NCBI RefSeq assembly: GCF_030686865.1
Contig: NZ_JAQYUS010000004.1
Span: 62,001 to 126,000, forward strand
Reading direction: 5' to 3'
DNA: 64,000 bases
Source: Kaistella sp. SH40-3
GTDB taxonomy: Bacteria; Bacteroidota; Bacteroidia; Flavobacteriales; Weeksellaceae
Below the pieces are notes generated by a model that was not told the origin of the DNA, made no database searches, and was given only the letters and a program-made list of their open reading frames with translations. A program made the translations under genes and the position numbers. Shown here one piece after another: positions 1-64,000 of this stretch (the stretch's first letter is position 1; every line of letters starts with the position of its first letter).

Positions 1-273
1 TACGACTATAAGCGCTAAACTGGCTGCTCTGGTAAATAGCCCGATCATTACTAAAAAGGCACAAATAAGTTCCAGTAAAATGGCCAGAATTAATGTTGTC
101 TTGGCGCCAACACCCATAAAGTTATAAAACTGAATTTCACCACCCGCCATCAATTTCTCTAATTTAGGAAGTCCGTGTAAAATTATCATTGCAACTGCAA
201 CGAAAATTCGTACTAATAACATTACAATATTATTGATTGCAGGAATGTCTTTTGTTGAAGAAAAGTAATTCAT
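1..273 (-). CDS. DoxX family membrane protein (partial, C-terminus off the left edge)
   Basis: Reading leftward from an ATG at 273 gives an open frame of 91 codons that runs off the window edge without a stop. The translation begins MNYFSSTKDIPAINN and has hydrophobic segments around residues 16-35 and 60-91. It carries the DoxX-like pattern of a short loop with HGLPKLEKL followed by FYNFMGVGAKTTLILAILLE. DoxX proteins are small four-helix inner membrane proteins, some linked to thiol or thiosulfate metabolism or oxidative stress; the role here is not known. Assignment rests on the N-terminal half only, so the subfamily cannot be given. Confidence 0.7.
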   Translation of the reverse strand, partial: MNYFSSTKDIPAINNIVMLLVRIFVAVAMIILHGLPKLEKLMAGGEIQFYNFMGVGAKTTLILAILLELICAFLVMIGLFTRAASLALIVV

Positions 274-336
274 TTAATATATTTAAATCAAGAAATTAAT
301 AAAAACATCTAAAATACAAAATTTTCATCTAAATGT

Positions 337-1218
337 CTATCTGTAACCGAAATTTTTTAAATCCCGATCATTTTTACGCCAGTCTTTTTTTACTTTAACA
401 AAGAGTTTTAAATGTATTTTTTTAGAAAAGAATTTCTCTAAATCGATTCTTGCCTCAGTTCCCACCTTTTTGATGGCATCACCTTTATGACCGATAATAA
501 TCCCTTTCTGGGTATCACGTTCTACATAAATCACGGAATCAATAAAAAGCATTCCGTCCGTTTCTTTAAATTGTTCAGTCACAACTTCTACTGAATATGG
601 AATTTCTTTGTCGTAATTCAAAAGGATTTTTTCGCGTACGGTTTCATTTACAAAGAATCTTTCCGGTTTATCGGTATATTGATCTTTGTCGTAATACGGC
701 GGGTTTTCAGGAAGCATTGATTTTAGTTTTGGTAAAATCACTTCGGTATTAAAACCTGTTAAAGCAGAAATAGGTAAAATCTCGGCTTTAGGAATCTGTT
801 CGTGCCAGAACTCCATTACTTTTTCAAGGTCTGTTTGATTTGATGCATCAATTTTATTCACCAAAATTAAAACAGGAACCGGAATTTTATTTAATTTATC
901 AACTAAAAATTCGCTGTGTTCTGATTTATCGGTAAGATCGATGATGAATAAGAAAACGTCGGCATCTTGTAAAGAATCCTTTACAAAATCCATCATCTTC
1001 TCTTGAAGTCCGTATTTCGGATCCAGAACTCCGGGCGTGTCAGAAAAGACGATCTGTAAATCCTCTTCATTGTAAATCCCGAAAATTCGATGTCTGGTCG
1101 TCTGTGCTTTTTGGGTAACAATCGCCAACTTCTCTCCCATTAATTGGTTCAAAAGGGTCGATTTCCCTGCGTTGGGTTTTCCAACTATATTTACGAATCC
1201 TGCTTTATGCGTGCTCAA
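337..1218 (-). CDS. era: GTPase Era
   Basis: Era is a ribosome-associated GTPase that binds the 3' end of 16S rRNA and helps 30S subunit maturation. The 293-residue product has the usual family length. The GTPase motifs are GKPNAGKST (13-21), DTPG (60-63) and NKID (121-124), and a C-terminal KH RNA-binding domain (about 205-290) has its GxxG loop in GHKGDAIKK. The ATG at 1218 starts MSTHKAGFVN, right before the P-loop, as in other Era proteins. A TAACTTTG -7-like promoter element lies 24 bases upstream. The gene is monocistronic; DoxX lies downstream in the same direction after 63 bases. Confidence 0.97.
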   Translation of the reverse strand: MSTHKAGFVNIVGKPNAGKSTLLNQLMGEKLAIVTQKAQTTRHRIFGIYNEEDLQIVFSDTPGVLDPKYGLQEKMMDFVKDSLQDADVFLFIIDLTDKSEHSEFLVDKLNKIPVPVLILVNKIDASNQTDLEKVMEFWHEQIPKAEILPISALTGFNTEVILPKLKSMLPENPPYYDKDQYTDKPERFFVNETVREKILLNYDKEIPYSVEVVTEQFKETDGMLFIDSVIYVERDTQKGIIIGHKGDAIKKVGTEARIDLEKFFSKKIHLKLFVKVKKDWRKNDRDLKNFGYR

Positions 1219-1241
1219 TGTGTAATAATTTTAAAGTAGCG

Positions 1242-1249
1242 CAAAGTTA
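1242..1249 (-). promoter_or_regulatory. Putative -7 promoter element of era (TAACTTTG)
   Basis: The minus strand reads TAACTTTG, matching the Bacteroidetes -7 consensus TAnnTTTG, 24 bases before the era ATG. No clear TTG -33 element was found at the right distance. Confidence 0.45.
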
Positions 1250-1372
1250 AGGAATTTTCATTGGTCTAAATTTTATTCTTTAATTTAAAATTACGCTGAT
1301 TAATCGTCCAGATTTATCAATTTTCAAAAGGCATAATTATTTCATTAATCAAAACCTTTAAAATTAATTATT

Positions 1373-2161
1373 ATGAAGTCAATTTGGAACGGAGCAATAG
1401 GATTTGGATTGGTTAATATTCCGGTGAAAATGTATTCTGCAGTTGAGGACAGTAAACTCGATCTGGATATGCTGGATAAAAGCGATTTCTCAAATATCAA
1501 ATTTAAACGAGTTAATGAAAAAACCGGAAAAGAAGTAAAGTGGGAAAATATTGTAAAAGGTTATTTAATGGACGACAAATATGTTGTGCTGGGCGATGAT
1601 GATTATGCAGCAGCGAGTCCGGAAAAAACCAAAGTTTTCTCAATCGAACATTTTGTAAAAGAAGCCGAAATTGATTCTGTTTATTTTGAAGTCCCCTACT
1701 TTCTGGAACCTCAAAAAAATGCTGAAAGCGCCTATAATCTTTTATTGAAATCTTTGATTAAAACCAAAATGGCCGGCATCGGAACATTTGTGATGCGCGA
1801 CAAAGAAATCTTCGGAATGATTCGTCCGTATGATGATAATGTTTTAATTGTTAATCGATTGAGATTTGCAAAACAAATTCGGGAATATGGAGATTTGAAA
1901 ATTCCAACTCAAAAAAATCCAAAACCTGGAGAAATGAAAATGGCTGTTTCTTTAATTGAGCAAACTTCAGAGAAATTTAATCCGGCCGCCTTTACCGATA
2001 CTTATTCCGAGGATTTATTAAAAATAATCAAGAAAAAAGCGAAAGGTAAAAAAGTGAAGAAAGTCGAAGACGCTCCAGAAGACAGTGGAAAAGTTGTTGA
2101 TTTAATGGCACAATTGAAAGCAAGTTTAGAAGGTTCTAAAAAGGCTAAAAAAGTTTCTTAA
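1373..2161 (+). CDS. ku: Non-homologous end-joining protein Ku
   Basis: Bacterial Ku forms a homodimeric ring that binds DNA double-strand ends and recruits LigD. The 262-residue product opens with MKSIWNGAIGFGLVNIPVKM, the standard start of prokaryotic Ku. It continues through the Ku core (about 1-220), with KFKRVNEKTGKEVKWENIVKGY in the barrel region, to a lysine-rich C-terminus (KKKAKGKKVKKVED and SKKAKKVS), typical of the DNA-contacting tail. The ligD start codon follows the stop after only two bases, so the two genes are almost certainly cotranscribed and function together in NHEJ repair. Confidence 0.97.
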   Translation: MKSIWNGAIGFGLVNIPVKMYSAVEDSKLDLDMLDKSDFSNIKFKRVNEKTGKEVKWENIVKGYLMDDKYVVLGDDDYAAASPEKTKVFSIEHFVKEAEIDSVYFEVPYFLEPQKNAESAYNLLLKSLIKTKMAGIGTFVMRDKEIFGMIRPYDDNVLIVNRLRFAKQIREYGDLKIPTQKNPKPGEMKMAVSLIEQTSEKFNPAAFTDTYSEDLLKIIKKKAKGKKVKKVEDAPEDSGKVVDLMAQLKASLEGSKKAKKVS

Positions 2162-2163
2162 TT

Positions 2164-4716
2164 ATGCCTTTAGAAGAATACAATAAAAAACGAAAGTTTG
2201 TCGATACGCCTGAACCAGAAGGTGCAGTTCAAAAAAATGACGGAAAATTAATCTTTGTCATTCAGCGTCATTCTGCTTCAAGACTTCATTATGATTTCCG
2301 GTTGGAAATGGATGGAGTCTTGAAAAGTTGGGCGGTTCCGAAAGGTCCTTCACTTAATCCTCAAGACAAACGTTTGGCAATGATGACCGAGGATCATCCG
2401 TATTCTTATAAAGATTTCGAAGGAACAATTCCTGAAGGAAATTACGGCGGCGGCGAAGTTGAAATCTGGGATTCGGGCACGTACGAACCTTTAGAAAAAG
2501 TAGAAGGGAAATCAGATGATTTGGTCATGCGTCATGAACTTCACAAAGAATCGCTCAAGTTTGTTCTTCACGGAAAAAAGTTAAAAGGTGAATTTGCCTT
2601 AGTGAAAATTAAAAATCCCAAAGATGGAAATGCCTGGTTGCTCATCAAACATAAAGATAAATTCGCCCTTGACGAGTACGATTCTGAAGAACATGTTCCT
2701 AAAAAATCGAAAGTAACCTTACGAGAAGAAAATCGGCCCAGTAAAAAAAAAATAAAAACTCCGGCTAAAGAATCCAAAACATTTAGAAATTATACGCCTG
2801 CTCTGATTGGTGAGAAAAAATTAAAAGATTTTATTAAACCCATGCTGGCACAAACCGAGGAAAAAGCATTTGACCATAAAGACTGGGTTTTCGAAATTAA
2901 ATGGGACGGCTATCGCGCTGTTGCTGATTTACGGAAAAAAGAAATTCAGTTGTATTCCCGAAACGGACTCTCCTGTTCTGATAAATTTTCTAAAATTGTA
3001 AAAGCCTTAGACGATCAAAATCATCAAATGGTTCTAGATGGTGAAATCGTCGCATTTAATAGTGAAGGAAAACCTGACTTTCAAACTTTACAGAAAATCG
3101 GTGAAAATCCGAATTTAGCGATGACCTATCAGGTTTTTGATTTGCTTTGGCTGAATGGACATTCCACAGAAAATCTAAGTTTACTTCAACGAAAAGAATT
3201 ACTGAAAGAGGCTTTGGTTGAAAATGAAGTCATCAAATATTGTGAACACATTCCAGAAAAAGGAATTGATTTCTTTGACCAAATTAAAAAAATGGACTTA
3301 GAAGGAATGATTGCAAAAAAGGCCGACAGCACTTATTCAGAAGGAGTTCGGTCTTCCGACTGGCTGAAAATTAAATTTCAAAATACAGAAGATGTTTTAA
3401 TCTGTGGTTTTACAGAACCGAATGGCGGTCGTAAAAATTTCGGTGCAATAATCTTAGGAACTTATATTAATGGAAAACTGCAATATTGTGGACATGCGGG
3501 CAGCGGTTTTTCGGATAAAACATTAGATTCTTTATATGATTTATTCAAACCATTAATTATAAAAAATTGTCCGTTTGAAAAAGTCCCAAAAACGAATGCT
3601 CCTGCAACATGGCTTCAACCTGAATTGGTTTGTGAAATAAAATATACCGAAAAAACGAGTGATGGAATTTTCCGTCATCCTGTTTTTATGGGAATTCGGA
3701 GGGATAAAGAAAAAGAGGATTTGTTGGAAGAAGATCATGAAGAAGTAGAGAATTCTTCTACTTTTAAAATTAAAGATGAAGATAATAAAAGTGAAAAGGA
3801 ACCATTAAAACTTCGAAATAAAAAGGTTACCAAAACGGTGAAATTAACCAATCAAGATAAAATTTATTTTCCCGAAAGTGGAATTACTAAAGGTCAAGTG
3901 GTCGATTATTATCAATCAGTTTCTAAATATATTTTACCACATCTGAAAAATCGTCCACAGTCCTTAAATCGATTTCCGAATGGAATTGAAGGTTTGAGTT
4001 TTTATCATAAAGATGCGGGAAACGATTCACCTGACTGGATTGACAAAGTTTCTGTCTATTCAGAATCTAATGAAAAAGATATTCAGTACTTAATCTGCAA
4101 TACGGCCGATGATCTGGCGTATTTGAATAATCTGGGTTGTATCGATTTGAATCCCTGGAATTCAACCGTTAACGATTTAAATAAACCAACTTGGTTGGCT
4201 TTGGATTTGGATCCTTCGGAAAAAAACACTTTTGATGATGTTATTGAAACAAGTCTTTGTGTAAAAGAGATTTTAGATAAAGCCAAAATCAAAGGTTTTT
4301 GCAAAACGTCCGGAAGTTCAGGAATTCATATTTTTATTCCGATGGGTGCAGATTATGAAGTGGAACAAGTGAAGAATTTCGCCCATCTTTTAATGCAGAA
4401 AGTTCAGCAAAAATTACCGGACTTAACGACTTTGGAACGAAGTTTAAAAAAGCGCGATACGACAAAAATTTATTTGGATTATCTTCAAAACCGCACGGGA
4501 CAGACTTTAGCGAGTGTTTATAGTATTCGTCCAAAACCATTGGCTCCAGTTTCAATGCCGATTTTATGGGAAGAATTAAAGTTTGGTTTTAAGCCAACTG
4601 ATTTCAATATTCATAATGCTTTGCAACGCATTAAAAAGAATGGAGATTTGTTTAAACCCGTTTTAGGAAAAGGAATTGATATGTTGAAAGCCCTGGGAAA
4701 TCTGTCTAAAGATTAA
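2164..4716 (+). CDS. ligD: ATP-dependent DNA ligase D (phosphoesterase-ligase-polymerase)
   Basis: LigD processes and seals broken DNA ends in bacterial NHEJ. The 850-residue product has all three activities in the order 3'-phosphoesterase (about 25-160, with RHSASRLHYDFRLEMDG), ligase (about 220-520, with nucleotidyl lysine K246 in EIKWDGYR) and primase-like polymerase (about 555-845, with LDLDPSE and KTSGSSGIHIFIP). This PE-LIG-POL order is like that of Pseudomonas LigD. A lysine-rich linker (about 180-205) separates the first two domains. It is in an operon with ku. Its stop codon overlaps that of the convergent SGNH hydrolase gene by three bases, leaving no room for a separate terminator. 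Confidence 0.97.
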   Translation: MPLEEYNKKRKFVDTPEPEGAVQKNDGKLIFVIQRHSASRLHYDFRLEMDGVLKSWAVPKGPSLNPQDKRLAMMTEDHPYSYKDFEGTIPEGNYGGGEVEIWDSGTYEPLEKVEGKSDDLVMRHELHKESLKFVLHGKKLKGEFALVKIKNPKDGNAWLLIKHKDKFALDEYDSEEHVPKKSKVTLREENRPSKKKIKTPAKESKTFRNYTPALIGEKKLKDFIKPMLAQTEEKAFDHKDWVFEIKWDGYRAVADLRKKEIQLYSRNGLSCSDKFSKIVKALDDQNHQMVLDGEIVAFNSEGKPDFQTLQKIGENPNLAMTYQVFDLLWLNGHSTENLSLLQRKELLKEALVENEVIKYCEHIPEKGIDFFDQIKKMDLEGMIAKKADSTYSEGVRSSDWLKIKFQNTEDVLICGFTEPNGGRKNFGAIILGTYINGKLQYCGHAGSGFSDKTLDSLYDLFKPLIIKNCPFEKVPKTNAPATWLQPELVCEIKYTEKTSDGIFRHPVFMGIRRDKEKEDLLEEDHEEVENSSTFKIKDEDNKSEKEPLKLRNKKVTKTVKLTNQDKIYFPESGITKGQVVDYYQSVSKYILPHLKNRPQSLNRFPNGIEGLSFYHKDAGNDSPDWIDKVSVYSESNEKDIQYLICNTADDLAYLNNLGCIDLNPWNSTVNDLNKPTWLALDLDPSEKNTFDDVIETSLCVKEILDKAKIKGFCKTSGSSGIHIFIPMGADYEVEQVKNFAHLLMQKVQQKLPDLTTLERSLKKRDTTKIYLDYLQNRTGQTLASVYSIRPKPLAPVSMPILWEELKFGFKPTDFNIHNALQRIKKNGDLFKPVLGKGIDMLKALGNLSKD

Positions 4717-5486
4717 GAGAATTTTAATTTCGAGTCTATTAAAAATTGGACACTTTCTTTCGCCCACATTTTATAAGTCAATTCTGACGGATGAATTCCA
4801 TCGCTGAAAAAATCATCGACCGTTTGATTGTCGTTTAATAATTTCATCCATTTTTGAATATCAACTTTGTTGGTCGGAAAGTAGATGTTTTTATTTTTTA
4901 AAGTCTGGCTGTAAAGATATTGTGCAAGCAGATCTTTATGATTTCCCAAAACAAATTGCATTTCTTTCGTCAATGCAGGAAATGCTTCAATCGTTGGTAA
5001 CTGCGCAAATGAAATCGGAGTTTCTGGAAATTTCTTCCTCAAAGAATCAATTAATAACTGAATGTTTTGAAGCCATTTTTTTGGCTGCGTAAATTCAAAA
5101 GAATCATTCGCACCAATCCCAATCACCAATAAATCACACTTAGTTTCTTGAATTTTAGGAACTATTCTTTGATGAATTTTCTCCACATTATAGCCCGTTT
5201 TTGCGTAAACTTTCCAATCAATATTGGAGTGAAATGCTGCACTTAATTCATTAGAGAAATGACCGGCAAAACTGTTTTTGTGGAAATCAGATCCAACTCC
5301 GGCAAAAGAACTTTCACCAATAAAAAGAACTTTCAACGTTTGATCAGAATTGATATTGACAGAACCTTCCGGCTCTTTTGCTTCCGGTAAAAACTGAATT
5401 TCTTTTTTGATTTTCTTTCCCTGAAAATAAATAATCGGCAACAAAGGAATCGACTTCAAAAGATGCATGAAATAATTCTTTCTCAT
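4713..5486 (-). CDS. SGNH/GDSL-type hydrolase
   Basis: A 257-residue protein of the SGNH hydrolase fold (esterases, lipases and acetylhydrolases using a Ser-Asp-His arrangement). Block I is VLFIGESSFAGVG, where serine replaces the usual D-S spacing as GES. Block III is VIGIGANDSFEF with the G-x-N-D Asn. Block V is SDGIHPSELTYKMWA with the D-x-x-H pair. A hydrophobic N-terminal stretch (LLKSIPLLPIIYFQG) may anchor it to the membrane. It is the last gene of a minus-strand group after map and a methyltransferase, 13 bases behind the latter. The substrate cannot be read from sequence; removal of acyl groups from an envelope polymer or lipid is possible. Confidence 0.85.
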   Translation of the reverse strand: MRKNYFMHLLKSIPLLPIIYFQGKKIKKEIQFLPEAKEPEGSVNINSDQTLKVLFIGESSFAGVGSDFHKNSFAGHFSNELSAAFHSNIDWKVYAKTGYNVEKIHQRIVPKIQETKCDLLVIGIGANDSFEFTQPKKWLQNIQLLIDSLRKKFPETPISFAQLPTIEAFPALTKEMQFVLGNHKDLLAQYLYSQTLKNKNIYFPTNKVDIQKWMKLLNDNQTVDDFFSDGIHPSELTYKMWAKESVQFLIDSKLKFS

Positions 5487-5499
5487 TCTGCTGATTCTT

Positions 5500-6267
5500 T
5501 TATTTCTTTGAAACGATTGGTAGAATTTCGTTTATCATTAAACCGAAACGCGTAATTTCTTCTTTGCTAAATTTCTTTGAGTAGAAATTGATATCAACTT
5601 CGAAACCTGCATTTTTTAAACGCTCGAAATAATCCATTCCGTACCAGCGAACGTGGTCGTATTGCCCGAAATGTTTTTGTCTTTCTTTCGGATTTTTAAT
5701 GGAAAAATCTTCGTACGATTTCTCCAAAGAGTTTTTCATCGGAACCTGGAAAATTCCCCAGCCATCTTTTCTCATCACACGATACAATTCGCTCATCGCC
5801 TTCTGATCGTCTTCAATATGTTCTAAAACATGATTGCAAAAGATGATATCGAAACTTTCGTTTTCAAAAGGCAAGTCGAGAATGTCGGCTTTAATATCAA
5901 CAATTGGTGAATATAAATCTGCAGAAGTATAATCCAGATTATCCATTTTTTTGAACCTTCTCAGGAATTCCTGTTCCGGCGCAATATGGAGAACTTTATA
6001 ATTTTTAGTAAAAAAATCAGTTTCATTTTGAAGATACAACCACATTTGTCGGTGACGTTCCAAACTTAAAGTTCCTGGTGAAAGTGCATTCTCTCGTTGT
6101 TTCCCATAACCGTAGGGAAGAAATTTCCGGTAAGATTTCCCGTCGATTGGATCGGTAAATTTTGTTCCTTTAAAGAAAAGATAAATTAGTGGTCGTAAGA
6201 AAATGCTCAAATTAATAAGCAAAGGTCTTGGGATTGTATTTAAAAGAAATTTGGCAATTTTTTTCAT
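5500..6267 (-). CDS. Class I SAM-dependent methyltransferase (Methyltransf_11-like)
   Basis: A 255-residue methyltransferase. Motif I is the glycine-poor VLHIAPEQEF instead of the usual D-x-G-x-G. It is followed by YTSADL (acidic motif II region), ADILDLPFENESFDIIFCNHVLEHIEDD and ELYRVMRKDGWGIFQVPM, which are clear Methyltransf_11 hallmarks. The HIAPE form is shared by a group of bacterial methyltransferases often near surface polysaccharide genes (from memory). An N-terminal hydrophobic segment (LLINLSIFLRPLIYLFF) suggests membrane association. Its ATG overlaps the map stop codon by one base, which implies translational coupling. The substrate is unknown. Confidence 0.85.
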   Translation of the reverse strand: MKKIAKFLLNTIPRPLLINLSIFLRPLIYLFFKGTKFTDPIDGKSYRKFLPYGYGKQRENALSPGTLSLERHRQMWLYLQNETDFFTKNYKVLHIAPEQEFLRRFKKMDNLDYTSADLYSPIVDIKADILDLPFENESFDIIFCNHVLEHIEDDQKAMSELYRVMRKDGWGIFQVPMKNSLEKSYEDFSIKNPKERQKHFGQYDHVRWYGMDYFERLKNAGFEVDINFYSKKFSKEEITRFGLMINEILPIVSKK

Positions 6268-7076
6268 TAAAAATCCAAGGTAAATGGTTTTTCTTCGTCG
6301 CTTACAATTCCTAGTGCTTCGTAAATATATTTATAAGTTGACAACAAAACTGGTTTTCCACCGATGATACATACATCATGTTCGAAGTGTGCTGAAGGAG
6401 ACATATCAAGAGAAGTCACCGTCCAGCCGTCATCATGAAATTTTACTTTTTCAGTTCCCAGATTCACCATTGGTTCAATGGCTAGTGCAATCCCGTCTTT
6501 TAAAACTTTACCACTTCCTTTTTTACCATAATTCGGAACTTGCGGATCTTCGTGCATTTTTCTGCCTAAACCATGACCAACCAATTCACGAACAACTCCG
6601 TATCCATGAGCCTCACAATAGGTTTGAATTGCGTTTGAGATATCTCCTACTCTTTTTCCACGAACGCATTGTTCGATTCCTTTGTACAGAGATTCTTTGG
6701 TGATTCGCAACAATTTTTTAGTTTCTGGCGCTACTTCACCAACTTCAAACGAATAAGCGTGGTCACCGTAAAAACCGTTCATGAAAACGCCACAATCGAC
6801 TGATAAAATATCGCCTTCGATCAAAGGTTTATCATTCGGAATTCCATGTACGACTTCTGCATTTGGAGAAATACAAAGGTTTTTTGGAAAACCATACATT
6901 CCTAAAAATGCGGGTTCGCCACCATGATCGCGAATAAATTCACCACCCAAATTATCAAGGTGTAAAGTAGTTACGCCAGGTTTAATTTCCTTGGCCAACA
7001 TGCCCAAAGTTTTAGAAACCAATTGCGCACTTTCACGCATCAGTCGAAGTTCTTCTATTGTTTTTAACTGTATCAC
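6267..7076 (-). CDS. map: Methionine aminopeptidase, type I
   Basis: Removes the initiator methionine from nascent proteins using a two-metal site. The 269-residue product shows the pita-bread fold signatures: HGIPND, the metal ligands in SVDCGVFMNGFYGDHAYSFEVG (two Asp), VGHGLGRKMHEDPQVPNYG (His) and AIEPMV plus a terminal region EHDVCIIGG (two Glu). The frame starts at a GTG (7076); alignment of MIQLKTIEELRLMRES with E. coli Map (recalled) supports this start over an internal ATG. The gene leads a minus-strand group with the methyltransferase (one-base overlap) and the SGNH hydrolase. Confidence 0.96.
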   Translation of the reverse strand: MIQLKTIEELRLMRESAQLVSKTLGMLAKEIKPGVTTLHLDNLGGEFIRDHGGEPAFLGMYGFPKNLCISPNAEVVHGIPNDKPLIEGDILSVDCGVFMNGFYGDHAYSFEVGEVAPETKKLLRITKESLYKGIEQCVRGKRVGDISNAIQTYCEAHGYGVVRELVGHGLGRKMHEDPQVPNYGKKGSGKVLKDGIALAIEPMVNLGTEKVKFHDDGWTVTSLDMSPSAHFEHDVCIIGGKPVLLSTYKYIYEALGIVSDEEKPFTLDF

Positions 7077-7132
7077 TTTGTAAATTTGTCTTTAAATTAA
7101 AGGGAAAGGATTTTGTGAATTTCGGTAATCAT

Positions 7133-7564
7133 TTACCAAAATAAACCTTTCTTTTTGTCTTTTTTCATTTTAGAATAAGCCAAAACTTCTTTGCCTTCTA
7201 CTCGAAATTCTATTCTTTCATTAATGATATTATAGATTTCTCCCCAACCAGGGAAACCGCCTAAATTACGGTCATCAATAAATAGATCGGCATCGATTTT
7301 TCGGGAAGCGTTTTCATTATCAAAAACTTCGCCTTCAAAACTAGAATTAACTGCATAAAACTCAACGCCATTTTTTTTGCAAAACTCCACTGCTTCCTCC
7401 AATGTTTTCCCATGTCGGTAAGTCCACAGTATTAATCTGTAGCCTTCGGACTGTAATTTCTTAAGGGTTTCAAAAGCAAAAGTTTTTGTTTTTCCGATTC
7501 CGGGATATCCATCATCTACGATAGTTCCGTCAAAATCAATAGCAAGTTTTTTACTGTTTTTCAT
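7133..7564 (-). CDS. HAD-superfamily hydrolase, BT0820-like
   Basis: A 143-residue compact HAD phosphatase. Motif I is KLAIDFDGTIVDDGYPG with the two catalytic Asp residues; motif II is probably LILWTYRHGKTLEEAVEFC; the C-terminal acidic motif is DADLFIDDRNLGGFPGWGEI. It resembles the capless Bacteroidetes hydrolases annotated after BT_0820. The substrate is unknown and the small size without a cap domain suggests a large or accessible phosphate substrate. A TATCTTTG -7-like element stands about 22 bases upstream. It lies between the desaturase and map, with 56 bases to map, and may be a separate unit. Confidence 0.85.
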   Translation of the reverse strand: MKNSKKLAIDFDGTIVDDGYPGIGKTKTFAFETLKKLQSEGYRLILWTYRHGKTLEEAVEFCKKNGVEFYAVNSSFEGEVFDNENASRKIDADLFIDDRNLGGFPGWGEIYNIINERIEFRVEGKEVLAYSKMKKDKKKGLFW

Positions 7565-7585
7565 TATTCTAAAATTTCAATGGTG

Positions 7586-7593
7586 CAAAGATA
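7586..7593 (-). promoter_or_regulatory. Putative -7 promoter element of the HAD hydrolase gene (TATCTTTG)
   Basis: On the minus strand TATCTTTG fits the Bacteroidetes TAnnTTTG element, 22 bases ahead of the ATG at 7564. A matching -33 TTG was not seen. Confidence 0.45.
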
Positions 7594-7652
7594 ATAAATT
7601 TGTCCGTTGGTACGAGTTGTACTCGATTAGTGATTTCTCTTGAGGAATAAAA

Positions 7653-7685
7653 AATGCCAAAGAAGCTATTGACTTAATTGGCATT
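7653..7685 (-). terminator. Intrinsic terminator of the acyl-ACP desaturase gene
   Basis: Eight-base arms AATGCCAA and TTGGCATT are separated by a 17-base loop. On the minus strand the second arm runs into TTTTTATT. It sits just after the desaturase stop codon. Confidence 0.7.
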
Positions 7686-7706
7686 ATAATTTTAATGATT
7701 AAAAAA

Positions 7707-8684
7707 TTACGATTTAATCCATTTAAATTGATATTCTTGGTCTGGAGTTGCCATTCTATCGGTCACTCTTTGTAATCTTCCCGGAAGTTTCATTAAATAT
7801 TCCTGTGCTTTTTCAGCAGATTCATTAAGTCCGGTAATATGTTCTATTTTCCAGTCTTGCAATAATTCTGATAAGATATTAATGTAATCTTGTCCTGTAT
7901 AAACCATGGCTCTTTGTGCAGCATCAGAAAAATGTCCCCAAAGTTCACCTGCTTTCTGACCAGATTCACGCATTAAATGTGCAGGCATTACAATTTTTTT
8001 ACGCATCATATCTTCGAAAGCCAACATCATTTCTGAAGGATCGAGTTCGAAAATTTTAGTTACGAAATGTTTATATGCTTTTGCATGACGCGCTTCATCA
8101 GCCGCAATTACGCCACACATTCTGGAAAGTTTGGTGTTCCCACTTTGTTTGGCCAAAGAGCCAACTCTTCTATGTGAAATATTAGTTGCAGTTTCCTGAA
8201 AACTTGTATAAACGAAATTTCGGTATGGATCCATGGTAGTTCCGATATCTAAACCATCTTGAATAAGGTATTGCGTTGTAATTTCTACTTCGCGCATGTT
8301 TACTCTACCGCATAAATAAAGATATTTGTTCAATAAATCTCCATGACGGTTCTCTTCAGCAGTCCAACTTCTTACCCATTGTGACCAACCCGATCTTTCT
8401 TCCTGGTTTACGCCATCAATTCCCATAATCCAAGATTCATAACTTGGCAGGGCTTCCTCGGTAATACAGTCACCAATCAAGGTTACAAATAAATCATAAC
8501 CCATTTCCTGAGCATAAGTTTGAAGTTCTTCTACATCATATCTGAAACTGTCTGAAGACGGATCTGGTAAGAAATCTGTAGGTTGCCATATTTTTTCTGC
8601 GGGGGTCAAATAGGAGTCTATGAACTCGTTGACATTTTTGCCTAACGTTCTCATAACCTCTATTCTCATCATCTTATTGTACAT
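7707..8684 (-). CDS. Acyl-ACP desaturase (stearoyl-ACP desaturase family)
   Basis: A soluble di-iron desaturase that introduces a double bond into acyl-ACP. Two iron-binding motifs are visible, EENRHGD and DEARHAKAY, the E-x-x-H pairs of the FA_desaturase_2 family. The open frame extends to a TTG at 8711, but a TATATTTG promoter element covers 8709-8716, so translation must start downstream. The ATG at 8684 (MYNKMMRIEVMRTLGK) is chosen, giving 325 residues. The ferredoxin partner is not nearby. It is a single-gene unit, closed by its own terminator at 7653-7685. Unsaturated fatty acids made here would feed membrane lipids. Confidence 0.93.
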   Translation of the reverse strand: MYNKMMRIEVMRTLGKNVNEFIDSYLTPAEKIWQPTDFLPDPSSDSFRYDVEELQTYAQEMGYDLFVTLIGDCITEEALPSYESWIMGIDGVNQEERSGWSQWVRSWTAEENRHGDLLNKYLYLCGRVNMREVEITTQYLIQDGLDIGTTMDPYRNFVYTSFQETATNISHRRVGSLAKQSGNTKLSRMCGVIAADEARHAKAYKHFVTKIFELDPSEMMLAFEDMMRKKIVMPAHLMRESGQKAGELWGHFSDAAQRAMVYTGQDYINILSELLQDWKIEHITGLNESAEKAQEYLMKLPGRLQRVTDRMATPDQEYQFKWIKS

Positions 8685-8708
8685 GCTCACTCTTTTTATA
8701 GGTTTACG

Positions 8709-8716
8709 CAAATATA
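8709..8716 (-). promoter_or_regulatory. Putative -7 promoter element of the desaturase gene (TATATTTG)
   Basis: TATATTTG on the minus strand matches TAnnTTTG. It overlaps the TTG codon at 8711, so this element decides against the longer reading frame and for the ATG at 8684. Confidence 0.55.
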
Positions 8717-8839
8717 TTTAAAAATATTATCTATTGCATAATTCCTCCGTTAAATTAAATATAAAACAGCCAAAATAATAAGCATCGGCTGAAAAAAATC
8801 GAAAATATAAATTATTTCTCTTCTGTGCTCTGCTACTTT

Positions 8840-10369
8840 TTAACTCACCAAAACTTCTCCCGTCATTATTTCCGGAATTTCAATTCCCATGACTTTTAAA
8901 ATTGACGGCGCAACATCGCCTAATTTTCCAGGTTTCAGATTCCAGGTTCGGTCTTTATCCATTACAATCAATGGAACCAAATTGGTAGAATGCTGGGTGT
9001 TCGGACTTCCATCTGAATTTATCATTACATCTGAATTTCCGTGGTCTGCAAGAATGAAAACTGCATAATTATGTTCGTACGCTGCTGTTGCAACTCGGGA
9101 AATGCATTGATCAACTACCTCTGCTGCTTTTACTGCTGCTGAAAAGACACCTGTGTGACCAACCATATCGGTGTTGGCAAAATTTAAACAGATAAAATCT
9201 GCCGTTTCATTTTCAATCTCCGGAAGGATTTTTTCAGTAATATCGTACGCTGACATTTCAGGTTTAAAATCGTAAGTCGGAACTTCTTTCGGACTTGGAC
9301 ATAACAATCTTCTTTCTCCCACAAACTCTTCTTCTCTTCCACCAGAAAAGAAAAAGGTAACGTGTGGATATTTTTCTGTTTCAGCAACACGAATCTGTGT
9401 TCTTCCGTTTCTTTCTAAAATTTCACCTATCGTTTCGTGCAAAACTTCTTCATCGAAAACAACATGTACATTTTTGAAATTTTTATCGTAATTAGTTATT
9501 GTCACATAGTAAAGATTTAGCGGATGCATCCCAAATTCAGGAAATTCCTGCTGTGAAAGCACTTCTGTAATCTCTCGGCCGCGATCGGTTCTGAAGTTAA
9601 AACAGAAAACTACGTCATCATTTTCAATTTTTGCAACGGGTAAACTATTGTCCTTTAAGCAGATAATGGGTTTTAAAAACTCATCGGTTATTTCTGCTTC
9701 ATAATGATTTTCAATACTTTGAATCACGTCGCGAGTTTCTTCACCGATTCCGTTAACCATCGCATCGTAGGCTAATTTTACACGTTCCCATCTTTTATCA
9801 CGATCCATTGCGTAATATCGTCCAACAACTGTCGCCAATTTTCCGGTCGACGTTTTCATATGATCTAAGAGTTCCTGAATAAAAACTTTCCCGGAATGCG
9901 GATCACAATCTCTGCCGTCTGTAAAAGCATGCACATATACATTATCATTTAAACCAAACTCATGGGCAGCCGTAAGCAAACCTTTAAGGTGATTAATGTG
10001 TGAATGCACTCCACCGTCTGAAACCAAACCGATGAAATGCACGTTTTTATTATTGGTTAAAGCGTATTCAAATGCTTTGGTTATTGCGTTTTCCTTTCCT
10101 AAAGTTGCGTTTTCGACCGCCATATTGAGTTTTACCAAATTTTGGTAAACAACTCTTCCGGCTCCTAAGTTCATGTGACCAACTTCAGAATTCCCCATCT
10201 GTCCGAACGGTAAACCTACAGCAATTCCACTTGCTTCTAAAGTCGTATGTGGGAATTTTTCATAACAAGAATCGATGAAGGGAGTATTTGCCTGAGCAAT
10301 TGCAGAAACTTTTGGATCTGTTCCTAAGCCCCAACCGTCGAGTATGGCTAAAATGGCTTTTTTTGACAT
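8840..10369 (-). CDS. gpmI: 2,3-bisphosphoglycerate-independent phosphoglycerate mutase
   Basis: Interconverts 3- and 2-phosphoglycerate in glycolysis with two Mn ions and a phosphoserine intermediate. The product starts MSKKAILAILDGWGLG (metal-binding Asp) and has the active-site serine region GQMGNSEVGHMNLGAGR, then GLVSDGGVHSH, HAFTDGRDCDP and the C-terminal metal motifs NFANTDMVGHTG and ADHGNSD. It is 509 residues, a normal length. An upstream in-frame ATG at 10396 would add nine residues, but a TAAATTTG promoter element spans 10394-10401, so the ATG at 10369 is preferred. Transcribed alone. Confidence 0.97.
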   Translation of the reverse strand: MSKKAILAILDGWGLGTDPKVSAIAQANTPFIDSCYEKFPHTTLEASGIAVGLPFGQMGNSEVGHMNLGAGRVVYQNLVKLNMAVENATLGKENAITKAFEYALTNNKNVHFIGLVSDGGVHSHINHLKGLLTAAHEFGLNDNVYVHAFTDGRDCDPHSGKVFIQELLDHMKTSTGKLATVVGRYYAMDRDKRWERVKLAYDAMVNGIGEETRDVIQSIENHYEAEITDEFLKPIICLKDNSLPVAKIENDDVVFCFNFRTDRGREITEVLSQQEFPEFGMHPLNLYYVTITNYDKNFKNVHVVFDEEVLHETIGEILERNGRTQIRVAETEKYPHVTFFFSGGREEEFVGERRLLCPSPKEVPTYDFKPEMSAYDITEKILPEIENETADFICLNFANTDMVGHTGVFSAAVKAAEVVDQCISRVATAAYEHNYAVFILADHGNSDVMINSDGSPNTQHSTNLVPLIVMDKDRTWNLKPGKLGDVAPSILKVMGIEIPEIMTGEVLVS

Positions 10370-10393
10370 TTCTATTTTATTTTTGATTGAATA

Positions 10394-10401
10394 CAAATTT
10401 A
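10394..10401 (-). promoter_or_regulatory. Putative -7 promoter element of gpmI (TAAATTTG)
   Basis: TAAATTTG on the minus strand fits TAnnTTTG, 25 bases upstream of the chosen start at 10369. It overlaps the alternative ATG at 10396, which therefore should not be in the transcript. Confidence 0.5.
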
Positions 10402-10455
10402 GTGATTTAACAATTGTTTAGCGATTTATTTGGGATAAACTTATAAAAATCAATC

Positions 10456-10980
10456 CTAATTATTCAGTAGTTTCTCAAAGGCTTTTCTGGCTGAGCCACG
10501 AAAATAAACTTCACCACAATAGGTGTAATCTAATTTTTCTAAAATTTTCAACATGGGAATATTATCAAAATTGGTATCGACTTTTATACTGAAAACCTCA
10601 TTTGCAATTGCTGTTTTTTCAATTTCTTTAAAAATTTGTGTAGCAATTCCCTTTCCTGCAAATTCATTAGAAACGGACACTCGATGAACCACAACATATT
10701 TTCCGTCAGACAGCCATTCGCCTTCTATATTTTCGTAAGCAGGTTCTATGTCGAATATAATTGCGGCGTAACCAAGAATTTGTTCTTCTGAGGTTAAAAC
10801 ATATCCGTAATTATTTTTAAGATCATTTTCTACTGTTTCTGGATTAGGATAGCCATCTTGCCATTGTCTACTTCCATCCTTTTTCCTTCTTTCAATGGCG
10901 TGTTGAAGGATTTTCCAAATTATTTCTTTATCGTCTGAGTTTGCTTTTCTAAAATGAAATTGTTCTTCTGGTTTTGACAT
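10456..10980 (-). CDS. GNAT family N-acetyltransferase
   Basis: A 174-residue acetyltransferase of the GNAT fold. The acetyl-CoA pyrophosphate-binding segment is VVHRVSVSNEFAGKGIATQIFKEIEKTA, where the expected Q/R-x-x-G-x-G/A loop reads FAGKGIA. A following FSIKVDTNFDNIPMLKILEKLDYTYCG is the conserved C-terminal strand with the usual asparagine. The N-terminal part FRKANSDDKEIIWKILQHA is standard for the family. No substrate can be predicted. It is a single-gene unit with a TAAATTTG -7-like element 20 bases upstream, divergent from the sirtuin gene. Confidence 0.9.
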   Translation of the reverse strand: MSKPEEQFHFRKANSDDKEIIWKILQHAIERRKKDGSRQWQDGYPNPETVENDLKNNYGYVLTSEEQILGYAAIIFDIEPAYENIEGEWLSDGKYVVVHRVSVSNEFAGKGIATQIFKEIEKTAIANEVFSIKVDTNFDNIPMLKILEKLDYTYCGEVYFRGSARKAFEKLLNN

Positions 10981-10999
10981 TGATTTTGTTTTACTTTTA

Positions 11000-11007
11000 C
11001 AAATTTA
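11000..11007 (-). promoter_or_regulatory. Putative -7 promoter element of the GNAT gene (TAAATTTG)
   Basis: TAAATTTG on the minus strand, 20 bases upstream of the ATG at 10980, in the short divergent region shared with the sirtuin gene. Confidence 0.45.
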
Positions 11008-11084
11008 AAGAAGATTTATTTTTACTTAAGTTATTGACTAATTGAATGAATCATTTTTTATTCTTAATTTTAAAAAAAAGTGAA

Positions 11085-11774
11085 ATGAAAAAGAAATTAG
11101 TCGTTTTTTCCGGCGCAGGAATCTCTGCCGAAAGTGGCGTGCAAACTTTTCGTGATTCAAATGGATTATGGGAAAATCACCGTGTAGAAGATGTTGCGAG
11201 CCCTGAAGGTTTTGAAAGAAATTCACAGATGGTTTTGGATTTTTACAATGCAAGACGGAGACAGTTGAATGAAATAGAGCCAAATAAAGCACATTTAATT
11301 TTAGCAGAATTAGAAAACTATTTTGACGTAGAAATCATTACCCAAAATGTTGATGATTTATATGAGCGAGCAGGTTCAACTAAAGTAACCCATCTTCATG
11401 GTGAACTGAAAAAGGCGCGTCCTGTAAATTCTGAAAGCCCTATTATTCCTTGGGAAAATGATTTGAATGTTGGAGATTTAAATTCCGAGGGAATTCAACT
11501 GCGTCCACATATTGTTTGGTTTGGTGAAATGGTTCCGGAAATGGATAAGGCAATGGAAATTGCTTCTCATGCTGATTTGTTTTTAGTGGTCGGAACTTCC
11601 ATGTCAGTTTATCCTGCCGCAGGTTTAATTCATTATATCCCAGAAAACTGCAAAGTATATTTAATTGATCCGAATTTGGAAAATACCTATTCTGAAAACC
11701 AAAATCATTTTAAGACTACTGCTGTTGAAGGAATGAAATTGTTTAGAACGGCTATTTTAGAGAAGAATCATTAG
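11085..11774 (+). CDS. cobB: Class III (SIRT5/CobB-type) NAD-dependent protein deacylase
   Basis: Removes acyl groups from lysines using NAD. Counted from the ATG at 11085 (MKKKLVVFSGAG, 229 residues), the NAD-binding loop is GAGISAESGVQTFRD, the NVDD motif is TQNVDDLYERAG, and the catalytic His is H105 in THLHGEL. Y54 and R57 in FYNARR match the Tyr-x-x-Arg pair that binds succinyl or malonyl groups in class III sirtuins, so desuccinylase activity is likely. The usual four zinc cysteines are absent: residues 107-145 hold none. The frame stays open upstream to an ATG at 11046, but that adds a poor 13-residue leader, so the later start is chosen. Confidence 0.93.
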   Translation: MKKKLVVFSGAGISAESGVQTFRDSNGLWENHRVEDVASPEGFERNSQMVLDFYNARRRQLNEIEPNKAHLILAELENYFDVEIITQNVDDLYERAGSTKVTHLHGELKKARPVNSESPIIPWENDLNVGDLNSEGIQLRPHIVWFGEMVPEMDKAMEIASHADLFLVVGTSMSVYPAAGLIHYIPENCKVYLIDPNLENTYSENQNHFKTTAVEGMKLFRTAILEKNH

Positions 11775-11823
11775 AAATAAAAATGATAATCTATTTTAAA
11801 AGCCTTTTAATTAAGTTTAAAAA

Positions 11824-11857
11824 AATAAAAAGTCAATTTAAAAACTGACTTTTTATT
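11824..11857. terminator. Bidirectional hairpin terminator after the sirtuin gene
   Basis: Perfect 12-base arms, AATAAAAAGTCA and TGACTTTTTATT, with a 10-base loop. It sits between the convergent sirtuin and response regulator genes and could act on both strands. Confidence 0.75.
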
Positions 11858-11923
11858 ATTCCTCACCATTTGTGTTGTTTTTTCTCTGAACTACAAAAGT
11901 AAATCTTTAACATACAAAAAGAA

Positions 11924-11939
11924 AGGGTGAAATCACCCT
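11924..11939 (-). terminator. Intrinsic terminator of the two-component operon
   Basis: AGGGTGA and TCACCCT arms with a very short loop lie just past the response regulator stop. On the minus strand the hairpin is followed by TTCTTTTTG. Confidence 0.7.
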
Positions 11940-11942
11940 AAA

Positions 11943-12590
11943 TTAACACATATCATGTTTTATTGCAAACATCACGATTCCTACTCTACTTTTAACATTG
12001 AGTTTAGCAAATACGGAATCTCTATATCCATCTATAGTTCTGGGACTTACACACATTTGTTCAGCGATTTCTTTATACGTAAGTTCAGAACATGCAAGTT
12101 TTACAAATTCTACTTCGCGTTCCTTAAGTGAATTTGTAATGTCACTAGTTACTCTTTCTTCTGTTTTAATTTTAAGTAGACTTTGGGTAACAATGTCAGT
12201 ATAAAAAACACCTTTTTCATGCACGATATTAATCGCATCAAAAAGGATATTAGGAGACATATCTTTTAGTAAATATCCTTTTGCTCCTGCTTTCAACATA
12301 CTGATAATTGTGGATTCATTATCTTCCATTGTTAGAGCAATTACCTTAAGATCAGGATACCTTTTCGCCAGTTCTGCAGTGGTCTCAATCCCATTTTTTC
12401 GCGGCATATTGATGTCCATTAAGACTACTTCAGGAAGATTCTTTTGCGTTTGCAACTGTTTTAAAAAATCCTCACCATTAAAGCAATTCATCACCACTTC
12501 AAATTTCGGATTAAATGAAATCATATTTTCTATCGCTTTAGAAACCAATTTATGGTCATCTACAATTGCAATTTTTATTTTTTCCATCAT
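11943..12590 (-). CDS. NarL/LuxR-family response regulator
   Basis: A 215-residue response regulator. The receiver (about 5-125) has the acidic pair D11-D12 in IVDDH, the phosphoacceptor D59 in VVLMDINMP and the conserved lysine in KGYLLKD, so it should be phosphorylatable. The C-terminal LuxR-type HTH (about 150-210) reads LKEREVEFVKLACSELTYKEIAEQMCVSPRTIDGYRD. Its start overlaps the histidine kinase stop by four bases (ATGA), which makes the kinase its obvious partner. A second Met follows the first and may equally be the start. Target genes are unknown. Confidence 0.95.
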   Translation of the reverse strand: MMEKIKIAIVDDHKLVSKAIENMISFNPKFEVVMNCFNGEDFLKQLQTQKNLPEVVLMDINMPRKNGIETTAELAKRYPDLKVIALTMEDNESTIISMLKAGAKGYLLKDMSPNILFDAINIVHEKGVFYTDIVTQSLLKIKTEERVTSDITNSLKEREVEFVKLACSELTYKEIAEQMCVSPRTIDGYRDSVFAKLNVKSRVGIVMFAIKHDMC

Positions 12591-13363
12591 GTAGGTTTTT
12601 TATAAGTAATCTCTATTTGTGTCCCAAGATTTTCGGTCGATGAAATATTAAAACTGGCATTTATAATTTTTGCTCGGTTTTTAATATTGGTTAAACCGCT
12701 TCCATCGTCTCGCTGATTTGTGTTAAATCCAATTCCATAATCATTGATGTTAATTTGAATAAAATCAATCTGGTCTTCAATCTTTACTGATAGTTTATGT
12801 GACTTAGCATGTTTGATTACATTATTAACGCATTCCTGAATAATCCTAAATAGAATGAGTGCGTGATCTGGTTTTATTTCAAGATCATGATTATTAATCT
12901 GGAAATCTACATCCATTAGTTGCAATCTCTCGATTCTAGAAATCTCTCTTTCCAAAGATTCTACAAGACCGAAATGCGTTACCTGTTTGCTTATAAAAAC
13001 TTTAGACAGGTTTCTAATATCCTGAATACATTCACCAATTAACATATTGATTTCATGTGCAATATTTGTTTTATCCTTTTCCGCAGCCATTTCAATTTTA
13101 TTGGTCATCAACCTTGCTACAGATAATTTTTGACCTAAATCGTCATGAAGTTCCTGACCGATATAATTTAGGGTTTGCTCCTTAATCTCTACTTGCGCTA
13201 TTGCCAACTCCTGTATAAAAAGGGCTTCTTTTTTTTGTTGAAACAAAAGAAGTTCTGATTTTTTTTTAATAAAAACGCCATAAACTAAAACCATCATTAA
13301 TATTACAATAAGAATGATAAAAGTAGATATGGTCAGCAGAAAGTCGGTTTCTGTAAGGTTCAC
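12587..13363 (-). CDS. Membrane sensor histidine kinase (HisKA_3 type)
   Basis: A 258-residue kinase. A single N-terminal membrane helix (about 9-32) has almost no extracytoplasmic domain. It is followed by a dimerization helix with phosphoacceptor H73 in GQELHDDLGQKL and an HATPase domain with an N-box QECVNNVIKHAKSH and a G-box DDGSGLTNIKNRA. The start codon is GTG at 13363, overlapping the stop of the upstream membrane protein gene (GTGA). With no sensor domain of its own, it may take its signal from that multi-pass protein. The cognate regulator follows with a four-base overlap. Confidence 0.93.
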   Translation of the reverse strand: MNLTETDFLLTISTFIILIVILMMVLVYGVFIKKKSELLLFQQKKEALFIQELAIAQVEIKEQTLNYIGQELHDDLGQKLSVARLMTNKIEMAAEKDKTNIAHEINMLIGECIQDIRNLSKVFISKQVTHFGLVESLEREISRIERLQLMDVDFQINNHDLEIKPDHALILFRIIQECVNNVIKHAKSHKLSVKIEDQIDFIQININDYGIGFNTNQRDDGSGLTNIKNRAKIINASFNISSTENLGTQIEITYKKPT

Positions 13364-14025
13364 TTTTTAATATTAATATTTTTTGCTAAAATCGCTCCAA
13401 TTATTAAAATAGAATAACCAATAACGTTAACAATCAATAAAATTAAGAAAAAAATGTTAATACTCATTAATTTCATTGCACTATTACTGATTATCAAAAG
13501 AGGAGTTACTCCCAAGTAGATAGACATCAACCCAATACACGCCCAAAGGGGGAAGTAATATTTGATTCTGAGGACTTTATCTGAATTAAAAGTTTCGTGC
13601 AAAACCAAATAAACATTTCCAAGTAACAAAAGCACTTCAATAAAATAAAATTTAAAAGGAAAAGTCGTAAAGAAATTGTCCGAAAAGATTGCAAAAAGAC
13701 CATAAGATCCCAGAAATATAATAATGGTAATAAGATTTATTCTTTTTGACTTTTCCAACTCCAAAACCTGGCGGAAGTATAAAAAGAAAAGTAAGAAGAC
13801 TAATAAATTTGTTCCTACGGAATACAGCGGAACACTATTGAATCTAGGAATACTAAACCGTATTGTAAAAAGAAATGTATCAATGCAGAGGACAAGCGCA
13901 GTTGCAATAATAAAATATATAATCCCGATTCCTAATTCTTTTTTTTTGAGGAGCATTAATACTAAAAATAATGCTACTAATGAAAGTTGAATAATACTTG
14001 CAACTTCTTTGTTCCATTCTATCAT
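13360..14025 (-). CDS. Multi-pass membrane protein, possible sensor subunit of the two-component system
   Basis: No family was recognised. The 221-residue product is very hydrophobic, with about seven predicted membrane segments (roughly 11-25, 31-54, 67-86, 96-113, 123-142, 154-176 and 185-214), a short soluble N-terminus and a lysine-rich end (AKNINIKK). A seven-helix layout resembles the membrane sensor modules that are often fused to histidine kinases (7TMR-like). Here it is a separate gene whose stop overlaps the kinase start by four bases. I infer that it passes a signal to the kinase. It begins 10 bases after the small gene at 14036-14446, which may be in the same transcript. Confidence 0.75.
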   Translation of the reverse strand: MIEWNKEVASIIQLSLVALFLVLMLLKKKELGIGIIYFIIATALVLCIDTFLFTIRFSIPRFNSVPLYSVGTNLLVFLLFFLYFRQVLELEKSKRINLITIIIFLGSYGLFAIFSDNFFTTFPFKFYFIEVLLLLGNVYLVLHETFNSDKVLRIKYYFPLWACIGLMSIYLGVTPLLIISNSAMKLMSINIFFLILLIVNVIGYSILIIGAILAKNINIKK

Positions 14026-14035
14026 TATGCGAAAT

Positions 14036-14446
14036 TTAATAAGGTGGACAAATTTGTCCGTAGTTTAAATTTGGAAGATCTTCTTCTTCACCATCGGCAA
14101 TTTTTAATGCTATTTTTTCTGATAATGACGAATCCATATCATGAGGCGAAAAAAAGATGGTTTGATATCCCTGATATTTTGGATTTAAGCGAGAGTCGGA
14201 ATTATTGTCAGCATATTTACCTAAAGTTACTCTGATTCCTTTATTTTTAATTCCCTTTTTCTCCATTCCCTCCCGAATCAAATTGATATATTCCTGCAAA
14301 ACTTCTAAATCATAATTAAAATGTTTTGCATCATTTTTATCTTTAGGTCTTCTGGCGTTAATCGCTTCGTAATTCGTTTTGTCATACTCCTTAGCAAGTA
14401 GGTCACTTTGCTGTTTAGAAATCAAATGCTTTTGTAAATCGCTCAT
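14036..14446 (-). CDS. Conserved hypothetical protein (136 residues)
   Basis: No domain was recognised. The product is soluble and charged, with an N-terminal helical region rich in Lys and Asp (SDLQKHLISKQQSDLLAKEY) and a middle part with an EYINLIREGMEKKGIKNKGIRV helix-strand unit. The C-terminal segment YQTIFFSPHDMDSS is followed by a tail ending GQICPPY. Its close spacing (10 bases) to the membrane sensor gene suggests cotranscription with the two-component system, but no functional link can be shown. Codon use and composition look like those of the neighbours. Confidence 0.7.
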   Translation of the reverse strand: MSDLQKHLISKQQSDLLAKEYDKTNYEAINARRPKDKNDAKHFNYDLEVLQEYINLIREGMEKKGIKNKGIRVTLGKYADNNSDSRLNPKYQGYQTIFFSPHDMDSSLSEKIALKIADGEEEDLPNLNYGQICPPY

Positions 14447-14637
14447 GGTTTTTTTTATTTAATTTTTAACAAATTTAAAATTAATTTACAGTTAATAACA
14501 AGTGAAAACACCCTAAACAAAATTTCATTGAAGATAATCAATTTAAAAGAGCCATTTTTTGCTATTAAAGTATAATTTCCCTAAATTTCGGATTCTCATT
14601 TTTTCCAAAGTTTCATCAACATAATAATCTTATAAAA

Positions 14638-15306
14638 ATGTTAGAATTTTCTACAATTACAGAGAATTATAAAAAGGTTATCTCAACCATACCCTCGAAT
14701 GTTCAACTGGTGGCTGTTTCAAAAACCCATCCCATAGACCAAATAAAGCACCTTTATGATTTGGGTCAAAGAATATTCGGCGAAAACAAAGTTCAGGAAT
14801 TAGAAGACAAACACTTAGAACTTCCTCAGGACATTCAATGGCATCTTATCGGTCATTTACAAACCAATAAAGTGAAATATATTGCGCCATACATCGATAC
14901 AATTCAGAGTGTTGATTCTGAAAAACTGCTGGCTGAAATCGATAAACAAGCGTTGAAAAATGAAAGAAAAATTAAAGTTTTGCTTCAGGTAAAAATCGCA
15001 GAAGAAGACACCAAATACGGTTTAGAAATTCACGAAGCAAAAGAATTATACCTCGATTACCTCAATGGTAAATTTCCTAATGTAATTGTTACTGGCTTAA
15101 TGGGCATGGCTACTTTTACCGAAGATAAAAATCAGGTAAAAAAAGAATTCTCTTTACTGAAGCATCTTTTTGATCAACTTTCGAGGCAACAAAAACTAGA
15201 AATTTTATCTATGGGAATGAGTGATGACTACCCAATTGCAATTGAATGTGGTGCCAATTCAGTCCGTGTAGGTTCAGCAATTTTCGGTCACAAAAATTAC
15301 GCCTAA
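14638..15306 (+). CDS. YggS/PLPBP family PLP homeostasis protein
   Basis: A PLP-binding TIM-barrel protein that buffers pyridoxal phosphate without known enzyme activity. In the 222-residue product the PLP lysine lies in VQLVAVSKTHPIDQIK. Further family signatures are FGENKVQELEDK, IQWHLIGHLQTNKVKYI, GLMGMATF and the phosphate-binding end LSMGMSDDYPIAIECGANSVRVGSAIFG. It matches the bacterial family in length. It is followed after 78 bases by an NtrC-like regulator gene in the same direction, but nothing suggests a functional link. The start is the first ATG of the frame and lies at the beginning of the conserved region. Confidence 0.94.
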   Translation: MLEFSTITENYKKVISTIPSNVQLVAVSKTHPIDQIKHLYDLGQRIFGENKVQELEDKHLELPQDIQWHLIGHLQTNKVKYIAPYIDTIQSVDSEKLLAEIDKQALKNERKIKVLLQVKIAEEDTKYGLEIHEAKELYLDYLNGKFPNVIVTGLMGMATFTEDKNQVKKEFSLLKHLFDQLSRQQKLEILSMGMSDDYPIAIECGANSVRVGSAIFGHKNYA

Positions 15307-15384
15307 TTACCTTTTAGGAACGATTATTGCTACACAATCTGCAAATTTCAGACAATATTTTTATTAAATCCCTAAATTTTTATA

Positions 15385-16569
15385 ATGCAAAAAATCTTAA
15401 TTGTTGAAGATGAAAAATCTATTTCCGGCGTACTACACAGTATACTTTCCGAAGAATTACCTGATTATGAATTCATAATTGCAGATGACGGATTAGAAGG
15501 ACTTAAACAAATAGAAAAAGAAGATTTCGCCTTGGTGCTTTCAGATATTAAAATGCCTAAAGTTTCGGGCACAGAACTACTTAAACAAGCATTGCAAATT
15601 AAACCAGACACCACTTTTGTCATGATTTCTGGTCATGCTGACATTGATACTGCCGTAGATTGCTTAAAAGTGGGTGCTTACGATTTCATATCAAAACCGA
15701 TCGACATCAACCGATTGATCACAAGTGTAAAAAACGCTTTAGATAAAAGAAATTTACAAAAATCTAATCAGCATTTAAAAAGTGAAAACACGACTTTAAA
15801 AAAGAAGGTTAATAAAAAATTTCAGATGATTGGTCAATCTCCTGCTTTAAAGAAAATTCAGGATATGATTGAAAAAGTGGCGCCATCTGATGCGCGCGTT
15901 TTAATAACTGGTCCAAACGGTGCGGGGAAAGAATTGGTAGCACACGCAATTCATGCGCAAAGTGACCGTAGCAAAGGACCGATGATCGAAGTAAACTGTG
16001 CAGCGATTCCATCTGAACTAATTGAATCAGAATTATTTGGACACGTTAAAGGAAGTTTTACCGGAGCAATAAAAGACAAACAGGGAAAATTTGAATTAGC
16101 CAATAATGGAACTATTTTCCTGGATGAAATTGGAGATATGTCTCTCATTGCACAAGCTAAAGTTCTTCGTGCTTTACAAGAAAGTAAAGTTTCCCCAGTA
16201 GGAAGCGATAAAGAAATTAAGGTTGATGTAAGAGTTTTGGCTGCAACCAATAAAAATATGCAGGAAGAAATAAAAGCAGGGAAATTCAGAGAAGATCTTT
16301 ACCACCGCCTTTCTGTAATTGAAATTTATGTTCCTTCTTTAGACGAAAGAAAAGATGATATCAAACTTTTAGTAAAACACTTTGCTAAAATTATTTCCGA
16401 AGAACATGGCACTGCTTTGAAAGATTTTGATGATAAAGCTATTAAAGCCCTAGAAAACTTTAGTTGGACAGGAAATATTCGGGAACTGAGAAACGTGGTA
16501 GAACGGTTAATTATTCTGGGATCGCAAACAATTACTGCAGAAGATGTTGCAAGTTTTGTAAGAAAATAA
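15385..16569 (+). CDS. NtrC-family sigma-54 activator lacking a DNA-binding domain
   Basis: A 394-residue response regulator. The receiver (1-120) has D9 and phosphoacceptor D54 in LVLSDIKMP. A charged coiled linker (about 118-142) leads to an AAA+ sigma-54 interaction domain (about 147-375) with Walker A GPNGAGKE (176-183), the sigma-54 contact loop GSFTGA (223-228, with Ser for the usual Ala) and Walker B GTIFLDEIGD. The protein stops at SQTITAEDVASFVRK, right where the Fis-type HTH would follow, so it lacks the usual DNA-binding domain. No kinase gene is adjacent. It may activate sigma-54 from solution, as reported for H. pylori FlgR. A strong terminator follows. Confidence 0.92.
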   Translation: MQKILIVEDEKSISGVLHSILSEELPDYEFIIADDGLEGLKQIEKEDFALVLSDIKMPKVSGTELLKQALQIKPDTTFVMISGHADIDTAVDCLKVGAYDFISKPIDINRLITSVKNALDKRNLQKSNQHLKSENTTLKKKVNKKFQMIGQSPALKKIQDMIEKVAPSDARVLITGPNGAGKELVAHAIHAQSDRSKGPMIEVNCAAIPSELIESELFGHVKGSFTGAIKDKQGKFELANNGTIFLDEIGDMSLIAQAKVLRALQESKVSPVGSDKEIKVDVRVLAATNKNMQEEIKAGKFREDLYHRLSVIEIYVPSLDERKDDIKLLVKHFAKIISEEHGTALKDFDDKAIKALENFSWTGNIRELRNVVERLIILGSQTITAEDVASFVRK

Positions 16570-16611
16570 ACGTTTCTTTTTTCTTAATTAAAAGAGAATT
16601 CTCCAAGATAT

Positions 16612-16645
16612 AACCAAAGCATTAAATTTTGCTTTGGTTTTTTAT
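16612..16645 (+). terminator. Intrinsic terminator after the NtrC-like gene
   Basis: Ten-base arms AACCAAAGCA and TGCTTTGGTT with an eight-base loop are followed by TTTTTTA on the plus strand. Confidence 0.85.
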
Positions 16646-16721
16646 TGTTTTCAATGTCAATTTGGCATATTAGATGCTTTTTGTTTTTTAGTTTTAAAGT
16701 GAAATTTATAAAATTAAAACG

Positions 16722-17324
16722 ATGAAAAACAAAATCCCTCCGCAGAAAATTGGTGCTGAAAGTGAAGCAATTTCAATAATAACTTTTGAAAATGCAGAAT
16801 TAGCGAAAGCTCATTTTGAAACAGTAAAAAAGCGCTTTTTGGATATTAATTCATGGGAACTTTTTGCTGGCGAAAATAAAGCTGAATTTTCTCTTCGTGA
16901 CGAAAAAGGAAATCTCATTTTAGATCAACCGAAAGTGGGGAATTATGTGAGTATTAAAATTCCTTTGCTTCATAATCCAGATGATGATGGATTAGACTGG
17001 GTGAAAATTGAAGTTTTTGAAGAAGAAAAAGAAGAACACTATGAAGCAGTTTATATCAGAGTTAGGCCAACTCCAAATCCGAAAAGTTCTACTGATGAAA
17101 TTACTCATTTTCTAAAGTCAACCGCGACTTCTAATTTTTTTATTACAAGAAAAGGGAAAGAAATTTCAGCAGAAGTTTATGCTCGAAACGAAGTTCCCAA
17201 CTCAAAAGACAAATCGTTAACTGAAAAAATACGCAATAAATTAGTTGCTATTGGCGGAATGTTAATTGGCAGTAAAATTCAGTGGGAAGGTTTAACAGAT
17301 GGATTATTAAAATATGAAAAATAA
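16722..17324 (+). CDS. Conserved hypothetical protein (200 residues)
   Basis: I do not recognise a family. The product is soluble with no signal peptide, acidic in the middle (DDDGLDWVKIEVFEEEKEEHYE) and ends with GMLIGSKIQWEGLTDGLLKYEK. Its strand-rich first part (FSLRDEKGNLILDQPKVGNYVSIKIPL) and VYIRVRPTPNP look like a beta-sandwich or SRPBCC-like domain with a polyproline turn. The last 11 bases overlap the start of the DUF72 gene, so the two are translationally coupled and may act together. The function is unknown. Confidence 0.75.
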   Translation: MKNKIPPQKIGAESEAISIITFENAELAKAHFETVKKRFLDINSWELFAGENKAEFSLRDEKGNLILDQPKVGNYVSIKIPLLHNPDDDGLDWVKIEVFEEEKEEHYEAVYIRVRPTPNPKSSTDEITHFLKSTATSNFFITRKGKEISAEVYARNEVPNSKDKSLTEKIRNKLVAIGGMLIGSKIQWEGLTDGLLKYEK

Positions 17325-18039
17325 AGTTTATATCGGTTGTTCAGGCTTTACCGAACGAAGTTGGAAAGGATTTTTCTATCCGGAAGAATTACCCAGTAAG
17401 GAATATCTAAACTATTATTCAAAACACTTAAACGTTGTTGAAATTAACTCTACTTTTTACCGAAAACCAACTTTAAAAACCTTAGAAAAATGGTTTGATG
17501 AGAGTGAAGTTGATTTTCAATTTTTTATTAAAATTCCTAAAAACATAACACATCTTAAAAAACTCAATGAAACTCAGAATGATACTAAAGAATTTTGCGA
17601 ACATATTTCTGCAGGTTTAAAAAAGAAATTAGCGGGATTTCTTTTTCAGTTGCCGCCTTCTTTTCAGTTTAGCGAAGAGAATTTAAAAAAGGTCTTACAT
17701 ACAATTGATGAAAATTATCTTAATGTTGTAGAATTCCGTCATCAATCTTGGTGGAATCCAGAAGTCCTTGAAACATTTAAAAAGAAAAATATTATTTTCT
17801 CTGGCGTTTCAATTCCGAAAGATATTCCTGATGATTTTATAATGAACAATCAAAAAACTTCCTACTATCGTCTACACGGAAAACCAGAAATGTTTAAATC
17901 TGAATATTCAGAACATGAACTTAAAAAACTGGCAACTGAGGTTCAAAAATTTAAAGGAGTTTCTTATGTTTTATTTAATAACACTTATGGAACTGCCGGA
18001 ATCAAAAATGCCCTTTATTTAAGGAAGATTTTAAAATAA
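17314..18039 (+). CDS. DUF72 domain protein (YecE family)
   Basis: A 241-residue TIM-barrel protein of the DUF72/YecE family, whose biochemical function is not established. Family signatures are visible from the start: YIGCSGFTERSWKGFFYPEELPSKEYLNYYSKHLNVVEINSTFYR, then FQFFIKIPKNITH, GFLFQLPPSF, VVEFRHQSWW and YYRLHGKPE. The N-terminal IGCSGF is the canonical family opening, supporting the ATG at 17314, which lies within the end of the upstream hypothetical gene (11-base overlap). It is slightly short but complete for the family. Confidence 0.93.
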   Translation: MKNKVYIGCSGFTERSWKGFFYPEELPSKEYLNYYSKHLNVVEINSTFYRKPTLKTLEKWFDESEVDFQFFIKIPKNITHLKKLNETQNDTKEFCEHISAGLKKKLAGFLFQLPPSFQFSEENLKKVLHTIDENYLNVVEFRHQSWWNPEVLETFKKKNIIFSGVSIPKDIPDDFIMNNQKTSYYRLHGKPEMFKSEYSEHELKKLATEVQKFKGVSYVLFNNTYGTAGIKNALYLRKILK

Positions 18040-18121
18040 TTTGTAATCAAATAGATGCTAACACTTATTCACATTTTGAAACATAAAAGTTATATTTAAA
18101 ACATATGTAGAAAGTTTGCAG

Positions 18122-18129
18122 TAAATTTG
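18122..18129 (+). promoter_or_regulatory. Putative -7 promoter element of the MATE gene (TAAATTTG)
   Basis: TAAATTTG fits the TAnnTTTG consensus, 20 bases upstream of the MATE start codon. Confidence 0.4.
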
Positions 18130-18149
18130 AGGCAAATTTTTTTTTAATA

Positions 18150-19517
18150 ATGGCCTTCTTAAGTAAAGTATACACCAAACCTTTTTTGAAATTAGCCTTA
18201 CCCGTAATGCTTACGCAGGTCGGACAAGTTTCTGTGAATTTATTCGATAATATTATTGTTGGAAAACTTCTCGGTGCGCAAGCACTAGCGTCGGTTTCAT
18301 TGGGCAATTCCGTCTTTTTTTCAATTTTTGTTTTTGCTTTAGGATTCTCTCTGGCAATTCCGCCTTTAGTTTCCGAAGCACATTCTAGAAATGATCATAA
18401 TACCATTAATTCAGTTTTCCGTCATGGATTCATCATCAATATCTCGATTGGATTAGTATTGATGATTCTGCTGCTACTAGCAATGCCACTACTCTTTCAT
18501 ATGGATCAGCCCGTCGAAATTATTCCGGATACGATTTCTTTTTTAACGATTATGACTCTGAGTATTGTGCCTTTTATGGCTTTTCAAACTTTACGGGAAT
18601 TTAGCGAAGGTTTATCTTTTACCATCGGAGTGACCAAAGCAACAATCATTGCCAATGTAATTAATATTATATTGAACTATGTTTTTATTAAAGGAATGTT
18701 CGGATTCCCTCCAATGGGTGTTAAAGGTTCTGCGCTTGCAAGTTTAATTGCGCGGATTTTTATGTTTGTATTCTTGTATTATGTATTGGTGAAACAACCC
18801 GGAACCCGAAGATACATTAAGCATTTCTCTTTAAAGATTGCCGGATTTTCAAAGGAAATGTTTTCTAAAATGTTGAAGATTGGTTTCCCTACCTCGCTAC
18901 AGATGTTTTTCGAAGTAACGGCTTTTGCTGGTGCTGCATTTATCTGCGGATTAATTTCTGCAAATGATATCGCATCACATCAGATCGCGCTTTCCATGGC
19001 TTCTTTCACCTTTAATCTGAGTATTGGATTCAGTGTTGCTTCCACGGTAATGATTGGTCGTAGAGCGGGTGAACGGGATTTTGTAGGTTTGAAAAAAGTC
19101 GGGATTAACAATTTGAAAATCGTATTTATTTTCATGGCCTTTTGTGGATTGTTCTTTATTTTGGGCAGAGATATTCTCCCCACTTTCTTTACTAAAAAAG
19201 AAGATGTTGATGTTATTTTACTGGCTTCAAAACTATTGATCATCGCTGCATTATTCCAATTATCAGATGGTGTACAAGTTGTCGCTTTAGGAGTTTTAAG
19301 AGGCATACAAGATGTTAAAATTCCTTCCCTAATTACTTTTGTAGCGTATTGGATTATTACAATTCCATTGGGTTATTTCTTATGTGTTACAATGGAAATG
19401 GGCGCTTGGGGAATGTGGATTGCATTGGGATTAGGTTTAACTATATCTGCAGTGTTCTTAGTCATCCGATTCTTTAAACTTTCACAAAGAAAAATAGACG
19501 CATCACCTCTTTTCTAA
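18150..19517 (+). CDS. MATE family efflux transporter
   Basis: A 455-residue inner membrane exporter with about 12 membrane helices in two halves. Family hallmarks are LALPVMLTQVGQVSVNLFDNIIVGKLLGAQALASVSLGNS in helix 1-2 and, in the second half, FPTSLQMFFEVTAFAGAAFICGLISANDIASHQIALS. The first half also carries the conserved GMFGFPPMGVKGSALASLIAR. MATE proteins export cationic compounds or metabolites using Na+ or H+ gradients; the substrate here is unknown. It is transcribed alone, with a perfect 14-base hairpin terminator 17 bases after its stop. Confidence 0.94.
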   Translation: MAFLSKVYTKPFLKLALPVMLTQVGQVSVNLFDNIIVGKLLGAQALASVSLGNSVFFSIFVFALGFSLAIPPLVSEAHSRNDHNTINSVFRHGFIINISIGLVLMILLLLAMPLLFHMDQPVEIIPDTISFLTIMTLSIVPFMAFQTLREFSEGLSFTIGVTKATIIANVINIILNYVFIKGMFGFPPMGVKGSALASLIARIFMFVFLYYVLVKQPGTRRYIKHFSLKIAGFSKEMFSKMLKIGFPTSLQMFFEVTAFAGAAFICGLISANDIASHQIALSMASFTFNLSIGFSVASTVMIGRRAGERDFVGLKKVGINNLKIVFIFMAFCGLFFILGRDILPTFFTKKEDVDVILLASKLLIIAALFQLSDGVQVVALGVLRGIQDVKIPSLITFVAYWIITIPLGYFLCVTMEMGAWGMWIALGLGLTISAVFLVIRFFKLSQRKIDASPLF

Positions 19518-19534
19518 ATAGTAATAATATTAAT

Positions 19535-19571
19535 AATAATCCCTGAAGAAAATTAATCTTCAGGGATTATT
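19535..19571. terminator. Strong hairpin terminator after the MATE gene
   Basis: Perfect 14-base arms (AATAATCCCTGAAG and CTTCAGGGATTATT) enclose a nine-base loop. A short T-rich stretch follows. It isolates the curli locus from upstream transcription. Confidence 0.85.
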
Positions 19572-20132
19572 GTTTAAAGTCTAGGTTTATTCTGATTGCA
19601 GATTTTACAAGGAACGACTGACTTTCATAACTGAATTCTAAATTTTTAACATTACGAAACTCAACTCCTCTTTATAAGTTCTTTTGATATCATGAAGTAA
19701 TTTTCAAAATATTTTTTATTTTTTTCCAAAGTTTTATTGTTTTCATTGGTTTTTAAAATATCTTCATAGGATATTATTATTTATCTGAGAAGTTTTGGTT
19801 TTGGACTTTACCATGGGAGCAGCTTCGTAATGCTTTCATTGTAGATTTAAAAAACATTCAATAATATAAGTTCGTTCTGGTTTTTTTTGGCTAATACAGA
19901 GCCACTTCTTAAATATTACAAATGACTTCTCAATATAATTAGTAGTCAAGGTTTTTAATTCATTTTCTTATAAAAAAACCCGAAACTTTCGTTAAAAGAA
20001 TTGCGTTTTCATCCATAAACGAATTCGAATATTTAAAATAAAACAATGAGACATAATTAGTTTCCTGGTTTCCACTAATTGAAAGCTTCTACAAAAAACA
20101 TTTAAAATCTTCGAAAAGTCCCTTTGATGAAC

Positions 20133-20153
20133 TAATTCGTATTAATCGAATTA
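20133..20153. promoter_or_regulatory. Inverted repeat, possible operator upstream of csgA
   Basis: Seven-base perfect arms TAATTCG and CGAATTA are separated by seven bases, a spacing of about 1.4 helical turns centre to centre that suits a dimeric HTH regulator. It lies 177 bases upstream of the curlin start codon. Confidence 0.35.
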
Positions 20154-20180
20154 ACTTTTAAAGAAATATAAATTACAGTT

Positions 20181-20198
20181 ATTGCGTTTTTTCGCAAT
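20181..20198. promoter_or_regulatory. Short dyad upstream of csgA
   Basis: ATTGCG and CGCAAT arms with a six-T spacer, 132 bases before the curlin ATG. It could be a binding site or a weak hairpin. Confidence 0.3.
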
Positions 20199-20289
20199 TT
20201 TCAAAGGTGTTTTTACTGACTGTTTAATACAATTTGCTGATTTTGAGAATTTCGCTTTTTTGAGCTATTTTTTTTTAAAACTATGAATC

Positions 20290-20297
20290 TACATTTG
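20290..20297 (+). promoter_or_regulatory. Putative -7 promoter element of csgA (TACATTTG)
   Basis: TACATTTG fits TAnnTTTG, 32 bases upstream of the curlin ATG. A TTG lies too far upstream (27 bases) for a typical -33 element, so an activator may be needed. Confidence 0.45.
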
Positions 20298-20329
20298 TAA
20301 GACAAAATAACCAATAAAATTATTTAACC

Positions 20330-21160
20330 ATGAAAAAATTATTTGTAGGTGCTTTCGCACTAATGGCAGTAGCATTCATGAATGCACAAGAGAATCACGA
20401 TGTAACAACACAATGGGGTAAATCCAATGTTGCCAATGTTGACCAACACGGAATGAAAAATTCTAATGGAATTAAGCAATGGGGCGATAAGAATGATGCT
20501 AAAGTTTCCCAATTTGGTAAAGAGAACGAAAGCACAATACTAAGTATGGGTGACAAAAATCACGAAACCGTATACCAAAGTGGAATGAAAAACAGTAACA
20601 ATTCTTCACAAGATGGAGACGGAAATCATGCTACTACAAAACAGTATGGTGAATTTAACAAAGTTACTCAAAAACAGAAAGGAGATGATAACTCTGCATA
20701 TGCACTACAATGCGGTAAACGTAATGTGGCGACTCAAACCCAAACAGGTGATGATAACGATGCAAAATCTGAACAATACGGTAATGATAACAAAGTTAAA
20801 CAAACCCAAAAAGGTAATAGAAATGATGCTGTAGCTTGGCAAAACGGTGTAAGAAATGAAATTTCTCAAAATCAGGACGGTTATAGAAATTATGCTAAAG
20901 CGGAACAATTAGGTTATGATAACGAAATTACTCAGAAACAAAATGGTAGTTACAACAAAGCTTATGCTGACCAAACTGGAGATAGAAACACTATTAGCCA
21001 AACTCAAAACGGAAATTCACATTATACTAAAGACACTCAAATAGGATGTGATAACACAATTAGTGTTTTGCAAGAATCTGGTCATTCTAATGGTGGTTCG
21101 TGCTGTGCACCTCCAATGCCAAAAGAAAGATGTCCAAAAGGTTCAGGAGGTGGTTGTTAA
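20330..21160 (+). CDS. csgA: Major curlin-like amyloid subunit with cysteine-rich tail
   Basis: A secreted functional-amyloid subunit. After a signal peptide (MKKLFVGAFALMAVAFMNAQ) it consists of about 20 consecutive 11-residue units of the form x-Q-x-G-x-x-N-x-x-x-x, for example VTTQWGKSN, TQTGDDNDAKS and NQDGYRNYAKA. This is about twice the length of E. coli CsgA, and each unit should form one strand of a stacked beta-solenoid. Two cysteines lie within units (LQCGKRN and IGCDN), and the 22-residue tail after GGS contains CC, ERC and a final GGGC. Such a tail is not part of classical curlins and may allow disulfide linkage or metal binding. It heads the curli locus and is followed by a strong hairpin. 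Confidence 0.9.
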   Translation: MKKLFVGAFALMAVAFMNAQENHDVTTQWGKSNVANVDQHGMKNSNGIKQWGDKNDAKVSQFGKENESTILSMGDKNHETVYQSGMKNSNNSSQDGDGNHATTKQYGEFNKVTQKQKGDDNSAYALQCGKRNVATQTQTGDDNDAKSEQYGNDNKVKQTQKGNRNDAVAWQNGVRNEISQNQDGYRNYAKAEQLGYDNEITQKQNGSYNKAYADQTGDRNTISQTQNGNSHYTKDTQIGCDNTISVLQESGHSNGGSCCAPPMPKERCPKGSGGGC

Positions 21161-21192
21161 TAACCTTACCATCTGATATTAATTCATCCTTT

Positions 21193-21223
21193 GGGAGAAA
21201 CTATTCAATAGTTTCTCCCTTTT
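21193..21223 (+). terminator. Strong hairpin between major and minor curlin genes
   Basis: Eleven-base perfect arms GGGAGAAACTA and TAGTTTCTCCC surround TTCAA and are followed by TTTTAT. It lies 33 bases past the csgA stop and 18 bases before the next gene. It looks like a terminator or attenuator that lets csgA be transcribed in excess over the secretion genes. Confidence 0.8.
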
Positions 21224-21240
21224 ATCCAAAAAATAATATC

Positions 21241-21645
21241 ATGAAAAATATATTCTTAATCATTGCGAATCTAGTCAGTTTCTCGATGAATGCACAAAGC
21301 ATTGATTTCAGTCAGATCAACAGTCTAAACGCTTTAAATATAATTAGCACATCGAACAAAGATCTTTCTGAATTCCTTTCAAAAAGTTCAGTTACTCAAT
21401 TAGGAAATAACAACAGCGCTTTGATCTATGACAAAAGCAAAAGAAGTGATTTAATGATTCGGCAAACTGGTGATTTTAATACGACTTTAATGACTAATAC
21501 CAATCCCAACTTGGAAAACAAACAGAAAGTAAATATTGAGGGAGACAATAATTATATAGACATTACTGGTAACAACAGTAATTCTAAAGAAATGCAGATT
21601 AATTTAAAAACGAACGATAAAATGATTTTTGTACGACATTATTAA
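21241..21645 (+). CDS. Minor curlin-like protein (CsgB-like nucleator candidate)
   Basis: A 134-residue secreted protein. The ATG at 21241 (MKNIFLIIANLVSFSMNAQS) gives a good signal peptide; the frame stays open upstream to 21100 but without a plausible start. It has only a few curlin-like units: VTQLGNNNSALI, IRQTGDFNTTLM and the degenerate VNIEGDNNYIDITGNNSNS. The C-terminus is basic and short (KTNDKMIFVRHY), reminiscent of the charged end of E. coli CsgB, which anchors the nucleator to the cell. By position and size it is the likely nucleator for the major curlin, but this is inference. It starts an operon with the secretion genes. Confidence 0.75.
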   Translation: MKNIFLIIANLVSFSMNAQSIDFSQINSLNALNIISTSNKDLSEFLSKSSVTQLGNNNSALIYDKSKRSDLMIRQTGDFNTTLMTNTNPNLENKQKVNIEGDNNYIDITGNNSNSKEMQINLKTNDKMIFVRHY

Positions 21646-21662
21646 TAAAAAAAATTAAAAGG

Positions 21663-22400
21663 ATGAAAAATATTAGTAAACGCATCAGTCTTATTTTCCT
21701 CTTTTTCATAGGAATTAATACTAATGCACAGGACTCCAATAAAGTAGGTGCAAAAATTGAAACTCATGATGTTGAAGGAGTATTTAATCTTAAAGCAATT
21801 GCTCAGAATGAAAGTGAAGTTTTCCAGTCACTAAATTATATCTTTCTTGCAGTCAAAAAAGACAAATCAAAAAATATGTCTTCTTCAAAACAAGAAAATA
21901 AATTTACCCTGCTTCCGAAAGAAACAAAAGTTCTTTCGGAAATTTCTATTAATGTGAACAAAGATGATGCACTGAAAGTTTATCTGTTTATTAAAGATGA
22001 AAAAACAGGAAAAGTCATTGCTAAGGATAGTTTAGAGATGAATTCCAAAAATATGAAAAATGCGGTCTCTTATGAGAAAACAACAAATGAAGAAAATATA
22101 ATGATGACAAATTTGATCATTAATGACTCTAAAACAAGAATTGGTGATGAATTCTACAGAAAACTTTATTCTGTTTTAATGCTGAATGATATCAAATTTG
22201 GATTTAGAGTTCGAATTGCAGAATTTCCTACAACAGGAACCAATATGATGCTCCAAGTTTTTGCAAACGATGAAAATATTCTCGCCTTTATGGCCCGGCC
22301 AGACGATGACTATCTAGACGGTGCAGTTCAAGAGACTATTGCAGGTCTTATCGCATATGATCATGATCGCCAGGTAAATGATAAAGGTTTTATTTATTAA
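21663..22400 (+). CDS. csgE: CsgH-CsgE fusion-like curli assembly protein
   Basis: A 245-residue periplasmic protein with signal peptide (1-22). The N-terminal domain (about 30-125) looks like the CsgH curli inhibitor: a beta-sandwich pattern with SLNYIFLAVKKD, then FTLLPKETKVLSEISINVNKDDALKVYLFI and GKVIAKDSLEM. The C-terminal domain (about 150-240) is CsgE: LIINDSKTRIGDEFYRKLYS, FRVRIAEFPTTGTNMMLQVFANDENILAFMARP and VQETIAGLIAYD. CsgE caps the CsgG pore and delivers subunits; CsgH keeps curlin soluble in the periplasm. Joining them would couple chaperoning to delivery. It follows csgB by 17 bases and precedes csgF by 15. The CsgE assignment is firm, the CsgH one is by pattern only. Confidence 0.85.
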   Translation: MKNISKRISLIFLFFIGINTNAQDSNKVGAKIETHDVEGVFNLKAIAQNESEVFQSLNYIFLAVKKDKSKNMSSSKQENKFTLLPKETKVLSEISINVNKDDALKVYLFIKDEKTGKVIAKDSLEMNSKNMKNAVSYEKTTNEENIMMTNLIINDSKTRIGDEFYRKLYSVLMLNDIKFGFRVRIAEFPTTGTNMMLQVFANDENILAFMARPDDDYLDGAVQETIAGLIAYDHDRQVNDKGFIY

Positions 22401-22415
22401 CACAAAAATATTCCT

Positions 22416-22811
22416 ATGAAAACACTTATTTTATATTTAATCTTGGGAATGAGTTTTATAGGCGCACAACAGTTCGTTTATAAACCAATAAATCCAGCCT
22501 TTGGGGGTGATACTTTCAACTACCAATGGCTTTTAAGTTCAGCTGCTTCACAGAATCAATTTAAAGGCGATACCTCACTTTATGATTCTTTAAGTTCTCT
22601 GGACAGTTTTACTGAAAGCCTCAATAGACAGTTATTAAGTCAACTCTCCCAAAAACTCTTCGGAGACCAGTTCGGAGATGGAAATTTAAAACCGGGGAAT
22701 TACACTTTCGGTTCTATGTACGTACAAGTTACACAGTCTGACAAAGGTTTAATAGTAAGAATTTTAAATACATCCACAGGTGAACAATCAGAGATCATAA
22801 TCCCGAACTAA
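22416..22811 (+). CDS. csgF: Curli assembly protein CsgF
   Basis: CsgF binds the outer face of the CsgG pore, forms a second constriction and helps the nucleator surface-attach. The 131-residue product has a signal peptide (MKTLILYLILGMSFIGA) followed by FVYKPINPAFGGDTFNYQWLLSSAASQNQFK, the family signature: the F-x-x-x-NPxFGG segment is the part that inserts into CsgG. The C-terminal half (SLDSFTESLNRQLLSQLSQKLF, then TSTGEQSEIIIPN) matches the CsgF neck and head regions. It lies between csgE and csgG with 15- and 12-base gaps, clearly cotranscribed. Confidence 0.95.
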   Translation: MKTLILYLILGMSFIGAQQFVYKPINPAFGGDTFNYQWLLSSAASQNQFKGDTSLYDSLSSLDSFTESLNRQLLSQLSQKLFGDQFGDGNLKPGNYTFGSMYVQVTQSDKGLIVRILNTSTGEQSEIIIPN

Positions 22812-22823
22812 AGAATTAATATC

Positions 22824-24224
22824 ATGAAAAATTTATTAACAATCAAAATTTTACTCCTGTTCATTTCCTTAGGTATGATAAATAGTTGTGGTACGATGAT
22901 GAACCTACCCGCCGAAGGAGATAAGTCCACCTTGGGAGAGATGACTCCTTATACCAAACAACTAAAAGAATTACCTGCTCCCGAAGAAAAAATAGTCATT
23001 GGAGTTTATAAATTTAAAGACCAAACCGGTCAATATAAAATGGCGGAAAATGGGAGTAACTGGAGCACTGCAATCCCTCAAGGAACCACTTCTATTTTAC
23101 TAAAAGCTTTAGAAGATTCAAAATGGTTTCGCCCTATTGAAAGGGAAAATATTGGAAACCTTTTAAATGAAAGACAAATTATTAGATCTACCAGAAAAGA
23201 ATATGAAGTTGCAAGTGATGGAAAAACAGTGATAAGTGATCAGTTGCCACCACTACTCTACGCCGGAATCCTTTTAGAAGGGGGAATCGTTTCTTACGAT
23301 TCAAATGTAATGACAGGCGGAATTGGTGCAAGATACTTTGGTGTCGGAGGTGGAACTCAGTACCGGCAGGATCGGGTTACGGTTTACTTGCGAGTAGTTT
23401 CTAGCATGACTGGTGAAATTCTTAAAACCATTTACACCTCCAAGAATATTCTTTCAACTAGCGTTAATGGAAGTTTCTTTCGATACATCGATACCGAACG
23501 AATCCTAGAAGCGGAAATGGGGTTTACCCAAAATGAACCCGTAAGTTTAGCGGTTACTCAGGCAATCGAAAAAGCCGTTTACACTTTAATTTTAGAAAGC
23601 ATTGAAGACGGAACATTCCGTATAGAAAAAGTTCATGAAAAAGAAATGAAAGATCTTCTTCAGAAATATCATGCGGAGCAAGAACAAAACACCTATCAAT
23701 TGGTCGGTAATAAGTTTAATGATAAAGAACGTTCCCGAGCATCTGTATTGGCAATGGTTAACGGTGATATAATTAAGGGTGATTATACTGATGCTAAAAT
23801 GAATGTAGGAGGAAGGGTCGCATTCAAATACTTTTTAAATGATCATATCAATGCCGAAGTGAGTGTCGGTTTCGAAACATTAGAAAACAAAGACATCGTT
23901 AAAAATAATTTTATGTATACCGATGTTAATCTTGAATATCTTCTATTGCCAAAATTTAGTTTTTCCCCTTATGCTTACGCTGGTCTGGGATCAATGTATA
24001 ATGGGAAGAATTTTTTAAAATATCAATTTGGCGGTGGCTTAGAATATTTGCTGGGAAACAATCTTGCTCTTAGACTCAACGCTCAATATGATATGGGATT
24101 TGATGATACTTGGGACGAATTTGCCAACGGTAAAAGAAAAGATCAAGCATTTCATATTGGTGTTGGAATCAATTACTATTTCAATCAGGCGAAAAAACTG
24201 CAATCAAAAAAAACAAAACCATGA
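22824..24224 (+). CDS. csgG: Curli secretion channel CsgG with C-terminal barrel-like extension
   Basis: The outer membrane lipoprotein pore for curlin export. A signal peptide ends at lipid-anchored C22 (INSCGTMM). Residues about 45-275 match CsgG closely: YKFKDQTGQYKMAENGSNWSTAIPQG, WFRPIERENIGNLLNERQII, GARYFGVGGGTQYRQDRVTVYLRVV and FFRYIDTERILEAEMGFTQNEPVSLAVTQAIEKAV. The protein has 466 residues, about 190 more than E. coli CsgG. The extra part (about 300-455) has alternating hydrophobic strands and aromatic girdle residues (GRVAFKYFLNDHINAEVSVGF, YAYAGLGSMYNG, FHIGVGINYYFNQ), like a small outer membrane beta-barrel. Its stop overlaps the next start by four bases. Confidence 0.95.
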   Translation: MKNLLTIKILLLFISLGMINSCGTMMNLPAEGDKSTLGEMTPYTKQLKELPAPEEKIVIGVYKFKDQTGQYKMAENGSNWSTAIPQGTTSILLKALEDSKWFRPIERENIGNLLNERQIIRSTRKEYEVASDGKTVISDQLPPLLYAGILLEGGIVSYDSNVMTGGIGARYFGVGGGTQYRQDRVTVYLRVVSSMTGEILKTIYTSKNILSTSVNGSFFRYIDTERILEAEMGFTQNEPVSLAVTQAIEKAVYTLILESIEDGTFRIEKVHEKEMKDLLQKYHAEQEQNTYQLVGNKFNDKERSRASVLAMVNGDIIKGDYTDAKMNVGGRVAFKYFLNDHINAEVSVGFETLENKDIVKNNFMYTDVNLEYLLLPKFSFSPYAYAGLGSMYNGKNFLKYQFGGGLEYLLGNNLALRLNAQYDMGFDDTWDEFANGKRKDQAFHIGVGINYYFNQAKKLQSKKTKP

Positions 24225-25732
24225 AAACTCTATTATATTCTTTATTCGGATCTCTCCTATTTCTCTTCTGCATTTCCTGCAGGGAGGATTTGGTAGGGAA
24301 AGTTACGACAGGAACGATTACAGGAAAAGTTGTTCAGAAAGGGACCAATACGCCAATTCCTAATGTTAAAATCTTTACGTCTCCAACAACTCAAACTATT
24401 TTCACCTCAGCAGACGGAACATTTAAACTGGAAAATATACCAATTGGAGATTATTCTTTAAAAGCAGAACTCACTGGATATCTTTCAACTTTTCAGGGTG
24501 TGAATTTAAAAACAGGACAATCAGTGAGTGTCATTTTTGAATTATCAGATGATGATTCATTAAACTCACCTCCTCCTATTCCTTTATTATTAACTCCAGT
24601 GGATCAGGCAGTTGATTTACCAACTTCTGTGAATTTAACGTGGAACTGTACCGATCCAGATAAAGGAGATTCATTGAAATTGAAATTTAAAATTATTGTC
24701 AAAAACAGTTTGAACAATATTGTCTTTGAAAAAGAAAATATTAAAACTAAATCTTATTTTTTAGATAATTTAATTTTTGGAGTTACTTACTTCTGGCAAG
24801 TTGTTGCAGATGACACTGTGAATACTCCCGTTTACAGTGAGATTCGCCAGTTTAAAGTTTCAGCTACTCCCAATAACAGATTCCATTACGTAAGAAAATC
24901 TGGTTCTAATTATTATATCGTTTCCAGCACAGAAACTGGGGAGAATTTTCAATTGACTCCAAATTCAGTAAACAGTTGGAGGCCTAAGTTGAATAACGAA
25001 GCTGGCTTAATTGCTTTCTTGAGAACTGTTTCCGGCAACACCCAAATTTTCACCACCAAAAAAGATGGTTCAGATTTGAGGCAAGTAACTACAACGCAAG
25101 CGGTACTGGGATATAATTATGAAGATTTAGATTTCAGTTGGAGCACGAACGGAAGTGAACTTTTATATCCCAGTTTTAATAAGTTATATAAAATCAATAA
25201 AGATGGTAGCGGGTTAACTTTAGTTTATACCACAACCGACGGAAATTTTATTACCGAATGTGACTGGAGTAATGATGGATCAAAAATAGCTTTAAAAACA
25301 AATGATGTAAACGGATACAATGCTAAAATATTTGTAATCGATCCTTTAGGAAATATACTGACTACGGTTTTAACTGGTCAATCTGGCGCTGCTGGTGGAT
25401 TAAACTTTTCAGTTACTGGTAATCAACTTCTTTATACAAGAGATATTTCAGGATACGAAAGTGCAAATCACCGTCAACTTGATTCCCGAATTTTGTTATA
25501 TAATTTAACAACTAATACCACAGTAGATCTTTCTTCTTTAAGCGAAAAGATTTTAGGTTCAAATGATTTAGATCCTAGATTTTCCCCTAATGACGCTGAG
25601 ATCATTTTCATGAATACATCTAATGACGGAATTTCTGAAAAAAATATCTACAAAATAACATTGACGGCTGAAGGGACTGGCTATCCAAGAAGATTATTAT
25701 TCAACACAGCAGAAATGCCAGATTGGGAATAA
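24221..25732 (+). CDS. Curli-operon lipoprotein with CarboxypepD_reg, FN3-like and TolB-type propeller domains
   Basis: A 503-residue lipoprotein (lipid-anchored C20 in CISC). Three regions are visible. Residues about 30-108 are a carboxypeptidase-regulatory-like beta-sandwich (TGKVVQKGTNTPIPNVKIF, TSADGTFKLENIPIGDYSL). Residues about 115-215 are fibronectin III-like (LLLTPVDQAVDLPTSVNLTW, TYFWQVVADDTVNTPVYSEIRQF). Residues about 220-500 are TolB/WD40-like propeller repeats (QIFTTKKDGSDLRQVT, FSWSTNGSELLYPSF, CDWSNDGSKIALK, PRFSPNDAEIIFMN). Its ATG overlaps the csgG stop, so it is made with the channel. It has no counterpart in the E. coli system; a role in subunit capture or fibre anchoring is inferred. 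A terminator closes the operon. Confidence 0.85.
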   Translation: MKTLLYSLFGSLLFLFCISCREDLVGKVTTGTITGKVVQKGTNTPIPNVKIFTSPTTQTIFTSADGTFKLENIPIGDYSLKAELTGYLSTFQGVNLKTGQSVSVIFELSDDDSLNSPPPIPLLLTPVDQAVDLPTSVNLTWNCTDPDKGDSLKLKFKIIVKNSLNNIVFEKENIKTKSYFLDNLIFGVTYFWQVVADDTVNTPVYSEIRQFKVSATPNNRFHYVRKSGSNYYIVSSTETGENFQLTPNSVNSWRPKLNNEAGLIAFLRTVSGNTQIFTTKKDGSDLRQVTTTQAVLGYNYEDLDFSWSTNGSELLYPSFNKLYKINKDGSGLTLVYTTTDGNFITECDWSNDGSKIALKTNDVNGYNAKIFVIDPLGNILTTVLTGQSGAAGGLNFSVTGNQLLYTRDISGYESANHRQLDSRILLYNLTTNTTVDLSSLSEKILGSNDLDPRFSPNDAEIIFMNTSNDGISEKNIYKITLTAEGTGYPRRLLFNTAEMPDWE

Positions 25733-25780
25733 AATATTTATGCTTGTAACCCTTTAAATTTCAAATCAAATATAAACAAT

Positions 25781-25810
25781 AAAGCAGATCTTTTGGATCT
25801 GCTTTTTTTA
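25781..25810 (+). terminator. Intrinsic terminator of the curli operon
   Basis: AAAGCAGATC and GATCTGCTTT arms around TTTTG, followed by a run of T. It ends the csg operon and lies before the convergent regulator gene. Confidence 0.88.
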
Positions 25811-25831
25811 ATAGGATAAAATTGATTGCAA

Positions 25832-26491
25832 TCAGTAAACAATTAATTTATTTTCCATAGCGAATTTAACCAGTTTAGCGGAACTGTTAACATTAAATTT
25901 TAACATCATATTTCTTCGGTGTGAGTCGACTGTATGGGAACTAATAAATAATTTTTCTGCGATTTCACGGGAACGCAAACCGTCACAAATTAATAATAAA
26001 ACATCTTTTTCTCTCACCGTTAAATCTTCGAAAGCACCTGTTTTTTTGTCGCTCTCATTCTCTACCCCACAGATGGAATTTAGAAGTTCATTTTTAACAT
26101 CATAATTAACAAATATCTTCCCATCAATAACCTGTTTAATCGCTTCAGAAAATTCAGAACTATCGGTATTACTTCCCAGATATCCTCTTACTCCCTTGTC
26201 GAAAAACTTTTTAATATTTCGCACTTCTGTATTCGTGGAATGAATGATAATCTTTAAACTTGGATTTAATTTCAGAAAATTTTCAATCTGAGCGTTCACA
26301 TCAATGCAACTTAAACCTGTAGAATTAATGATGAGCAGCGTATTATCGGTAAGTATCGATTTTTCAATATCTTCAAAGGAATTAAAAATTTCAATTTTTA
26401 ATTTCTTCGTTACACTATTGTGATTTAGAAAGTACGTCATACAATCCAAATACAATCTTTGGTGATCATAAAGGACAATTTTAGTTTCCAT
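25832..26491 (-). CDS. LuxR-family regulator with degenerate receiver (CsgD-like design)
   Basis: A 219-residue regulator convergent with the curli operon. The receiver fold (about 4-125) is kept, but the acidic pair reads YD (8-9), the phosphoacceptor position holds N56 in TLLIINSTG, and the usual lysine after GYL is lost (RGYLGSNTD). It is therefore unlikely to be controlled by phosphorylation. The C-terminal LuxR HTH is complete (LTVREKDVLLLICDGLRSREIAEKLFISSHTVDSHRRNMMLKF). E. coli CsgD also combines a non-canonical receiver with a LuxR HTH and switches on curli genes. Position and structure make this the likely curli regulator, though sequence similarity to CsgD is only domain-level. Confidence 0.88.
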   Translation of the reverse strand: METKIVLYDHQRLYLDCMTYFLNHNSVTKKLKIEIFNSFEDIEKSILTDNTLLIINSTGLSCIDVNAQIENFLKLNPSLKIIIHSTNTEVRNIKKFFDKGVRGYLGSNTDSSEFSEAIKQVIDGKIFVNYDVKNELLNSICGVENESDKKTGAFEDLTVREKDVLLLICDGLRSREIAEKLFISSHTVDSHRRNMMLKFNVNSSAKLVKFAMENKLIVY

Positions 26492-26505
26492 GATTTTAGT
26501 TTTAC

Positions 26506-26513
26506 CAAATTTA
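26506..26513 (-). promoter_or_regulatory. Putative -7 promoter element of the CsgD-like gene (TAAATTTG)
   Basis: TAAATTTG on the minus strand, 14 bases before the ATG at 26491. This would give a very short leader, so the assignment is weak. Confidence 0.35.
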
Positions 26514-26776
26514 CAACTTATTTTAATAATATAACATTTATTTAATAATTATAATGAGTTTTAATAACCTATTACGATTTAATATTACGTTATCTATTAT
26601 CAAATCATTTAATGTTTATGAAAGTAATAATTTAAAGCGTATTTTAGTATCTTAATTTAATACTTATGTTAATATGAATAATAATTATGCACTTTTTATG
26701 ATAAAAAATGAGAATTTTACAAATTTAGAATTTAAAATAATACTATTAATCAGCAACTTATATTTATTATTCTAAA
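26514..26776. other. AT-rich intergenic stretch without genes
   Basis: This very AT-rich segment between the CsgD-like gene and the dnaE terminator holds no open frame with coding character. Part may be upstream regulatory DNA of the CsgD-like gene. No repeat or RNA was recognised. Confidence 0.5.
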
Positions 26777-26808
26777 ATAAAAAGACAAACCTTTTGAGTT
26801 TGTCTTTA
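26777..26808 (-). terminator. Intrinsic terminator of dnaE
   Basis: AAAGACAAAC (26781-26790) and GTTTGTCTTT (26798-26807) form a ten-base stem with a seven-base loop. On the minus strand it is followed by TTATTTTAG. Confidence 0.82.
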
Positions 26809-26844
26809 TTTTAAAAGTAATAATTTACTAATTCTACCTATACA

Positions 26845-29800
26845 TTAATTCAGGAAAATTTGGTATTTCTGTGTTTCATTAAATATCTCCAACAGTTCCC
26901 CATTAACCCTAATCATAGTTTGCATGCTCATGAGTTCTATTTGACTTTCATCTTCCGGATTTTTAATAAAGAAATTAAGTTTTTGCTCGCCTTTATGTTC
27001 ATCAAACTGATTTCTAAAAAACTCAAGATCACTTTTTCTTAAATCGTTAATATCGACTACAATGGTCATTTTCTTTGCAAATTTTTCAAATGCTTCCTTC
27101 AGATCAATCACATCAGAAACATTGACGAAAACCCGACCGTCCTTAGATTGTGAGAATTTAATTTTAAAAATCACAAACCTTTGAACATCAATTCTATCGC
27201 GTAATTTCATGTAATCACGATCACCCAATCGGAAAGAATAACTTCCACTGTAATCTTCTAGCATTAGAAAGGCGACCTTTTCCCCGCTATTCATTCCATC
27301 TTTTACCGTGTACTCAGTAATCAATCCCGCGACCATATATTCTGGCGAATTATTCTTCAATGCTTGCTTTTCTTTCCAACTTAATTTGTCATTATTAAAC
27401 AAGTCTGTTTGTTGATTTGCAAAAACGGTATTTTTAAAGTCTTCAATTTCATCTAAATTAAGGAAATTAAAAGTTCCTCGTGGCTCAACAATTTTCGCTG
27501 GTTCTTCAACCAAAGCATCCTCTTCATCTTCTAAAATATCTTGTGGAAGATCGACCAAATCTTCGTCTAAATCTTCAACTTCTGAAACTTCAATCGGTAA
27601 TATCACTTTTTCTAACTCCAAAGTTTCATCTTTCTTACCTTCCAGAATTTCTTTCTTACTCAAAGCACCTTGTATAAACTGAAACTGATATTTATACTCA
27701 TCTAAAGGATGCGCAGAAAGATAGAAACCGATAATTTCTTTTTCCTTGTTGAGTTTGTGCATATTTTGCCATTCTGGAGCAGGATTAATTTTCGGTTGTT
27801 CGATCTGAACTTCATCCGCAAAATCTGCAAATAATGAATTTTCGATTTCATTTTTACTGTCCTGAAAACTGTAGCCATAACGCAACAACCTTTCTATATT
27901 GGTTTTCCCAGAAGCATCAATATCAAAATATTGCGCACGATGATAACGGTCTACTTCATCAAAAGCACCAGCAATTACCAAACTTTCCGCAACTCTTTTG
28001 TTCATTTGCGAAGACGGAACTTTCTCAAAGAAATCGTAGATGTTTTTATAGCGTTCGTCTTTTCTGGCGGCAACAATCGCTTCACTTGGCCCTTCACCAA
28101 TCCCTTTAATAGCGCCTAATCCAAAACGAACTTGCCCTTTTTCATTCACCGAAAAAGCATATTGAGATTCATTCACATCCGGACCTAAAACATCAACACC
28201 AATACTTTTACAATCCTCCATAAACAAAGTGATTTGCTTGGTATTGTTAATGTTATTCGACATTACACTCGCCATATATTCTGCCGGATAGTTTGCTTTT
28301 AAATAAGCAGTTTGATACGCAATCAAAGCATAACAAGTCGAGTGAGATTTGTTGAATGCATATTCCGCAAAAGCTTCCCAGTCTTTCCAGATTTTGTTTA
28401 ATTTGGTTTCATCAAGGTTGTTTGATTTTCCACCTTCTAAGAATTTGGGGTACATTTTATCCAGAACATCTCTTTGCTTTTTACCCATCGCTTTACGCAA
28501 AGTATCGGCTTCACCTTTTGTAAAGTTGGCGAGTTTTTGAGAAAGCAACATTACTTGCTCCTGGTAGACTGTGATTCCATAAGTTTCCCCTAAAAACTCT
28601 TCGGTTTCTTCTAAATCATAAACAGTTTCCTCGACTCCATTCTTTCGATTGATAAAAAGAGGAATATATTTAATCGGTCCTGGTCTATAAAGTGCGTTCA
28701 TTGCAATCAAATCCGCAAATTCTGTCGGTTTTAGTTCGCGCATGTATTTCTGCATTCCTGGACTTTCATACTGGAAAATCCCCACCGTTCTTCCCTCTTT
28801 AAATAACTGATATGTTTTGGCATCATCCAATGGAATTTCATCTGGATTAATGTCAACTCCGTGTTTTTCTTTAATGAGTTTAATGGCGTGTTTAATGATG
28901 GTTAAAGTTCGCAAACCCAAGAAATCCATCTTCAGCAAACCTGCATTTTCCGCCACGGAATTATCAAATTGCGACACCAAAATATCGGCATCTTTTGAAG
29001 CAATGGTAATGGGAACTAAGTTCGAAATATCTTCTGGCGTGATGATTACTCCACACGCATGGATTCCAGTGTTTCGAATACAACCTTCCATTTTCTGAGC
29101 AGCAGAAAGAACTTCATAACGATCATCTTTTGGATTCGCCAAAATATCTTTCATTTCCTGCGCCAGGGCTTTATCTTCCGGAGATAATTTATCAAATTTT
29201 GCAAATGCTTTCGCAATATTCATTCCTGGAACGGCCGGAATTAATTTCGCAATATTATTGGTATCAAAAATCGGAAGATCCAAAACTCTTCCTGCATCTT
29301 TTATGGCAGATTTTCCGCCTAAAACGGAGTAGGTAATAATTTGAGCAACATTGGCTTTACCATATTTCTCGACCACCCATTTAATGATTTTATCACGACC
29401 TTCATCATCAAAATCAATATCGATGTCGGGCATCGAAACCCTTTCTGGATTTAGGAAACGCTCAAATAGCAAATCATATTTAATAGGATCAACATTTGTA
29501 ATTCCGGTACAATAAGCAACGGCAGAACCTGCGGCTGAACCACGACCCGGACCAACCCAAACGCCCATTTTTCTGGCTTCATTACAGAAATCCTGCACAA
29601 TCAAAAAGTAACCTGGATAACCGGTTTTCGCAATAACCTCTAATTCGAAATCAAGACGTTCTCTAATTTCATCAGTGATTTCTCCATATCTTTTTTCAGC
29701 ACCTTTATAAGTTAGATGTCTTAAGTAAGCGTTTTCACCCCGTTTTCCACCATCTAATTTATCTTCATCATTCAAAAACTCATCAGGAATACCAAACTCT

Positions 29801-31494
29801 GGCAGCAAAACATCGTGCTTTAAAGTGTAAGGTTCGAACTTGGCTACAAACTCGTCGTACGCTTCAAAAGCATCTGGAAACTCCCGGAAACTCTGCTTAA
29901 GTTCTTCAGTGTTTTTAATGTAAAACTCGTGAGAAGGCAAACCTCTTCTTTTACCAAAACCCTTTCCTACAGGCGAAGACAATTTCTCACCATCTTTAAT
30001 ACAATATAAAATATCTTGAATATGCGCTTCCGATTTTTCAGTGTAGAAGGTTTCGTTTTGAGCTAAAATTTTAACTTCATATTTTTCAGCGAAACTTAAT
30101 AAAACATCATTCAAATAATGTTCTTCTTCGATTTCGTGATTTTGAAGTTGAACATAAAAATCATTATTAAAAGTTGTTTTCCACCATTGAAAAACATCTT
30201 CTCCTTTTTGCTCTCCAAATTCCAGAATCGCGTTCGGAATATCACCATTGGTTCCAGCAGTTACGGCGATTAAATCTTCTTTGTATTCGGCAATCATCTT
30301 TTTAGAAATCCGGGGAACTCCAAAGTAAAAACCATTCACAAAGCCCAAACTGGAAAGTTTTACAAGGTTTTTATAACCATTATAATTTTTCGCCAATAGA
30401 ACCACATTTGTTCTACGGTCGGGATCATCTTTGGTAAATTGCTTCTGATCTGGTCGGTCTGAAATATAAAATTCACATCCGATAATTGGAATCAAAGGAT
30501 CTTTGCGAGGTTCAGTTTCATCAAATGAAAGTCCCTCGTCTTCGGCTTTTTGTTTTTTATCTAAATATTCCTGATAGGTTTTTTTAATATTTCCATTGGT
30601 CTTTTCCACTTCTGAAACGAATTTAAAAGCACCCATCATATTTCCCAAATCCACGATTCCTACGGCTGGGAAATTGTTGTCCAAGGCTTTTTTAATCAGT
30701 TCGTGAATATGTGAGGATGCCTGAAGAGACGAGTAAATACTGTGATTATGGAAATTAAAATAATTACCAATTTCATCGGTATTGGTAAAAGATTTTTTCT
30801 TTTTCTTTTTAGAATCTGCAACCTGTCTTCTGATTACAATCGGAAAAGGAGCAATTGAACCCGGATGATGGTTGATATAATGTTGTAATTCTGCAGGAGT
30901 AAGCTTAAGTGTTTCGGCAGGAACAATACCAATCCTCACCATTTCGAAAAATACTTGTGCCGTTGCATTTACATCGGCTGCAGCATTATGAGCTTCGTCA
31001 AATTTTTCGTTGTACAACTTTTCGTAAAGTTCAGTAAGTTTCGGCGACTTATATCTTCCGCTTTTTCCACCGCCTAACTGACAAAAATCCGTCCCTAGTT
31101 TCATGGTATCTGCAGAAGGAATTGTCTGCAAATTATTTTCAATTTCTTTGCGGAAAAACTCGGCACCAACAATATTATAATCGAAAATAATATTATGCCC
31201 AACAATAACTTCTGACTTCTTTAAAACCTCTTTAAATTCTAATAAAACTTCATTCAAATCACGACCTTCCTCAGTCGCCATTTTTGTAGAAATTCCATGG
31301 ATTCTTTGGGAGGAAAATGGAATATCATACCCTTCTGGTTTAATGATATAATCCTGATTTTCAAGCAAGTTCCCTTCTTTGTCGTGCAATTGCCAAGCAA
31401 TCTGTACCATTCTCGGCCAGTTGTCGGAATCAGTTATCGGAGCGTTAAAGTTTTTAGGAAGACCTGTAGTTTCAGTATCGAAGATTAAGTACAT
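26845..31494 (-). CDS. dnaE: DNA polymerase III alpha subunit with N-terminal DnaQ-like exonuclease
   Basis: The replicative polymerase. The 1549-residue product begins with a DEDDh exonuclease (about 1-190): YLIFDTETTGLP with the first acidic pair (D6, E8), GHNIIFDYNIVGAEFF and HNAAADVNATAQVF with the catalytic His. A basic linker (KKKKKSF, about 230) leads to the PHP domain (YFNFHNHSIYSSLQAS). The polymerase core holds the catalytic Asp residues in MPDIDIDFDDEGRDKI, followed by a helix-hairpin-helix region and an OB-fold (EYMVAGLITEYTVKDG). Typical proteobacterial DnaE is about 1160 residues with DnaQ separate, so proofreading is built in here. It is a monocistronic gene with its own terminator. 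Confidence 0.96.
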   Translation of the reverse strand: MYLIFDTETTGLPKNFNAPITDSDNWPRMVQIAWQLHDKEGNLLENQDYIIKPEGYDIPFSSQRIHGISTKMATEEGRDLNEVLLEFKEVLKKSEVIVGHNIIFDYNIVGAEFFRKEIENNLQTIPSADTMKLGTDFCQLGGGKSGRYKSPKLTELYEKLYNEKFDEAHNAAADVNATAQVFFEMVRIGIVPAETLKLTPAELQHYINHHPGSIAPFPIVIRRQVADSKKKKKKSFTNTDEIGNYFNFHNHSIYSSLQASSHIHELIKKALDNNFPAVGIVDLGNMMGAFKFVSEVEKTNGNIKKTYQEYLDKKQKAEDEGLSFDETEPRKDPLIPIIGCEFYISDRPDQKQFTKDDPDRRTNVVLLAKNYNGYKNLVKLSSLGFVNGFYFGVPRISKKMIAEYKEDLIAVTAGTNGDIPNAILEFGEQKGEDVFQWWKTTFNNDFYVQLQNHEIEEEHYLNDVLLSFAEKYEVKILAQNETFYTEKSEAHIQDILYCIKDGEKLSSPVGKGFGKRRGLPSHEFYIKNTEELKQSFREFPDAFEAYDEFVAKFEPYTLKHDVLLPEFGIPDEFLNDEDKLDGGKRGENAYLRHLTYKGAEKRYGEITDEIRERLDFELEVIAKTGYPGYFLIVQDFCNEARKMGVWVGPGRGSAAGSAVAYCTGITNVDPIKYDLLFERFLNPERVSMPDIDIDFDDEGRDKIIKWVVEKYGKANVAQIITYSVLGGKSAIKDAGRVLDLPIFDTNNIAKLIPAVPGMNIAKAFAKFDKLSPEDKALAQEMKDILANPKDDRYEVLSAAQKMEGCIRNTGIHACGVIITPEDISNLVPITIASKDADILVSQFDNSVAENAGLLKMDFLGLRTLTIIKHAIKLIKEKHGVDINPDEIPLDDAKTYQLFKEGRTVGIFQYESPGMQKYMRELKPTEFADLIAMNALYRPGPIKYIPLFINRKNGVEETVYDLEETEEFLGETYGITVYQEQVMLLSQKLANFTKGEADTLRKAMGKKQRDVLDKMYPKFLEGGKSNNLDETKLNKIWKDWEAFAEYAFNKSHSTCYALIAYQTAYLKANYPAEYMASVMSNNINNTKQITLFMEDCKSIGVDVLGPDVNESQYAFSVNEKGQVRFGLGAIKGIGEGPSEAIVAARKDERYKNIYDFFEKVPSSQMNKRVAESLVIAGAFDEVDRYHRAQYFDIDASGKTNIERLLRYGYSFQDSKNEIENSLFADFADEVQIEQPKINPAPEWQNMHKLNKEKEIIGFYLSAHPLDEYKYQFQFIQGALSKKEILEGKKDETLELEKVILPIEVSEVEDLDEDLVDLPQDILEDEEDALVEEPAKIVEPRGTFNFLNLDEIEDFKNTVFANQQTDLFNNDKLSWKEKQALKNNSPEYMVAGLITEYTVKDGMNSGEKVAFLMLEDYSGSYSFRLGDRDYMKLRDRIDVQRFVIFKIKFSQSKDGRVFVNVSDVIDLKEAFEKFAKKMTIVVDINDLRKSDLEFFRNQFDEHKGEQKLNFFIKNPEDESQIELMSMQTMIRVNGELLEIFNETQKYQIFLN

Positions 31495-31853
31495 TTTTCA
31501 GCGGAATTTTGGTAAAATTAGCATTAAATTTCTTTAAAAAAAAGTTGGAAAATTAGAAAAACGAAAAACAGTTTCAACAGAAAAAAAATATTTTTTTAAA
31601 TATTCAACTCAGATTATTAGGAACTAAATCATTTTATTAAAAAACTGTTCTTAAATCCATAAATAGTGAATTTTTCAATTATAATAAAATTAATATTTTA
31701 ATTCTAATGTTAAAAACTATATATAATCAAGCTTAAAAGTATTTTTATTTCAATCACATAATGTAAATTATGTGATTATTTATGTAACATTTAAAAAGTT
31801 TTTTATAAATATAATTTATATCTAATTTATAATTTTGTCTAAAACTTTATCCC
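31495..31853. other. AT-rich intergenic region upstream of dnaE and the tail-collar pseudogene
   Basis: No gene is visible. A perfect inverted repeat at 31752-31777 is the only notable feature. A TAATTTTG element (31830-31837) could have served the dead gene that follows. Confidence 0.5.
31752..31777. repeat. Perfect 11-base inverted repeat
   Basis: AATCACATAAT and ATTATGTGATT enclose GTAA. It lies 77 bases before the tail-collar pseudogene start. It could be a regulator site, or a hairpin terminator serving no obvious gene. Confidence 0.5.
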
Positions 31854-32176
31854 ATGAAAAAAATATTACTCATTACTACTGTGGCTTTTTCCATTTTTAG
31901 CATTCGAATTTATGCACAAACTTAAACACCATTTCTAGGACAAATTGCTTTTGTTCCTTATACTTTTGTTCCAAATGGTGGGCTGCATGTGATGGTCAAT
32001 TATTGTCTATTTCACAGAATTCTGCACTTTTTTCCCTTTTAGGAACTAATTATGGAGGAGATGGGCAAACTACATTTGGACTACCGAATATGCAGGGTCA
32101 AAGCATCGTTGATGATGGTGCACAAACTTCAGGTTCTAACTTTCACTATAAAATAAAAGAGAATAACATAAGATAA
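31854..32176 (+). pseudogene. Phage tail collar-domain protein, decayed
   Basis: The ATG at 31854 opens a signal-peptide-like stretch (MKKILLITTVAFSIF, then IRIYAQT) and stops at a TAA at 31923-31925. Reading on in the same frame gives TPFLGQIAFVPYTFVPNG. The frame then breaks near 31978, and a shift from 31979 gives WAACDGQLLSISQNSALFSLLGTNYGGDGQTTFGLPNMQGQ until a stop at 32174. Together this is the conserved start of a Tail Collar domain (as in MdpB and related secreted proteins). One missing T explains the shift. The second half of the domain is absent, so a nonsense codon, a frameshift and a 3' truncation are all present. Intact relatives are often about 170-200 residues. Confidence 0.85.
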
Positions 32177-32220
32177 TCAATAATTTATTTATAAATTTAT
32201 ATTTAATAAAACAATTTAAT

Positions 32221-33024
32221 ATGAAAAAATCATTACTTTCTTTAGTCGCCTGTTTATTGATGGGCACAGTTACTTGTCAAGTACAAGTTTTGACAGATAC
32301 ATCGATGGAAACATCAGGTGCGGCAAATAATGGGGATTGGATCTCTACTTCCAGTAATTTTGGAACAACATGGTGTAATATTGCGGACTGTGGTACTGGC
32401 GGTGGGCCGATGGTCCCAAGAACGGGATCCTACTACTCGTGGTTTGGAGGGGTGAGTGCAGCAGAAATTGGAACATTAAAACAGACTTTCAACGTAGCGA
32501 CAGCAGGTACTGCGGAATTGAAATTCTACTGGGTAATTCCATTTCGCGATGCCACCGATATTTTCAAAGTTGAAATCGATGGAACAGAAGTTTACGCATT
32601 AGAAAGTAGTACAAACATTTTTACAACATATCAAGAAAAGACTGTTTCTTTAGGAAACTTAGCAGCCGGATCACATTCCATTCGGTTTTATAGTGCAAAA
32701 ACTGCTGGGCACAGTCATAATGTTGCTTTAGATGATGTTACCATAAACGTTACAAGTGGCATGGGAACGCAGAACATAGGATTGTCTACAGGCATCAATA
32801 TTTACACGAATTCCCTAGATAACACAATCAACATCAGCAATAAAACGTCAGAGAAAAAAGCGACCATTGGGGTTTATGATGCTTCTGGTAAATTATTATT
32901 AGACAAGAATTATGATATCTCTACCACTGCAGTTATTTCAACCAAAGGATGGAAAACAGGAATGTACCTTTTAAAAATTAAAACTGACCAAGGCGTTATT
33001 TCTAAAAAAGTAATTATAAAATAA
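32221..33024 (+). CDS. Secreted protein with T9SS type A C-terminal sorting domain
   Basis: A 267-residue secreted protein. It has a signal peptide (MKKSLLSLVACLLMGTVTCQ), a beta-sandwich or jelly-roll domain (about 25-178, with NGDWISTSSNFGTTWCNIADCGTGG, LKQTFNVATAGTAELKFYWVIP and HSIRFYSAKTAGHSHNVALDDVTI) and a Por-secretion-type C-terminal domain (about 190-267, with INIYTNSLDNTINIS, VYDASGKLLLDKNYD and WKTGMYLLKIKTDQGVISKKVIIK). The end MYLLKIKT...KKVIIK is typical of type A sorting signals cleaved during T9SS export. The cargo function is unknown; the first domain looks like carbohydrate- or surface-binding modules. It is followed by a strong terminator. Confidence 0.9.
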   Translation: MKKSLLSLVACLLMGTVTCQVQVLTDTSMETSGAANNGDWISTSSNFGTTWCNIADCGTGGGPMVPRTGSYYSWFGGVSAAEIGTLKQTFNVATAGTAELKFYWVIPFRDATDIFKVEIDGTEVYALESSTNIFTTYQEKTVSLGNLAAGSHSIRFYSAKTAGHSHNVALDDVTINVTSGMGTQNIGLSTGINIYTNSLDNTINISNKTSEKKATIGVYDASGKLLLDKNYDISTTAVISTKGWKTGMYLLKIKTDQGVISKKVIIK

Positions 33025-33118
33025 TTCCCGAGATTACGATTTATAATTAAATTCTCCTGCTGCGATTTACAAATTTTCTAGTAACTCTGGGAGAATGTTT
33101 CTTTAGAATTTAATAAAT

Positions 33119-33150
33119 AAACCCACTGCAATTGCGGTGGGTTTCTTGTT
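33119..33150 (+). terminator. Intrinsic terminator of the T9SS cargo gene
   Basis: AAACCCACTGC and GCGGTGGGTTT arms (one G-U pair) with an AATT loop, then CTTGTTTG. Confidence 0.82.
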
Positions 33151-33191
33151 TGATTTGTAAAAGGTAGAGCACAGATTACAAGTCCTCGATA

Positions 33192-33368
33192 TCAGAATTC
33201 GTTCAAAGTGCAAACTAGTACTAATATGCGCAGATAATTGATTGCCAAAAAATTGAAATCAATCCAGCTTTCTGTTGATGTTCCTTCCTCAAATTCCAAA
33301 ATATCGACATAAAATCTTCTGGTCGATTTAATATCTTTCACTTTAAAGGCGTAATGAAATGCATTCAT
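33192..33368 (-). pseudogene. VOC/glyoxalase family protein, frameshifted and truncated
   Basis: The minus strand from 33368 reads MNAFHYAFKVKDIKSTRRFY, then VDILEFEEGTSTESWIDFNF, the start of a VOC-fold (glyoxalase/bleomycin resistance) protein. After DFNF the frame gives LAINYLRILV and stops at 33192. Adding one T to the run of six T near 33250 restores FFGNQLSAHIS, the expected continuation, so a one-base loss in a homopolymer broke the gene. After that the similarity ends within a few residues, so the remaining two thirds are lost. Intact family members have about 120-145 residues. Only 58 codons are open here. Confidence 0.8.
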
Positions 33369-33462
33369 ATTTTTAATTATAAGTATTTCTTGGAACTCAA
33401 CGTATCGCTTATATATGGTGTGAGATTCTTTCGATTAGATTCAATATTAAAAATAACCCTTC

Positions 33463-33485
33463 CCGCACGAATCCTTTCGTGTGGT
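33463..33485 (+). repeat. Short hairpin repeat, copy 1
   Basis: This 23-base sequence, starting CCGCACGAATCCTTTCG, is identical to the reverse complement of 63885-63907, and its first 17 bases recur at 34028-34044. It folds into a nine-base stem (CCGCACGAA with TTCGTGTGG) around TCCT, as in REP-type elements. Confidence 0.8.
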
Positions 33486-33621
33486 TATCATATTTTTAAT
33501 TTATTAATTTTTTACGAGTAGAATCTATAAATTTCAATTGTATTGATAATATTGAAATCCAAAAGACTTCTATTTAAACAAATATATAAGTTTTTCTTAA
33601 TTAATTTATAACCTCAGTCCG

Positions 33622-33996
33622 TCATTTCATCATACTTTCCTTTCTCGCCACTTCAAATAAATTGTTCTGTATAATATGATTTCCTCTAAAAATATACTCA
33701 ATCGAGTCTCCTCTATTCTTTGAGATGGAATCCCCAATTTGATAAGGATCATCCAAACCTTCAGTAATACCATTTGAGTATTTTACATAAATGAAATTAT
33801 GCTCATTTTTATTAACATAAATATCAATAACCTTTGTGTGTTTATTAATTTTCAATAATTGCTCTTCAGTTAAATCATTTGAGTTATAACTCAAATAAAA
33901 AAAAATAAAAAACACTATTAAGCCAAATAGTAATCCGACAATAATTATAGGTTTTTTACTGGATTTATCAAGTTCAATATTATAATTATCATCCAT
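33622..33996 (-). CDS. Small single-pass membrane protein, unknown function
   Basis: A 124-residue protein with no recognised family. A short charged cytoplasmic N-terminus (DDNYNIELDKSSKKP) is followed by one strongly hydrophobic helix (about 17-36, IIIVGLLFGLIVFFIFFYLS) and a soluble domain of about 85 residues. The latter has LLKINKHTKVIDIYVNKNEHNFIYVKYSNG and DSISKNRGDSIEYIFRGNHI, a beta-rich pattern. The gene stands alone, more AT-rich than the flanking genes, and the segment 33486-34027 around it is bracketed by two directly oriented copies of the hairpin repeat. Transfer or recent insertion is possible but unproven. Confidence 0.7.
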   Translation of the reverse strand: MDDNYNIELDKSSKKPIIIVGLLFGLIVFFIFFYLSYNSNDLTEEQLLKINKHTKVIDIYVNKNEHNFIYVKYSNGITEGLDDPYQIGDSISKNRGDSIEYIFRGNHIIQNNLFEVARKESMMK

Positions 33997-34027
33997 TTAA
34001 ATACGTTTCTTATTTTGTTCACCACTC

Positions 34028-34044
34028 CCGCACGAATCCTTTCG
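34028..34044 (+). repeat. Short hairpin repeat, copy 2 (partial)
   Basis: CCGCACGAATCCTTTCG is identical to the first 17 bases of the copy at 33463 and in the same orientation; the distal arm has diverged to AAACGG. Confidence 0.75.
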
Positions 34045-34069
34045 AAACGGTAGTATTTATTTAAATTCA

Positions 34070-34100
34070 AATCCCGAAAAAAAAACATATTTTCGGGATT
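34070..34100 (-). terminator. Hairpin terminator after the TonB-dependent receptor gene
   Basis: AATCCCGAAAA and TTTTCGGGATT arms form an 11-base stem with a nine-base loop downstream of the receptor gene stop codon. Confidence 0.7.
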
Positions 34101-34161
34101 CAATTATTTTAAAAGAATGAGATTTAGTGATTAAAAATTTCTTCAACTTGGCTCTAAAGTT

Positions 34162-36591
34162 TTACAATTTAAACTCCAGTTTCACATTAAAAAATCTCCC
34201 CGTCAATCGCACAGGAACCGGATAATTATAACCTGTGTTCACATCATTTACCCATTGATTCGCAACGGTATTACTGATATTAAATGCATTGAAAATCTGA
34301 ACACCTAATGTCAATTCTCTAAAATTTCCCCAGAAACCTCCGTTTACTTTATTGTCTTTTTGATCGATGAAAACTTTAGATAAACCAATGTCAACTCTTT
34401 TATAAGAAGGCAAAGTTCTTTGGTATTTGTAAGGTGCTTCGAAATCTGGTTTGCCAAATTCATCTAAAGAAATCGGTGTTCCAGATGGAAGTCCGTTTGC
34501 GTAAACCAAAGTTAAGTTTACTCTCATTGACGGAAACTTCGGCATGTAATCTTGATAGAACATAGAGAATCTAAAACGCGGATCTGTAGGTCTTGGAATA
34601 TAACCTTGATTGTCGATATTTTCATAAACCCGGGCATAACTTGCAGAAATCCACGAATCAACTCCTGGTACAAATTCTCCAAATAATCTGGTATCAATTC
34701 CATACGCGTAACCTTCGGAATTATTTTCACCTGAATATCGAATTCTCACATTATCTAAATAATAAGGAATCAAATAATCCATTTTCTTATAGTACAATTC
34801 TGTCGTCAACTTAAACGGTCGTTCGGCCATTTTAAATTCATAATCATTCGCCAAAATAATCTGCATTGAACGCTGTGATTTGATGTCTGGATTAAAGTTC
34901 CCATCAACATCCTTAATCTCTTTATAGAAAGGCGCCTGGTAATAAACTCCACCAGAAACTTTGAACAACATATCCATATCCCAGTTTGGTTTAATTGCAA
35001 CTTGAGCACGTGGCGAAATAATCGTTTCATCATTGAAATCCCAATGTGCCGCGCGAATTCCCGCATTTATAAAAACACGGTTGTCCCCCCAATAGAATTT
35101 TTTCGAATATTGCGCATATGCAGAAATTCTTGTTGGTTCAATATGATTCGCGCCAGAAATACTGTAACGCAAACGAAGTTGGGAGGGATCCAAAGTTCCT
35201 AGATCGACATAATTTCGGGGAGTGCTGTAACCCAATGAATCAACCAGTTGCCATTCATTCGTAAAGTCTCTTAAATTTTCTTTTTCGAATTTTACGCCAA
35301 CTTCAAAATCGGTATTGACGTCTGGTGAGAATCTTGTTTTAAATTGTGCACCGTATGTTTTTACCAATAAGTCATTTCTGGCGTGATCGATTTGACCACC
35401 AACATCGTACGACGCAACTGGCGCTCCGGTTACAGGATCAAAAGTCTGCAACATATAAGCAGAAGCGATTGAGTAGTATTCCCGCTCACGGTTTTGGTAA
35501 GCAAAATTATCTAAAGTGAAAGCCCATTTTTTATTTGGCTTAAAATTAATGGAAGCCGTGCCCATCATATTTTTATATTTGTCGTCTTCTTTACCATTGT
35601 AGAAAACGCTTAATTTCAAAGGTGATTGCAAAGTTCCGAACTCAACTTCTTTCACTTTCGGAACCATTTCGTAATCGTTTTTACTCCAATATCCGATAAA
35701 TGAAAATGCCCATTTCTCATTCAATTTATAATTGATATAGGTTTGGAAATCCATGTATTGCGGATTGAAATCAGTGTCTTCATTCAAAGTATTTAAAACC
35801 AAATTGGTATTTCGGTAACGACCAGAAATCATTGCCGATAATTTTTTATCCTTTGAAGCAAAACCGGTAGAAAGTCTTCCACCAATTAAACTCGCTTCAC
35901 CTGAAAGTTCAAATTTCGTCGGTTGCCGGTAATAAATATTTAAAGAAGAAGACATTTTATCGCCATACTTCGCTTCAAAACCACCGGCAGAAAAATTGAT
36001 GGATTGCACCATATCCGGATTAATAATACTCAAACCTTCCTGCAAAGAGTTTCTAATTAAAAACGGACGGTAAATTTCAATATCATTAATGTAGATAAGG
36101 TTTTCATCGTAGTTTCCACCTCTTACCATGTATTGCGAAGAAAGTTCTGCATTTGAATTTACAGAGGGTAAAGTTTTCAAAAGTCCTTCTACACCACCAG
36201 AAAGTGAAGCGACTTGCTGTGCTTCTTTGGCAGAAATCTCCATCGAAGTTAAGTCGGTTACTTTTGGTTTTCCTTTTTTCTGAAATACTACTTCTTCAAT
36301 TTCCGTTTCCCGTTCCGATTTTACAAACAAAACATTTACGTTCTGAACTTTCGGATTCGGTTTGATATTTTTATTAAAACCTGTGAAACTGGATTTCTGA
36401 ACGAATAAAGACTGATCAGAATCTGCAATCGGAATCTTTACAAAACCGTTAACATCCGTGGTAAAACTTTGATTATTATAAGAAACAGTGGCTTCTGAAA
36501 CTGGTTTGCCATCTTCATCCAAAACTTTCAGATTGATTTGCGAATACGCAAAATACGGCATCACAGAAAGGAGAAATAGAATTTTCTTCAA
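34162..36591 (-). CDS. TonB-dependent outer membrane receptor with carboxypeptidase-like domain
   Basis: An 809-residue outer membrane transporter. It has a signal peptide (MKKILFLLSVMPYFAYSQ), an N-terminal carboxypeptidase-regulatory-like domain (about 19-90, INLKVLDEDGKPVSEATVSY), a plug domain (about 120-220, with VASLSGGVEGLLKTLPSV, QYMVRGGNYDENLIYINDIEIYRPF and INFSAGGFEAKYGDK) and a C-terminal 22-strand barrel ending in RLTGRFFNVKLEFKL with the terminal aromatic pattern. No SusD gene is adjacent, so it is not a Sus-type sugar pair. The substrate is unknown. It follows kdsA by 34 bases and is probably cotranscribed. Confidence 0.95.
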   Translation of the reverse strand: MKKILFLLSVMPYFAYSQINLKVLDEDGKPVSEATVSYNNQSFTTDVNGFVKIPIADSDQSLFVQKSSFTGFNKNIKPNPKVQNVNVLFVKSERETEIEEVVFQKKGKPKVTDLTSMEISAKEAQQVASLSGGVEGLLKTLPSVNSNAELSSQYMVRGGNYDENLIYINDIEIYRPFLIRNSLQEGLSIINPDMVQSINFSAGGFEAKYGDKMSSSLNIYYRQPTKFELSGEASLIGGRLSTGFASKDKKLSAMISGRYRNTNLVLNTLNEDTDFNPQYMDFQTYINYKLNEKWAFSFIGYWSKNDYEMVPKVKEVEFGTLQSPLKLSVFYNGKEDDKYKNMMGTASINFKPNKKWAFTLDNFAYQNREREYYSIASAYMLQTFDPVTGAPVASYDVGGQIDHARNDLLVKTYGAQFKTRFSPDVNTDFEVGVKFEKENLRDFTNEWQLVDSLGYSTPRNYVDLGTLDPSQLRLRYSISGANHIEPTRISAYAQYSKKFYWGDNRVFINAGIRAAHWDFNDETIISPRAQVAIKPNWDMDMLFKVSGGVYYQAPFYKEIKDVDGNFNPDIKSQRSMQIILANDYEFKMAERPFKLTTELYYKKMDYLIPYYLDNVRIRYSGENNSEGYAYGIDTRLFGEFVPGVDSWISASYARVYENIDNQGYIPRPTDPRFRFSMFYQDYMPKFPSMRVNLTLVYANGLPSGTPISLDEFGKPDFEAPYKYQRTLPSYKRVDIGLSKVFIDQKDNKVNGGFWGNFRELTLGVQIFNAFNISNTVANQWVNDVNTGYNYPVPVRLTGRFFNVKLEFKL

Positions 36592-36625
36592 GGTAAAAAA
36601 TTTAGATTTTAAAGATAATAAAATA

Positions 36626-37435
36626 TTACAGAATCGCTTCCCGTACGCGTGTTAATTTCTGAAGTAATTCTTCCAGTTTATCCAAGCGAAGCATATTGGC
36701 ACCATCAGAAAGTGCAACACTTGGATCGGGATGTGTTTCGATGAAAAGTCCGTCTGCGCCAACTGCGATTCCTGCTTTGGCAATGGTTTCAATTAATTCT
36801 GGTCTTCCACCAGTTACGCCGGAACTTTGATTCGGTTGTTGCAAAGAATGCGTAACATCTAAAATCACCGGAGCGTAATTTCTCATCGTTGGAATTCCAC
36901 GGAAATCAACGACCAAATCCGTATATCCAAAAGAATTTCCTCTTTCGATAATTGCCGTTTTTGGATTTCCGGAATCATTCACTTTCTGAACTGCAAACTG
37001 CATTGATTCGGGAGAAAGAAATTGTCCTTTTTTTAAACTCACACATTTTCCTGTTTTTGCAGCAGCAATTAATAAATCTGTTTGACGAACTAAAAATGCC
37101 GGGATTTGTAAAACATCAACATATTGAGCAGCCAAAGCAGCATGTTCATTTTCATGAATATCTGTCGTAGTTGGAATGTTGAAAGTCTCTCCTACTTTTC
37201 TAAGAATTTTCAGAGATTTTTCTTCGCCAATAGTGGTAAAAGAATCTACTCTACTGCGATTTGCTTTTTTAAAACTTCCTTTGAAGATGTATGGAATTTC
37301 GTATTTATTGGTCATTTCCACAATTTTATCGGCAATATTTAAAGCCATTTCTTCGCCTTCGATAATACATGGACCTGCAATGAGGAAGAAGTTTTTAGAA
37401 TTTTTGTGGTGGATGTTGTCTAAGTATTGAATCAT
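36626..37435 (-). CDS. kdsA: 3-deoxy-8-phosphooctulonate synthase
   Basis: Condenses phosphoenolpyruvate and arabinose-5-phosphate to Kdo-8-phosphate for lipid A-core synthesis. The 269-residue product has the family motifs FFLIAGPCIIEGEEMAL, IFKGSFKKANRSRVDSF, TDIHE, LKKGQFLSPE, DVTHSLQQPN and GLFIETHPDPSVALSDGANML. The Cys in AGPC (C23) and the later His, Glu and Asp point to the metal-dependent class, unlike E. coli KdsA, which has Asn there. The first gene of a unit with the TonB receptor; a TATTTTTG -7-like element stands 21 bases upstream. Confidence 0.96.
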   Translation of the reverse strand: MIQYLDNIHHKNSKNFFLIAGPCIIEGEEMALNIADKIVEMTNKYEIPYIFKGSFKKANRSRVDSFTTIGEEKSLKILRKVGETFNIPTTTDIHENEHAALAAQYVDVLQIPAFLVRQTDLLIAAAKTGKCVSLKKGQFLSPESMQFAVQKVNDSGNPKTAIIERGNSFGYTDLVVDFRGIPTMRNYAPVILDVTHSLQQPNQSSGVTGGRPELIETIAKAGIAVGADGLFIETHPDPSVALSDGANMLRLDKLEELLQKLTRVREAIL

Positions 37436-37456
37436 TTTTAATGTTTGATTTAATTA

Positions 37457-37464
37457 CAAAAATA
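37457..37464 (-). promoter_or_regulatory. Putative -7 promoter element of kdsA (TATTTTTG)
   Basis: TATTTTTG on the minus strand, 21 bases before the kdsA ATG. The nearest upstream TTG is 26 bases away, longer than usual. Confidence 0.45.
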
Positions 37465-37525
37465 CGGATTTTTTTGGGGAATAAATCGTTCAATTATGTT
37501 CAAAGCGTTTAAAAAAATCCATAAA

Positions 37526-37548
37526 AAAACGGACTGAAAGCCCGTTTT
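37526..37548 (-). terminator. Terminator of the GT117-deaminase-DUF1697 operon
   Basis: AAAACGG and CCGTTTT arms with a nine-base loop. On the minus strand they are followed by TTTATGG. It lies 11 bases after the DUF1697 stop codon. Confidence 0.75.
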
Positions 37549-37558
37549 AATAAAATTG

Positions 37559-38089
37559 TTAAGAATTAAACTTCTTTACTGTTTTTTCAATCGTATTTAT
37601 ATTTCGCGAAGTCATTTTTTCTTTCAAAGACTTTTTTCCTAAAACTTTTCCGAAGTTTGAATCTAAAGTATTTCCTTTAGCAACTTGCCAGTAAAAAGTT
37701 TGATTGATAATGGCTCCTTTTTCATTTTCGGATTTTAGAGAATTATTGAATTCATCTAAAAGTAAATTCTCAATATTTTCTATTCCAACAAAAACGTAAA
37801 TGTGCAAATCTTCCGATTTTGTAAACGGATTTTTATTAAAAATATCAACAACTTCTTTTTCAGTTTTAAGGAAAAGAAACGCTTCGTAATTAAAATATTC
37901 TGAAAGTGCATTTTCTAAAATTACTTTTAATTCAGAACGATTTTTATCAGAAGAAAATAGAATATTTCCTGTGACTAAAACGGAGGAAACTTCTTGCATT
38001 CCAGCATTTGTAAACACTTTAGAAACTTCTGCCATTTTCATGGAAGTTCCGTTGACATTTACTCCGCGAAGAAAAGCGCAATATTTCAA
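37559..38089 (-). CDS. DUF1697 domain protein
   Basis: A 176-residue protein of the DUF1697 family, whose function is unknown. The N-terminal signature is KYCAFLRGVNVNGTSMKMAEVSKVFTNAGMQEVSSVLVTGNILF, the typical R-G-x-N-V-x-G-x-x-x-x-x-M start with the V-x-T-G-N-x-x-F block. The C-terminal part has LDSNFGKVLGKKSLKEKMTSRNINTIEKTVKK with the conserved T-x-R-N. It lies 10 bases after the adenine deaminase gene, hence in the same operon. No link to purine metabolism is established. Confidence 0.9.
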   Translation of the reverse strand: MKYCAFLRGVNVNGTSMKMAEVSKVFTNAGMQEVSSVLVTGNILFSSDKNRSELKVILENALSEYFNYEAFLFLKTEKEVVDIFNKNPFTKSEDLHIYVFVGIENIENLLLDEFNNSLKSENEKGAIINQTFYWQVAKGNTLDSNFGKVLGKKSLKEKMTSRNINTIEKTVKKFNS

Positions 38090-38099
38090 TTGTAAAAAT

Positions 38100-39089
38100 T
38101 TAAACTTGAGCGATAAACTTTTCTTTCATTTCATCAGACAAGAAAGAATACTCAAAAGAATTGCGAACCAATTGTTTTACATCTTCTAATGATAAATCTA
38201 AAGCCTCGATGCAAGCCAGATAATTTTGGGTAACATATCCACCGAAATAGGCAGGGTCATCAGAATTCACCGTTACTTTTAAACCTAAATCCAACATCTT
38301 TTTAATCGGATGATGATCGATATGATCAACATTTCGAAGTGCCGTATTCGAAAGCGGACAAACCGTTAAACCAATTTTTTCTTCAACCAGTCTTTCAACT
38401 AATTTAGGATCAGTTAAACAATTATTTCCGTGGTCAATTCTGGCAATTTTTAATAAATCCAAGGCTTCATAAATATATTCAGCCGGACCTTCTTCACCTG
38501 CATGTGCAACGGGAATATAGCCTTCTTTTATGGATGCTTCAAAAACTTTCTGAAATTTTGAAGGTGGATTTCCTCTTTCGGAAGAATCTAAGCCAACTGC
38601 TTTTATAAGATGTTTGTATGGAAGTGATTGTGACAAAGTTTCGAACGCGTCTTCTTCCGATAAATGACGAAGATAACTCATGATTAATAAAGAAGAAATT
38701 CCGAATTGCTTTTCAGCATCTTCCCTCGCACGCTGGATTCCATTAATAACGGTAGAAAATTCTACGCCTCTTTTGGTATGCGTTTGCGGATCGAACATGA
38801 TCTCTGTATGAACAACATTTTCCTTGGCACATTGATTAAAATAAGCCATTGTTAAATCATAAAAATCCTGTTCATGGATAAGCACATTTGCTCCGGCATA
38901 ATAGATGTCCAGGAAATCCTGTAAGTTGCCGAACTGATATGCTTTTTTTACATCTTCAATACTTGCGTAAGGAATTTCTATCTTATTTCTTTGCGCGATT
39001 TCAAACATTAATTCCGGTTCGAAACTTCCTTCGATGTGAAGGTGTAATTCTGCTTTTGGAACTTTTTTAATATATTCTGATACTGTCAT
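38100..39089 (-). CDS. Adenine deaminase (adenosine/adenine deaminase family)
   Basis: A zinc-dependent TIM-barrel deaminase of 329 residues. The metal His pair is in KAELHLHIEGSFEPELMF, with further ligands in VAHAGEEGP (His and catalytic Glu), RIDHGNN and TVNSDDPAYFGG. The stretches LQDFLDIYYAGANVLIHEQDFYDLT and VVHTEIMFDPQTHTKRG match the bacterial and fungal adenine deaminase group (EC 3.5.4.2) better than adenosine deaminase, so conversion of adenine to hypoxanthine is proposed. This choice rests on recalled family sequences. It lies in an operon between the GT117 gene and DUF1697. Confidence 0.85.
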   Translation of the reverse strand: MTVSEYIKKVPKAELHLHIEGSFEPELMFEIAQRNKIEIPYASIEDVKKAYQFGNLQDFLDIYYAGANVLIHEQDFYDLTMAYFNQCAKENVVHTEIMFDPQTHTKRGVEFSTVINGIQRAREDAEKQFGISSLLIMSYLRHLSEEDAFETLSQSLPYKHLIKAVGLDSSERGNPPSKFQKVFEASIKEGYIPVAHAGEEGPAEYIYEALDLLKIARIDHGNNCLTDPKLVERLVEEKIGLTVCPLSNTALRNVDHIDHHPIKKMLDLGLKVTVNSDDPAYFGGYVTQNYLACIEALDLSLEDVKQLVRNSFEYSFLSDEMKEKFIAQV

Positions 39090-39122
39090 TTTGAAAATAT
39101 TTTTAGTTGGTGTGGTAGAAAA

Positions 39123-42100
39123 CTATTGTGTTGCTTTCATAATCGCAGAAGTTATTTGCGCCTCTTTTTCCTTGGCATACGTAGAATCATAAGGTTCCAT
39201 GATTTCGAACAAATACGTATAAAATGGCGTGATTTTTTGAACTTTTTCTGCTTCGTTAAATGCTTTTTCTTTACCCATTATTTGCAAATCTTTAATGAAA
39301 CCATTGAATTTTTTGTCAATTGGCTCGAGTGATTTTACAAGATAATCATACCCTTTGGCTTTTTGCCCAACTTTCGTATAAGCATCTGAAACGGCACCAA
39401 CAATTAGAGAATATTCCATTGGTTTGGTTCGCATTTGTCTGCCCACAAAACGCTGTTCTTTTGGTGATAAACTATTGTAATAATCGTATTCTTCAAAGAT
39501 TCCTTTCTTCAATTCTTCGGCAAGTTTCAAACCTTTCTGTTCTTGTCCAGCCACAATATATCCGTAAACCATAGAACTTAATGAGCGTGGATCATTGTAT
39601 TTTGAAACTGGAATTTCACGAGATGCTAAATCCAATACTTCAACTGCTTTTGCTTTTTGTCCAGATAATGATAATGCCTCTGCAGCACGACTCGCTGAAC
39701 TTCTATAACTCACGATATTCTGGGTACAGGTTTCATCAAAATGAACTTTCAAATCTTTGAAATTCCCCCATTTATAATTTTTAACAATATTGTAAAGAGA
39801 GTTGGCATCTACTCTACCCATTTCTCCATCTTCACGTTCTTTGGTTTCAATCGGCACCAATCGGTAACTGAATCCATCATACTGAAGATAATCTCCTAAA
39901 AAGAAAAGATTCTCGGGATCATAAACTCCACCTGAAGAGAAATTAATCGGTCTCTTCCAATCGAAGTTTGCAAGAATATCCATCAATAATAAATTATTTT
40001 TGAACATGCTGTTTTTCTTATAGTCAATGGTAATATGATCAACAGTCTGCGCCAAATCTTTTTGTTCTATGGTTCCTGATTTTAAAGCATTCTGTTTGTT
40101 AACTGGTAAAATAAATTTAGAAACAGGTAAGAAATTAAATTTCTCAAATTTCGCTTCTCCGAAAATCATTTTTAAAATTTCATCTTTATTTTCAGATTTC
40201 ATTTTAATAAAGTTGACGGCTTCTTTCATCGTCATAGAATCTTGAGTCAAATATTTTCTAAATTCAGAAAATGTTGTTTCTGGAGCACCTTGATCTTTCA
40301 GATTCGCAAAGATATTTTCCCAGTCTTTTTTACTCATGATAAAGATTTGGTCATTGGTCCCATCTCGGTAATCTTCATGAACAAAAGTTGAAGGAACAGG
40401 CATCGAATTATAGGTTCGTCTCTTCACCTGGTCGATATTCCAAGGCGTTGAAAGCAAAGTAAAATTCACTACTTTTACATCATCCCGAAGGCCAGAAGTT
40501 TCCTGCATTCCCCAAATCGGGTACGTATCATTATCACCATAAACAAAAAGGATATCATTTTGGGGTAAAGATTTTAAAGTTGAATAAGCGTAATCATAAG
40601 CCGCATAACGTCCACTTCTATCGTGAACATTATAATTCTGAAAGCCCATCATTAAAGGAATACCTAGGAGCACAACTCCCGCTCCAATATTTAAAGCATT
40701 CGATTTTATCTTGTCCTGCAAATACCAAAGAATTGCGCCGGCGCCTAGTCCAATCCAAATTGCAAAAGCATAGAAGGAACCAACCATTGCGTAATCTCTT
40801 TCCCGAACTTCAAATGGTTTCACTCCGGTGTAAAAAATAATCCCGACACTCGTTATAATAAATAAGGATAAAATTGCGTAGAATCTACCAAAATCGCGAT
40901 TAAGTTGGAAAAAGAAACCTATTAAACCTAAAATTAAAGGCAAGAAGAAAAAGCCAACAGTACTTTCATTTTTGAATTTTGCAGGCATTTTACTTTGGTC
41001 GCCATACATTGCATTATCAATAAATGAAATCCCAGAAATCCAGTTTCCTCGATTGTTTTCCATATTTCCTTCCAGGTCATTTTGTCTTCCAACAAAGTTC
41101 CACATGAGATATCTTACAAAATAATATCCATTCTGGAAGGTGAAGAAGTAATCTAAATTTTGTGCTAAAGACGGTCTTTGAACATTGATTAGGTCATAAG
41201 GTTTTACCTGTAAATAATCTGCGGCTTTAATGCTTCCCTCTTCGTATTTTTTTCTTAGATCATCAAAAATCTGATGTGCTTCCTGACTTTCAGCAACATC
41301 TGCGTTATCATAATTAAAGGTAAAATCGGGAGCACCATACATTGAAATATAGTTTTCCATGACCGCTTTATCGTCATTAAACATTCGTGGCAAAATACTT
41401 ACATGTTCTTTACTGTAAACGTAATTAAAACGTTCTCCCACTTTTAAATAAGTCCCGGTTTTTTCATCTTTTTCATATACATCACCGGTTTTTGTTGTTT
41501 TATAGCTTCCGTCTTCGTTTTTTTGAATTCCTTTAGCATCAAGAGTTGCCGTATAGTTTTGACCATAAGAAGTTGGCCAGTCACCGTACTGTTCACGGTT
41601 ATAATAATCCAACATCCCGATTGCGTTATCTGGATTGTTTAAGTTCATTGGTGGATTTGCGGTGGCACGAATCGGAATCACCATCCAGCAAGAAAAACCA
41701 ATCATCATATAAACTACAGAAAGTACGATGGTTTGGTTAAGACTTTTTTTGCTTTTTCGGGCATATTTAAGTGCGAAATAACAAATTGAAATTAATATGA
41801 TAAATGCGATGATCGTTCCCGAGTGGAAAGGGAGACCAATTCCGTTTACGGCAAAGACTTCCATTTTTCCAAAAAGCGTCATTATTAAAGGGAAGATTCC
41901 TTTAAATACAATCGCCAGAATTCCTAAAGTAATGACATTTGCCCAAAGGAAACTCTTCCACGAGAACTCATAATTACGCGCATAATAAATAAAGCAAACA
42001 GCAGGAATTGCAAGCATTCCCATCATGTGAACACCGATTGATAACCCGGTAACAAAGAATAATAAAATAATCCATCGCTCGTTATCGTTCTCAAGATATT

Positions 42101-42608
42101 CATTTTCCCATTTGGTAATCAACCACAACAAAAGTGCGATGAACATTGATGCCATTGAATAAACTTCTCCTTCCACCGCAGAAAACCAAAAGGTATCTGA
42201 AAATGTAAAACATAAAGCACCAATTACTCCAGCGAACAGAATTGAAATTTCCTGATGTTTCGTAATGTCAGTGAAATCTTTGTGAAGCAATCTTCTTACA
42301 AGATGCGTAATGGTCCAGAAAAGGAACAATATTGTAAATGCGCTGAATAAAGCCGACATTCCATTGATAACCACTGAATAATTCTCTCCATTTCCAAAAG
42401 CGAATATCGCTGCAACTGCACCAATTAATTGGAAAAGAGCCGCTCCAGGAGCGTGAGTAACCTCTAATTTTACAGCGGAAGAAATATATTCTCCACAATC
42501 CCAAAAACTAAAATTCGGTTCAATCGTTGATAAATAAGTAAAAAATGCAATGACGAATACCACCCATCCTAATACGGTATTCCACTGTTTAAAAGCCCAA
42601 TTTTTCAT
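39123..42608 (-). CDS. GT117/DUF2723 membrane glycosyltransferase (protein O-mannosyltransferase-like)
   Basis: A large membrane protein of 1161 residues. The N-terminal half has many hydrophobic helices and the DUF2723 signature WVVFVIAFFTYLSTIEPNFSFWDCGEYISSAVKLEVTHAPGAALF, with the acidic pair (D-C-G-E) typical of GT-C glycosyltransferases. The C-terminal half is soluble with helical, TPR-like stretches (AAEALSLSGQKAKAVEVLDLASREIP, SDAYTKVGQKAKGYDYLVKSLEP). The family is widespread in Bacteroidetes and is thought to transfer sugars to extracytoplasmic acceptors; donor and acceptor are not known here. It leads the operon with adenine deaminase and DUF1697. Confidence 0.92.
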   Translation of the reverse strand: MKNWAFKQWNTVLGWVVFVIAFFTYLSTIEPNFSFWDCGEYISSAVKLEVTHAPGAALFQLIGAVAAIFAFGNGENYSVVINGMSALFSAFTILFLFWTITHLVRRLLHKDFTDITKHQEISILFAGVIGALCFTFSDTFWFSAVEGEVYSMASMFIALLLWLITKWENEYLENDNERWIILLFFVTGLSIGVHMMGMLAIPAVCFIYYARNYEFSWKSFLWANVITLGILAIVFKGIFPLIMTLFGKMEVFAVNGIGLPFHSGTIIAFIILISICYFALKYARKSKKSLNQTIVLSVVYMMIGFSCWMVIPIRATANPPMNLNNPDNAIGMLDYYNREQYGDWPTSYGQNYTATLDAKGIQKNEDGSYKTTKTGDVYEKDEKTGTYLKVGERFNYVYSKEHVSILPRMFNDDKAVMENYISMYGAPDFTFNYDNADVAESQEAHQIFDDLRKKYEEGSIKAADYLQVKPYDLINVQRPSLAQNLDYFFTFQNGYYFVRYLMWNFVGRQNDLEGNMENNRGNWISGISFIDNAMYGDQSKMPAKFKNESTVGFFFLPLILGLIGFFFQLNRDFGRFYAILSLFIITSVGIIFYTGVKPFEVRERDYAMVGSFYAFAIWIGLGAGAILWYLQDKIKSNALNIGAGVVLLGIPLMMGFQNYNVHDRSGRYAAYDYAYSTLKSLPQNDILFVYGDNDTYPIWGMQETSGLRDDVKVVNFTLLSTPWNIDQVKRRTYNSMPVPSTFVHEDYRDGTNDQIFIMSKKDWENIFANLKDQGAPETTFSEFRKYLTQDSMTMKEAVNFIKMKSENKDEILKMIFGEAKFEKFNFLPVSKFILPVNKQNALKSGTIEQKDLAQTVDHITIDYKKNSMFKNNLLLMDILANFDWKRPINFSSGGVYDPENLFFLGDYLQYDGFSYRLVPIETKEREDGEMGRVDANSLYNIVKNYKWGNFKDLKVHFDETCTQNIVSYRSSASRAAEALSLSGQKAKAVEVLDLASREIPVSKYNDPRSLSSMVYGYIVAGQEQKGLKLAEELKKGIFEEYDYYNSLSPKEQRFVGRQMRTKPMEYSLIVGAVSDAYTKVGQKAKGYDYLVKSLEPIDKKFNGFIKDLQIMGKEKAFNEAEKVQKITPFYTYLFEIMEPYDSTYAKEKEAQITSAIMKATQ

Positions 42609-42770
42609 ATAAAATTTTCAATGATGCGAAAATAAGGTTTTTAACTTATTATCTGTTGCTTTTAACAAAATTTAAACAAATGGCTTGGTTTTTGTCTAGT
42701 AGCATTCCGCTGAAAAATAAATTATTAGGATGACATATCTCATCAATTTTAATACTACCTTCGTTAATTA

Positions 42771-42801
42771 TTGTTCAATTATTTATTTTTTAGTATTTTT
42801 G
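42771..42801 (+). promoter_or_regulatory. Promoter of the cysteine-synthase-like gene (TTG-20-TATTTTTG)
   Basis: A TTG at 42771-42773 and TATTTTTG at 42794-42801 are separated by 20 bases, a good match to the Bacteroidetes -33/-7 promoter, 33 bases ahead of the ATG. Confidence 0.65.
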
Positions 42802-42834
42802 CACATGGTTTTAATAGACTAAAATGACGAAATA

Positions 42835-43872
42835 ATGACTAATGTTCACGATAACATTCTAGGCTTAATTGGCAACACGCCTTTGGTTAAACTTAATAAA
42901 GTTACCAAAGAAATTCCTGCCACAGTATATGCTAAATTAGAATCTTACAACCCCGGCCATTCTACAAAGGATAGAATTGCAATCCATATTATAGAAGCAG
43001 CAGAAAGAAAAGGTCTTTTGAAGCCTGGTTCTACTGTGGTAGAAACCACTTCTGGAAATACCGGTTTTTCAATCGCGATGGTTTGCATCATCAAAGGTTA
43101 TAAATGTATTCTTGCAGTAAGTGATAAAACAAAACAAGAAAAGATTGCCTATCTAAAAGCTTTAGGTGCGACCGTTTATATTTGCCCCGCAAATGTTGCA
43201 GCAGATGATCCCAAATCTTACTATGAAGTAGCGAAAAGAGTTGCTGCCGAAACACCTAATTCAATATATATCAATCAATATTTCAATGAATTAAATATTG
43301 ATGCACACTACCAAACAACTGGTCCGGAAATCTGGAAACAGACAGAAGGTAAGATTACGCATTTAATCGCCTGTACTGGCACTGGTGGTACTTTATCTGG
43401 CTCAGCCAAATTTTTAAAAGAGCAAAATCCTAATATCAAAGTCATTGGCGTTGATGCTTCTGGATCTATTCTTAAAAGTTTTCATGAAACAGGTGAAATT
43501 CACAAAGAGGACATTCACCCTTATCAAATCGAAGGAATGGGGAAAAATTTAATTCCCGGTGCTTTGTTATTTGATGAAATTGATGAATTCGTTCGTGTTA
43601 ATGATGAAATGTCTGCCTACAGAACTCGCGAAATTGCATTGAAAGAAGCCATCATGGGTGGTTACACTACAGGTGCAGTTACACAGGGACTTTTGCAATA
43701 TGCTAACTCCCACCCGTTCTCAAAAGACGATGTAGTTGTTGCAATTTTCCCAGACCATGGTTCCAGATATATTACAAAAGTATACAGTGATACTTGGATG
43801 GCAGAACAAGGATTTATAAATAATGGCGTTCATAATTATAACGAAATTTATAAAACCGAACTGATAAAATAA
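42835..43872 (+). CDS. PLP-dependent cysteine synthase family enzyme, probable L-cysteate synthase
   Basis: A 345-residue fold-type II PLP enzyme. The PLP lysine is K45 in YNPGHSTKDRIA; most O-acetylserine sulfhydrylases have NPGGSVKDR, so the His and Thr are unusual. The asparagine loop is ETTSGNTGFS and the phosphate loop GTGGTLSG. It lies 98 bases upstream of an alpha-oxoamine synthase gene. In capnine/sulfobacin-producing Bacteroidetes such an enzyme (called CapA) makes cysteate from O-phosphoserine and sulfite, which the second enzyme then acylates. I infer the same role here. A cysteine or cystathionine synthase cannot be excluded. It has its own promoter and terminator. Confidence 0.75.
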   Translation: MTNVHDNILGLIGNTPLVKLNKVTKEIPATVYAKLESYNPGHSTKDRIAIHIIEAAERKGLLKPGSTVVETTSGNTGFSIAMVCIIKGYKCILAVSDKTKQEKIAYLKALGATVYICPANVAADDPKSYYEVAKRVAAETPNSIYINQYFNELNIDAHYQTTGPEIWKQTEGKITHLIACTGTGGTLSGSAKFLKEQNPNIKVIGVDASGSILKSFHETGEIHKEDIHPYQIEGMGKNLIPGALLFDEIDEFVRVNDEMSAYRTREIALKEAIMGGYTTGAVTQGLLQYANSHPFSKDDVVVAIFPDHGSRYITKVYSDTWMAEQGFINNGVHNYNEIYKTELIK

Positions 43873-43895
43873 CAAAATTCCAAAAAAAATAGAAT

Positions 43896-43928
43896 AAACC
43901 TTTTTGTAGTAAGCGAAAGGTTTTTTTA
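43896..43928 (+). terminator. Terminator after the cysteine-synthase-like gene
   Basis: AAACCTTT and AAAGGTTT arms with a 12-base loop, followed by TTTTAG. It separates this gene from the following acyltransferase gene. Confidence 0.7.
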
Positions 43929-43939
43929 GTTTAATTAAT

Positions 43940-43947
43940 TAACTTTG
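43940..43947 (+). promoter_or_regulatory. Putative -7 promoter element of the alpha-oxoamine synthase gene (TAACTTTG)
   Basis: TAACTTTG fits TAnnTTTG, 23 bases before the ATG, just after the preceding terminator. This suggests separate transcription. Confidence 0.45.
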
Positions 43948-43970
43948 AGTATTAAAACAATAAAATAATA

Positions 43971-45245
43971 ATGAAAGATATTTTTGCCCGCCTTAGAGAA
44001 AATCCAGGACCATTAGGACAATTTGCAGATTATGCAGAAGGTTATTTTGTCTTCCCAAAATTAGAGGGACCAATTGGACCTAGAATGATTTTTCAAGGTA
44101 AAGAGGTGATTTTTTGGAGTGCTAACGATTATTTGGGACTTTGTAACCATCCTGAAGTTTTAGAAGCAGATGCAAAAGCGGCGGCAGAATTTGGAATGTT
44201 TTATCCAATGGGTGCCAGAGCAATGTCGGGTGAAACTGAACAACACCAACAATTAGAAAGAGAATTGGCTGAATTCGTAAATAAAGAATCAGCTTACCTT
44301 TTAAACTTCGGTTATCAGGGAATGGTTTCTACCATTGATGCTCTTGTTGGCAGACATGATGTTATCGTTTATGATGCCGATTCACATGCTTGTATCGTTG
44401 ATGGAGTTCGTCTTCATATGGGTAAAAGTTTTACTTATAAACATAATGATATCGATAGTTTAGAAAAAAATCTAGTTAGAGCGACTAAAGTTGCCGAAGA
44501 ACAAGGTGGCGGTATTTTAGTAATCACTGAAGGTGTTTTCGGAATGCGCGGAATGCAAGGAAAGATTAAAGAAATCTGTGACTTAAAATCTAAATTCAAT
44601 TTCCGATTATTGGTTGATGATGCTCATGGATTTGGAACTTTAGGAAAAACTGGCGCAGGTGCTGGTGAAGAGCAAGGTTGTCAGGATCAAATTGATGTTT
44701 ACTTCTCTACTTTTGCAAAATCAATGGCAGGTTTTGGAGCATTCATCGCTGCAGATAAAGATATCATTAGAATCTTAAAATATAATTTACGTTCACAGGT
44801 ATTTGCAAAATCTTTAACAATGCCAATGGTAATTGGAGGTTTAAAAAGATTAGAATTACTTCGTTCAAGACCAGAAATCAAAGCGAAACTTTGGGAAAAC
44901 GTTCGTAAATTACAAAACGGTTTACTGGAAAGAGGATTCAACTTGGGAGGTTCGAACACTTGTGTAACTCCTGTAATGATGGAAGGTTCAACTGTTGAAG
45001 CCACGCTACTTTCCCGAGATTTAAGAGAGAATTTTGGAATCTTTACTTCGGTAGTAATTTATCCGGTAATTCCAAAAGGGATGATTTTATTGAGATTAAT
45101 TCCAACCGCTTCTCACACCGATTCTGAAATTAATGAAACCCTCGCGGCTTTTGAAGCAATTCACGAAAAACTCGTTTCCGGATTCTATAAAGAACAGGAA
45201 CAGAAATTAATAGAAGAAAAAAATCTGCAATTTAAGAACTCGTAA
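43971..45245 (+). CDS. Alpha-oxoamine synthase: probable cysteate C-fatty acyltransferase (or serine palmitoyltransferase)
   Basis: A 424-residue fold-type I PLP enzyme of the SPT/KBL/ALAS group. It has PLP lysine K250 in STFAKSMAGFGAF, PLP-stacking H139 in YDADSHACIVDG, and D217/H219 in LLVDDAHGFGTLG. The substrate loop is GARAMSGETEQHQQLE, different from the usual S-R-x-x-x-G-T-x-x-x-H of serine palmitoyltransferase. The family condenses an amino acid with an acyl thioester, losing CO2. With a cysteate-synthase-like gene just upstream, acylation of cysteate to the capnine (sulfonolipid) backbone is proposed (CapB/SulA-type). Serine palmitoyltransferase for sphingolipids is the main alternative. 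No SDR reductase is adjacent. Confidence 0.8.
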   Translation: MKDIFARLRENPGPLGQFADYAEGYFVFPKLEGPIGPRMIFQGKEVIFWSANDYLGLCNHPEVLEADAKAAAEFGMFYPMGARAMSGETEQHQQLERELAEFVNKESAYLLNFGYQGMVSTIDALVGRHDVIVYDADSHACIVDGVRLHMGKSFTYKHNDIDSLEKNLVRATKVAEEQGGGILVITEGVFGMRGMQGKIKEICDLKSKFNFRLLVDDAHGFGTLGKTGAGAGEEQGCQDQIDVYFSTFAKSMAGFGAFIAADKDIIRILKYNLRSQVFAKSLTMPMVIGGLKRLELLRSRPEIKAKLWENVRKLQNGLLERGFNLGGSNTCVTPVMMEGSTVEATLLSRDLRENFGIFTSVVIYPVIPKGMILLRLIPTASHTDSEINETLAAFEAIHEKLVSGFYKEQEQKLIEEKNLQFKNS

Positions 45246-45273
45246 AATTTTTCAGGATATATTTTCGATATAT

Positions 45274-45301
45274 ACCGCTTGAAAAATTCAAGCGGTTTTT
45301 A
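45274..45301 (+). terminator. Terminator of the alpha-oxoamine synthase gene
   Basis: ACCGCTTGAA and TTCAAGCGGT with an AAA loop, followed by TTTTTATTT. Confidence 0.85.
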
Positions 45302-45322
45302 TTTATACAAAAAACTACAAAT

Positions 45323-45733
45323 ATGAGCCAAGTAATAATTACCAAACAGGATTTTAATAAAATCCACAGATCAATTACCGATGCTAAAGCAAAGAATAGC
45401 ATTAAAAAAGAAGAAGCCGAAAAACTCCTCGCAGAATTAAAATCTGCAAAAATTGTAGACCAGTCAGAAGTAGATAGCGATGTTGTTACCATGAACTCGA
45501 TCGTGAAAATTCACTTTCAGAATAATAAAACAAGCATGGAATTTCAATTGGTTTATCCGATTGATGCGAACATTAAAGAAAAGAAAATTTCTATATTTTC
45601 TTCCGTTGCATCTGCCTTAATCGGTTACCGAGTTGGTGACGAAATTGACTGGCTGATTCCTTCTGGCATGACGAAAATTGTTATTGACGAAGTACTATAT
45701 CAACCAGAATCCGCCGGTGATTTTGATTTATAA
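45323..45733 (+). CDS. GreA/GreB C-terminal domain protein (Rnk-like)
   Basis: A 136-residue protein resembling the Rnk/GreA-like group that binds RNA polymerase. The N-terminal part has a short helical hairpin (IKKEEAEKLLAELKSAKIVD), and the C-terminal FKBP-like GreA domain shows VTMNSIVKIHFQNN, FQLVYPIDANIKEKKISIFSSVASALIGYRVGDEIDWLIPSG and IVIDEVLYQP. The P-x-D-x-x-x-x-x-x-x-I-S and G-x-x-x-G-D motifs are clear. It lacks the long coiled coil of GreA, so it may not stimulate transcript cleavage. The role is inferred from the family. Own terminator follows. Confidence 0.88.
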   Translation: MSQVIITKQDFNKIHRSITDAKAKNSIKKEEAEKLLAELKSAKIVDQSEVDSDVVTMNSIVKIHFQNNKTSMEFQLVYPIDANIKEKKISIFSSVASALIGYRVGDEIDWLIPSGMTKIVIDEVLYQPESAGDFDL

Positions 45734-45831
45734 ATAATTTTTTAAAATAAAAGAGCCGAGCAAGAAATTTTAAGCAAGAAAACGAAAGTTGAAAATGAGG
45801 ATCATTTTTTCACTGTTGTGGACTTGTAACA

Positions 45832-45859
45832 AAAAGTCACAGATTACTTTGTGACTTTT
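45832..45859 (+). terminator. Terminator after the Rnk-like gene
   Basis: AAAAGTCACA and TGTGACTTTT arms with an eight-base loop, 66 bases before the TTG of the radical SAM gene. Confidence 0.72.
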
Positions 45860-45924
45860 GTGGTTTTAAAAAAATCATGGTTCAAATCTCCTCGATTTAA
45901 AATAAATTTGCAAAAAGAATACTT

Positions 45925-48117
45925 TTGAAAGATCTTCTCCTCATCACGCCGCCATTTACCCAACTCAATACGCCTTATCCTGCAACGGCTTATATTAAAG
46001 GCTTTTTGAACACGAAAAACATTTCGAGTTATCAAATGGATTTGGGAATTGAAGTGATTTTAAAAATCTTTTCAAAAAATGGAATTCAAAAAATATTTGC
46101 AGAAAAAGTTAAAGAAAATAGTTCTGAAAACTCACAGCGAATTTTTGCTTTAAGGGAAGAATACATTAAAACTATTGATCAGGTTGTTCTTTTTCTACAA
46201 AATAAAAATCCTACGCTGGCGAGACAAATTTGCAGCATGAATTTTTTACCAGAAGCATCGCGGTTTAATCACTTGGATGATATGGAATTTGCGTTTGGAA
46301 ATATGGGTTTACAGGATAAAGCAAAACATCTCGCAACTTTATATTTAGAAGATTTATCTGATTATATCATTGAAAACATTGATGCCGATTTTGGCTTCAG
46401 TCGATACGCTGAACGAATTGGACAAAGTGCAAATTCATTTGATGAACTGTATTCAAAATTAAATTCTGAACTAACTTTTACAGATGATTTTACGTTAAAA
46501 ATATTAGAGGAAAAATTAGATTCCATTCAACCAAAAATGGTTTGTTTTTCTGTTCCTTTTCCAGGGAATTTGTATTCTGCTTTCAGATCTGCTCAATTCA
46601 TAAAAGCCAATTATCCTGAATTAAAAATAGTAATGGGCGGTGGTTTTCCGAATACGGAATTAAGAGAATTAAAAGATCCTCGCGTATTTGAATTTTTCGA
46701 TTATATCACTTTAGATGATGGGGAATTGCCAATAGAACTCGTTTTTGAAAATGCTGTTTCGATTAAAGATATTTCGGAAGGAGAATTCAAACGGACGTTC
46801 ATCTTAGAAAATCAGCAAGTCACTTACAAAAATAATACGAAGAGATTAGATTATAAACAGGCATTTATTGGAACTCCGGATTATACCGATTTGCTTTTAG
46901 ATCAATATATTTCGGTGATTGAAATTGCCAATCCAATGCACAGTTTATGGAGCGACGGAAGATGGAATAAACTCACCATGGCGCACGGTTGCTATTGGGG
47001 CAAATGTACTTTCTGCGATATTTCTTTGGATTACGTAAAACTCTACGAACCTATTTCTGCTAAAATTTTGGTAGACCGAATGGAAGAATTGATTGCTCAA
47101 ACGGGCGAAAATGGATTTCACTTTGTAGATGAAGCTGCACCACCAGCATTGATGCGAGAAGTTGCCTTAGAAATTCTACGCAGAAATCTAGTCGTGACTT
47201 GGTGGACCAATATTCGTTTTGAAAAAAGTTTCAGCAAAGATTTATGTTTTCTTTTAAAGATATCTGGTTTAGTGGCAGTTTCAGGCGGACTCGAAGTTGC
47301 AAGTGACCGATTGTTAAAGTTAATAGACAAAGGAGTGTCTGTAGATCAGGTTGCAAAAGTAACCCGTAATTTTACCGAAGCCGGAATCATGGTTCACTCC
47401 TACTTGATGTTTGGTTTTCCTACCCAAACCGAACAGGAAACCGTTGATTCTCTGGAAATGGTAAGGCAGCTCTTTGAAATGGGAATTTTGCAAAGTGGTT
47501 TCTGGCATCAGTTTTCGCTGACTGCACACTCACCAATCGGAAAAAATCCCGAAGAATTTGGTGTGCAACCGATTAATGAAGAAATCTTGTTTGCGCATAA
47601 TGATATTCAGTTCACGGATCAAACAGGAATTGACCATAGCAAATTTAGTTTTGGTCTGAAGAAATCTTTATTCAATTTCATGCATGGAATTAATTTTGAC
47701 CTGCCATTAAAGGATTGGTTTGATTTTAAAATTCCGCGAACAACCATTCACCCAGATTATATTCACGACTGTCTTTTAGAAGAAGAAAACTTTATTTTTA
47801 AAGGAAATTCAAAGTTAATTTTCTTGGATAAAAACCCTCATTTAGAAAACTTTAACAAAAAAACGAAAGCCGGTTCTTTAGAATTTACGCGCTTAACTTT
47901 TCATCTTAAAACGAATATTGTAAAAATAGAATTGGAAAGAGAAAAAGCAAATTGGCTGATGAAAAATTTTGTAGAAAACTCGACTGATAATCCAAAAAAA
48001 ATTACACTGCAACAACTTAAAACTCAGTTTGAAGAACTTTTTGAAGATTTCGAATTGTTCTGGTTTTCAAAACCAATTCAACTACTGAAAGAAAATGGGG
48101 TTATTTTGAGTTTGTGA
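45925..48117 (+). CDS. B12-binding radical SAM protein with CX4CX2C cluster motif
   Basis: A 730-residue radical SAM enzyme, apparently of unknown reaction. It starts with TTG at 45925: the first residues KDLLLITPPFTQLNTPYPATAYIKGFL are the normal beginning of the B12-binding-like domain. That domain continues with IVMGGGFPNTELRELKDPRVFEFFDYITLDDGE. The cluster motif is HGCYWGKCTFCDISLDYV, four residues between the first two cysteines instead of three. The SAM and TIM-barrel elements follow (FHFVDEAAPPALMREV, SGGLEVASDRLLKLIDKG, MVHSYLMFGFPTQTEQET). The classical B12 motif D-x-H-x-x-G is not seen. No neighbour suggests a substrate. Confidence 0.88.
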   Translation: MKDLLLITPPFTQLNTPYPATAYIKGFLNTKNISSYQMDLGIEVILKIFSKNGIQKIFAEKVKENSSENSQRIFALREEYIKTIDQVVLFLQNKNPTLARQICSMNFLPEASRFNHLDDMEFAFGNMGLQDKAKHLATLYLEDLSDYIIENIDADFGFSRYAERIGQSANSFDELYSKLNSELTFTDDFTLKILEEKLDSIQPKMVCFSVPFPGNLYSAFRSAQFIKANYPELKIVMGGGFPNTELRELKDPRVFEFFDYITLDDGELPIELVFENAVSIKDISEGEFKRTFILENQQVTYKNNTKRLDYKQAFIGTPDYTDLLLDQYISVIEIANPMHSLWSDGRWNKLTMAHGCYWGKCTFCDISLDYVKLYEPISAKILVDRMEELIAQTGENGFHFVDEAAPPALMREVALEILRRNLVVTWWTNIRFEKSFSKDLCFLLKISGLVAVSGGLEVASDRLLKLIDKGVSVDQVAKVTRNFTEAGIMVHSYLMFGFPTQTEQETVDSLEMVRQLFEMGILQSGFWHQFSLTAHSPIGKNPEEFGVQPINEEILFAHNDIQFTDQTGIDHSKFSFGLKKSLFNFMHGINFDLPLKDWFDFKIPRTTIHPDYIHDCLLEEENFIFKGNSKLIFLDKNPHLENFNKKTKAGSLEFTRLTFHLKTNIVKIELEREKANWLMKNFVENSTDNPKKITLQQLKTQFEELFEDFELFWFSKPIQLLKENGVILSL

Positions 48118-48201
48118 GTTTTAAAGTACAAAATTTTTCAGTGGCTTAAAAAGTAAAATATTGGATACAAAATTGATGCGTGTAATTTTAAATAAACGTA
48201 C

Positions 48202-48957
48202 ATGAATCCAACAGAAGATTTATCGCTGAACAAAATCGCAAAAATTACCATTCTCTTTTGGCTAATGAAAATTGTCGCCACAACGCTCGGCGAAACCTTA
48301 GGTGATTTTATTGCACAAACACTCGATTTGGGATATCTTGTTGGAATCGGCATTACGCTGGTCTTTTTTCTGTTCACCCTTTATTTACAACTCAACTCTA
48401 AAAAATACACTCCTGCTTTCTTCTGGTTGGTCATTATTGGTACTACAACTTTAGGGACTGAAATCTCCGATTTTATTGACCGAAGTTTACATTTAGGGTA
48501 TGCAGTGGGAAGTTTAGTTCTTGTTAGTTTTCTTATATTGACACTTTATCTTTGGTATAAAAAATACGAAAATCTGGAAGTTTATCCTATTTTTCAAAGA
48601 CAGAAAGAAATCTTTTTCTGGGTTGCCGTTTTATTTTCTAATAGTCTGGGAACTGCATTTGGAGATTATCTAAATGATGGTTTAGGATTGAGTTATTTGG
48701 TTGGTGCAATGATCACGCTGGCAGTTATTCTCGTCGTTGTTCTGCTTCATTCTTATACCAAAATTAATCACATTGTTTTATTCTGGATTGCTTTTGTTTT
48801 TACCCGACCATTTGGGGCTACGTTCGGCGATTTTCTAACTAAACCAATTGCGAAGGGAGGCTTGGATTTAGGAACTTTAAATGCCTCACTTGTTTCGGTC
48901 TTCATTATGATTACTTTAATAATTATTGCTCATAAAAAGGAAATAACTCAACGATAA
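48202..48957 (+). CDS. Integral membrane protein with four internal repeats
   Basis: A 251-residue membrane protein of the uncharacterised COG4705-like group (recalled). The sequence consists of four similar units of about 55-65 residues, each with a motif of type T-x-G-x-x-x-G-D-F/Y followed by L-x-L-G/S-Y-x-x-G: TTLGETLGDFIAQTLDLGYLVG, TTLGTEISDFIDRSLHLGYAVG, NSLGTAFGDYLNDGLGLSYLVG and RPFGATFGDFLTKPIAKGGLDLG. Each unit has two membrane helices, giving about eight in all. The repeated acidic residue suggests a substrate or metal path. Function unknown; annotation is by shape. Confidence 0.75.
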   Translation: MNPTEDLSLNKIAKITILFWLMKIVATTLGETLGDFIAQTLDLGYLVGIGITLVFFLFTLYLQLNSKKYTPAFFWLVIIGTTTLGTEISDFIDRSLHLGYAVGSLVLVSFLILTLYLWYKKYENLEVYPIFQRQKEIFFWVAVLFSNSLGTAFGDYLNDGLGLSYLVGAMITLAVILVVVLLHSYTKINHIVLFWIAFVFTRPFGATFGDFLTKPIAKGGLDLGTLNASLVSVFIMITLIIIAHKKEITQR

Positions 48958-49086
48958 TATTGCCAACATAAATTTTAATTATCATTCATAAAGTATTTGT
49001 AATTGATATTTTAATTGTTGGAAAATGTTGTTATTTTGTTGGTAATCTTACGAATTATGGCTAGTTCACGAATGACATAAAATAAA

Positions 49087-49116
49087 AAATCCCATCTTAA
49101 AAATAAGATGGGATTT
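49087..49116. terminator. Terminator of the atpDC operon
   Basis: Thirteen-base perfect arms AAATCCCATCTTA and TAAGATGGGATTT with an AAAA loop. On the minus strand it is followed by TTTATT, 19 bases past the atpC stop. Confidence 0.9.
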
Positions 49117-49134
49117 ATATTGATAAAAAGAAGT

Positions 49135-49416
49135 TTATTCTGCTAGAATAATTCCTTTATTATTGCTGAATTCTATCACTCCACTTTTCATGGAAAAAGA
49201 AAATACACTTTCCTTTTCGTTTTCTCTAGTGAAATGCTCACTGTACTGCTCCTTAATTTCATCGGTGAACACTTTTATTTTCCCCCCATTCAATGAGGCA
49301 ACAATAGCGGCGTGATTTTTCATGATATGAAACTCACCATTTTTTCCAGGAAGTAAAACTGATTTTACTTCACCTTCAAAAACTACAAATTCCGGAGTTA
49401 AAATTTTAATATTCAT
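49135..49416 (-). CDS. atpC: F0F1 ATP synthase epsilon subunit, short form
   Basis: The central-stalk subunit linking rotor and catalytic head. The 93-residue product covers only the N-terminal ten-stranded beta-domain: MNIKILTPEFVVFEGEVKSVLLPGKNGEFHIMKNHAAIVASLNGGKIKV. It lacks the C-terminal two-helix domain (about 45 residues) that inhibits ATP hydrolysis in E. coli. The short version is common in Bacteroidetes (recalled), so it is probably not truncated by mutation. It lies 79 bases after atpD in the same operon, with a strong terminator following. Confidence 0.93.
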   Translation of the reverse strand: MNIKILTPEFVVFEGEVKSVLLPGKNGEFHIMKNHAAIVASLNGGKIKVFTDEIKEQYSEHFTRENEKESVFSFSMKSGVIEFSNNKGIILAE

Positions 49417-49495
49417 TTTCTTTGGGTTCTAGATTTTGGGTTGTAGGTTGTAGGATTAGAAAACTATGACCTAAAACCAATTACCTAATTCCTAA

Positions 49496-51076
<1,581 letters not shown>

Positions 51077-51146
51077 TCATATTTGCACAAAGTTATTTTG
51101 ACGCCATTTTCAAGGCAATTATTTCCATTTTTATTAAGAATTTCAT

Positions 51147-52067
51147 TTGAAAATTACAGAAAATTTCAACGGATCAAATTCCCAAAAACCTCTCGCACTC
51201 TCGATTGGTATGTTTGATGGCGTTCATCTTGGGCATCAAAGCATCATTAATAAACTGAATAGAATTTCGGAATCAAAAAATTTAGAATCTGGAATTCTTA
51301 CTTTTTGGCCACATCCAAGAAAGGTTTTTAACCCGAGAGATGATTTAAAGTTGTTGAATACCATCGAAGAAAAAACGTATTTGCTCCGGAAAAACGGATT
51401 ACAACAATTATTTCTAAAAGAATTCGATGAAGATTTCAGAAACCTAGCGGGTGAAGAATTCGTGAAACAGATTTTGGTAGAGAAACTTCAAGTCAAACAT
51501 TTGATTATTGGCTATGATCATACTTTCGGAAAAAATCGAAGCGGTGATTTTTCATTATTAAAGAAGATGGGTCCAGAACTCGGTTTTGAAGTTGAGCAAG
51601 TTGAAGCGGTTTCTTATAAAAACCTTAACATCAGTTCAACCCAAATAAGAAATGCTTTATCCAATGGCGATATTCTTTCTGCCAATGAAATGCTGGGCTA
51701 CAACTATTCTATTTCTGGAACGGTAATTCACGGTAAAAAAATTGGGAGAACCATTGGCTATCCTACTGCAAATATTGAAGTTGATTCCATAAAATTACTG
51801 CCAAAAAAAGGAGCGTATATCGTTGATGTTTTTGTAAAGCACCAACATTACAAAGGAATGCTCAGTATTGGAACCAATCCAACCGTTAATGGAAAAACGA
51901 TTTCGGTAGAAGTTTATATTTTAGATTTTAATAAAGATATTTATGGACAAGAAATCTCCGTTAATTTTAGAGATTTTCTACACGAAGAAATTAAATTTAA
52001 GGGTCTCGAAGAATTAATGGTGAGATTAGATGAAGATAAAAGATTGACATCGGAATTCAAGTTTTAG
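51147..52067 (+). CDS. ribF: Bifunctional riboflavin kinase/FAD synthetase
   Basis: Converts riboflavin to FMN and then FAD. The 306-residue product has an N-terminal FAD synthetase domain (about 15-175: ALSIGMFDGVHLGHQSII, FWPHPRKVF, IGYDHTFGKNRSGDFSLL and the ISSTQIRNAL motif) and a C-terminal riboflavin kinase barrel (about 185-305: GTVIHGKKIGRTIGYPTANIEVD, GMLSIGTNPTV, VEVYILDFNKDIYGQ). The frame starts at a TTG (51147), since no ATG precedes the conserved part closely. It is divergent from atpD with a 142-base spacer and convergent with the YjbR gene (four-base overlap). Confidence 0.95.
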   Translation: MKITENFNGSNSQKPLALSIGMFDGVHLGHQSIINKLNRISESKNLESGILTFWPHPRKVFNPRDDLKLLNTIEEKTYLLRKNGLQQLFLKEFDEDFRNLAGEEFVKQILVEKLQVKHLIIGYDHTFGKNRSGDFSLLKKMGPELGFEVEQVEAVSYKNLNISSTQIRNALSNGDILSANEMLGYNYSISGTVIHGKKIGRTIGYPTANIEVDSIKLLPKKGAYIVDVFVKHQHYKGMLSIGTNPTVNGKTISVEVYILDFNKDIYGQEISVNFRDFLHEEIKFKGLEELMVRLDEDKRLTSEFKF

Positions 52068-52417
52068 GAATTCAACAACTCCTCTCTTTTTTTCTTTGTT
52101 AAAGATCGAACGATTAAATCGTAAGAATGATCGATCAACTTAAAAATTAACTCTGGTTTCAAACCTTCACACGTCACCGAATTCCAATGGGTTTTATTCA
52201 TGTGATATGCTCCTTCAATTTGATGATATTGCTCTCGAAGTTCAGCACTCCATTCTGGATCTGTTTTTACTGAAATTGTTATCGGTTGCTTTTCTAAAGG
52301 AATTAAAGCAAACATCTTCCCGCCCACTTTCAACACCAACGTTTCTGGATTAAAAGGAAAAGTTTCTTCTACGCCTTTTTTAAGTTGACAATACTCTAAA
52401 ATTTCATTGACATCCAT
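52064..52417 (-). CDS. MmcQ/YjbR family protein
   Basis: A 117-residue protein of the MmcQ/YjbR family (CyaY-like fold; suggested DNA-binding, function unclear). Signature parts are LEYCQLKKGVEETFPFNPETLVLKVGGKMFALIPLEKQPITISVKTDPEWSAELREQY, the YH-x-N-K-x-H-W segment (AYHMNKTHWNSVT) and LIDHSYDLIVRSLTKKKREEL. The K-T-H-W motif is diagnostic. The gene stands alone and converges on ribF, their ends overlapping by four bases. Confidence 0.92.
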   Translation of the reverse strand: MDVNEILEYCQLKKGVEETFPFNPETLVLKVGGKMFALIPLEKQPITISVKTDPEWSAELREQYHQIEGAYHMNKTHWNSVTCEGLKPELIFKLIDHSYDLIVRSLTKKKREELLNS

Positions 52418-52562
52418 TGTTATGATAAGTAAACATTATTTGATAATTAGTAATATGTAACATAACTACTCGCTGATTATTTTTGACACTTTAAAATTAC
52501 TAAATTTGTGTGAGCGTTTAAGAATTACATATTGCTCAACAATTATTACTTATCTAAAAATT

Positions 52563-53216
52563 ATGATCGCATTAATCATCGGCGCAACTGGCGCAACAGG
52601 AAAAGATTTAGTCTATCAATTACTTCAGGATTCTGATTTTAAAGAAGTTCATGTTTTTGTCAGAAAACCTTTAGACATCAACGATTCGAAACTAAATGTT
52701 CATATCGTCGATTTCAGTAAACCTGAAGAATGGAAAGATTTGGTAAAAGGTGATGTTGCATTTTCCTGTCTCGGCACTACTTTAAAAGCCGCTGGAAGCA
52801 AAGAAGCACAGCGTAAAATTGATGTCGATTATCAATATGAATTCGCGAAATCTGCAAAAGAAAATGGAGTTGAAGATTTTATTTTAGTTTCTGCTTATGG
52901 TGCAGATTCGAAATCGAAAATCTTTTATTCTCAACTAAAAGGAGAATTGGAACAAAAAATTAAAGATTTACATTTTAATAAAGTCACCATTTTTCAACCT
53001 GGAATGCTGGAGCGAAAAAGTTCTGATCGTTTCGGAGAAGTCACAGGTGGAAAAATAATTAAGCTCATCAACAAACTAGGTTTACTAAAAAGCCAGAAAC
53101 CTTTGCCCACAAAAGTTCTTGCTCATGCAATGATCAATGCATCTAAAATAAAATCGAATGGTTATTCTAAAATTAAATTAGGAAGCATCTTCAGTTTCGC
53201 TGACAAACATAATTAG
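52563..53216 (+). CDS. NAD(P)-binding oxidoreductase (HTATIP2/TIP30-like)
   Basis: An atypical short-chain dehydrogenase-like protein. The frame is open from 52506, but the Rossmann start MIALIIGATGATGKDLVYQLL at 52563 is the logical beginning, giving 217 residues. The dinucleotide motif is GATGATG; VAFSCLGTTLKAAGS, IDVDYQYEFAKSAKENGVEDFILVSAYGAD and FYSQLKGELEQKI follow, with the Y-x-x-x-K pair as SQLKGE near the usual catalytic position (Tyr precedes as FYSQLK). The C-terminus has TIFQPGMLERKS. The substrate is unknown. It is monocistronic and shares the terminator with frr. Confidence 0.88.
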   Translation: MIALIIGATGATGKDLVYQLLQDSDFKEVHVFVRKPLDINDSKLNVHIVDFSKPEEWKDLVKGDVAFSCLGTTLKAAGSKEAQRKIDVDYQYEFAKSAKENGVEDFILVSAYGADSKSKIFYSQLKGELEQKIKDLHFNKVTIFQPGMLERKSSDRFGEVTGGKIIKLINKLGLLKSQKPLPTKVLAHAMINASKIKSNGYSKIKLGSIFSFADKHN

Positions 53217-53417
53217 TTTAAGATATAAAAGATTATTAATTGCAATTCTCTTTAACGCAAAGGTTTAATTAATAGTGCTGTATAAAATTACAGGCGGAAA
53301 GGCGTTTCACTTAGCAAAAGGATTTTTAAATAGCTTTTAACTGTCAACAATTTAAACCATAAAGTCACAAAGTTTTTTTAGTTTAACAATTCGTGCATTC
53401 GGAGCAATTTCAAATAA

Positions 53418-53450
53418 AAAAGCCGTTTCAACATTACTGAAACGGCTTTT
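53418..53450. terminator. Bidirectional terminator between the NAD(P)-binding gene and frr
   Basis: Thirteen-base arms AAAAGCCGTTTCA and TGAAACGGCTTTT with a seven-base loop, flanked by A/T runs on both sides. It can serve frr (minus) and the gene before it (plus). Confidence 0.88.
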
Positions 53451-53470
53451 AATTTTAATATCTAGAAAGA

Positions 53471-54025
53471 TTATACTTTCATGATCTCGGCTTCTTTCAC
53501 TTTAAAATGATCGTCGCACAATTTGATGTATTTATCGGTAATCACTTGAATTTTTGCTTCTTCATCTTTAATTAAATCTTCAGAAACTCCTTCTAATTTG
53601 CGAAGTTCTTTCATTCCATCCTGACGTGCATTTCTTACGACAATCTTCGTAGATTCTGCTTCAGATTTCGCTTGTTTTGCCAACTCCCGTCGTCTTTCTT
53701 CCGTTAATGGTGGAACATTCAAAATAATATTATCCCCATTATTTGACGGTGCAAAACCAAGGTTTGAATTGATAATCGCTTTTTCGATGGGCCCAATTGC
53801 AGTTCGATCCCAAGGTTGAATCGAAATAGTCATCGCATCCGGAATCATCACATTAGCAACTTGGCTCAGTGGCGTTGGTGCTCCGTAATACTCTACCATA
53901 ACGTCTTGTACCATTGTTGTAGAAGCACGTCCGGCTCTAATTTTCTGAAAAGCATGTTCCAAATGTTTGATGGCAGCATCCATTTCCTGCTTAACCATTC
54001 CTACAATAAGTTCTAATTCTTCCAT
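53471..54025 (-). CDS. frr: Ribosome recycling factor
   Basis: Releases ribosomes from mRNA after termination, together with EF-G. The 184-residue product has the conserved KQEMDAAIKHLEHAFQKIRAGRASTTMVQDVMVEYYGAPTPLSQVANV and the C-terminal part VPPLTEERRRELAKQAKSEAESTKIVVRNARQDGMKELRK, both typical of RRF. The three-helix-bundle and beta-domain layout and length match the family. It forms an operon with pyrH upstream (59 bases apart), a common bacterial pairing, and ends at the strong bidirectional hairpin. Confidence 0.97.
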   Translation of the reverse strand: MEELELIVGMVKQEMDAAIKHLEHAFQKIRAGRASTTMVQDVMVEYYGAPTPLSQVANVMIPDAMTISIQPWDRTAIGPIEKAIINSNLGFAPSNNGDNIILNVPPLTEERRRELAKQAKSEAESTKIVVRNARQDGMKELRKLEGVSEDLIKDEEAKIQVITDKYIKLCDDHFKVKEAEIMKV

Positions 54026-54084
54026 TATATCTAAATTTCTGTTTTATTAATTAAAATGAAGCATTCAAAAATAGGACTATTTTT

Positions 54085-54792
54085 TTATAAATTCACTAAA
54101 GTTCCTACCGATTCGCCTTGAACTACTTTCAGAAGGTTTCCTTCTTTATTCATATCAAAAACAATAATTGGTAAATTGTTTTCTCTACTCAAGGTGAAAG
54201 CCGTCATATCCATTACTTTCAAGCCTTTTTCAAAAACTTCCTGAAAAGTTAAAGAATTATATTTCACCGCATCTGCATTTTTTTCTGGATCAGAATCATA
54301 AATTCCATCGACTCTTGTTCCTTTTAAAATAACGTTTGCATCGATTTCAATAGCACGCAAAGTCGCTGCAGTATCGGTGGTAAAATAAGGATTTCCTGTA
54401 CCTGCTCCGAAAATTACGACTCTGCCTTTTTCTAAATGACGAACTGCTTTTCTTTTAATGAAAGGTTCAGCCACTTTATCCATTTCAATTGCACTTTGCA
54501 AACGCGTATAAATTCCCGCATCTTCCAAAGCACCTTGCAATGCCATACCATTAATTACGGTGGCCAGCATTCCCATATAATCACCCTGAACTCTATCCAT
54601 CCCTGTAGCGGCACCAGCAAGACCTCTAAAGATATTTCCGCCACCAATTACGATCGCTACCTGACAACCAATATCAACTAACTTTTTAATTTCTGCAGCA
54701 TATTCTTTCAATCGGTCGTTGTCGATTCCGTATTGGCGGTTTCCCATTAATGCTTCGCCACTCAATTTTAGAAGAATTCGTTCGTATTTCAT
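54085..54792 (-). CDS. pyrH: UMP kinase
   Basis: Phosphorylates UMP to UDP for pyrimidine nucleotide synthesis. The 235-residue product has the amino-acid-kinase-fold motifs [70 protein letters not shown] and [17 protein letters not shown]. It is in a pyrH-frr operon. A TATATTTG -7-like element lies 28 bases upstream, and the gene is divergent from porQ with a 135-base spacer. Confidence 0.97.
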
Positions 54793-54820
54793 TTTTACTT
54801 ATTTTTACATTTTTACGATG

Positions 54821-54828
54821 CAAATATA
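54821..54828 (-). promoter_or_regulatory. Putative -7 promoter element of pyrH-frr (TATATTTG)
   Basis: TATATTTG on the minus strand, 28 bases upstream of the pyrH ATG. The matching TTG was not found. Confidence 0.5.
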
Positions 54829-54880
54829 AGGAAACACAGATAATTTCGTTAATAGAATTATATTTACACCGAAATTAATT

Positions 54881-54909
54881 TTGAAAAGTACTTAAATAAA
54901 TTATTTTTG
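54881..54909 (+). promoter_or_regulatory. Promoter of porQ (TTG-18-TATTTTTG)
   Basis: A TTG at 54881-54883 and TATTTTTG at 54902-54909 are 18 bases apart and 18 bases ahead of the TTG start codon of porQ. Confidence 0.65.
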
Positions 54910-54927
54910 CATCTTTAAACAACACTT

Positions 54928-55926
54928 TTGAGAAAAATCACCATCACTTTTGCTTCATTATTTGCGGGCTTATTTTCTGCTCAGGTAGGGACGAATGTAT
55001 ATCCTTTTCTGAATATTCCTGTGTCTGCACGGCAAGCAGCTTTGGGTGGTGACGCTGTTTCAATTCGTGATTTCGATGTGAGTTTTGCTGGTGTAAATCC
55101 AGGTTTAATGAATTTGGATCAGGATCAAATGGTTTCTGTGAACTACGCTTCTTACCTGGCCGATTCGCAATATGGAACGATTAGTTTTGTAAAAGATTTA
55201 GAAGAGGGTCATTTAATCGGCTTCAATGCTCGATATATGGATTACGGTAAAATGCCACGAACCGACGAAAGTGCTCAGATTAGCGGAGATTTTGGTGCCA
55301 TGGATGCATCTCTCGGGCTTTCCTACGCTTACCAGTTTGATGAAGATTTTACAATTGCAGGTGGTGCTAATTTCGTGACCTCAAAAATTGATAATTATAC
55401 ATCGATGGCAGTGGTCGGGACGGCTGGAGTTACCTATCATAATAAACAAAGTCAGGAAACTTTGGCTTTGGTTTTCCGTAATTTTGGATATCAGTTTAAA
55501 TCATTTAATGGCACACGGGAAAATGTTGCTTTTCGTGTTGATTTAGGATATACCCGAATTTTAGATGAATTCCCGTTAGCATTTACAATTACTGCACACG
55601 ATTTACAAAAACTTAATATCTCCCAGGATTTAGATAATAACGGACAAAAAATTAATTGGAGCCGAAAAGTTGCCGATCACTTTTCTCTAGGCGCCGAATT
55701 ATTCCCTGAGCAAGCCTTCAACATTCGTTTTGGATATAATGTAAGACGCGGAAATGAACTTGCCGTGATCGATCAAAGAAGTTTCGCCGGATTATCCGCA
55801 GGTTTTGGAATCAAAATTTCCAGTTTTCGGTTTGATTATGCTCATGTGAGATATCACAACGCTTCAAATATTAATATGTTCGGGATTACTTTAGATTTAA
55901 TTGAAGTATCTGGCAATAGAAGATAA
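54928..55926 (+). CDS. porQ: Type IX secretion system protein PorQ
   Basis: PorQ is an outer membrane barrel protein of the T9SS attachment complex that helps anchor cargo such as the sorting-domain protein at 32221. The 332-residue product has a signal peptide (RKITITFASLFAGLFSAQ) and the PorQ beginning VGTNVYPFLNIPVSARQAALGGDAVSIRDFDVSFAGVNPGLM. It continues with barrel strands to FRFDYAHVRYHNASNINMFGITLDL at the end. The start is a TTG at 54928, just after a well-formed promoter. It is followed by cmk, a linkage I recall from other flavobacteria. Confidence 0.92.
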   Translation: MRKITITFASLFAGLFSAQVGTNVYPFLNIPVSARQAALGGDAVSIRDFDVSFAGVNPGLMNLDQDQMVSVNYASYLADSQYGTISFVKDLEEGHLIGFNARYMDYGKMPRTDESAQISGDFGAMDASLGLSYAYQFDEDFTIAGGANFVTSKIDNYTSMAVVGTAGVTYHNKQSQETLALVFRNFGYQFKSFNGTRENVAFRVDLGYTRILDEFPLAFTITAHDLQKLNISQDLDNNGQKINWSRKVADHFSLGAELFPEQAFNIRFGYNVRRGNELAVIDQRSFAGLSAGFGIKISSFRFDYAHVRYHNASNINMFGITLDLIEVSGNRR

Positions 55927-56146
55927 AATTTTTCCACAAAAATTCATTTTTACCTTCAACCAATGTCTAAATCGGATTTCCGCTAAGTAGATCAAACAAG
56001 CCATCTCTTGTTACCTTAAGTTAATAAGTTATGATACGAAAAGGTTTGAAAAAATAGTCAATTGCTTAAAAAATCAATCAAGAAGATATCTACTAAAGTT
56101 CCGCAATTAATTTGTTCCCTCCAAAAAAAATCAGGAAATTTGCCTT

Positions 56147-56821
56147 ATGAGAAAACCTGTAATTGCTATCGACGGCTACTCTTCTACTGGTAAAAGTTCG
56201 ATTTCGAAAATTATCGCACAAAAACTGGGCTTGGTTCATTTAGATACCGGTGCGCTCTATCGTGGGATTACCTATTTTGCCTTGAAAAATTGTTTGGGTC
56301 CTGATGGTCAAATAAACTTACCTGAGCTCTTTAGCAGGTTTAATAAAATCGATTTGGAATTTAAACCCATCGATACCGAACTCGTGATGTTCCTGAATGG
56401 GAAAGATATTTCTACTGAAATAAGAACCAACGAGATTTCTGAAAAAGTTAGTTTAATCGCTTTGCAAAAAGAAGTTCGTGATTTCCTTTTGGATGCTCAA
56501 AGAAGTATGGCAGAAAAAGGCGGCGTTATTATGGATGGTCGCGATATTGGAACTGTAATTTTGCCCAATGCAGATTTTAAATTCTTTTTGACAGCAAGTG
56601 TAGAAGAACGGACAAAAAGGCGCTTTTTAGAATTAAAGGGATTAGGAATAGAAACTGATGAAACCACGGTGAGAGAAAACTTACTGTCGAGAGATAAAAC
56701 AGACAGCGAAAGAGAAGTCGCTCCGTTGAAAAAAGCGGAAGATGCTATTGTTATTGATAATTCGAATTTTACAAAAAACGAAACTGTTGATTTAATTTTA
56801 TCCTATCTGAATGATATTTAA
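56147..56821 (+). CDS. cmk: Cytidylate kinase
   Basis: Phosphorylates CMP and dCMP. The 224-residue product has a P-loop (PVIAIDGYSSTGKSSISKII, with S-S-T-G-K-S), the conserved LGLVHLDTGALYRGITYFAL for CMP binding, GGVIMDGRDIGTVILPNADFKFFLTASVEERTKRR and LLSRDKTDSEREVAPLKKAEDAIVID with the conserved R-D-x-x-D-S-x-R. A 220-base spacer separates it from porQ, in which I see no feature. Confidence 0.96.
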   Translation: MRKPVIAIDGYSSTGKSSISKIIAQKLGLVHLDTGALYRGITYFALKNCLGPDGQINLPELFSRFNKIDLEFKPIDTELVMFLNGKDISTEIRTNEISEKVSLIALQKEVRDFLLDAQRSMAEKGGVIMDGRDIGTVILPNADFKFFLTASVEERTKRRFLELKGLGIETDETTVRENLLSRDKTDSEREVAPLKKAEDAIVIDNSNFTKNETVDLILSYLNDI

Positions 56822-56927
56822 CATATTTTAAGACTACCTCTTTTTTATTTGGTATATTAATTGTAACTTTAGAATAGATGGAAAATCCCATCGAGGTAAA
56901 ATTTATTAACTATTAAAATTAACTAAA

Positions 56928-57314
56928 ATGTCGAAAAAAGGTAATAATAACGCAGCGAGTGTATTAGCAGGTTTATTAGCAGGAGCAGCAGCAGGTGTTG
57001 TTCTTGGAATGCTTTATGCTCCAGAAGAAGGTGCAGAAACAAGAAAAAAAATCAAGAGCAAAGCAAATGATTTAAAAGATCAAGCAGTTGATCAATATGG
57101 TAAAGTTTCTGAAAAAGCAAAAGAGCAGTTCGAAGACGTATCTGGAAAAGTAAAAGACCAATACGGAAATATCTCCACTCAACTTAAAGAAACTGCTGAT
57201 AAAGTAGTAACTTCTGTGAAAGATGGTTATGATAAATACAAAGATCAGGCGGTTGCTAAAACCAAAGAAGTTGTAGAAGACGTCGAGAATGAATTAGACG
57301 GTTTGAGATCTTAA
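56928..57314 (+). CDS. YtxH domain protein
   Basis: A 128-residue general-stress-type protein. It starts with a glycine/alanine-rich membrane helix (ASVLAGLLAGAAAGVVLGMLYAPEEGAETRKKIKS), the YtxH signature. A long charged, repetitive amphipathic tail follows, with repeats like KVSEKAKEQFEDVSGKVKDQYGNIS and KDGYDKYKDQAVAKTKEVVEDVE, predicted to be helical and perhaps coiled. Such proteins are often induced by stress. It stands before two other small envelope genes but has its own terminator. Confidence 0.9.
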   Translation: MSKKGNNNAASVLAGLLAGAAAGVVLGMLYAPEEGAETRKKIKSKANDLKDQAVDQYGKVSEKAKEQFEDVSGKVKDQYGNISTQLKETADKVVTSVKDGYDKYKDQAVAKTKEVVEDVENELDGLRS

Positions 57315-57343
57315 TTCTCCCAACCATTAATTCCTAAAAAATA

Positions 57344-57370
57344 AAAAGGAACTTTATTTAAGTTCCTTTT
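57344..57370 (+). terminator. Terminator after the ytxH-like gene
   Basis: AAAAGGAACTT and AAGTTCCTTTT with a five-base loop, followed by TTTGT. Confidence 0.85.
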
Positions 57371-57393
57371 TTTGTAAATTTAAAAAAAATATT

Positions 57394-57702
57394 ATGGTTG
57401 ACATTGTAAAAGAATTCGCCTCAAAAAAAATAGATCTGCTCAAAATGGAAGTGACTGAAAAGTCCTCTATCACAGTAGGAACACTAACCTATCTTTTACT
57501 TGCAGCAATCGCGGCGTTGTTTTTCATCATCCTTTTTAATATTGGTTTGGGTTTATTGATTGGCTCCTGGTTAGGTAATTACGCCTACGGAATTTTAATC
57601 ATGGCTGGGTTTTATTTATTGATTATCTTAATCACTTTTGCAGCCCGAAACTTCATTAAAATTAAGGTAGCAAATAAAATTATAACATTTATAAATTCCT
57701 AA
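57394..57702 (+). CDS. Phage holin family/DUF1469-type small membrane protein (YqjE-like)
   Basis: A 102-residue protein with an amphipathic start (VKEFASKKIDLLKMEVTEKSS) and two membrane helices (about 30-55 and 62-85, LTYLLLAAIAALFFIILFNIGLGLLIGSWLG and AYGILIMAGFYLLIILITF). This layout, with the glycine-rich turn between the helices, is that of the DUF1469/YqjE group. It is separated by two bases from the next gene, so the two are cotranscribed. In E. coli yqjE lies with yqjD (a ribosome-membrane-linked YtxH-like protein), so the grouping with YtxH is notable. Confidence 0.82.
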   Translation: MVDIVKEFASKKIDLLKMEVTEKSSITVGTLTYLLLAAIAALFFIILFNIGLGLLIGSWLGNYAYGILIMAGFYLLIILITFAARNFIKIKVANKIITFINS

Positions 57703-57704
57703 AG

Positions 57705-58202
57705 ATGAGCACGAAATATAACAATTTGGAGGAACTGAGACGCAAAAAAGCATTGCTTAAAAAAGAAGTGGCGGAATTAGAAGATCTTTTGACTTTTGAT
57801 AATGCAAAAGAAAGTTTGAGCGCTTTAACCAATGGATTTACAGATAAATATTTACAGGAAAATACAACTGTAGACGGAGAATCTAAAATATCTTTAAATA
57901 CAACTTCTATTGTTAAAGAAATTTCTGGCAATATTAAAGATTCACTGCTGAGCAGAAGTTCAGTGTATGGTTTTGTGAAAAGTGATGCCGGAATGAGTGT
58001 TGTAGAAAATGCACTTAAAATTGGCGCTGTTTCTTTTGTAGGGAATTATGCAAGAAAAAATTTAAATAATAAAAGTTGGAAGAAGAAATTAATCGGTTTG
58101 GCTTTAATTTATTTAGCACCTTATGCTTTACGATTCATCCGTAAAAAAATCGATCTTTATCAAAAAAGCAAAACCACTTCAAGTTTTGAGCAATTGATCT
58201 AA
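57705..58202 (+). CDS. Hypothetical protein (165 residues) cotranscribed with the YqjE-like gene
   Basis: No family was recognised. The N-terminus is a charged helix likely to form a coiled coil (NNLEELRRKKALLKKEVAELEDLLTFDN), the middle is soluble, and a hydrophobic helix follows at about 128-150 (KKKLIGLALIYLAPYALRFIRKKID). Its start lies two bases after the upstream stop. The layout of a charged helix, membrane segment and basic end suggests an inner membrane-associated protein working with the YqjE-like protein and YtxH. Function unknown. Confidence 0.75.
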   Translation: MSTKYNNLEELRRKKALLKKEVAELEDLLTFDNAKESLSALTNGFTDKYLQENTTVDGESKISLNTTSIVKEISGNIKDSLLSRSSVYGFVKSDAGMSVVENALKIGAVSFVGNYARKNLNNKSWKKKLIGLALIYLAPYALRFIRKKIDLYQKSKTTSSFEQLI

Positions 58203-58210
58203 AAAAAACA

Positions 58211-58230
58211 AAGTCGAATTTATTCGACTT
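58211..58230. terminator. Hairpin between convergent genes
   Basis: AAGTCGAA and TTCGACTT with a TTTA loop. The right arm overlaps the end of the convergent methyltransferase gene. Confidence 0.65.
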
Positions 58231-58957
58231 ATTTTCTGCCAAAAATCTGACCTAAAATAATTCCAGCAGACATCGCAACATTCAAACTTTCTGTAGTTTG
58301 AGATTTCCCAAAACGGGGAATCGTGACTTTATCGGTCAATAATTTTTCAATCTCAGGACGAATTCCGTTTCCTTCATTACCAAGAACCAAATTGAATTTT
58401 TCAGGAAATTTATAATCATAAAAACTGCTTCCATTCATATCGGTTCCGATAATCGGTTGGGTATTTTTGGTCAAATAATTTTCTAAATTCTGATATACAA
58501 TATTTACCCGAAGAAAAGATCCCATACTTGCCTGAATCACTTTTGGATTGTAAAAGTCTGCGGTATCTTCACTACAGATGATTTGAGAAATGCCGAACCA
58601 ATCTGCCAAACGTATAATTGTTCCTAAATTCCCTGGATCCTGAATCCCATCTAAAATTAGCTGCACACCACTTTCTTCCAGCAACAATTCTTCTTTCAAT
58701 TCGCATACTGCTACCGAATCTTTCGGATGTTGAAGAAAACTTATTTTCTTTAAATCGTTCGGAGTAATTTCTGTTGCAGTAAGGTTTCCCAGTGATGAAT
58801 CTGCAGGATTAACCGAAAAAACCTCATTGATTCTGTAATCAGAAGTTGGTATTTCTTTAATCGTTTTATTACCTTCAACCAAAAACAAATTGTATTTTTG
58901 TCTGAACTTCTTTTTATCAAGAGACTGTAAAATTTTTATTTTATGAGCGGTAAGCAT
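58229..58957 (-). CDS. SpoU/TrmH-family RNA 2'-O-methyltransferase
   Basis: Methylates a ribose of tRNA or rRNA. The 242-residue product has an N-terminal substrate-binding part (KILQSLDKKKFRQKYNLFLVEGNKTIKEI) and the knotted SPOUT domain with the three motifs LILDGIQDPGNLGTIIRLADWFG, FNLVLGNEGNGIRPEI and VTIPRFGKSQTTESLNVAMSAGIILGQI. Asn and Arg of motif 1 and Glu of motif 2 are all there. The target nucleotide is unknown. Its start lies 15 bases inside the divergent BamA-like gene, so the two 5' ends overlap. Confidence 0.93.
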   Translation of the reverse strand: MLTAHKIKILQSLDKKKFRQKYNLFLVEGNKTIKEIPTSDYRINEVFSVNPADSSLGNLTATEITPNDLKKISFLQHPKDSVAVCELKEELLLEESGVQLILDGIQDPGNLGTIIRLADWFGISQIICSEDTADFYNPKVIQASMGSFLRVNIVYQNLENYLTKNTQPIIGTDMNGSSFYDYKFPEKFNLVLGNEGNGIRPEIEKLLTDKVTIPRFGKSQTTESLNVAMSAGIILGQIFGRK

Positions 58958-61510
58958 TTTTCAAAATATTTTCAAAAGTATTACTTATTTTTTTCATCTG
59001 CAATCACTATTATCTTTTTGTACGCTTGTAGTACAACGAAAAAAGTTCCTGATGGTGAATATCTTTTGACCAAAAATAATTTCAGATATGAAGATGGAAA
59101 AGTACATGAAGACGAAATCCCCGATTATGTAAGTCAAAAACCGAATAAAAAACAACTTTTTCTTTTTCCCCTTGGATTGTGGATGTATAATGCAACCAAT
59201 CCAAAATACGATTCTATTCTGGCAGAATACATGACGTATCCGAATGAGATGCGCGACCAGAAACTTCGGGATTCTCTCTTTATTAAATATAAACATCCGG
59301 AATATGTAGGCAAAAGTCTTTTTACAGAACGTTTCTTACAAAATATCGGGCAATCGCCAGTTATTCTTGATCAAGGTAAAACGGAAGCAAGTGCAAACGC
59401 TATCCGCAAATATTTAGTCTATAAAGGTTACTGGGATTCTGATGTAAAATTTAGCCAAGATTTGGATTCTGCTGCTAAAAAGGCGCAGGTAAATTATTTA
59501 ATTACCCATAAAGATCCCACGTATATCAGCGATTATTATTATAATATCCCAGATTCTTCGATCAAAAGTATTTATGAGCAAAATCTTTCTAAAAGTTTAG
59601 TTCGCGGTAAAAAAGTTCTGGATCAGGAGGTTTTAGAAAAAGAAGTAAAAAGAATCGGCGAATTGATGAAAGACAATGGGTACTATAAATTTAATAATTC
59701 TAATGAAGAAATTTATTTTACCGCAGATACTTTGCAAAGTAGAAAAAATGTTCCTTTGACCATGGATATTCACAAAGATTCTGTGGATTCTCCTTATAAA
59801 CTTACCACTATTGGTAAAGTTAAAGTTCATCTTCTAGAAAAACTCAGCGATTCTGTTGATACAGTAAAAGATTCACTCTTAAGAATTAACTTCTACAAAC
59901 TCGATGACCAATATAAAACATTGGCATTGTGGAGACCAATTATTCTGCGTCCGGGAGAAGTTTATGACCAGAGAAATCTCGATTTAACAAAGAGAAATAT
60001 TGCTGCAATGAATAATTTCAGTCTTATAAAATATGATGAAATTCTTCGCAAATCAAGTGACAGTATTTTAGATGTGAGTTATTATCTCGCGCCCCTTCCA
60101 AAATACGATTTAAAAGTTGCAACCGATCTTAACTATTCTCAGATTTTAAATTTCGGGGTTTCGCCTTCAGTCGATCTTACGAGCCGAAATATTTTTGGCG
60201 GAGCAGAAAACTTAACCACCAGTCTTTCGGGAACATTCGGTTCCGTGATTAGTTCCAAAAATACTGACAAGCGTACTTTGGCGTATGAAATTTCTGCACA
60301 GGCCTCATTGAATTTTCCAAGATTACTCCTTCCTTTTAAAACTTGGAAAATCGTTCCGAAAAGGTACTCGCCTACTTCCTCTATTATTTTAGGAACTACG
60401 GTTCAAGATAATATTGGCTTAGGTAGAATAGGCTTTAATGCTGGACTCAATTACTTTGCTAACGCTAATGATATCGTTTCTCACCGACTTTCGGTCTTCA
60501 ATACGCAGTTAAGTTTAACGCAAAACAAAGATCGTTACTATGACTTTTTCCCCCAGGATGCAAGCATTCGCGACAAAATATTCCAGACTTATTCACCGAC
60601 TTTGTGGCAAGATTTTCAAAATAATTTGATCACGTCAGATGCTTTCTCTTCTCAAATTGTAAACGATATTCCCTTTCAGCAATCTTTGGCAGGTGAACAA
60701 CTTTCAGATCTGAATACGTTTCTGCAATCATTGATTAACAAAGACAGACAAACGCAGGACATTCTTATTTCCTCCATGATCTATAATTTTGTTTATAATG
60801 AAATCGGTAAAAAAGACCGACCAAACCCTTTCTATTTTAATGGAAAGTTTGAAATGGCTGGAAATGTTTTCAGCGTATTCAACAGCAGAAGAAGAGAAGA
60901 TGGAATTGTTTCCGGACCATCCAGAACTATTTTTAGTATTCCCTATTCTCAGTTTGTAAAATTTGATTTCGATGTCAGAAAATATTTCACCTTTAATAAC
61001 GAAAAACAAACGCTGGCTTTAAGACAGTTCATCGGAATCGGAATTCCTTATGGCAATTCTTCTACCATGCCCTTTGTACGGTCTTATTTTAATGGTGGAT
61101 CTAATGATATTCGTGCTTGGCGTGTATTCGGCGGTCTTGGTCCGGCAGATTCCCAACTCGATGAGAAAGTTCGTTCCTATGTGATGGATAATGTAAAACT
61201 AACCACTAATATAGAATACCGAATGCCGTTTACCGATATGTTTGAAGGCGCCGCTTTTATAGATGCCGGAAATATCTGGAGTTTAAAAGACAGTGGTTTC
61301 GGGGATCAGTTTAAGTTTAATAAATTCCTCTCGCAAATGGGAGTTGGAACTGGTCTGGGAGTCAGAATTAATGTCGCTTATATCACGTTAAGGTTAGACG
61401 CTGCCTACAAAGTTTATGATCCAAATAAACCAACCGGCGACCGCTGGGTGATCAGCAAATGGCAACCGCTGAAACCAGTCTTGAATTTTGCATTTGGATA
61501 TCCTTTCTAA
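58943..61510 (+). CDS. BamA/TamA-family outer membrane lipoprotein
   Basis: An 855-residue outer membrane protein of the Omp85 superfamily. It starts with a lipoprotein signal (membrane helix about 14-28, then lipid-anchored C29 in YACSTTKK), unusual for Omp85 proteins. POTRA-like parts follow (about 40-390, with ANAIRKYLVYKGYWDSDVKF and PGEVYDQRNLDLTKRNIAAMNNFSLIKYDE) and a C-terminal surface-antigen barrel (about 430-855) with the conserved RSYFNGGSNDIRAWRVFGGLGP of the lid-lock loop and the end LKPVLNFAFGYPF. It probably inserts or exports envelope components. The ATG at 58943 lies inside the divergent methyltransferase gene, and no later start keeps the signal peptide. Confidence 0.9.
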   Translation: MSGKHFSKYFQKYYLFFSSAITIIFLYACSTTKKVPDGEYLLTKNNFRYEDGKVHEDEIPDYVSQKPNKKQLFLFPLGLWMYNATNPKYDSILAEYMTYPNEMRDQKLRDSLFIKYKHPEYVGKSLFTERFLQNIGQSPVILDQGKTEASANAIRKYLVYKGYWDSDVKFSQDLDSAAKKAQVNYLITHKDPTYISDYYYNIPDSSIKSIYEQNLSKSLVRGKKVLDQEVLEKEVKRIGELMKDNGYYKFNNSNEEIYFTADTLQSRKNVPLTMDIHKDSVDSPYKLTTIGKVKVHLLEKLSDSVDTVKDSLLRINFYKLDDQYKTLALWRPIILRPGEVYDQRNLDLTKRNIAAMNNFSLIKYDEILRKSSDSILDVSYYLAPLPKYDLKVATDLNYSQILNFGVSPSVDLTSRNIFGGAENLTTSLSGTFGSVISSKNTDKRTLAYEISAQASLNFPRLLLPFKTWKIVPKRYSPTSSIILGTTVQDNIGLGRIGFNAGLNYFANANDIVSHRLSVFNTQLSLTQNKDRYYDFFPQDASIRDKIFQTYSPTLWQDFQNNLITSDAFSSQIVNDIPFQQSLAGEQLSDLNTFLQSLINKDRQTQDILISSMIYNFVYNEIGKKDRPNPFYFNGKFEMAGNVFSVFNSRRREDGIVSGPSRTIFSIPYSQFVKFDFDVRKYFTFNNEKQTLALRQFIGIGIPYGNSSTMPFVRSYFNGGSNDIRAWRVFGGLGPADSQLDEKVRSYVMDNVKLTTNIEYRMPFTDMFEGAAFIDAGNIWSLKDSGFGDQFKFNKFLSQMGVGTGLGVRINVAYITLRLDAAYKVYDPNKPTGDRWVISKWQPLKPVLNFAFGYPF

Positions 61511-61569
61511 GGAGAGTTTCTCAAAGATTTGTTTTAAGATAAATGTAAGTTTTTATCACTTTTATAAGT

Positions 61570-61600
61570 AATATGCCGGAAAATCACCGGCATATTTTTA
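61570..61600 (+). terminator. Terminator of the BamA/TamA-like gene
   Basis: AATATGCCGG and CCGGCATATT with a seven-base loop, followed by TTTATT. Confidence 0.87.
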
Positions 61601-61628
61601 TTATCTTTGATAATACCAAAACAAAAAT

Positions 61629-63851
61629 ATGAATCTAGCGAAACCATTTATCCACATTGCTTTTTTAAGCCTCTCCATTTTTATTTCTTCTCAGGAAAAA
61701 AATCTGCAGAATATTCAGAAACTCACTTTCGGTGGTGATAATGCGGAAGCCTATTTTTCCCCTGATGGAAAAAAACTGACGATGCAGGTTACCAATCCTT
61801 TAATTGGGGCGCACTGTGATCAGATTTATCTTTTAGATCTAACCAAAAAAAACATCGGAACCAAAGATTTGAAAATGGTTTCTAATGGCGAGGGCAGAAC
61901 AACCTGTTCCTTTTTTATGCCCGATGGAAAACACATTCTCTACGCCTCTACTTTTAAAGCCAATAAAGAATGTCCCGCAAAACCTGCACCTCGTTCTGAT
62001 GGTAAATACCTTTGGCCCGTTTATGCAGAATTTGATATTTACGTTGCCGACCTTAACGGAAAAATAATTAAAAAACTCACCGATTCTCCAGGTTATGATG
62101 CGGAAGCCGTAGTCTCTCCGGATGGAAAATATATTGTTTTCACTTCCGACCGAACAGGTGATCTCGAATTATGGCGAATGGATATTAATGGTAAAAATTT
62201 AAAGCAATTAACTTCTGGATTAGGTTATGATGGCGGCGCTTTCTTTTCTCACGATTCCAAAAAACTGGTCTTCCGTTCTTCGCGACCTACAACGCCCGAA
62301 GCAATTAAAGACTATAAAGATTTGTTGGCTCAGCATCTCGTTGCTCCCACAGAAATGGAAATCTATACCATGAATATTGATGGAAGCGATTTAAAACAAG
62401 TCACTCATTTAGGAAAAGCGAACTGGTCGCCGTACTTTCATCCATCTGATAAAAAGATTTTATTCTCCTCAAATCATCATTCTACCAGAGGATATGATTT
62501 CCAGATTTACTCGGTGGATCTCGATGGAAATAATTTAACACAAGTCACTTACGAAAGTATGTTTAATGCGTTTCCAATGTTTTCACCTGATGGTAAGAAA
62601 CTCGTTTTCTCCAGTAATCGAAATGGGGACAAAGCAAATGAAACCAACGTTTTTATCGCAGACTGGGTTGATACAGATACAGCAGAAAATGTCTCAGAAC
62701 AAAATTTAAAAAACCATATTACCTACCTCGCTTCCGATGATTTGCAAGGAAGATTGGCCGGAAGTCTGGGCGAAAAGAAAGCCTCAGAGTATATTGCAAA
62801 AGAATTTACAAAACTAAAGTTGAAACCATTTATTGGTAAAGATTATATCCAGCCTTTTGAATATTCGGTAAAACTAAATCCGCATGAAGATGGTTCTTCA
62901 GTAGAAGTAAATGCCAGAAATGTGATTGGCTATTTAGATAATAAAGCCAGCAAAACAATATTGATCGGAGCGCATTACGACCATCTTGGTTTAAACGAGC
63001 ACCACAACTCTACTTTAATGAATTCGGACGGCCAAATTCACAACGGTGCAGATGATAACGCATCTGGAGTTTCTGCAGTTTTAGAATTAGCCCGAATGTT
63101 TTCTCAAAATAAATCTCAAGAAAAAGCCAATTATATTTTCGCTCTTTTATCCGGGGAAGAAGATGGTTTAATGGGTTCCAAATATATGGCAGACCATTTA
63201 CCGAAAGGAACAAAAATCGATTTAATGATTAATTTGGATATGGTGGGCCGTCTCAATAAAGACAAAGATTTATCTGTTGGTGGCGTGGGAACTTCTCCTC
63301 TATTTCCTGATTATATTCATCGCTTCAAACCTGCGGGAATCAACCTGGCAATTGACAGTTCAGGTGTTGGACCTTCTGATCATACCAGTTTTTATTTAAA
63401 AGATATTCCGGTTTTATTTATGTTCACCGGCACGCACAGCGATTATCATAAACCGAGTGACGATACGGATAAGATTAATTTTAATGGCGTCAGAATGGTT
63501 ACCAATTACGTTTTCGGTTTAGCAAATGCTTTGTCGGAAACTGAAAAAATCCCTTTCACCAAAACCAAAATGTCAGCAAGCAAATCGGTTCCGAAATACA
63601 AAGTAACGTTGGGAATTATGCCTAGTTACGCCGATACCACAGATGGCCTTCACATCGATGGTGTTACCGATAACCGTCCGGGAGCAAATGCCGGAATGAT
63701 GGCAGGCGATGTTTTAACCAAGATCGGTAAATGCGAAATTAAAGAAGTCTATTCTTATATGGAATGTCTGGCCAAAGTCAATTCAGGCGACGAACTTCCG
63801 GTTACGGTTTTGCGTGATGGCAAGGAAGTTATTTTGAAGGTGAAGTTTTAG
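61629..63851 (+). CDS. TolB-type propeller, M28 peptidase and PDZ fusion protein
   Basis: A 740-residue exported protein. The signal peptide is MNLAKPFIHIAFLSLSIFISSQ. Residues about 28-345 are WD40-like (PD40) propeller repeats, e.g. AYFSPDGKKLTMQV, AVVSPDGKYIVFTSDRTGDLELWRMDINGKNLKQLT and MFSPDGKKLVFSSNRNGD. Residues about 355-640 are an M28 metallopeptidase with zinc ligands in GAHYDHLGL, GADDNASGV, LSGEEDGLMG, NLDMVGR and TGTHSDYHKPSDD. The C-terminal 90 residues are a PDZ-like domain (VTDNRPGANAGMMAGDVLTKIG). It likely degrades peptides in the periplasm or outside; T9SS signals were not seen. Confidence 0.94.
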   Translation: MNLAKPFIHIAFLSLSIFISSQEKNLQNIQKLTFGGDNAEAYFSPDGKKLTMQVTNPLIGAHCDQIYLLDLTKKNIGTKDLKMVSNGEGRTTCSFFMPDGKHILYASTFKANKECPAKPAPRSDGKYLWPVYAEFDIYVADLNGKIIKKLTDSPGYDAEAVVSPDGKYIVFTSDRTGDLELWRMDINGKNLKQLTSGLGYDGGAFFSHDSKKLVFRSSRPTTPEAIKDYKDLLAQHLVAPTEMEIYTMNIDGSDLKQVTHLGKANWSPYFHPSDKKILFSSNHHSTRGYDFQIYSVDLDGNNLTQVTYESMFNAFPMFSPDGKKLVFSSNRNGDKANETNVFIADWVDTDTAENVSEQNLKNHITYLASDDLQGRLAGSLGEKKASEYIAKEFTKLKLKPFIGKDYIQPFEYSVKLNPHEDGSSVEVNARNVIGYLDNKASKTILIGAHYDHLGLNEHHNSTLMNSDGQIHNGADDNASGVSAVLELARMFSQNKSQEKANYIFALLSGEEDGLMGSKYMADHLPKGTKIDLMINLDMVGRLNKDKDLSVGGVGTSPLFPDYIHRFKPAGINLAIDSSGVGPSDHTSFYLKDIPVLFMFTGTHSDYHKPSDDTDKINFNGVRMVTNYVFGLANALSETEKIPFTKTKMSASKSVPKYKVTLGIMPSYADTTDGLHIDGVTDNRPGANAGMMAGDVLTKIGKCEIKEVYSYMECLAKVNSGDELPVTVLRDGKEVILKVKF

Positions 63852-63884
63852 GGTTTACTATTTACTAGAAGCATTTATAAAAAA

Positions 63885-63907
63885 ACCACACGAAAGGATT
63901 CGTGCGG
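63885..63907 (-). repeat. Short hairpin repeat, copy 3
   Basis: The reverse complement is base-for-base identical to 33463-33485 over 23 bases, 30 kb away. It lies 33 bases after the peptidase stop and might act as its terminator, although no long T run follows on the plus strand. Confidence 0.8.
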
Positions 63908-64000
63908 CAGCGTGGGACTGTTAATTCATTTCTTGTCTTTCAGACAAAACGAAAGTTTAGTTATAGGTGGCAGTTTCTTTATTCAATTAGGTTAGTTTTT

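Follow-up and report, generated by a model that had tools for sequence, protein, structure and literature searches.

To our knowledge it is not settled how curlin reaches the CsgE-CsgG exporter from its inhibitor in the periplasm, CsgC or CsgH. CsgC and CsgH block curlin nucleation through charge, with a reported electrostatic pattern in which their pI lies more than 2 above that of curlin, and CsgC-like and CsgH-like proteins have been defined by their cysteine patterns, a CxC motif or a distant pair (PMC4838910). CsgE caps CsgG, helps to load curlin and acts as a specificity factor (PMC6050966, PMC6957492); in the E. coli protein R47, W48, W51 and F79 have been examined for a part in curlin binding, in function or in oligomerisation, and the head residue R47 is reported to be invariant (PMC6050966). 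Clusters in which CsgA/B accompany CsgEFG are among the common types (PMC12822426). An earlier survey gives all Bacteroidetes genera as lacking csgC and describes csgH from Alphaproteobacteria (PMC3521004), and a Bacteroidetes CsgH sub-family is mentioned in PMC4838910, in a main-text section that does not speak of a fusion; the authors of that paper may nevertheless have seen the fused form already. These statements reflect the sections of the papers drawn on here.

The window, a stretch of 64,000 nucleotides from Kaistella sp. SH40-3, holds a curli operon in which a CsgC/CsgH-like domain and CsgE lie in one polypeptide, and this two-domain architecture is certain. An earlier reading of the sequence alone had described a secreted protein of 245 residues here that joins both domains, unlike E. 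coli, where CsgC and CsgE are separate; the gene is indeed a single ATG-started open reading frame with a signal-peptide-like start, and both domains are found in it (Table 1). The tightly spaced operon runs from the major curlin through a short curlin-like protein, the fusion, CsgF and CsgG to a lipoprotein-like protein, the fusion gene being separated from its two neighbours by 17 and 15 bases, and a profile search finds one CsgE match in the genome. All 80 named loci used for comparison (mostly Chryseobacterium; also Epilithonimonas, Moheibacter, Lutibacter, Aureibaculum, Tenacibaculum and Flavobacterium) have curlin upstream and CsgF, CsgG and the lipoprotein-like protein downstream.

Several features of the surrounding operon were noted in passing. 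The major curlin carries four cysteines in its end tail and six in the mature protein; we know of no such cysteine tail in E. coli CsgA. The extra beta-barrel-like region of CsgG (23775-24170) has a counterpart in 80 of 80 named loci, and nine such regions round one pore would be an odd arrangement. The roughly 800 bases ahead of the curlin gene (19518-20329) contain a single listed open reading frame of at least 35 residues, 37 residues long, and are probably the regulatory region of the operon. The LuxR-type protein beside the operon has no Pfam match to a receiver domain at E<=0.05 and is a candidate functional counterpart of CsgD; a similar protein is present somewhere in 66 of the 80 named loci, and since LuxR proteins are common this co-occurrence with curli loci may be partly due to chance.

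Table 1. Features of the curli operon and of the fusion protein, in window coordinates
Feature	Position	Strand	Evidence
CsgC/CsgH-like domain + CsgE fusion, 245 aa, one frame	21663..22400	+	ORF, profiles, model
Signal-peptide-like N-terminus, ~residues 1-22	21663..21728	+	hydrophobic helix 2-19 in model; cleavage site by eye
CsgC/CsgH-like seven-stranded beta-sandwich, residues 28-126	21744..22040	+	profiles, model, fold matches
Flexible linker, residues 127-150	22041..22112	+	model; longest A-run 5
CsgE domain, residues 151-241	22113..22385	+	profiles, fold
Major curlin (CsgA-like), eight matched curlin-repeat stretches, cysteine-bearing C-terminal tail	20330..21160	+	profiles
Short curlin-like protein, minor subunit, CsgB-like position	21241..21645	+	start codon by eye within longer ORF
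CsgF	22416..22811	+	PF10614 E 7.5e-39
CsgG + extra C-terminal outer-membrane beta-barrel-like region (residues 318-449)	22824..24224	+	PF03783 E 2.8e-64, PF13505 E 4.1e-7
Lipoprotein-like protein, carboxypeptidase-regulatory-like domain, same operon	24221..25732	+	profile; similar protein downstream in 80/80 named loci
LuxR-type regulator beside operon; candidate curli regulator	25832..26491	-	PF00196 E 2.9e-17

The kinship of the N-terminal domain to CsgC and CsgH is proven by fold, sequence and operon taken together. The NCBIfam CsgH profile (NF041112) matches residues 30-113 of the window protein at E 2.9e-7 with 30.4 bits, below its cut-off of 35, NCBIfam CsgC matches at E 6.1e-5 with 23.1 bits, below a cut-off of 75, and Pfam Tafi-CsgC at E 0.048 with 14.2 bits, below a cut-off of 25; Pfam CsgH (PF21112) has no match in the window protein at E<=1. 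In an alignment of 61 rows, made of the window protein plus 60 sequences from the 80 named loci, 20 near-duplicates having been dropped by eye, NCBIfam CsgH matches 61/61 and NCBIfam CsgC 45/61 at E<=0.001, Tafi-CsgC matches 40/61, and PF21112 a single one of the 61 at E<=0.01. When the profile of these rows is compared with solved chains it finds CsgC (2xsk, E 0.0036; 2y2t, E 0.0037), followed by two unrelated chains at E 0.015-0.016. An AlphaFold2 model of the whole protein, built from the same alignment (mean pLDDT 79.8), predicts a seven-stranded immunoglobulin-like sandwich (strands 28-37, 40-49, 55-66, 72-83, 88-97, 103-112 and 118-126) with CsgC and CsgH among its nearest folds. CsgC 2xsk comes first both in Foldseek (E 4.8e-6) and by VIA (Z 12.3, rmsd 2.1, 94 of 95 residues aligned), and CsgH 2n59 fourth in Foldseek and eleventh by VIA (Z 10.9, rmsd 2.8). 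Many unrelated sandwiches reach Z 10-11.4 by VIA, nearly as high as CsgC, so that the fold by itself is no proof of kinship and the domain might be taken for an unrelated immunoglobulin-like sandwich, a reading that the ranking of CsgC and CsgH in both searches, the NCBIfam CsgH matches in every aligned relative and the place in a curli operon make hardly credible.

The whole window protein is free of cysteine, as are both domains in 56 of the 61 rows, the other five having one cysteine in the N-terminal domain. By the cysteine rule and the curated cut-offs the domain is neither CsgC nor CsgH proper; it is a member of the CsgC/CsgH superfamily that lacks cysteine. The sequence-only reading had called it CsgH-like from the pattern of the N-terminal part and named residues 25-130 for checking, and these do yield both a sandwich and a CsgH profile match; what has to be loosened is the name, which is approximate given the score below cut-off, the one PF21112 match in 61 and the missing cysteines. 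Two lysines, K65 and K121, are conserved in 61/61 sequences. The net charge of the window sandwich is +1, as is the median of the 61 (range -4 to 8), and its pI of 8.07 exceeds that of its own curlin, 6.34, by 1.7; among the relatives the sandwich pI lies more than 2 above that of curlin in 49/60 (medians 8.2 vs 4.2), 11/60 missing this gap.

Beyond the sandwich the AlphaFold2 model falls under pLDDT 50 at residues 131-148, a linker predicted to be disordered, and its pTM is 0.46, so that the relative placing of the two domains carries no prediction. The linker is followed by a strand, a helix, three strands and a helix. Profile and predicted fold both identify the C-terminal half as CsgE, which bears out the CsgE pattern earlier claimed for the last 95 residues: Pfam CsgE (PF10627) matches residues 149-232 at E 9.5e-7 with 29.5 bits, above the cut-off of 25, and 61/61 aligned sequences at E<=0.01, and the 61-row profile finds the solved chain of CsgE, 2na4, at E 1.7e-8. 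NCBIfam CsgE matches 58/61 at E<=0.001, the window protein being among those not matched. In the VIA comparison of the whole protein the matches listed are filled by the N-terminal domain and CsgE is not among them; with the C-terminal domain modelled separately (pLDDT 80.4), 2na4 is the nearest fold, first in Foldseek (E 3.1e-3) and first by VIA (Z 10.2, rmsd 4.6, 99 residues aligned), the next match having Z 8.0. At the positions of E. coli R47, W48, W51 and F79 the window protein has G192, T193, M196 and Q223, so that the residue reported as invariant in CsgE is a glycine here. Its loop 187-196 holds neither R nor K, one of which is carried there by 59 of the 61 sequences. It may be speculated that part of the curlin binding has passed, in the window species, from the CsgE head to the tethered sandwich; as R or K is kept in the head loop by 59 of the 61 aligned sequences, such a take-over would not be general.

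The fusion is the usual form of CsgE in Flavobacteriales. In a sample of 395 genomes of the phylum CsgE was found in 43 at E<=0.01 (41 above cut-off), of which 16 belong to the order of the window, with one long frame in 14 and a split one in 2. A second sample of 395 genomes, from the order, has CsgE in 56, within a frame of at least 232 residues in 51 and a short one in 5; among 27 order genomes with CsgE that were examined closely, 23 have both domains in one frame, three are split between frames (G495, G968 and G856) and one, G658, has CsgE without the sandwich. Outside the order our own profile of the N-terminal domain (hmmsearch, E<=0.1) finds it in the CsgE frame of 0/25 genomes, a count that covers 25 of the 27 with CsgE, G128 and G264 being left out. 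Two genomes outside the order, G166 and G387, have the sandwich as a separate gene some 4-5 kb from CsgE. Such stand-alone CsgH-like genes, with two cysteines by eye, lie about 4-5 kb from csgE at loci L196 and L197, where the phylum has the unfused arrangement; L044, taken by eye for a CsgH-like protein, was rejected, having no match by Pfam or by the N-terminal domain profile.

In a Pfam scan of ten CsgE proteins from outside the order, six have LysM above cut-off and a seventh just below it. These N-terminal LysM domains occur in other families of the phylum (L027, L030, L033, L039, L041 and L043; L034 just below cut-off) and perhaps tie the cap to peptidoglycan. With either LysM or the sandwich N-terminal to CsgE, the N-terminus of CsgE is seen to be an attachment site for different modules. 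On another reading the sandwich could be no curlin chaperone but mainly position or dock the cap, for example to the extra barrel-like part of CsgG, as LysM may on peptidoglycan, and the shared N-terminal place of the two modules, the occurrence of the extra C-terminal region of CsgG throughout the named loci and the charge of the sandwich in the split genes described below, net negative in 28/28 when the lysines of the run are left out, would all suit such a role. We think this quite improbable, since the nearest solved chains by sequence are CsgC, CsgC is first and CsgH near the top by Z, and K65/K121 and the pI gap in 49 of 60 relatives fit an electrostatic chaperone.

In part of the genus Flavobacterium the two domains are encoded in different frames, in an arrangement that points to recoding and that lay beyond the view of the sequence-only reading, which was confined to the window. 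The genus of G316, identified as Flavobacterium because in the tree alignment G444 and G402 share identical proteins with Flavobacterium araucananum and Flavobacterium sp. 270, has the gene in 60 of 249 genomes and in two frames in 27; with G324 these make up the 28 split genes considered here (L087-L112, L016 and L017). In 28/28 the frame changes within the linker at A10 plus G, a run that is never longer or shorter and whose frame-0 codons are AAA AAA AAG, with CsgE in the -1 frame. Frame 0 meets a stop 0-10 sense codons beyond the run, mostly 2 (TAA in 23, TAG in 4, TGA in 1), and the CsgE part has internal stops in 0/28. In 11 hand-picked pairs of related rows dN/dS is 0.00-0.14 for the CsgE part and 0.07-0.21 for the chaperone part, by which measure both frames appear to be under purifying selection in the pairs tested. 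Such a conserved slippery run with both frames apparently under selection is found in the Flavobacterium split genes and not in the window gene, whose linker has no slippage run. Folding of the sequence after the run gives 28 z-scores that average -0.81 (range -3.7 to 1.7) and no consistent stimulatory stem-loop, so that simple transcriptional slippage, or a shift at A_AAA_AAG without a stimulator, is the likelier mechanism. Comparison among these genes lends good support to the view that slippage at A10 would make a free chaperone and the fusion from one gene in some Flavobacterium.

The split genes also bear on whether the fusion is more than a means of coupling expression, with the two domains working independently like CsgC and CsgE of E. 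coli. The separate genes of G166 and G387, the predicted disorder of the linker and the possible release of a free sandwich from the split genes all agree with independent domains, as would re-initiation of a free CsgE, which may be possible in the 14 of 28 split genes that have candidate start codons (in the linker in 8, at the very beginning of the CsgE domain in 6). In the other 14, however, the CsgE frame offers no ATG, GTG or TTG from the run to the TKT motif, and because no start codon precedes this first conserved motif CsgE seems there to be made only as a fusion; looking further into the CsgE domain, 10 split genes are left without any start codon. Given in addition that the fusion is so prevalent in the order (51/56 long frames; 23/27 on close examination) and that the CsgE half of the broken frames appears to be under purifying selection in the pairs tested, we regard mere expression coupling as possible but unlikely.

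The split state has a history of its own. On a tree of 80 rows, made by a quick method with some long branches, it requires five changes, of which the starred branches force at least four, counts that are blind to gain versus loss; the tree takes in G375 and two split genes of the genus g176 described below, and omits L062, L072, L079, six fused genes without loci and near-duplicates. One group of 31 rows comprises 27 split genes and four fused ones: G375, sister to the main split group, with A11 in frame, L058 and L059 with A10, and L061 with a longest run of 8. G616 is split, has a fused sister and lies outside this group (branch 99*). The fused genes L058, L059 and L064 keep GAA AAA AAA AAG at the same place and in the same phase as the split genes, and a -1 slip in them would lead to a stop after 1-4 residues and thus to a free chaperone. 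Among 31 fused genes (L062, L072 and L079 left out) nine have a linker A-run of at least 9, which is absent in 22. The family of the window itself contains a genus, g176, in which three of seven genomes have CsgE and all three are split with CsgE in the -1 frame (L226, L227 and L232); two, which share linker sequence, have A10 before C and the third A9 before G.

Homopolymers are mutable, and it might be supposed that the A10 run is a phase-variation switch, or that the split genes are pseudogenes or assembly errors. Runs of at least ten A do occur elsewhere, rarely (4 in 88,683 bp of the related loci L186-L192, both strands), and the A11 gene of G375, counted here as fused, is what the 'on' form of a switch would be expected to look like. 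Yet the run is ten long in 28/28 Flavobacterium split genes, with the other 'off' frame (A9 or A12) absent there, the CsgE part is intact in 28/28 with low dN/dS in 11/11 pairs, three in-frame relatives hold the same run in the same phase, and the state is found in one-contig and draft assemblies alike and in a second genus. A switch, decay or error is for these reasons distinctly unlikely, and the A9-A10 run with its -1 frame change is probably programmed slippage, as judged from genome comparison.

We propose a model that most reasonably fits these observations, in which the fusion would act after Sec export as a periplasmic two-domain curli chaperone. The CsgE domain would dock where the CsgG channel opens into the periplasm, as CsgE does in E. 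coli, and would keep the sandwich close to the cap through a flexible tether some 20-24 residues long. Unfolded curlin would be caught by the sandwich, which would block its nucleation and then hand it on to the CsgE cap and to CsgG, so that control of solubility would sit at the pore and not only in the bulk periplasm. Over a large part of Flavobacterium, and in another genus besides, slippage by -1 at the A9-A10 run of the linker would yield the free chaperone from frame 0 and the fusion from the -1 frame; the window gene, having no run, would give the fusion only. Curlin binding, docking on CsgG and hand-over are steps that we infer, and the dual role in curlin solubility and delivery claimed by the sequence-only reading likewise draws on what the CsgC/CsgH and CsgE families do elsewhere. 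In this model the fusion would tether curlin inhibition to the activity of the cap, which K65/K121 and the pI gap of 49/60 relatives support; we count against it the gap of 1.7 in the window and the 11/60 relatives that miss the gap, the small net charge of the sandwich (+1), the negative sandwiches of the split genes, the absence of R47, W48, W51 and F79 from the aligned positions of the window protein and of R or K from its loop 187-196, the lack of cysteine and, for slippage, the candidate start codons in 14 of 28 split genes. By analogy with these families a chaperone function at the pore is likely for the fusion, and the model as a whole, a two-domain curli chaperone at the pore with a slippage-made free form in part of Flavobacterium and one more genus, seems to us reasonably likely. 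That CsgE of Flavobacteriales would be almost only a chaperone-cap fusion, with a programmed -1 slip that sets the ratio of free to pore-bound chaperone in several lineages and arose more than once, and with fused genes that keep the run slipping into a free chaperone, we hold to be quite likely. Were this so, amyloid export would be tuned by recoding; a slippage site that works would be an example of amyloid secretion under the control of recoding.

This natural fusion suggests that inhibitor and cap work next to each other at the pore, and it offers a single-chain tool for studying the hand-over between them. The whole protein is a new architecture built from known parts. A literature search, with preprints and most subscription papers outside its scope, returned in the parts of the sources covered no description of a CsgH-CsgE fusion, a LysM-CsgE fusion or slippage in csgE, and the main text of a survey of frame transitions makes no mention of curli or csg (PMC3711429). 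The csg operons of Bacteroidetes, in the sections of the survey used here (PMC3521004), have the same csgE, csgF and csgG content as the window operon, whereas in Flavobacteriales the inhibitor-like domain sits inside CsgE, a possible reason why the survey found no csgC in Bacteroidetes. With CsgC of E. coli and CsgH of R. palustris the N-terminal domain has in common the seven-stranded sandwich, sequence similarity, a place in the curli operon and, in most relatives, a pI higher than that of curlin; unlike them it is free of cysteine, scores below the curated cut-offs and is fused to CsgE. The window protein resembles E. coli CsgE in a Pfam match above cut-off, in the CsgE fold and in its csgF and csgG neighbours, but adds an N-terminal chaperone-like domain and does not keep the four residues studied in the E. 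coli protein. Finally, A-rich slippery sites at which a -1 frame change gives a short and a long product from one gene are known from dnaX, with its tau and gamma products, and from the recoding of IS elements. The split csgE genes are like these in their A-rich run, their -1 frame and their predicted short and long products; they differ in having no consistent stem and in that the long product would here add a pore cap to a periplasmic chaperone.
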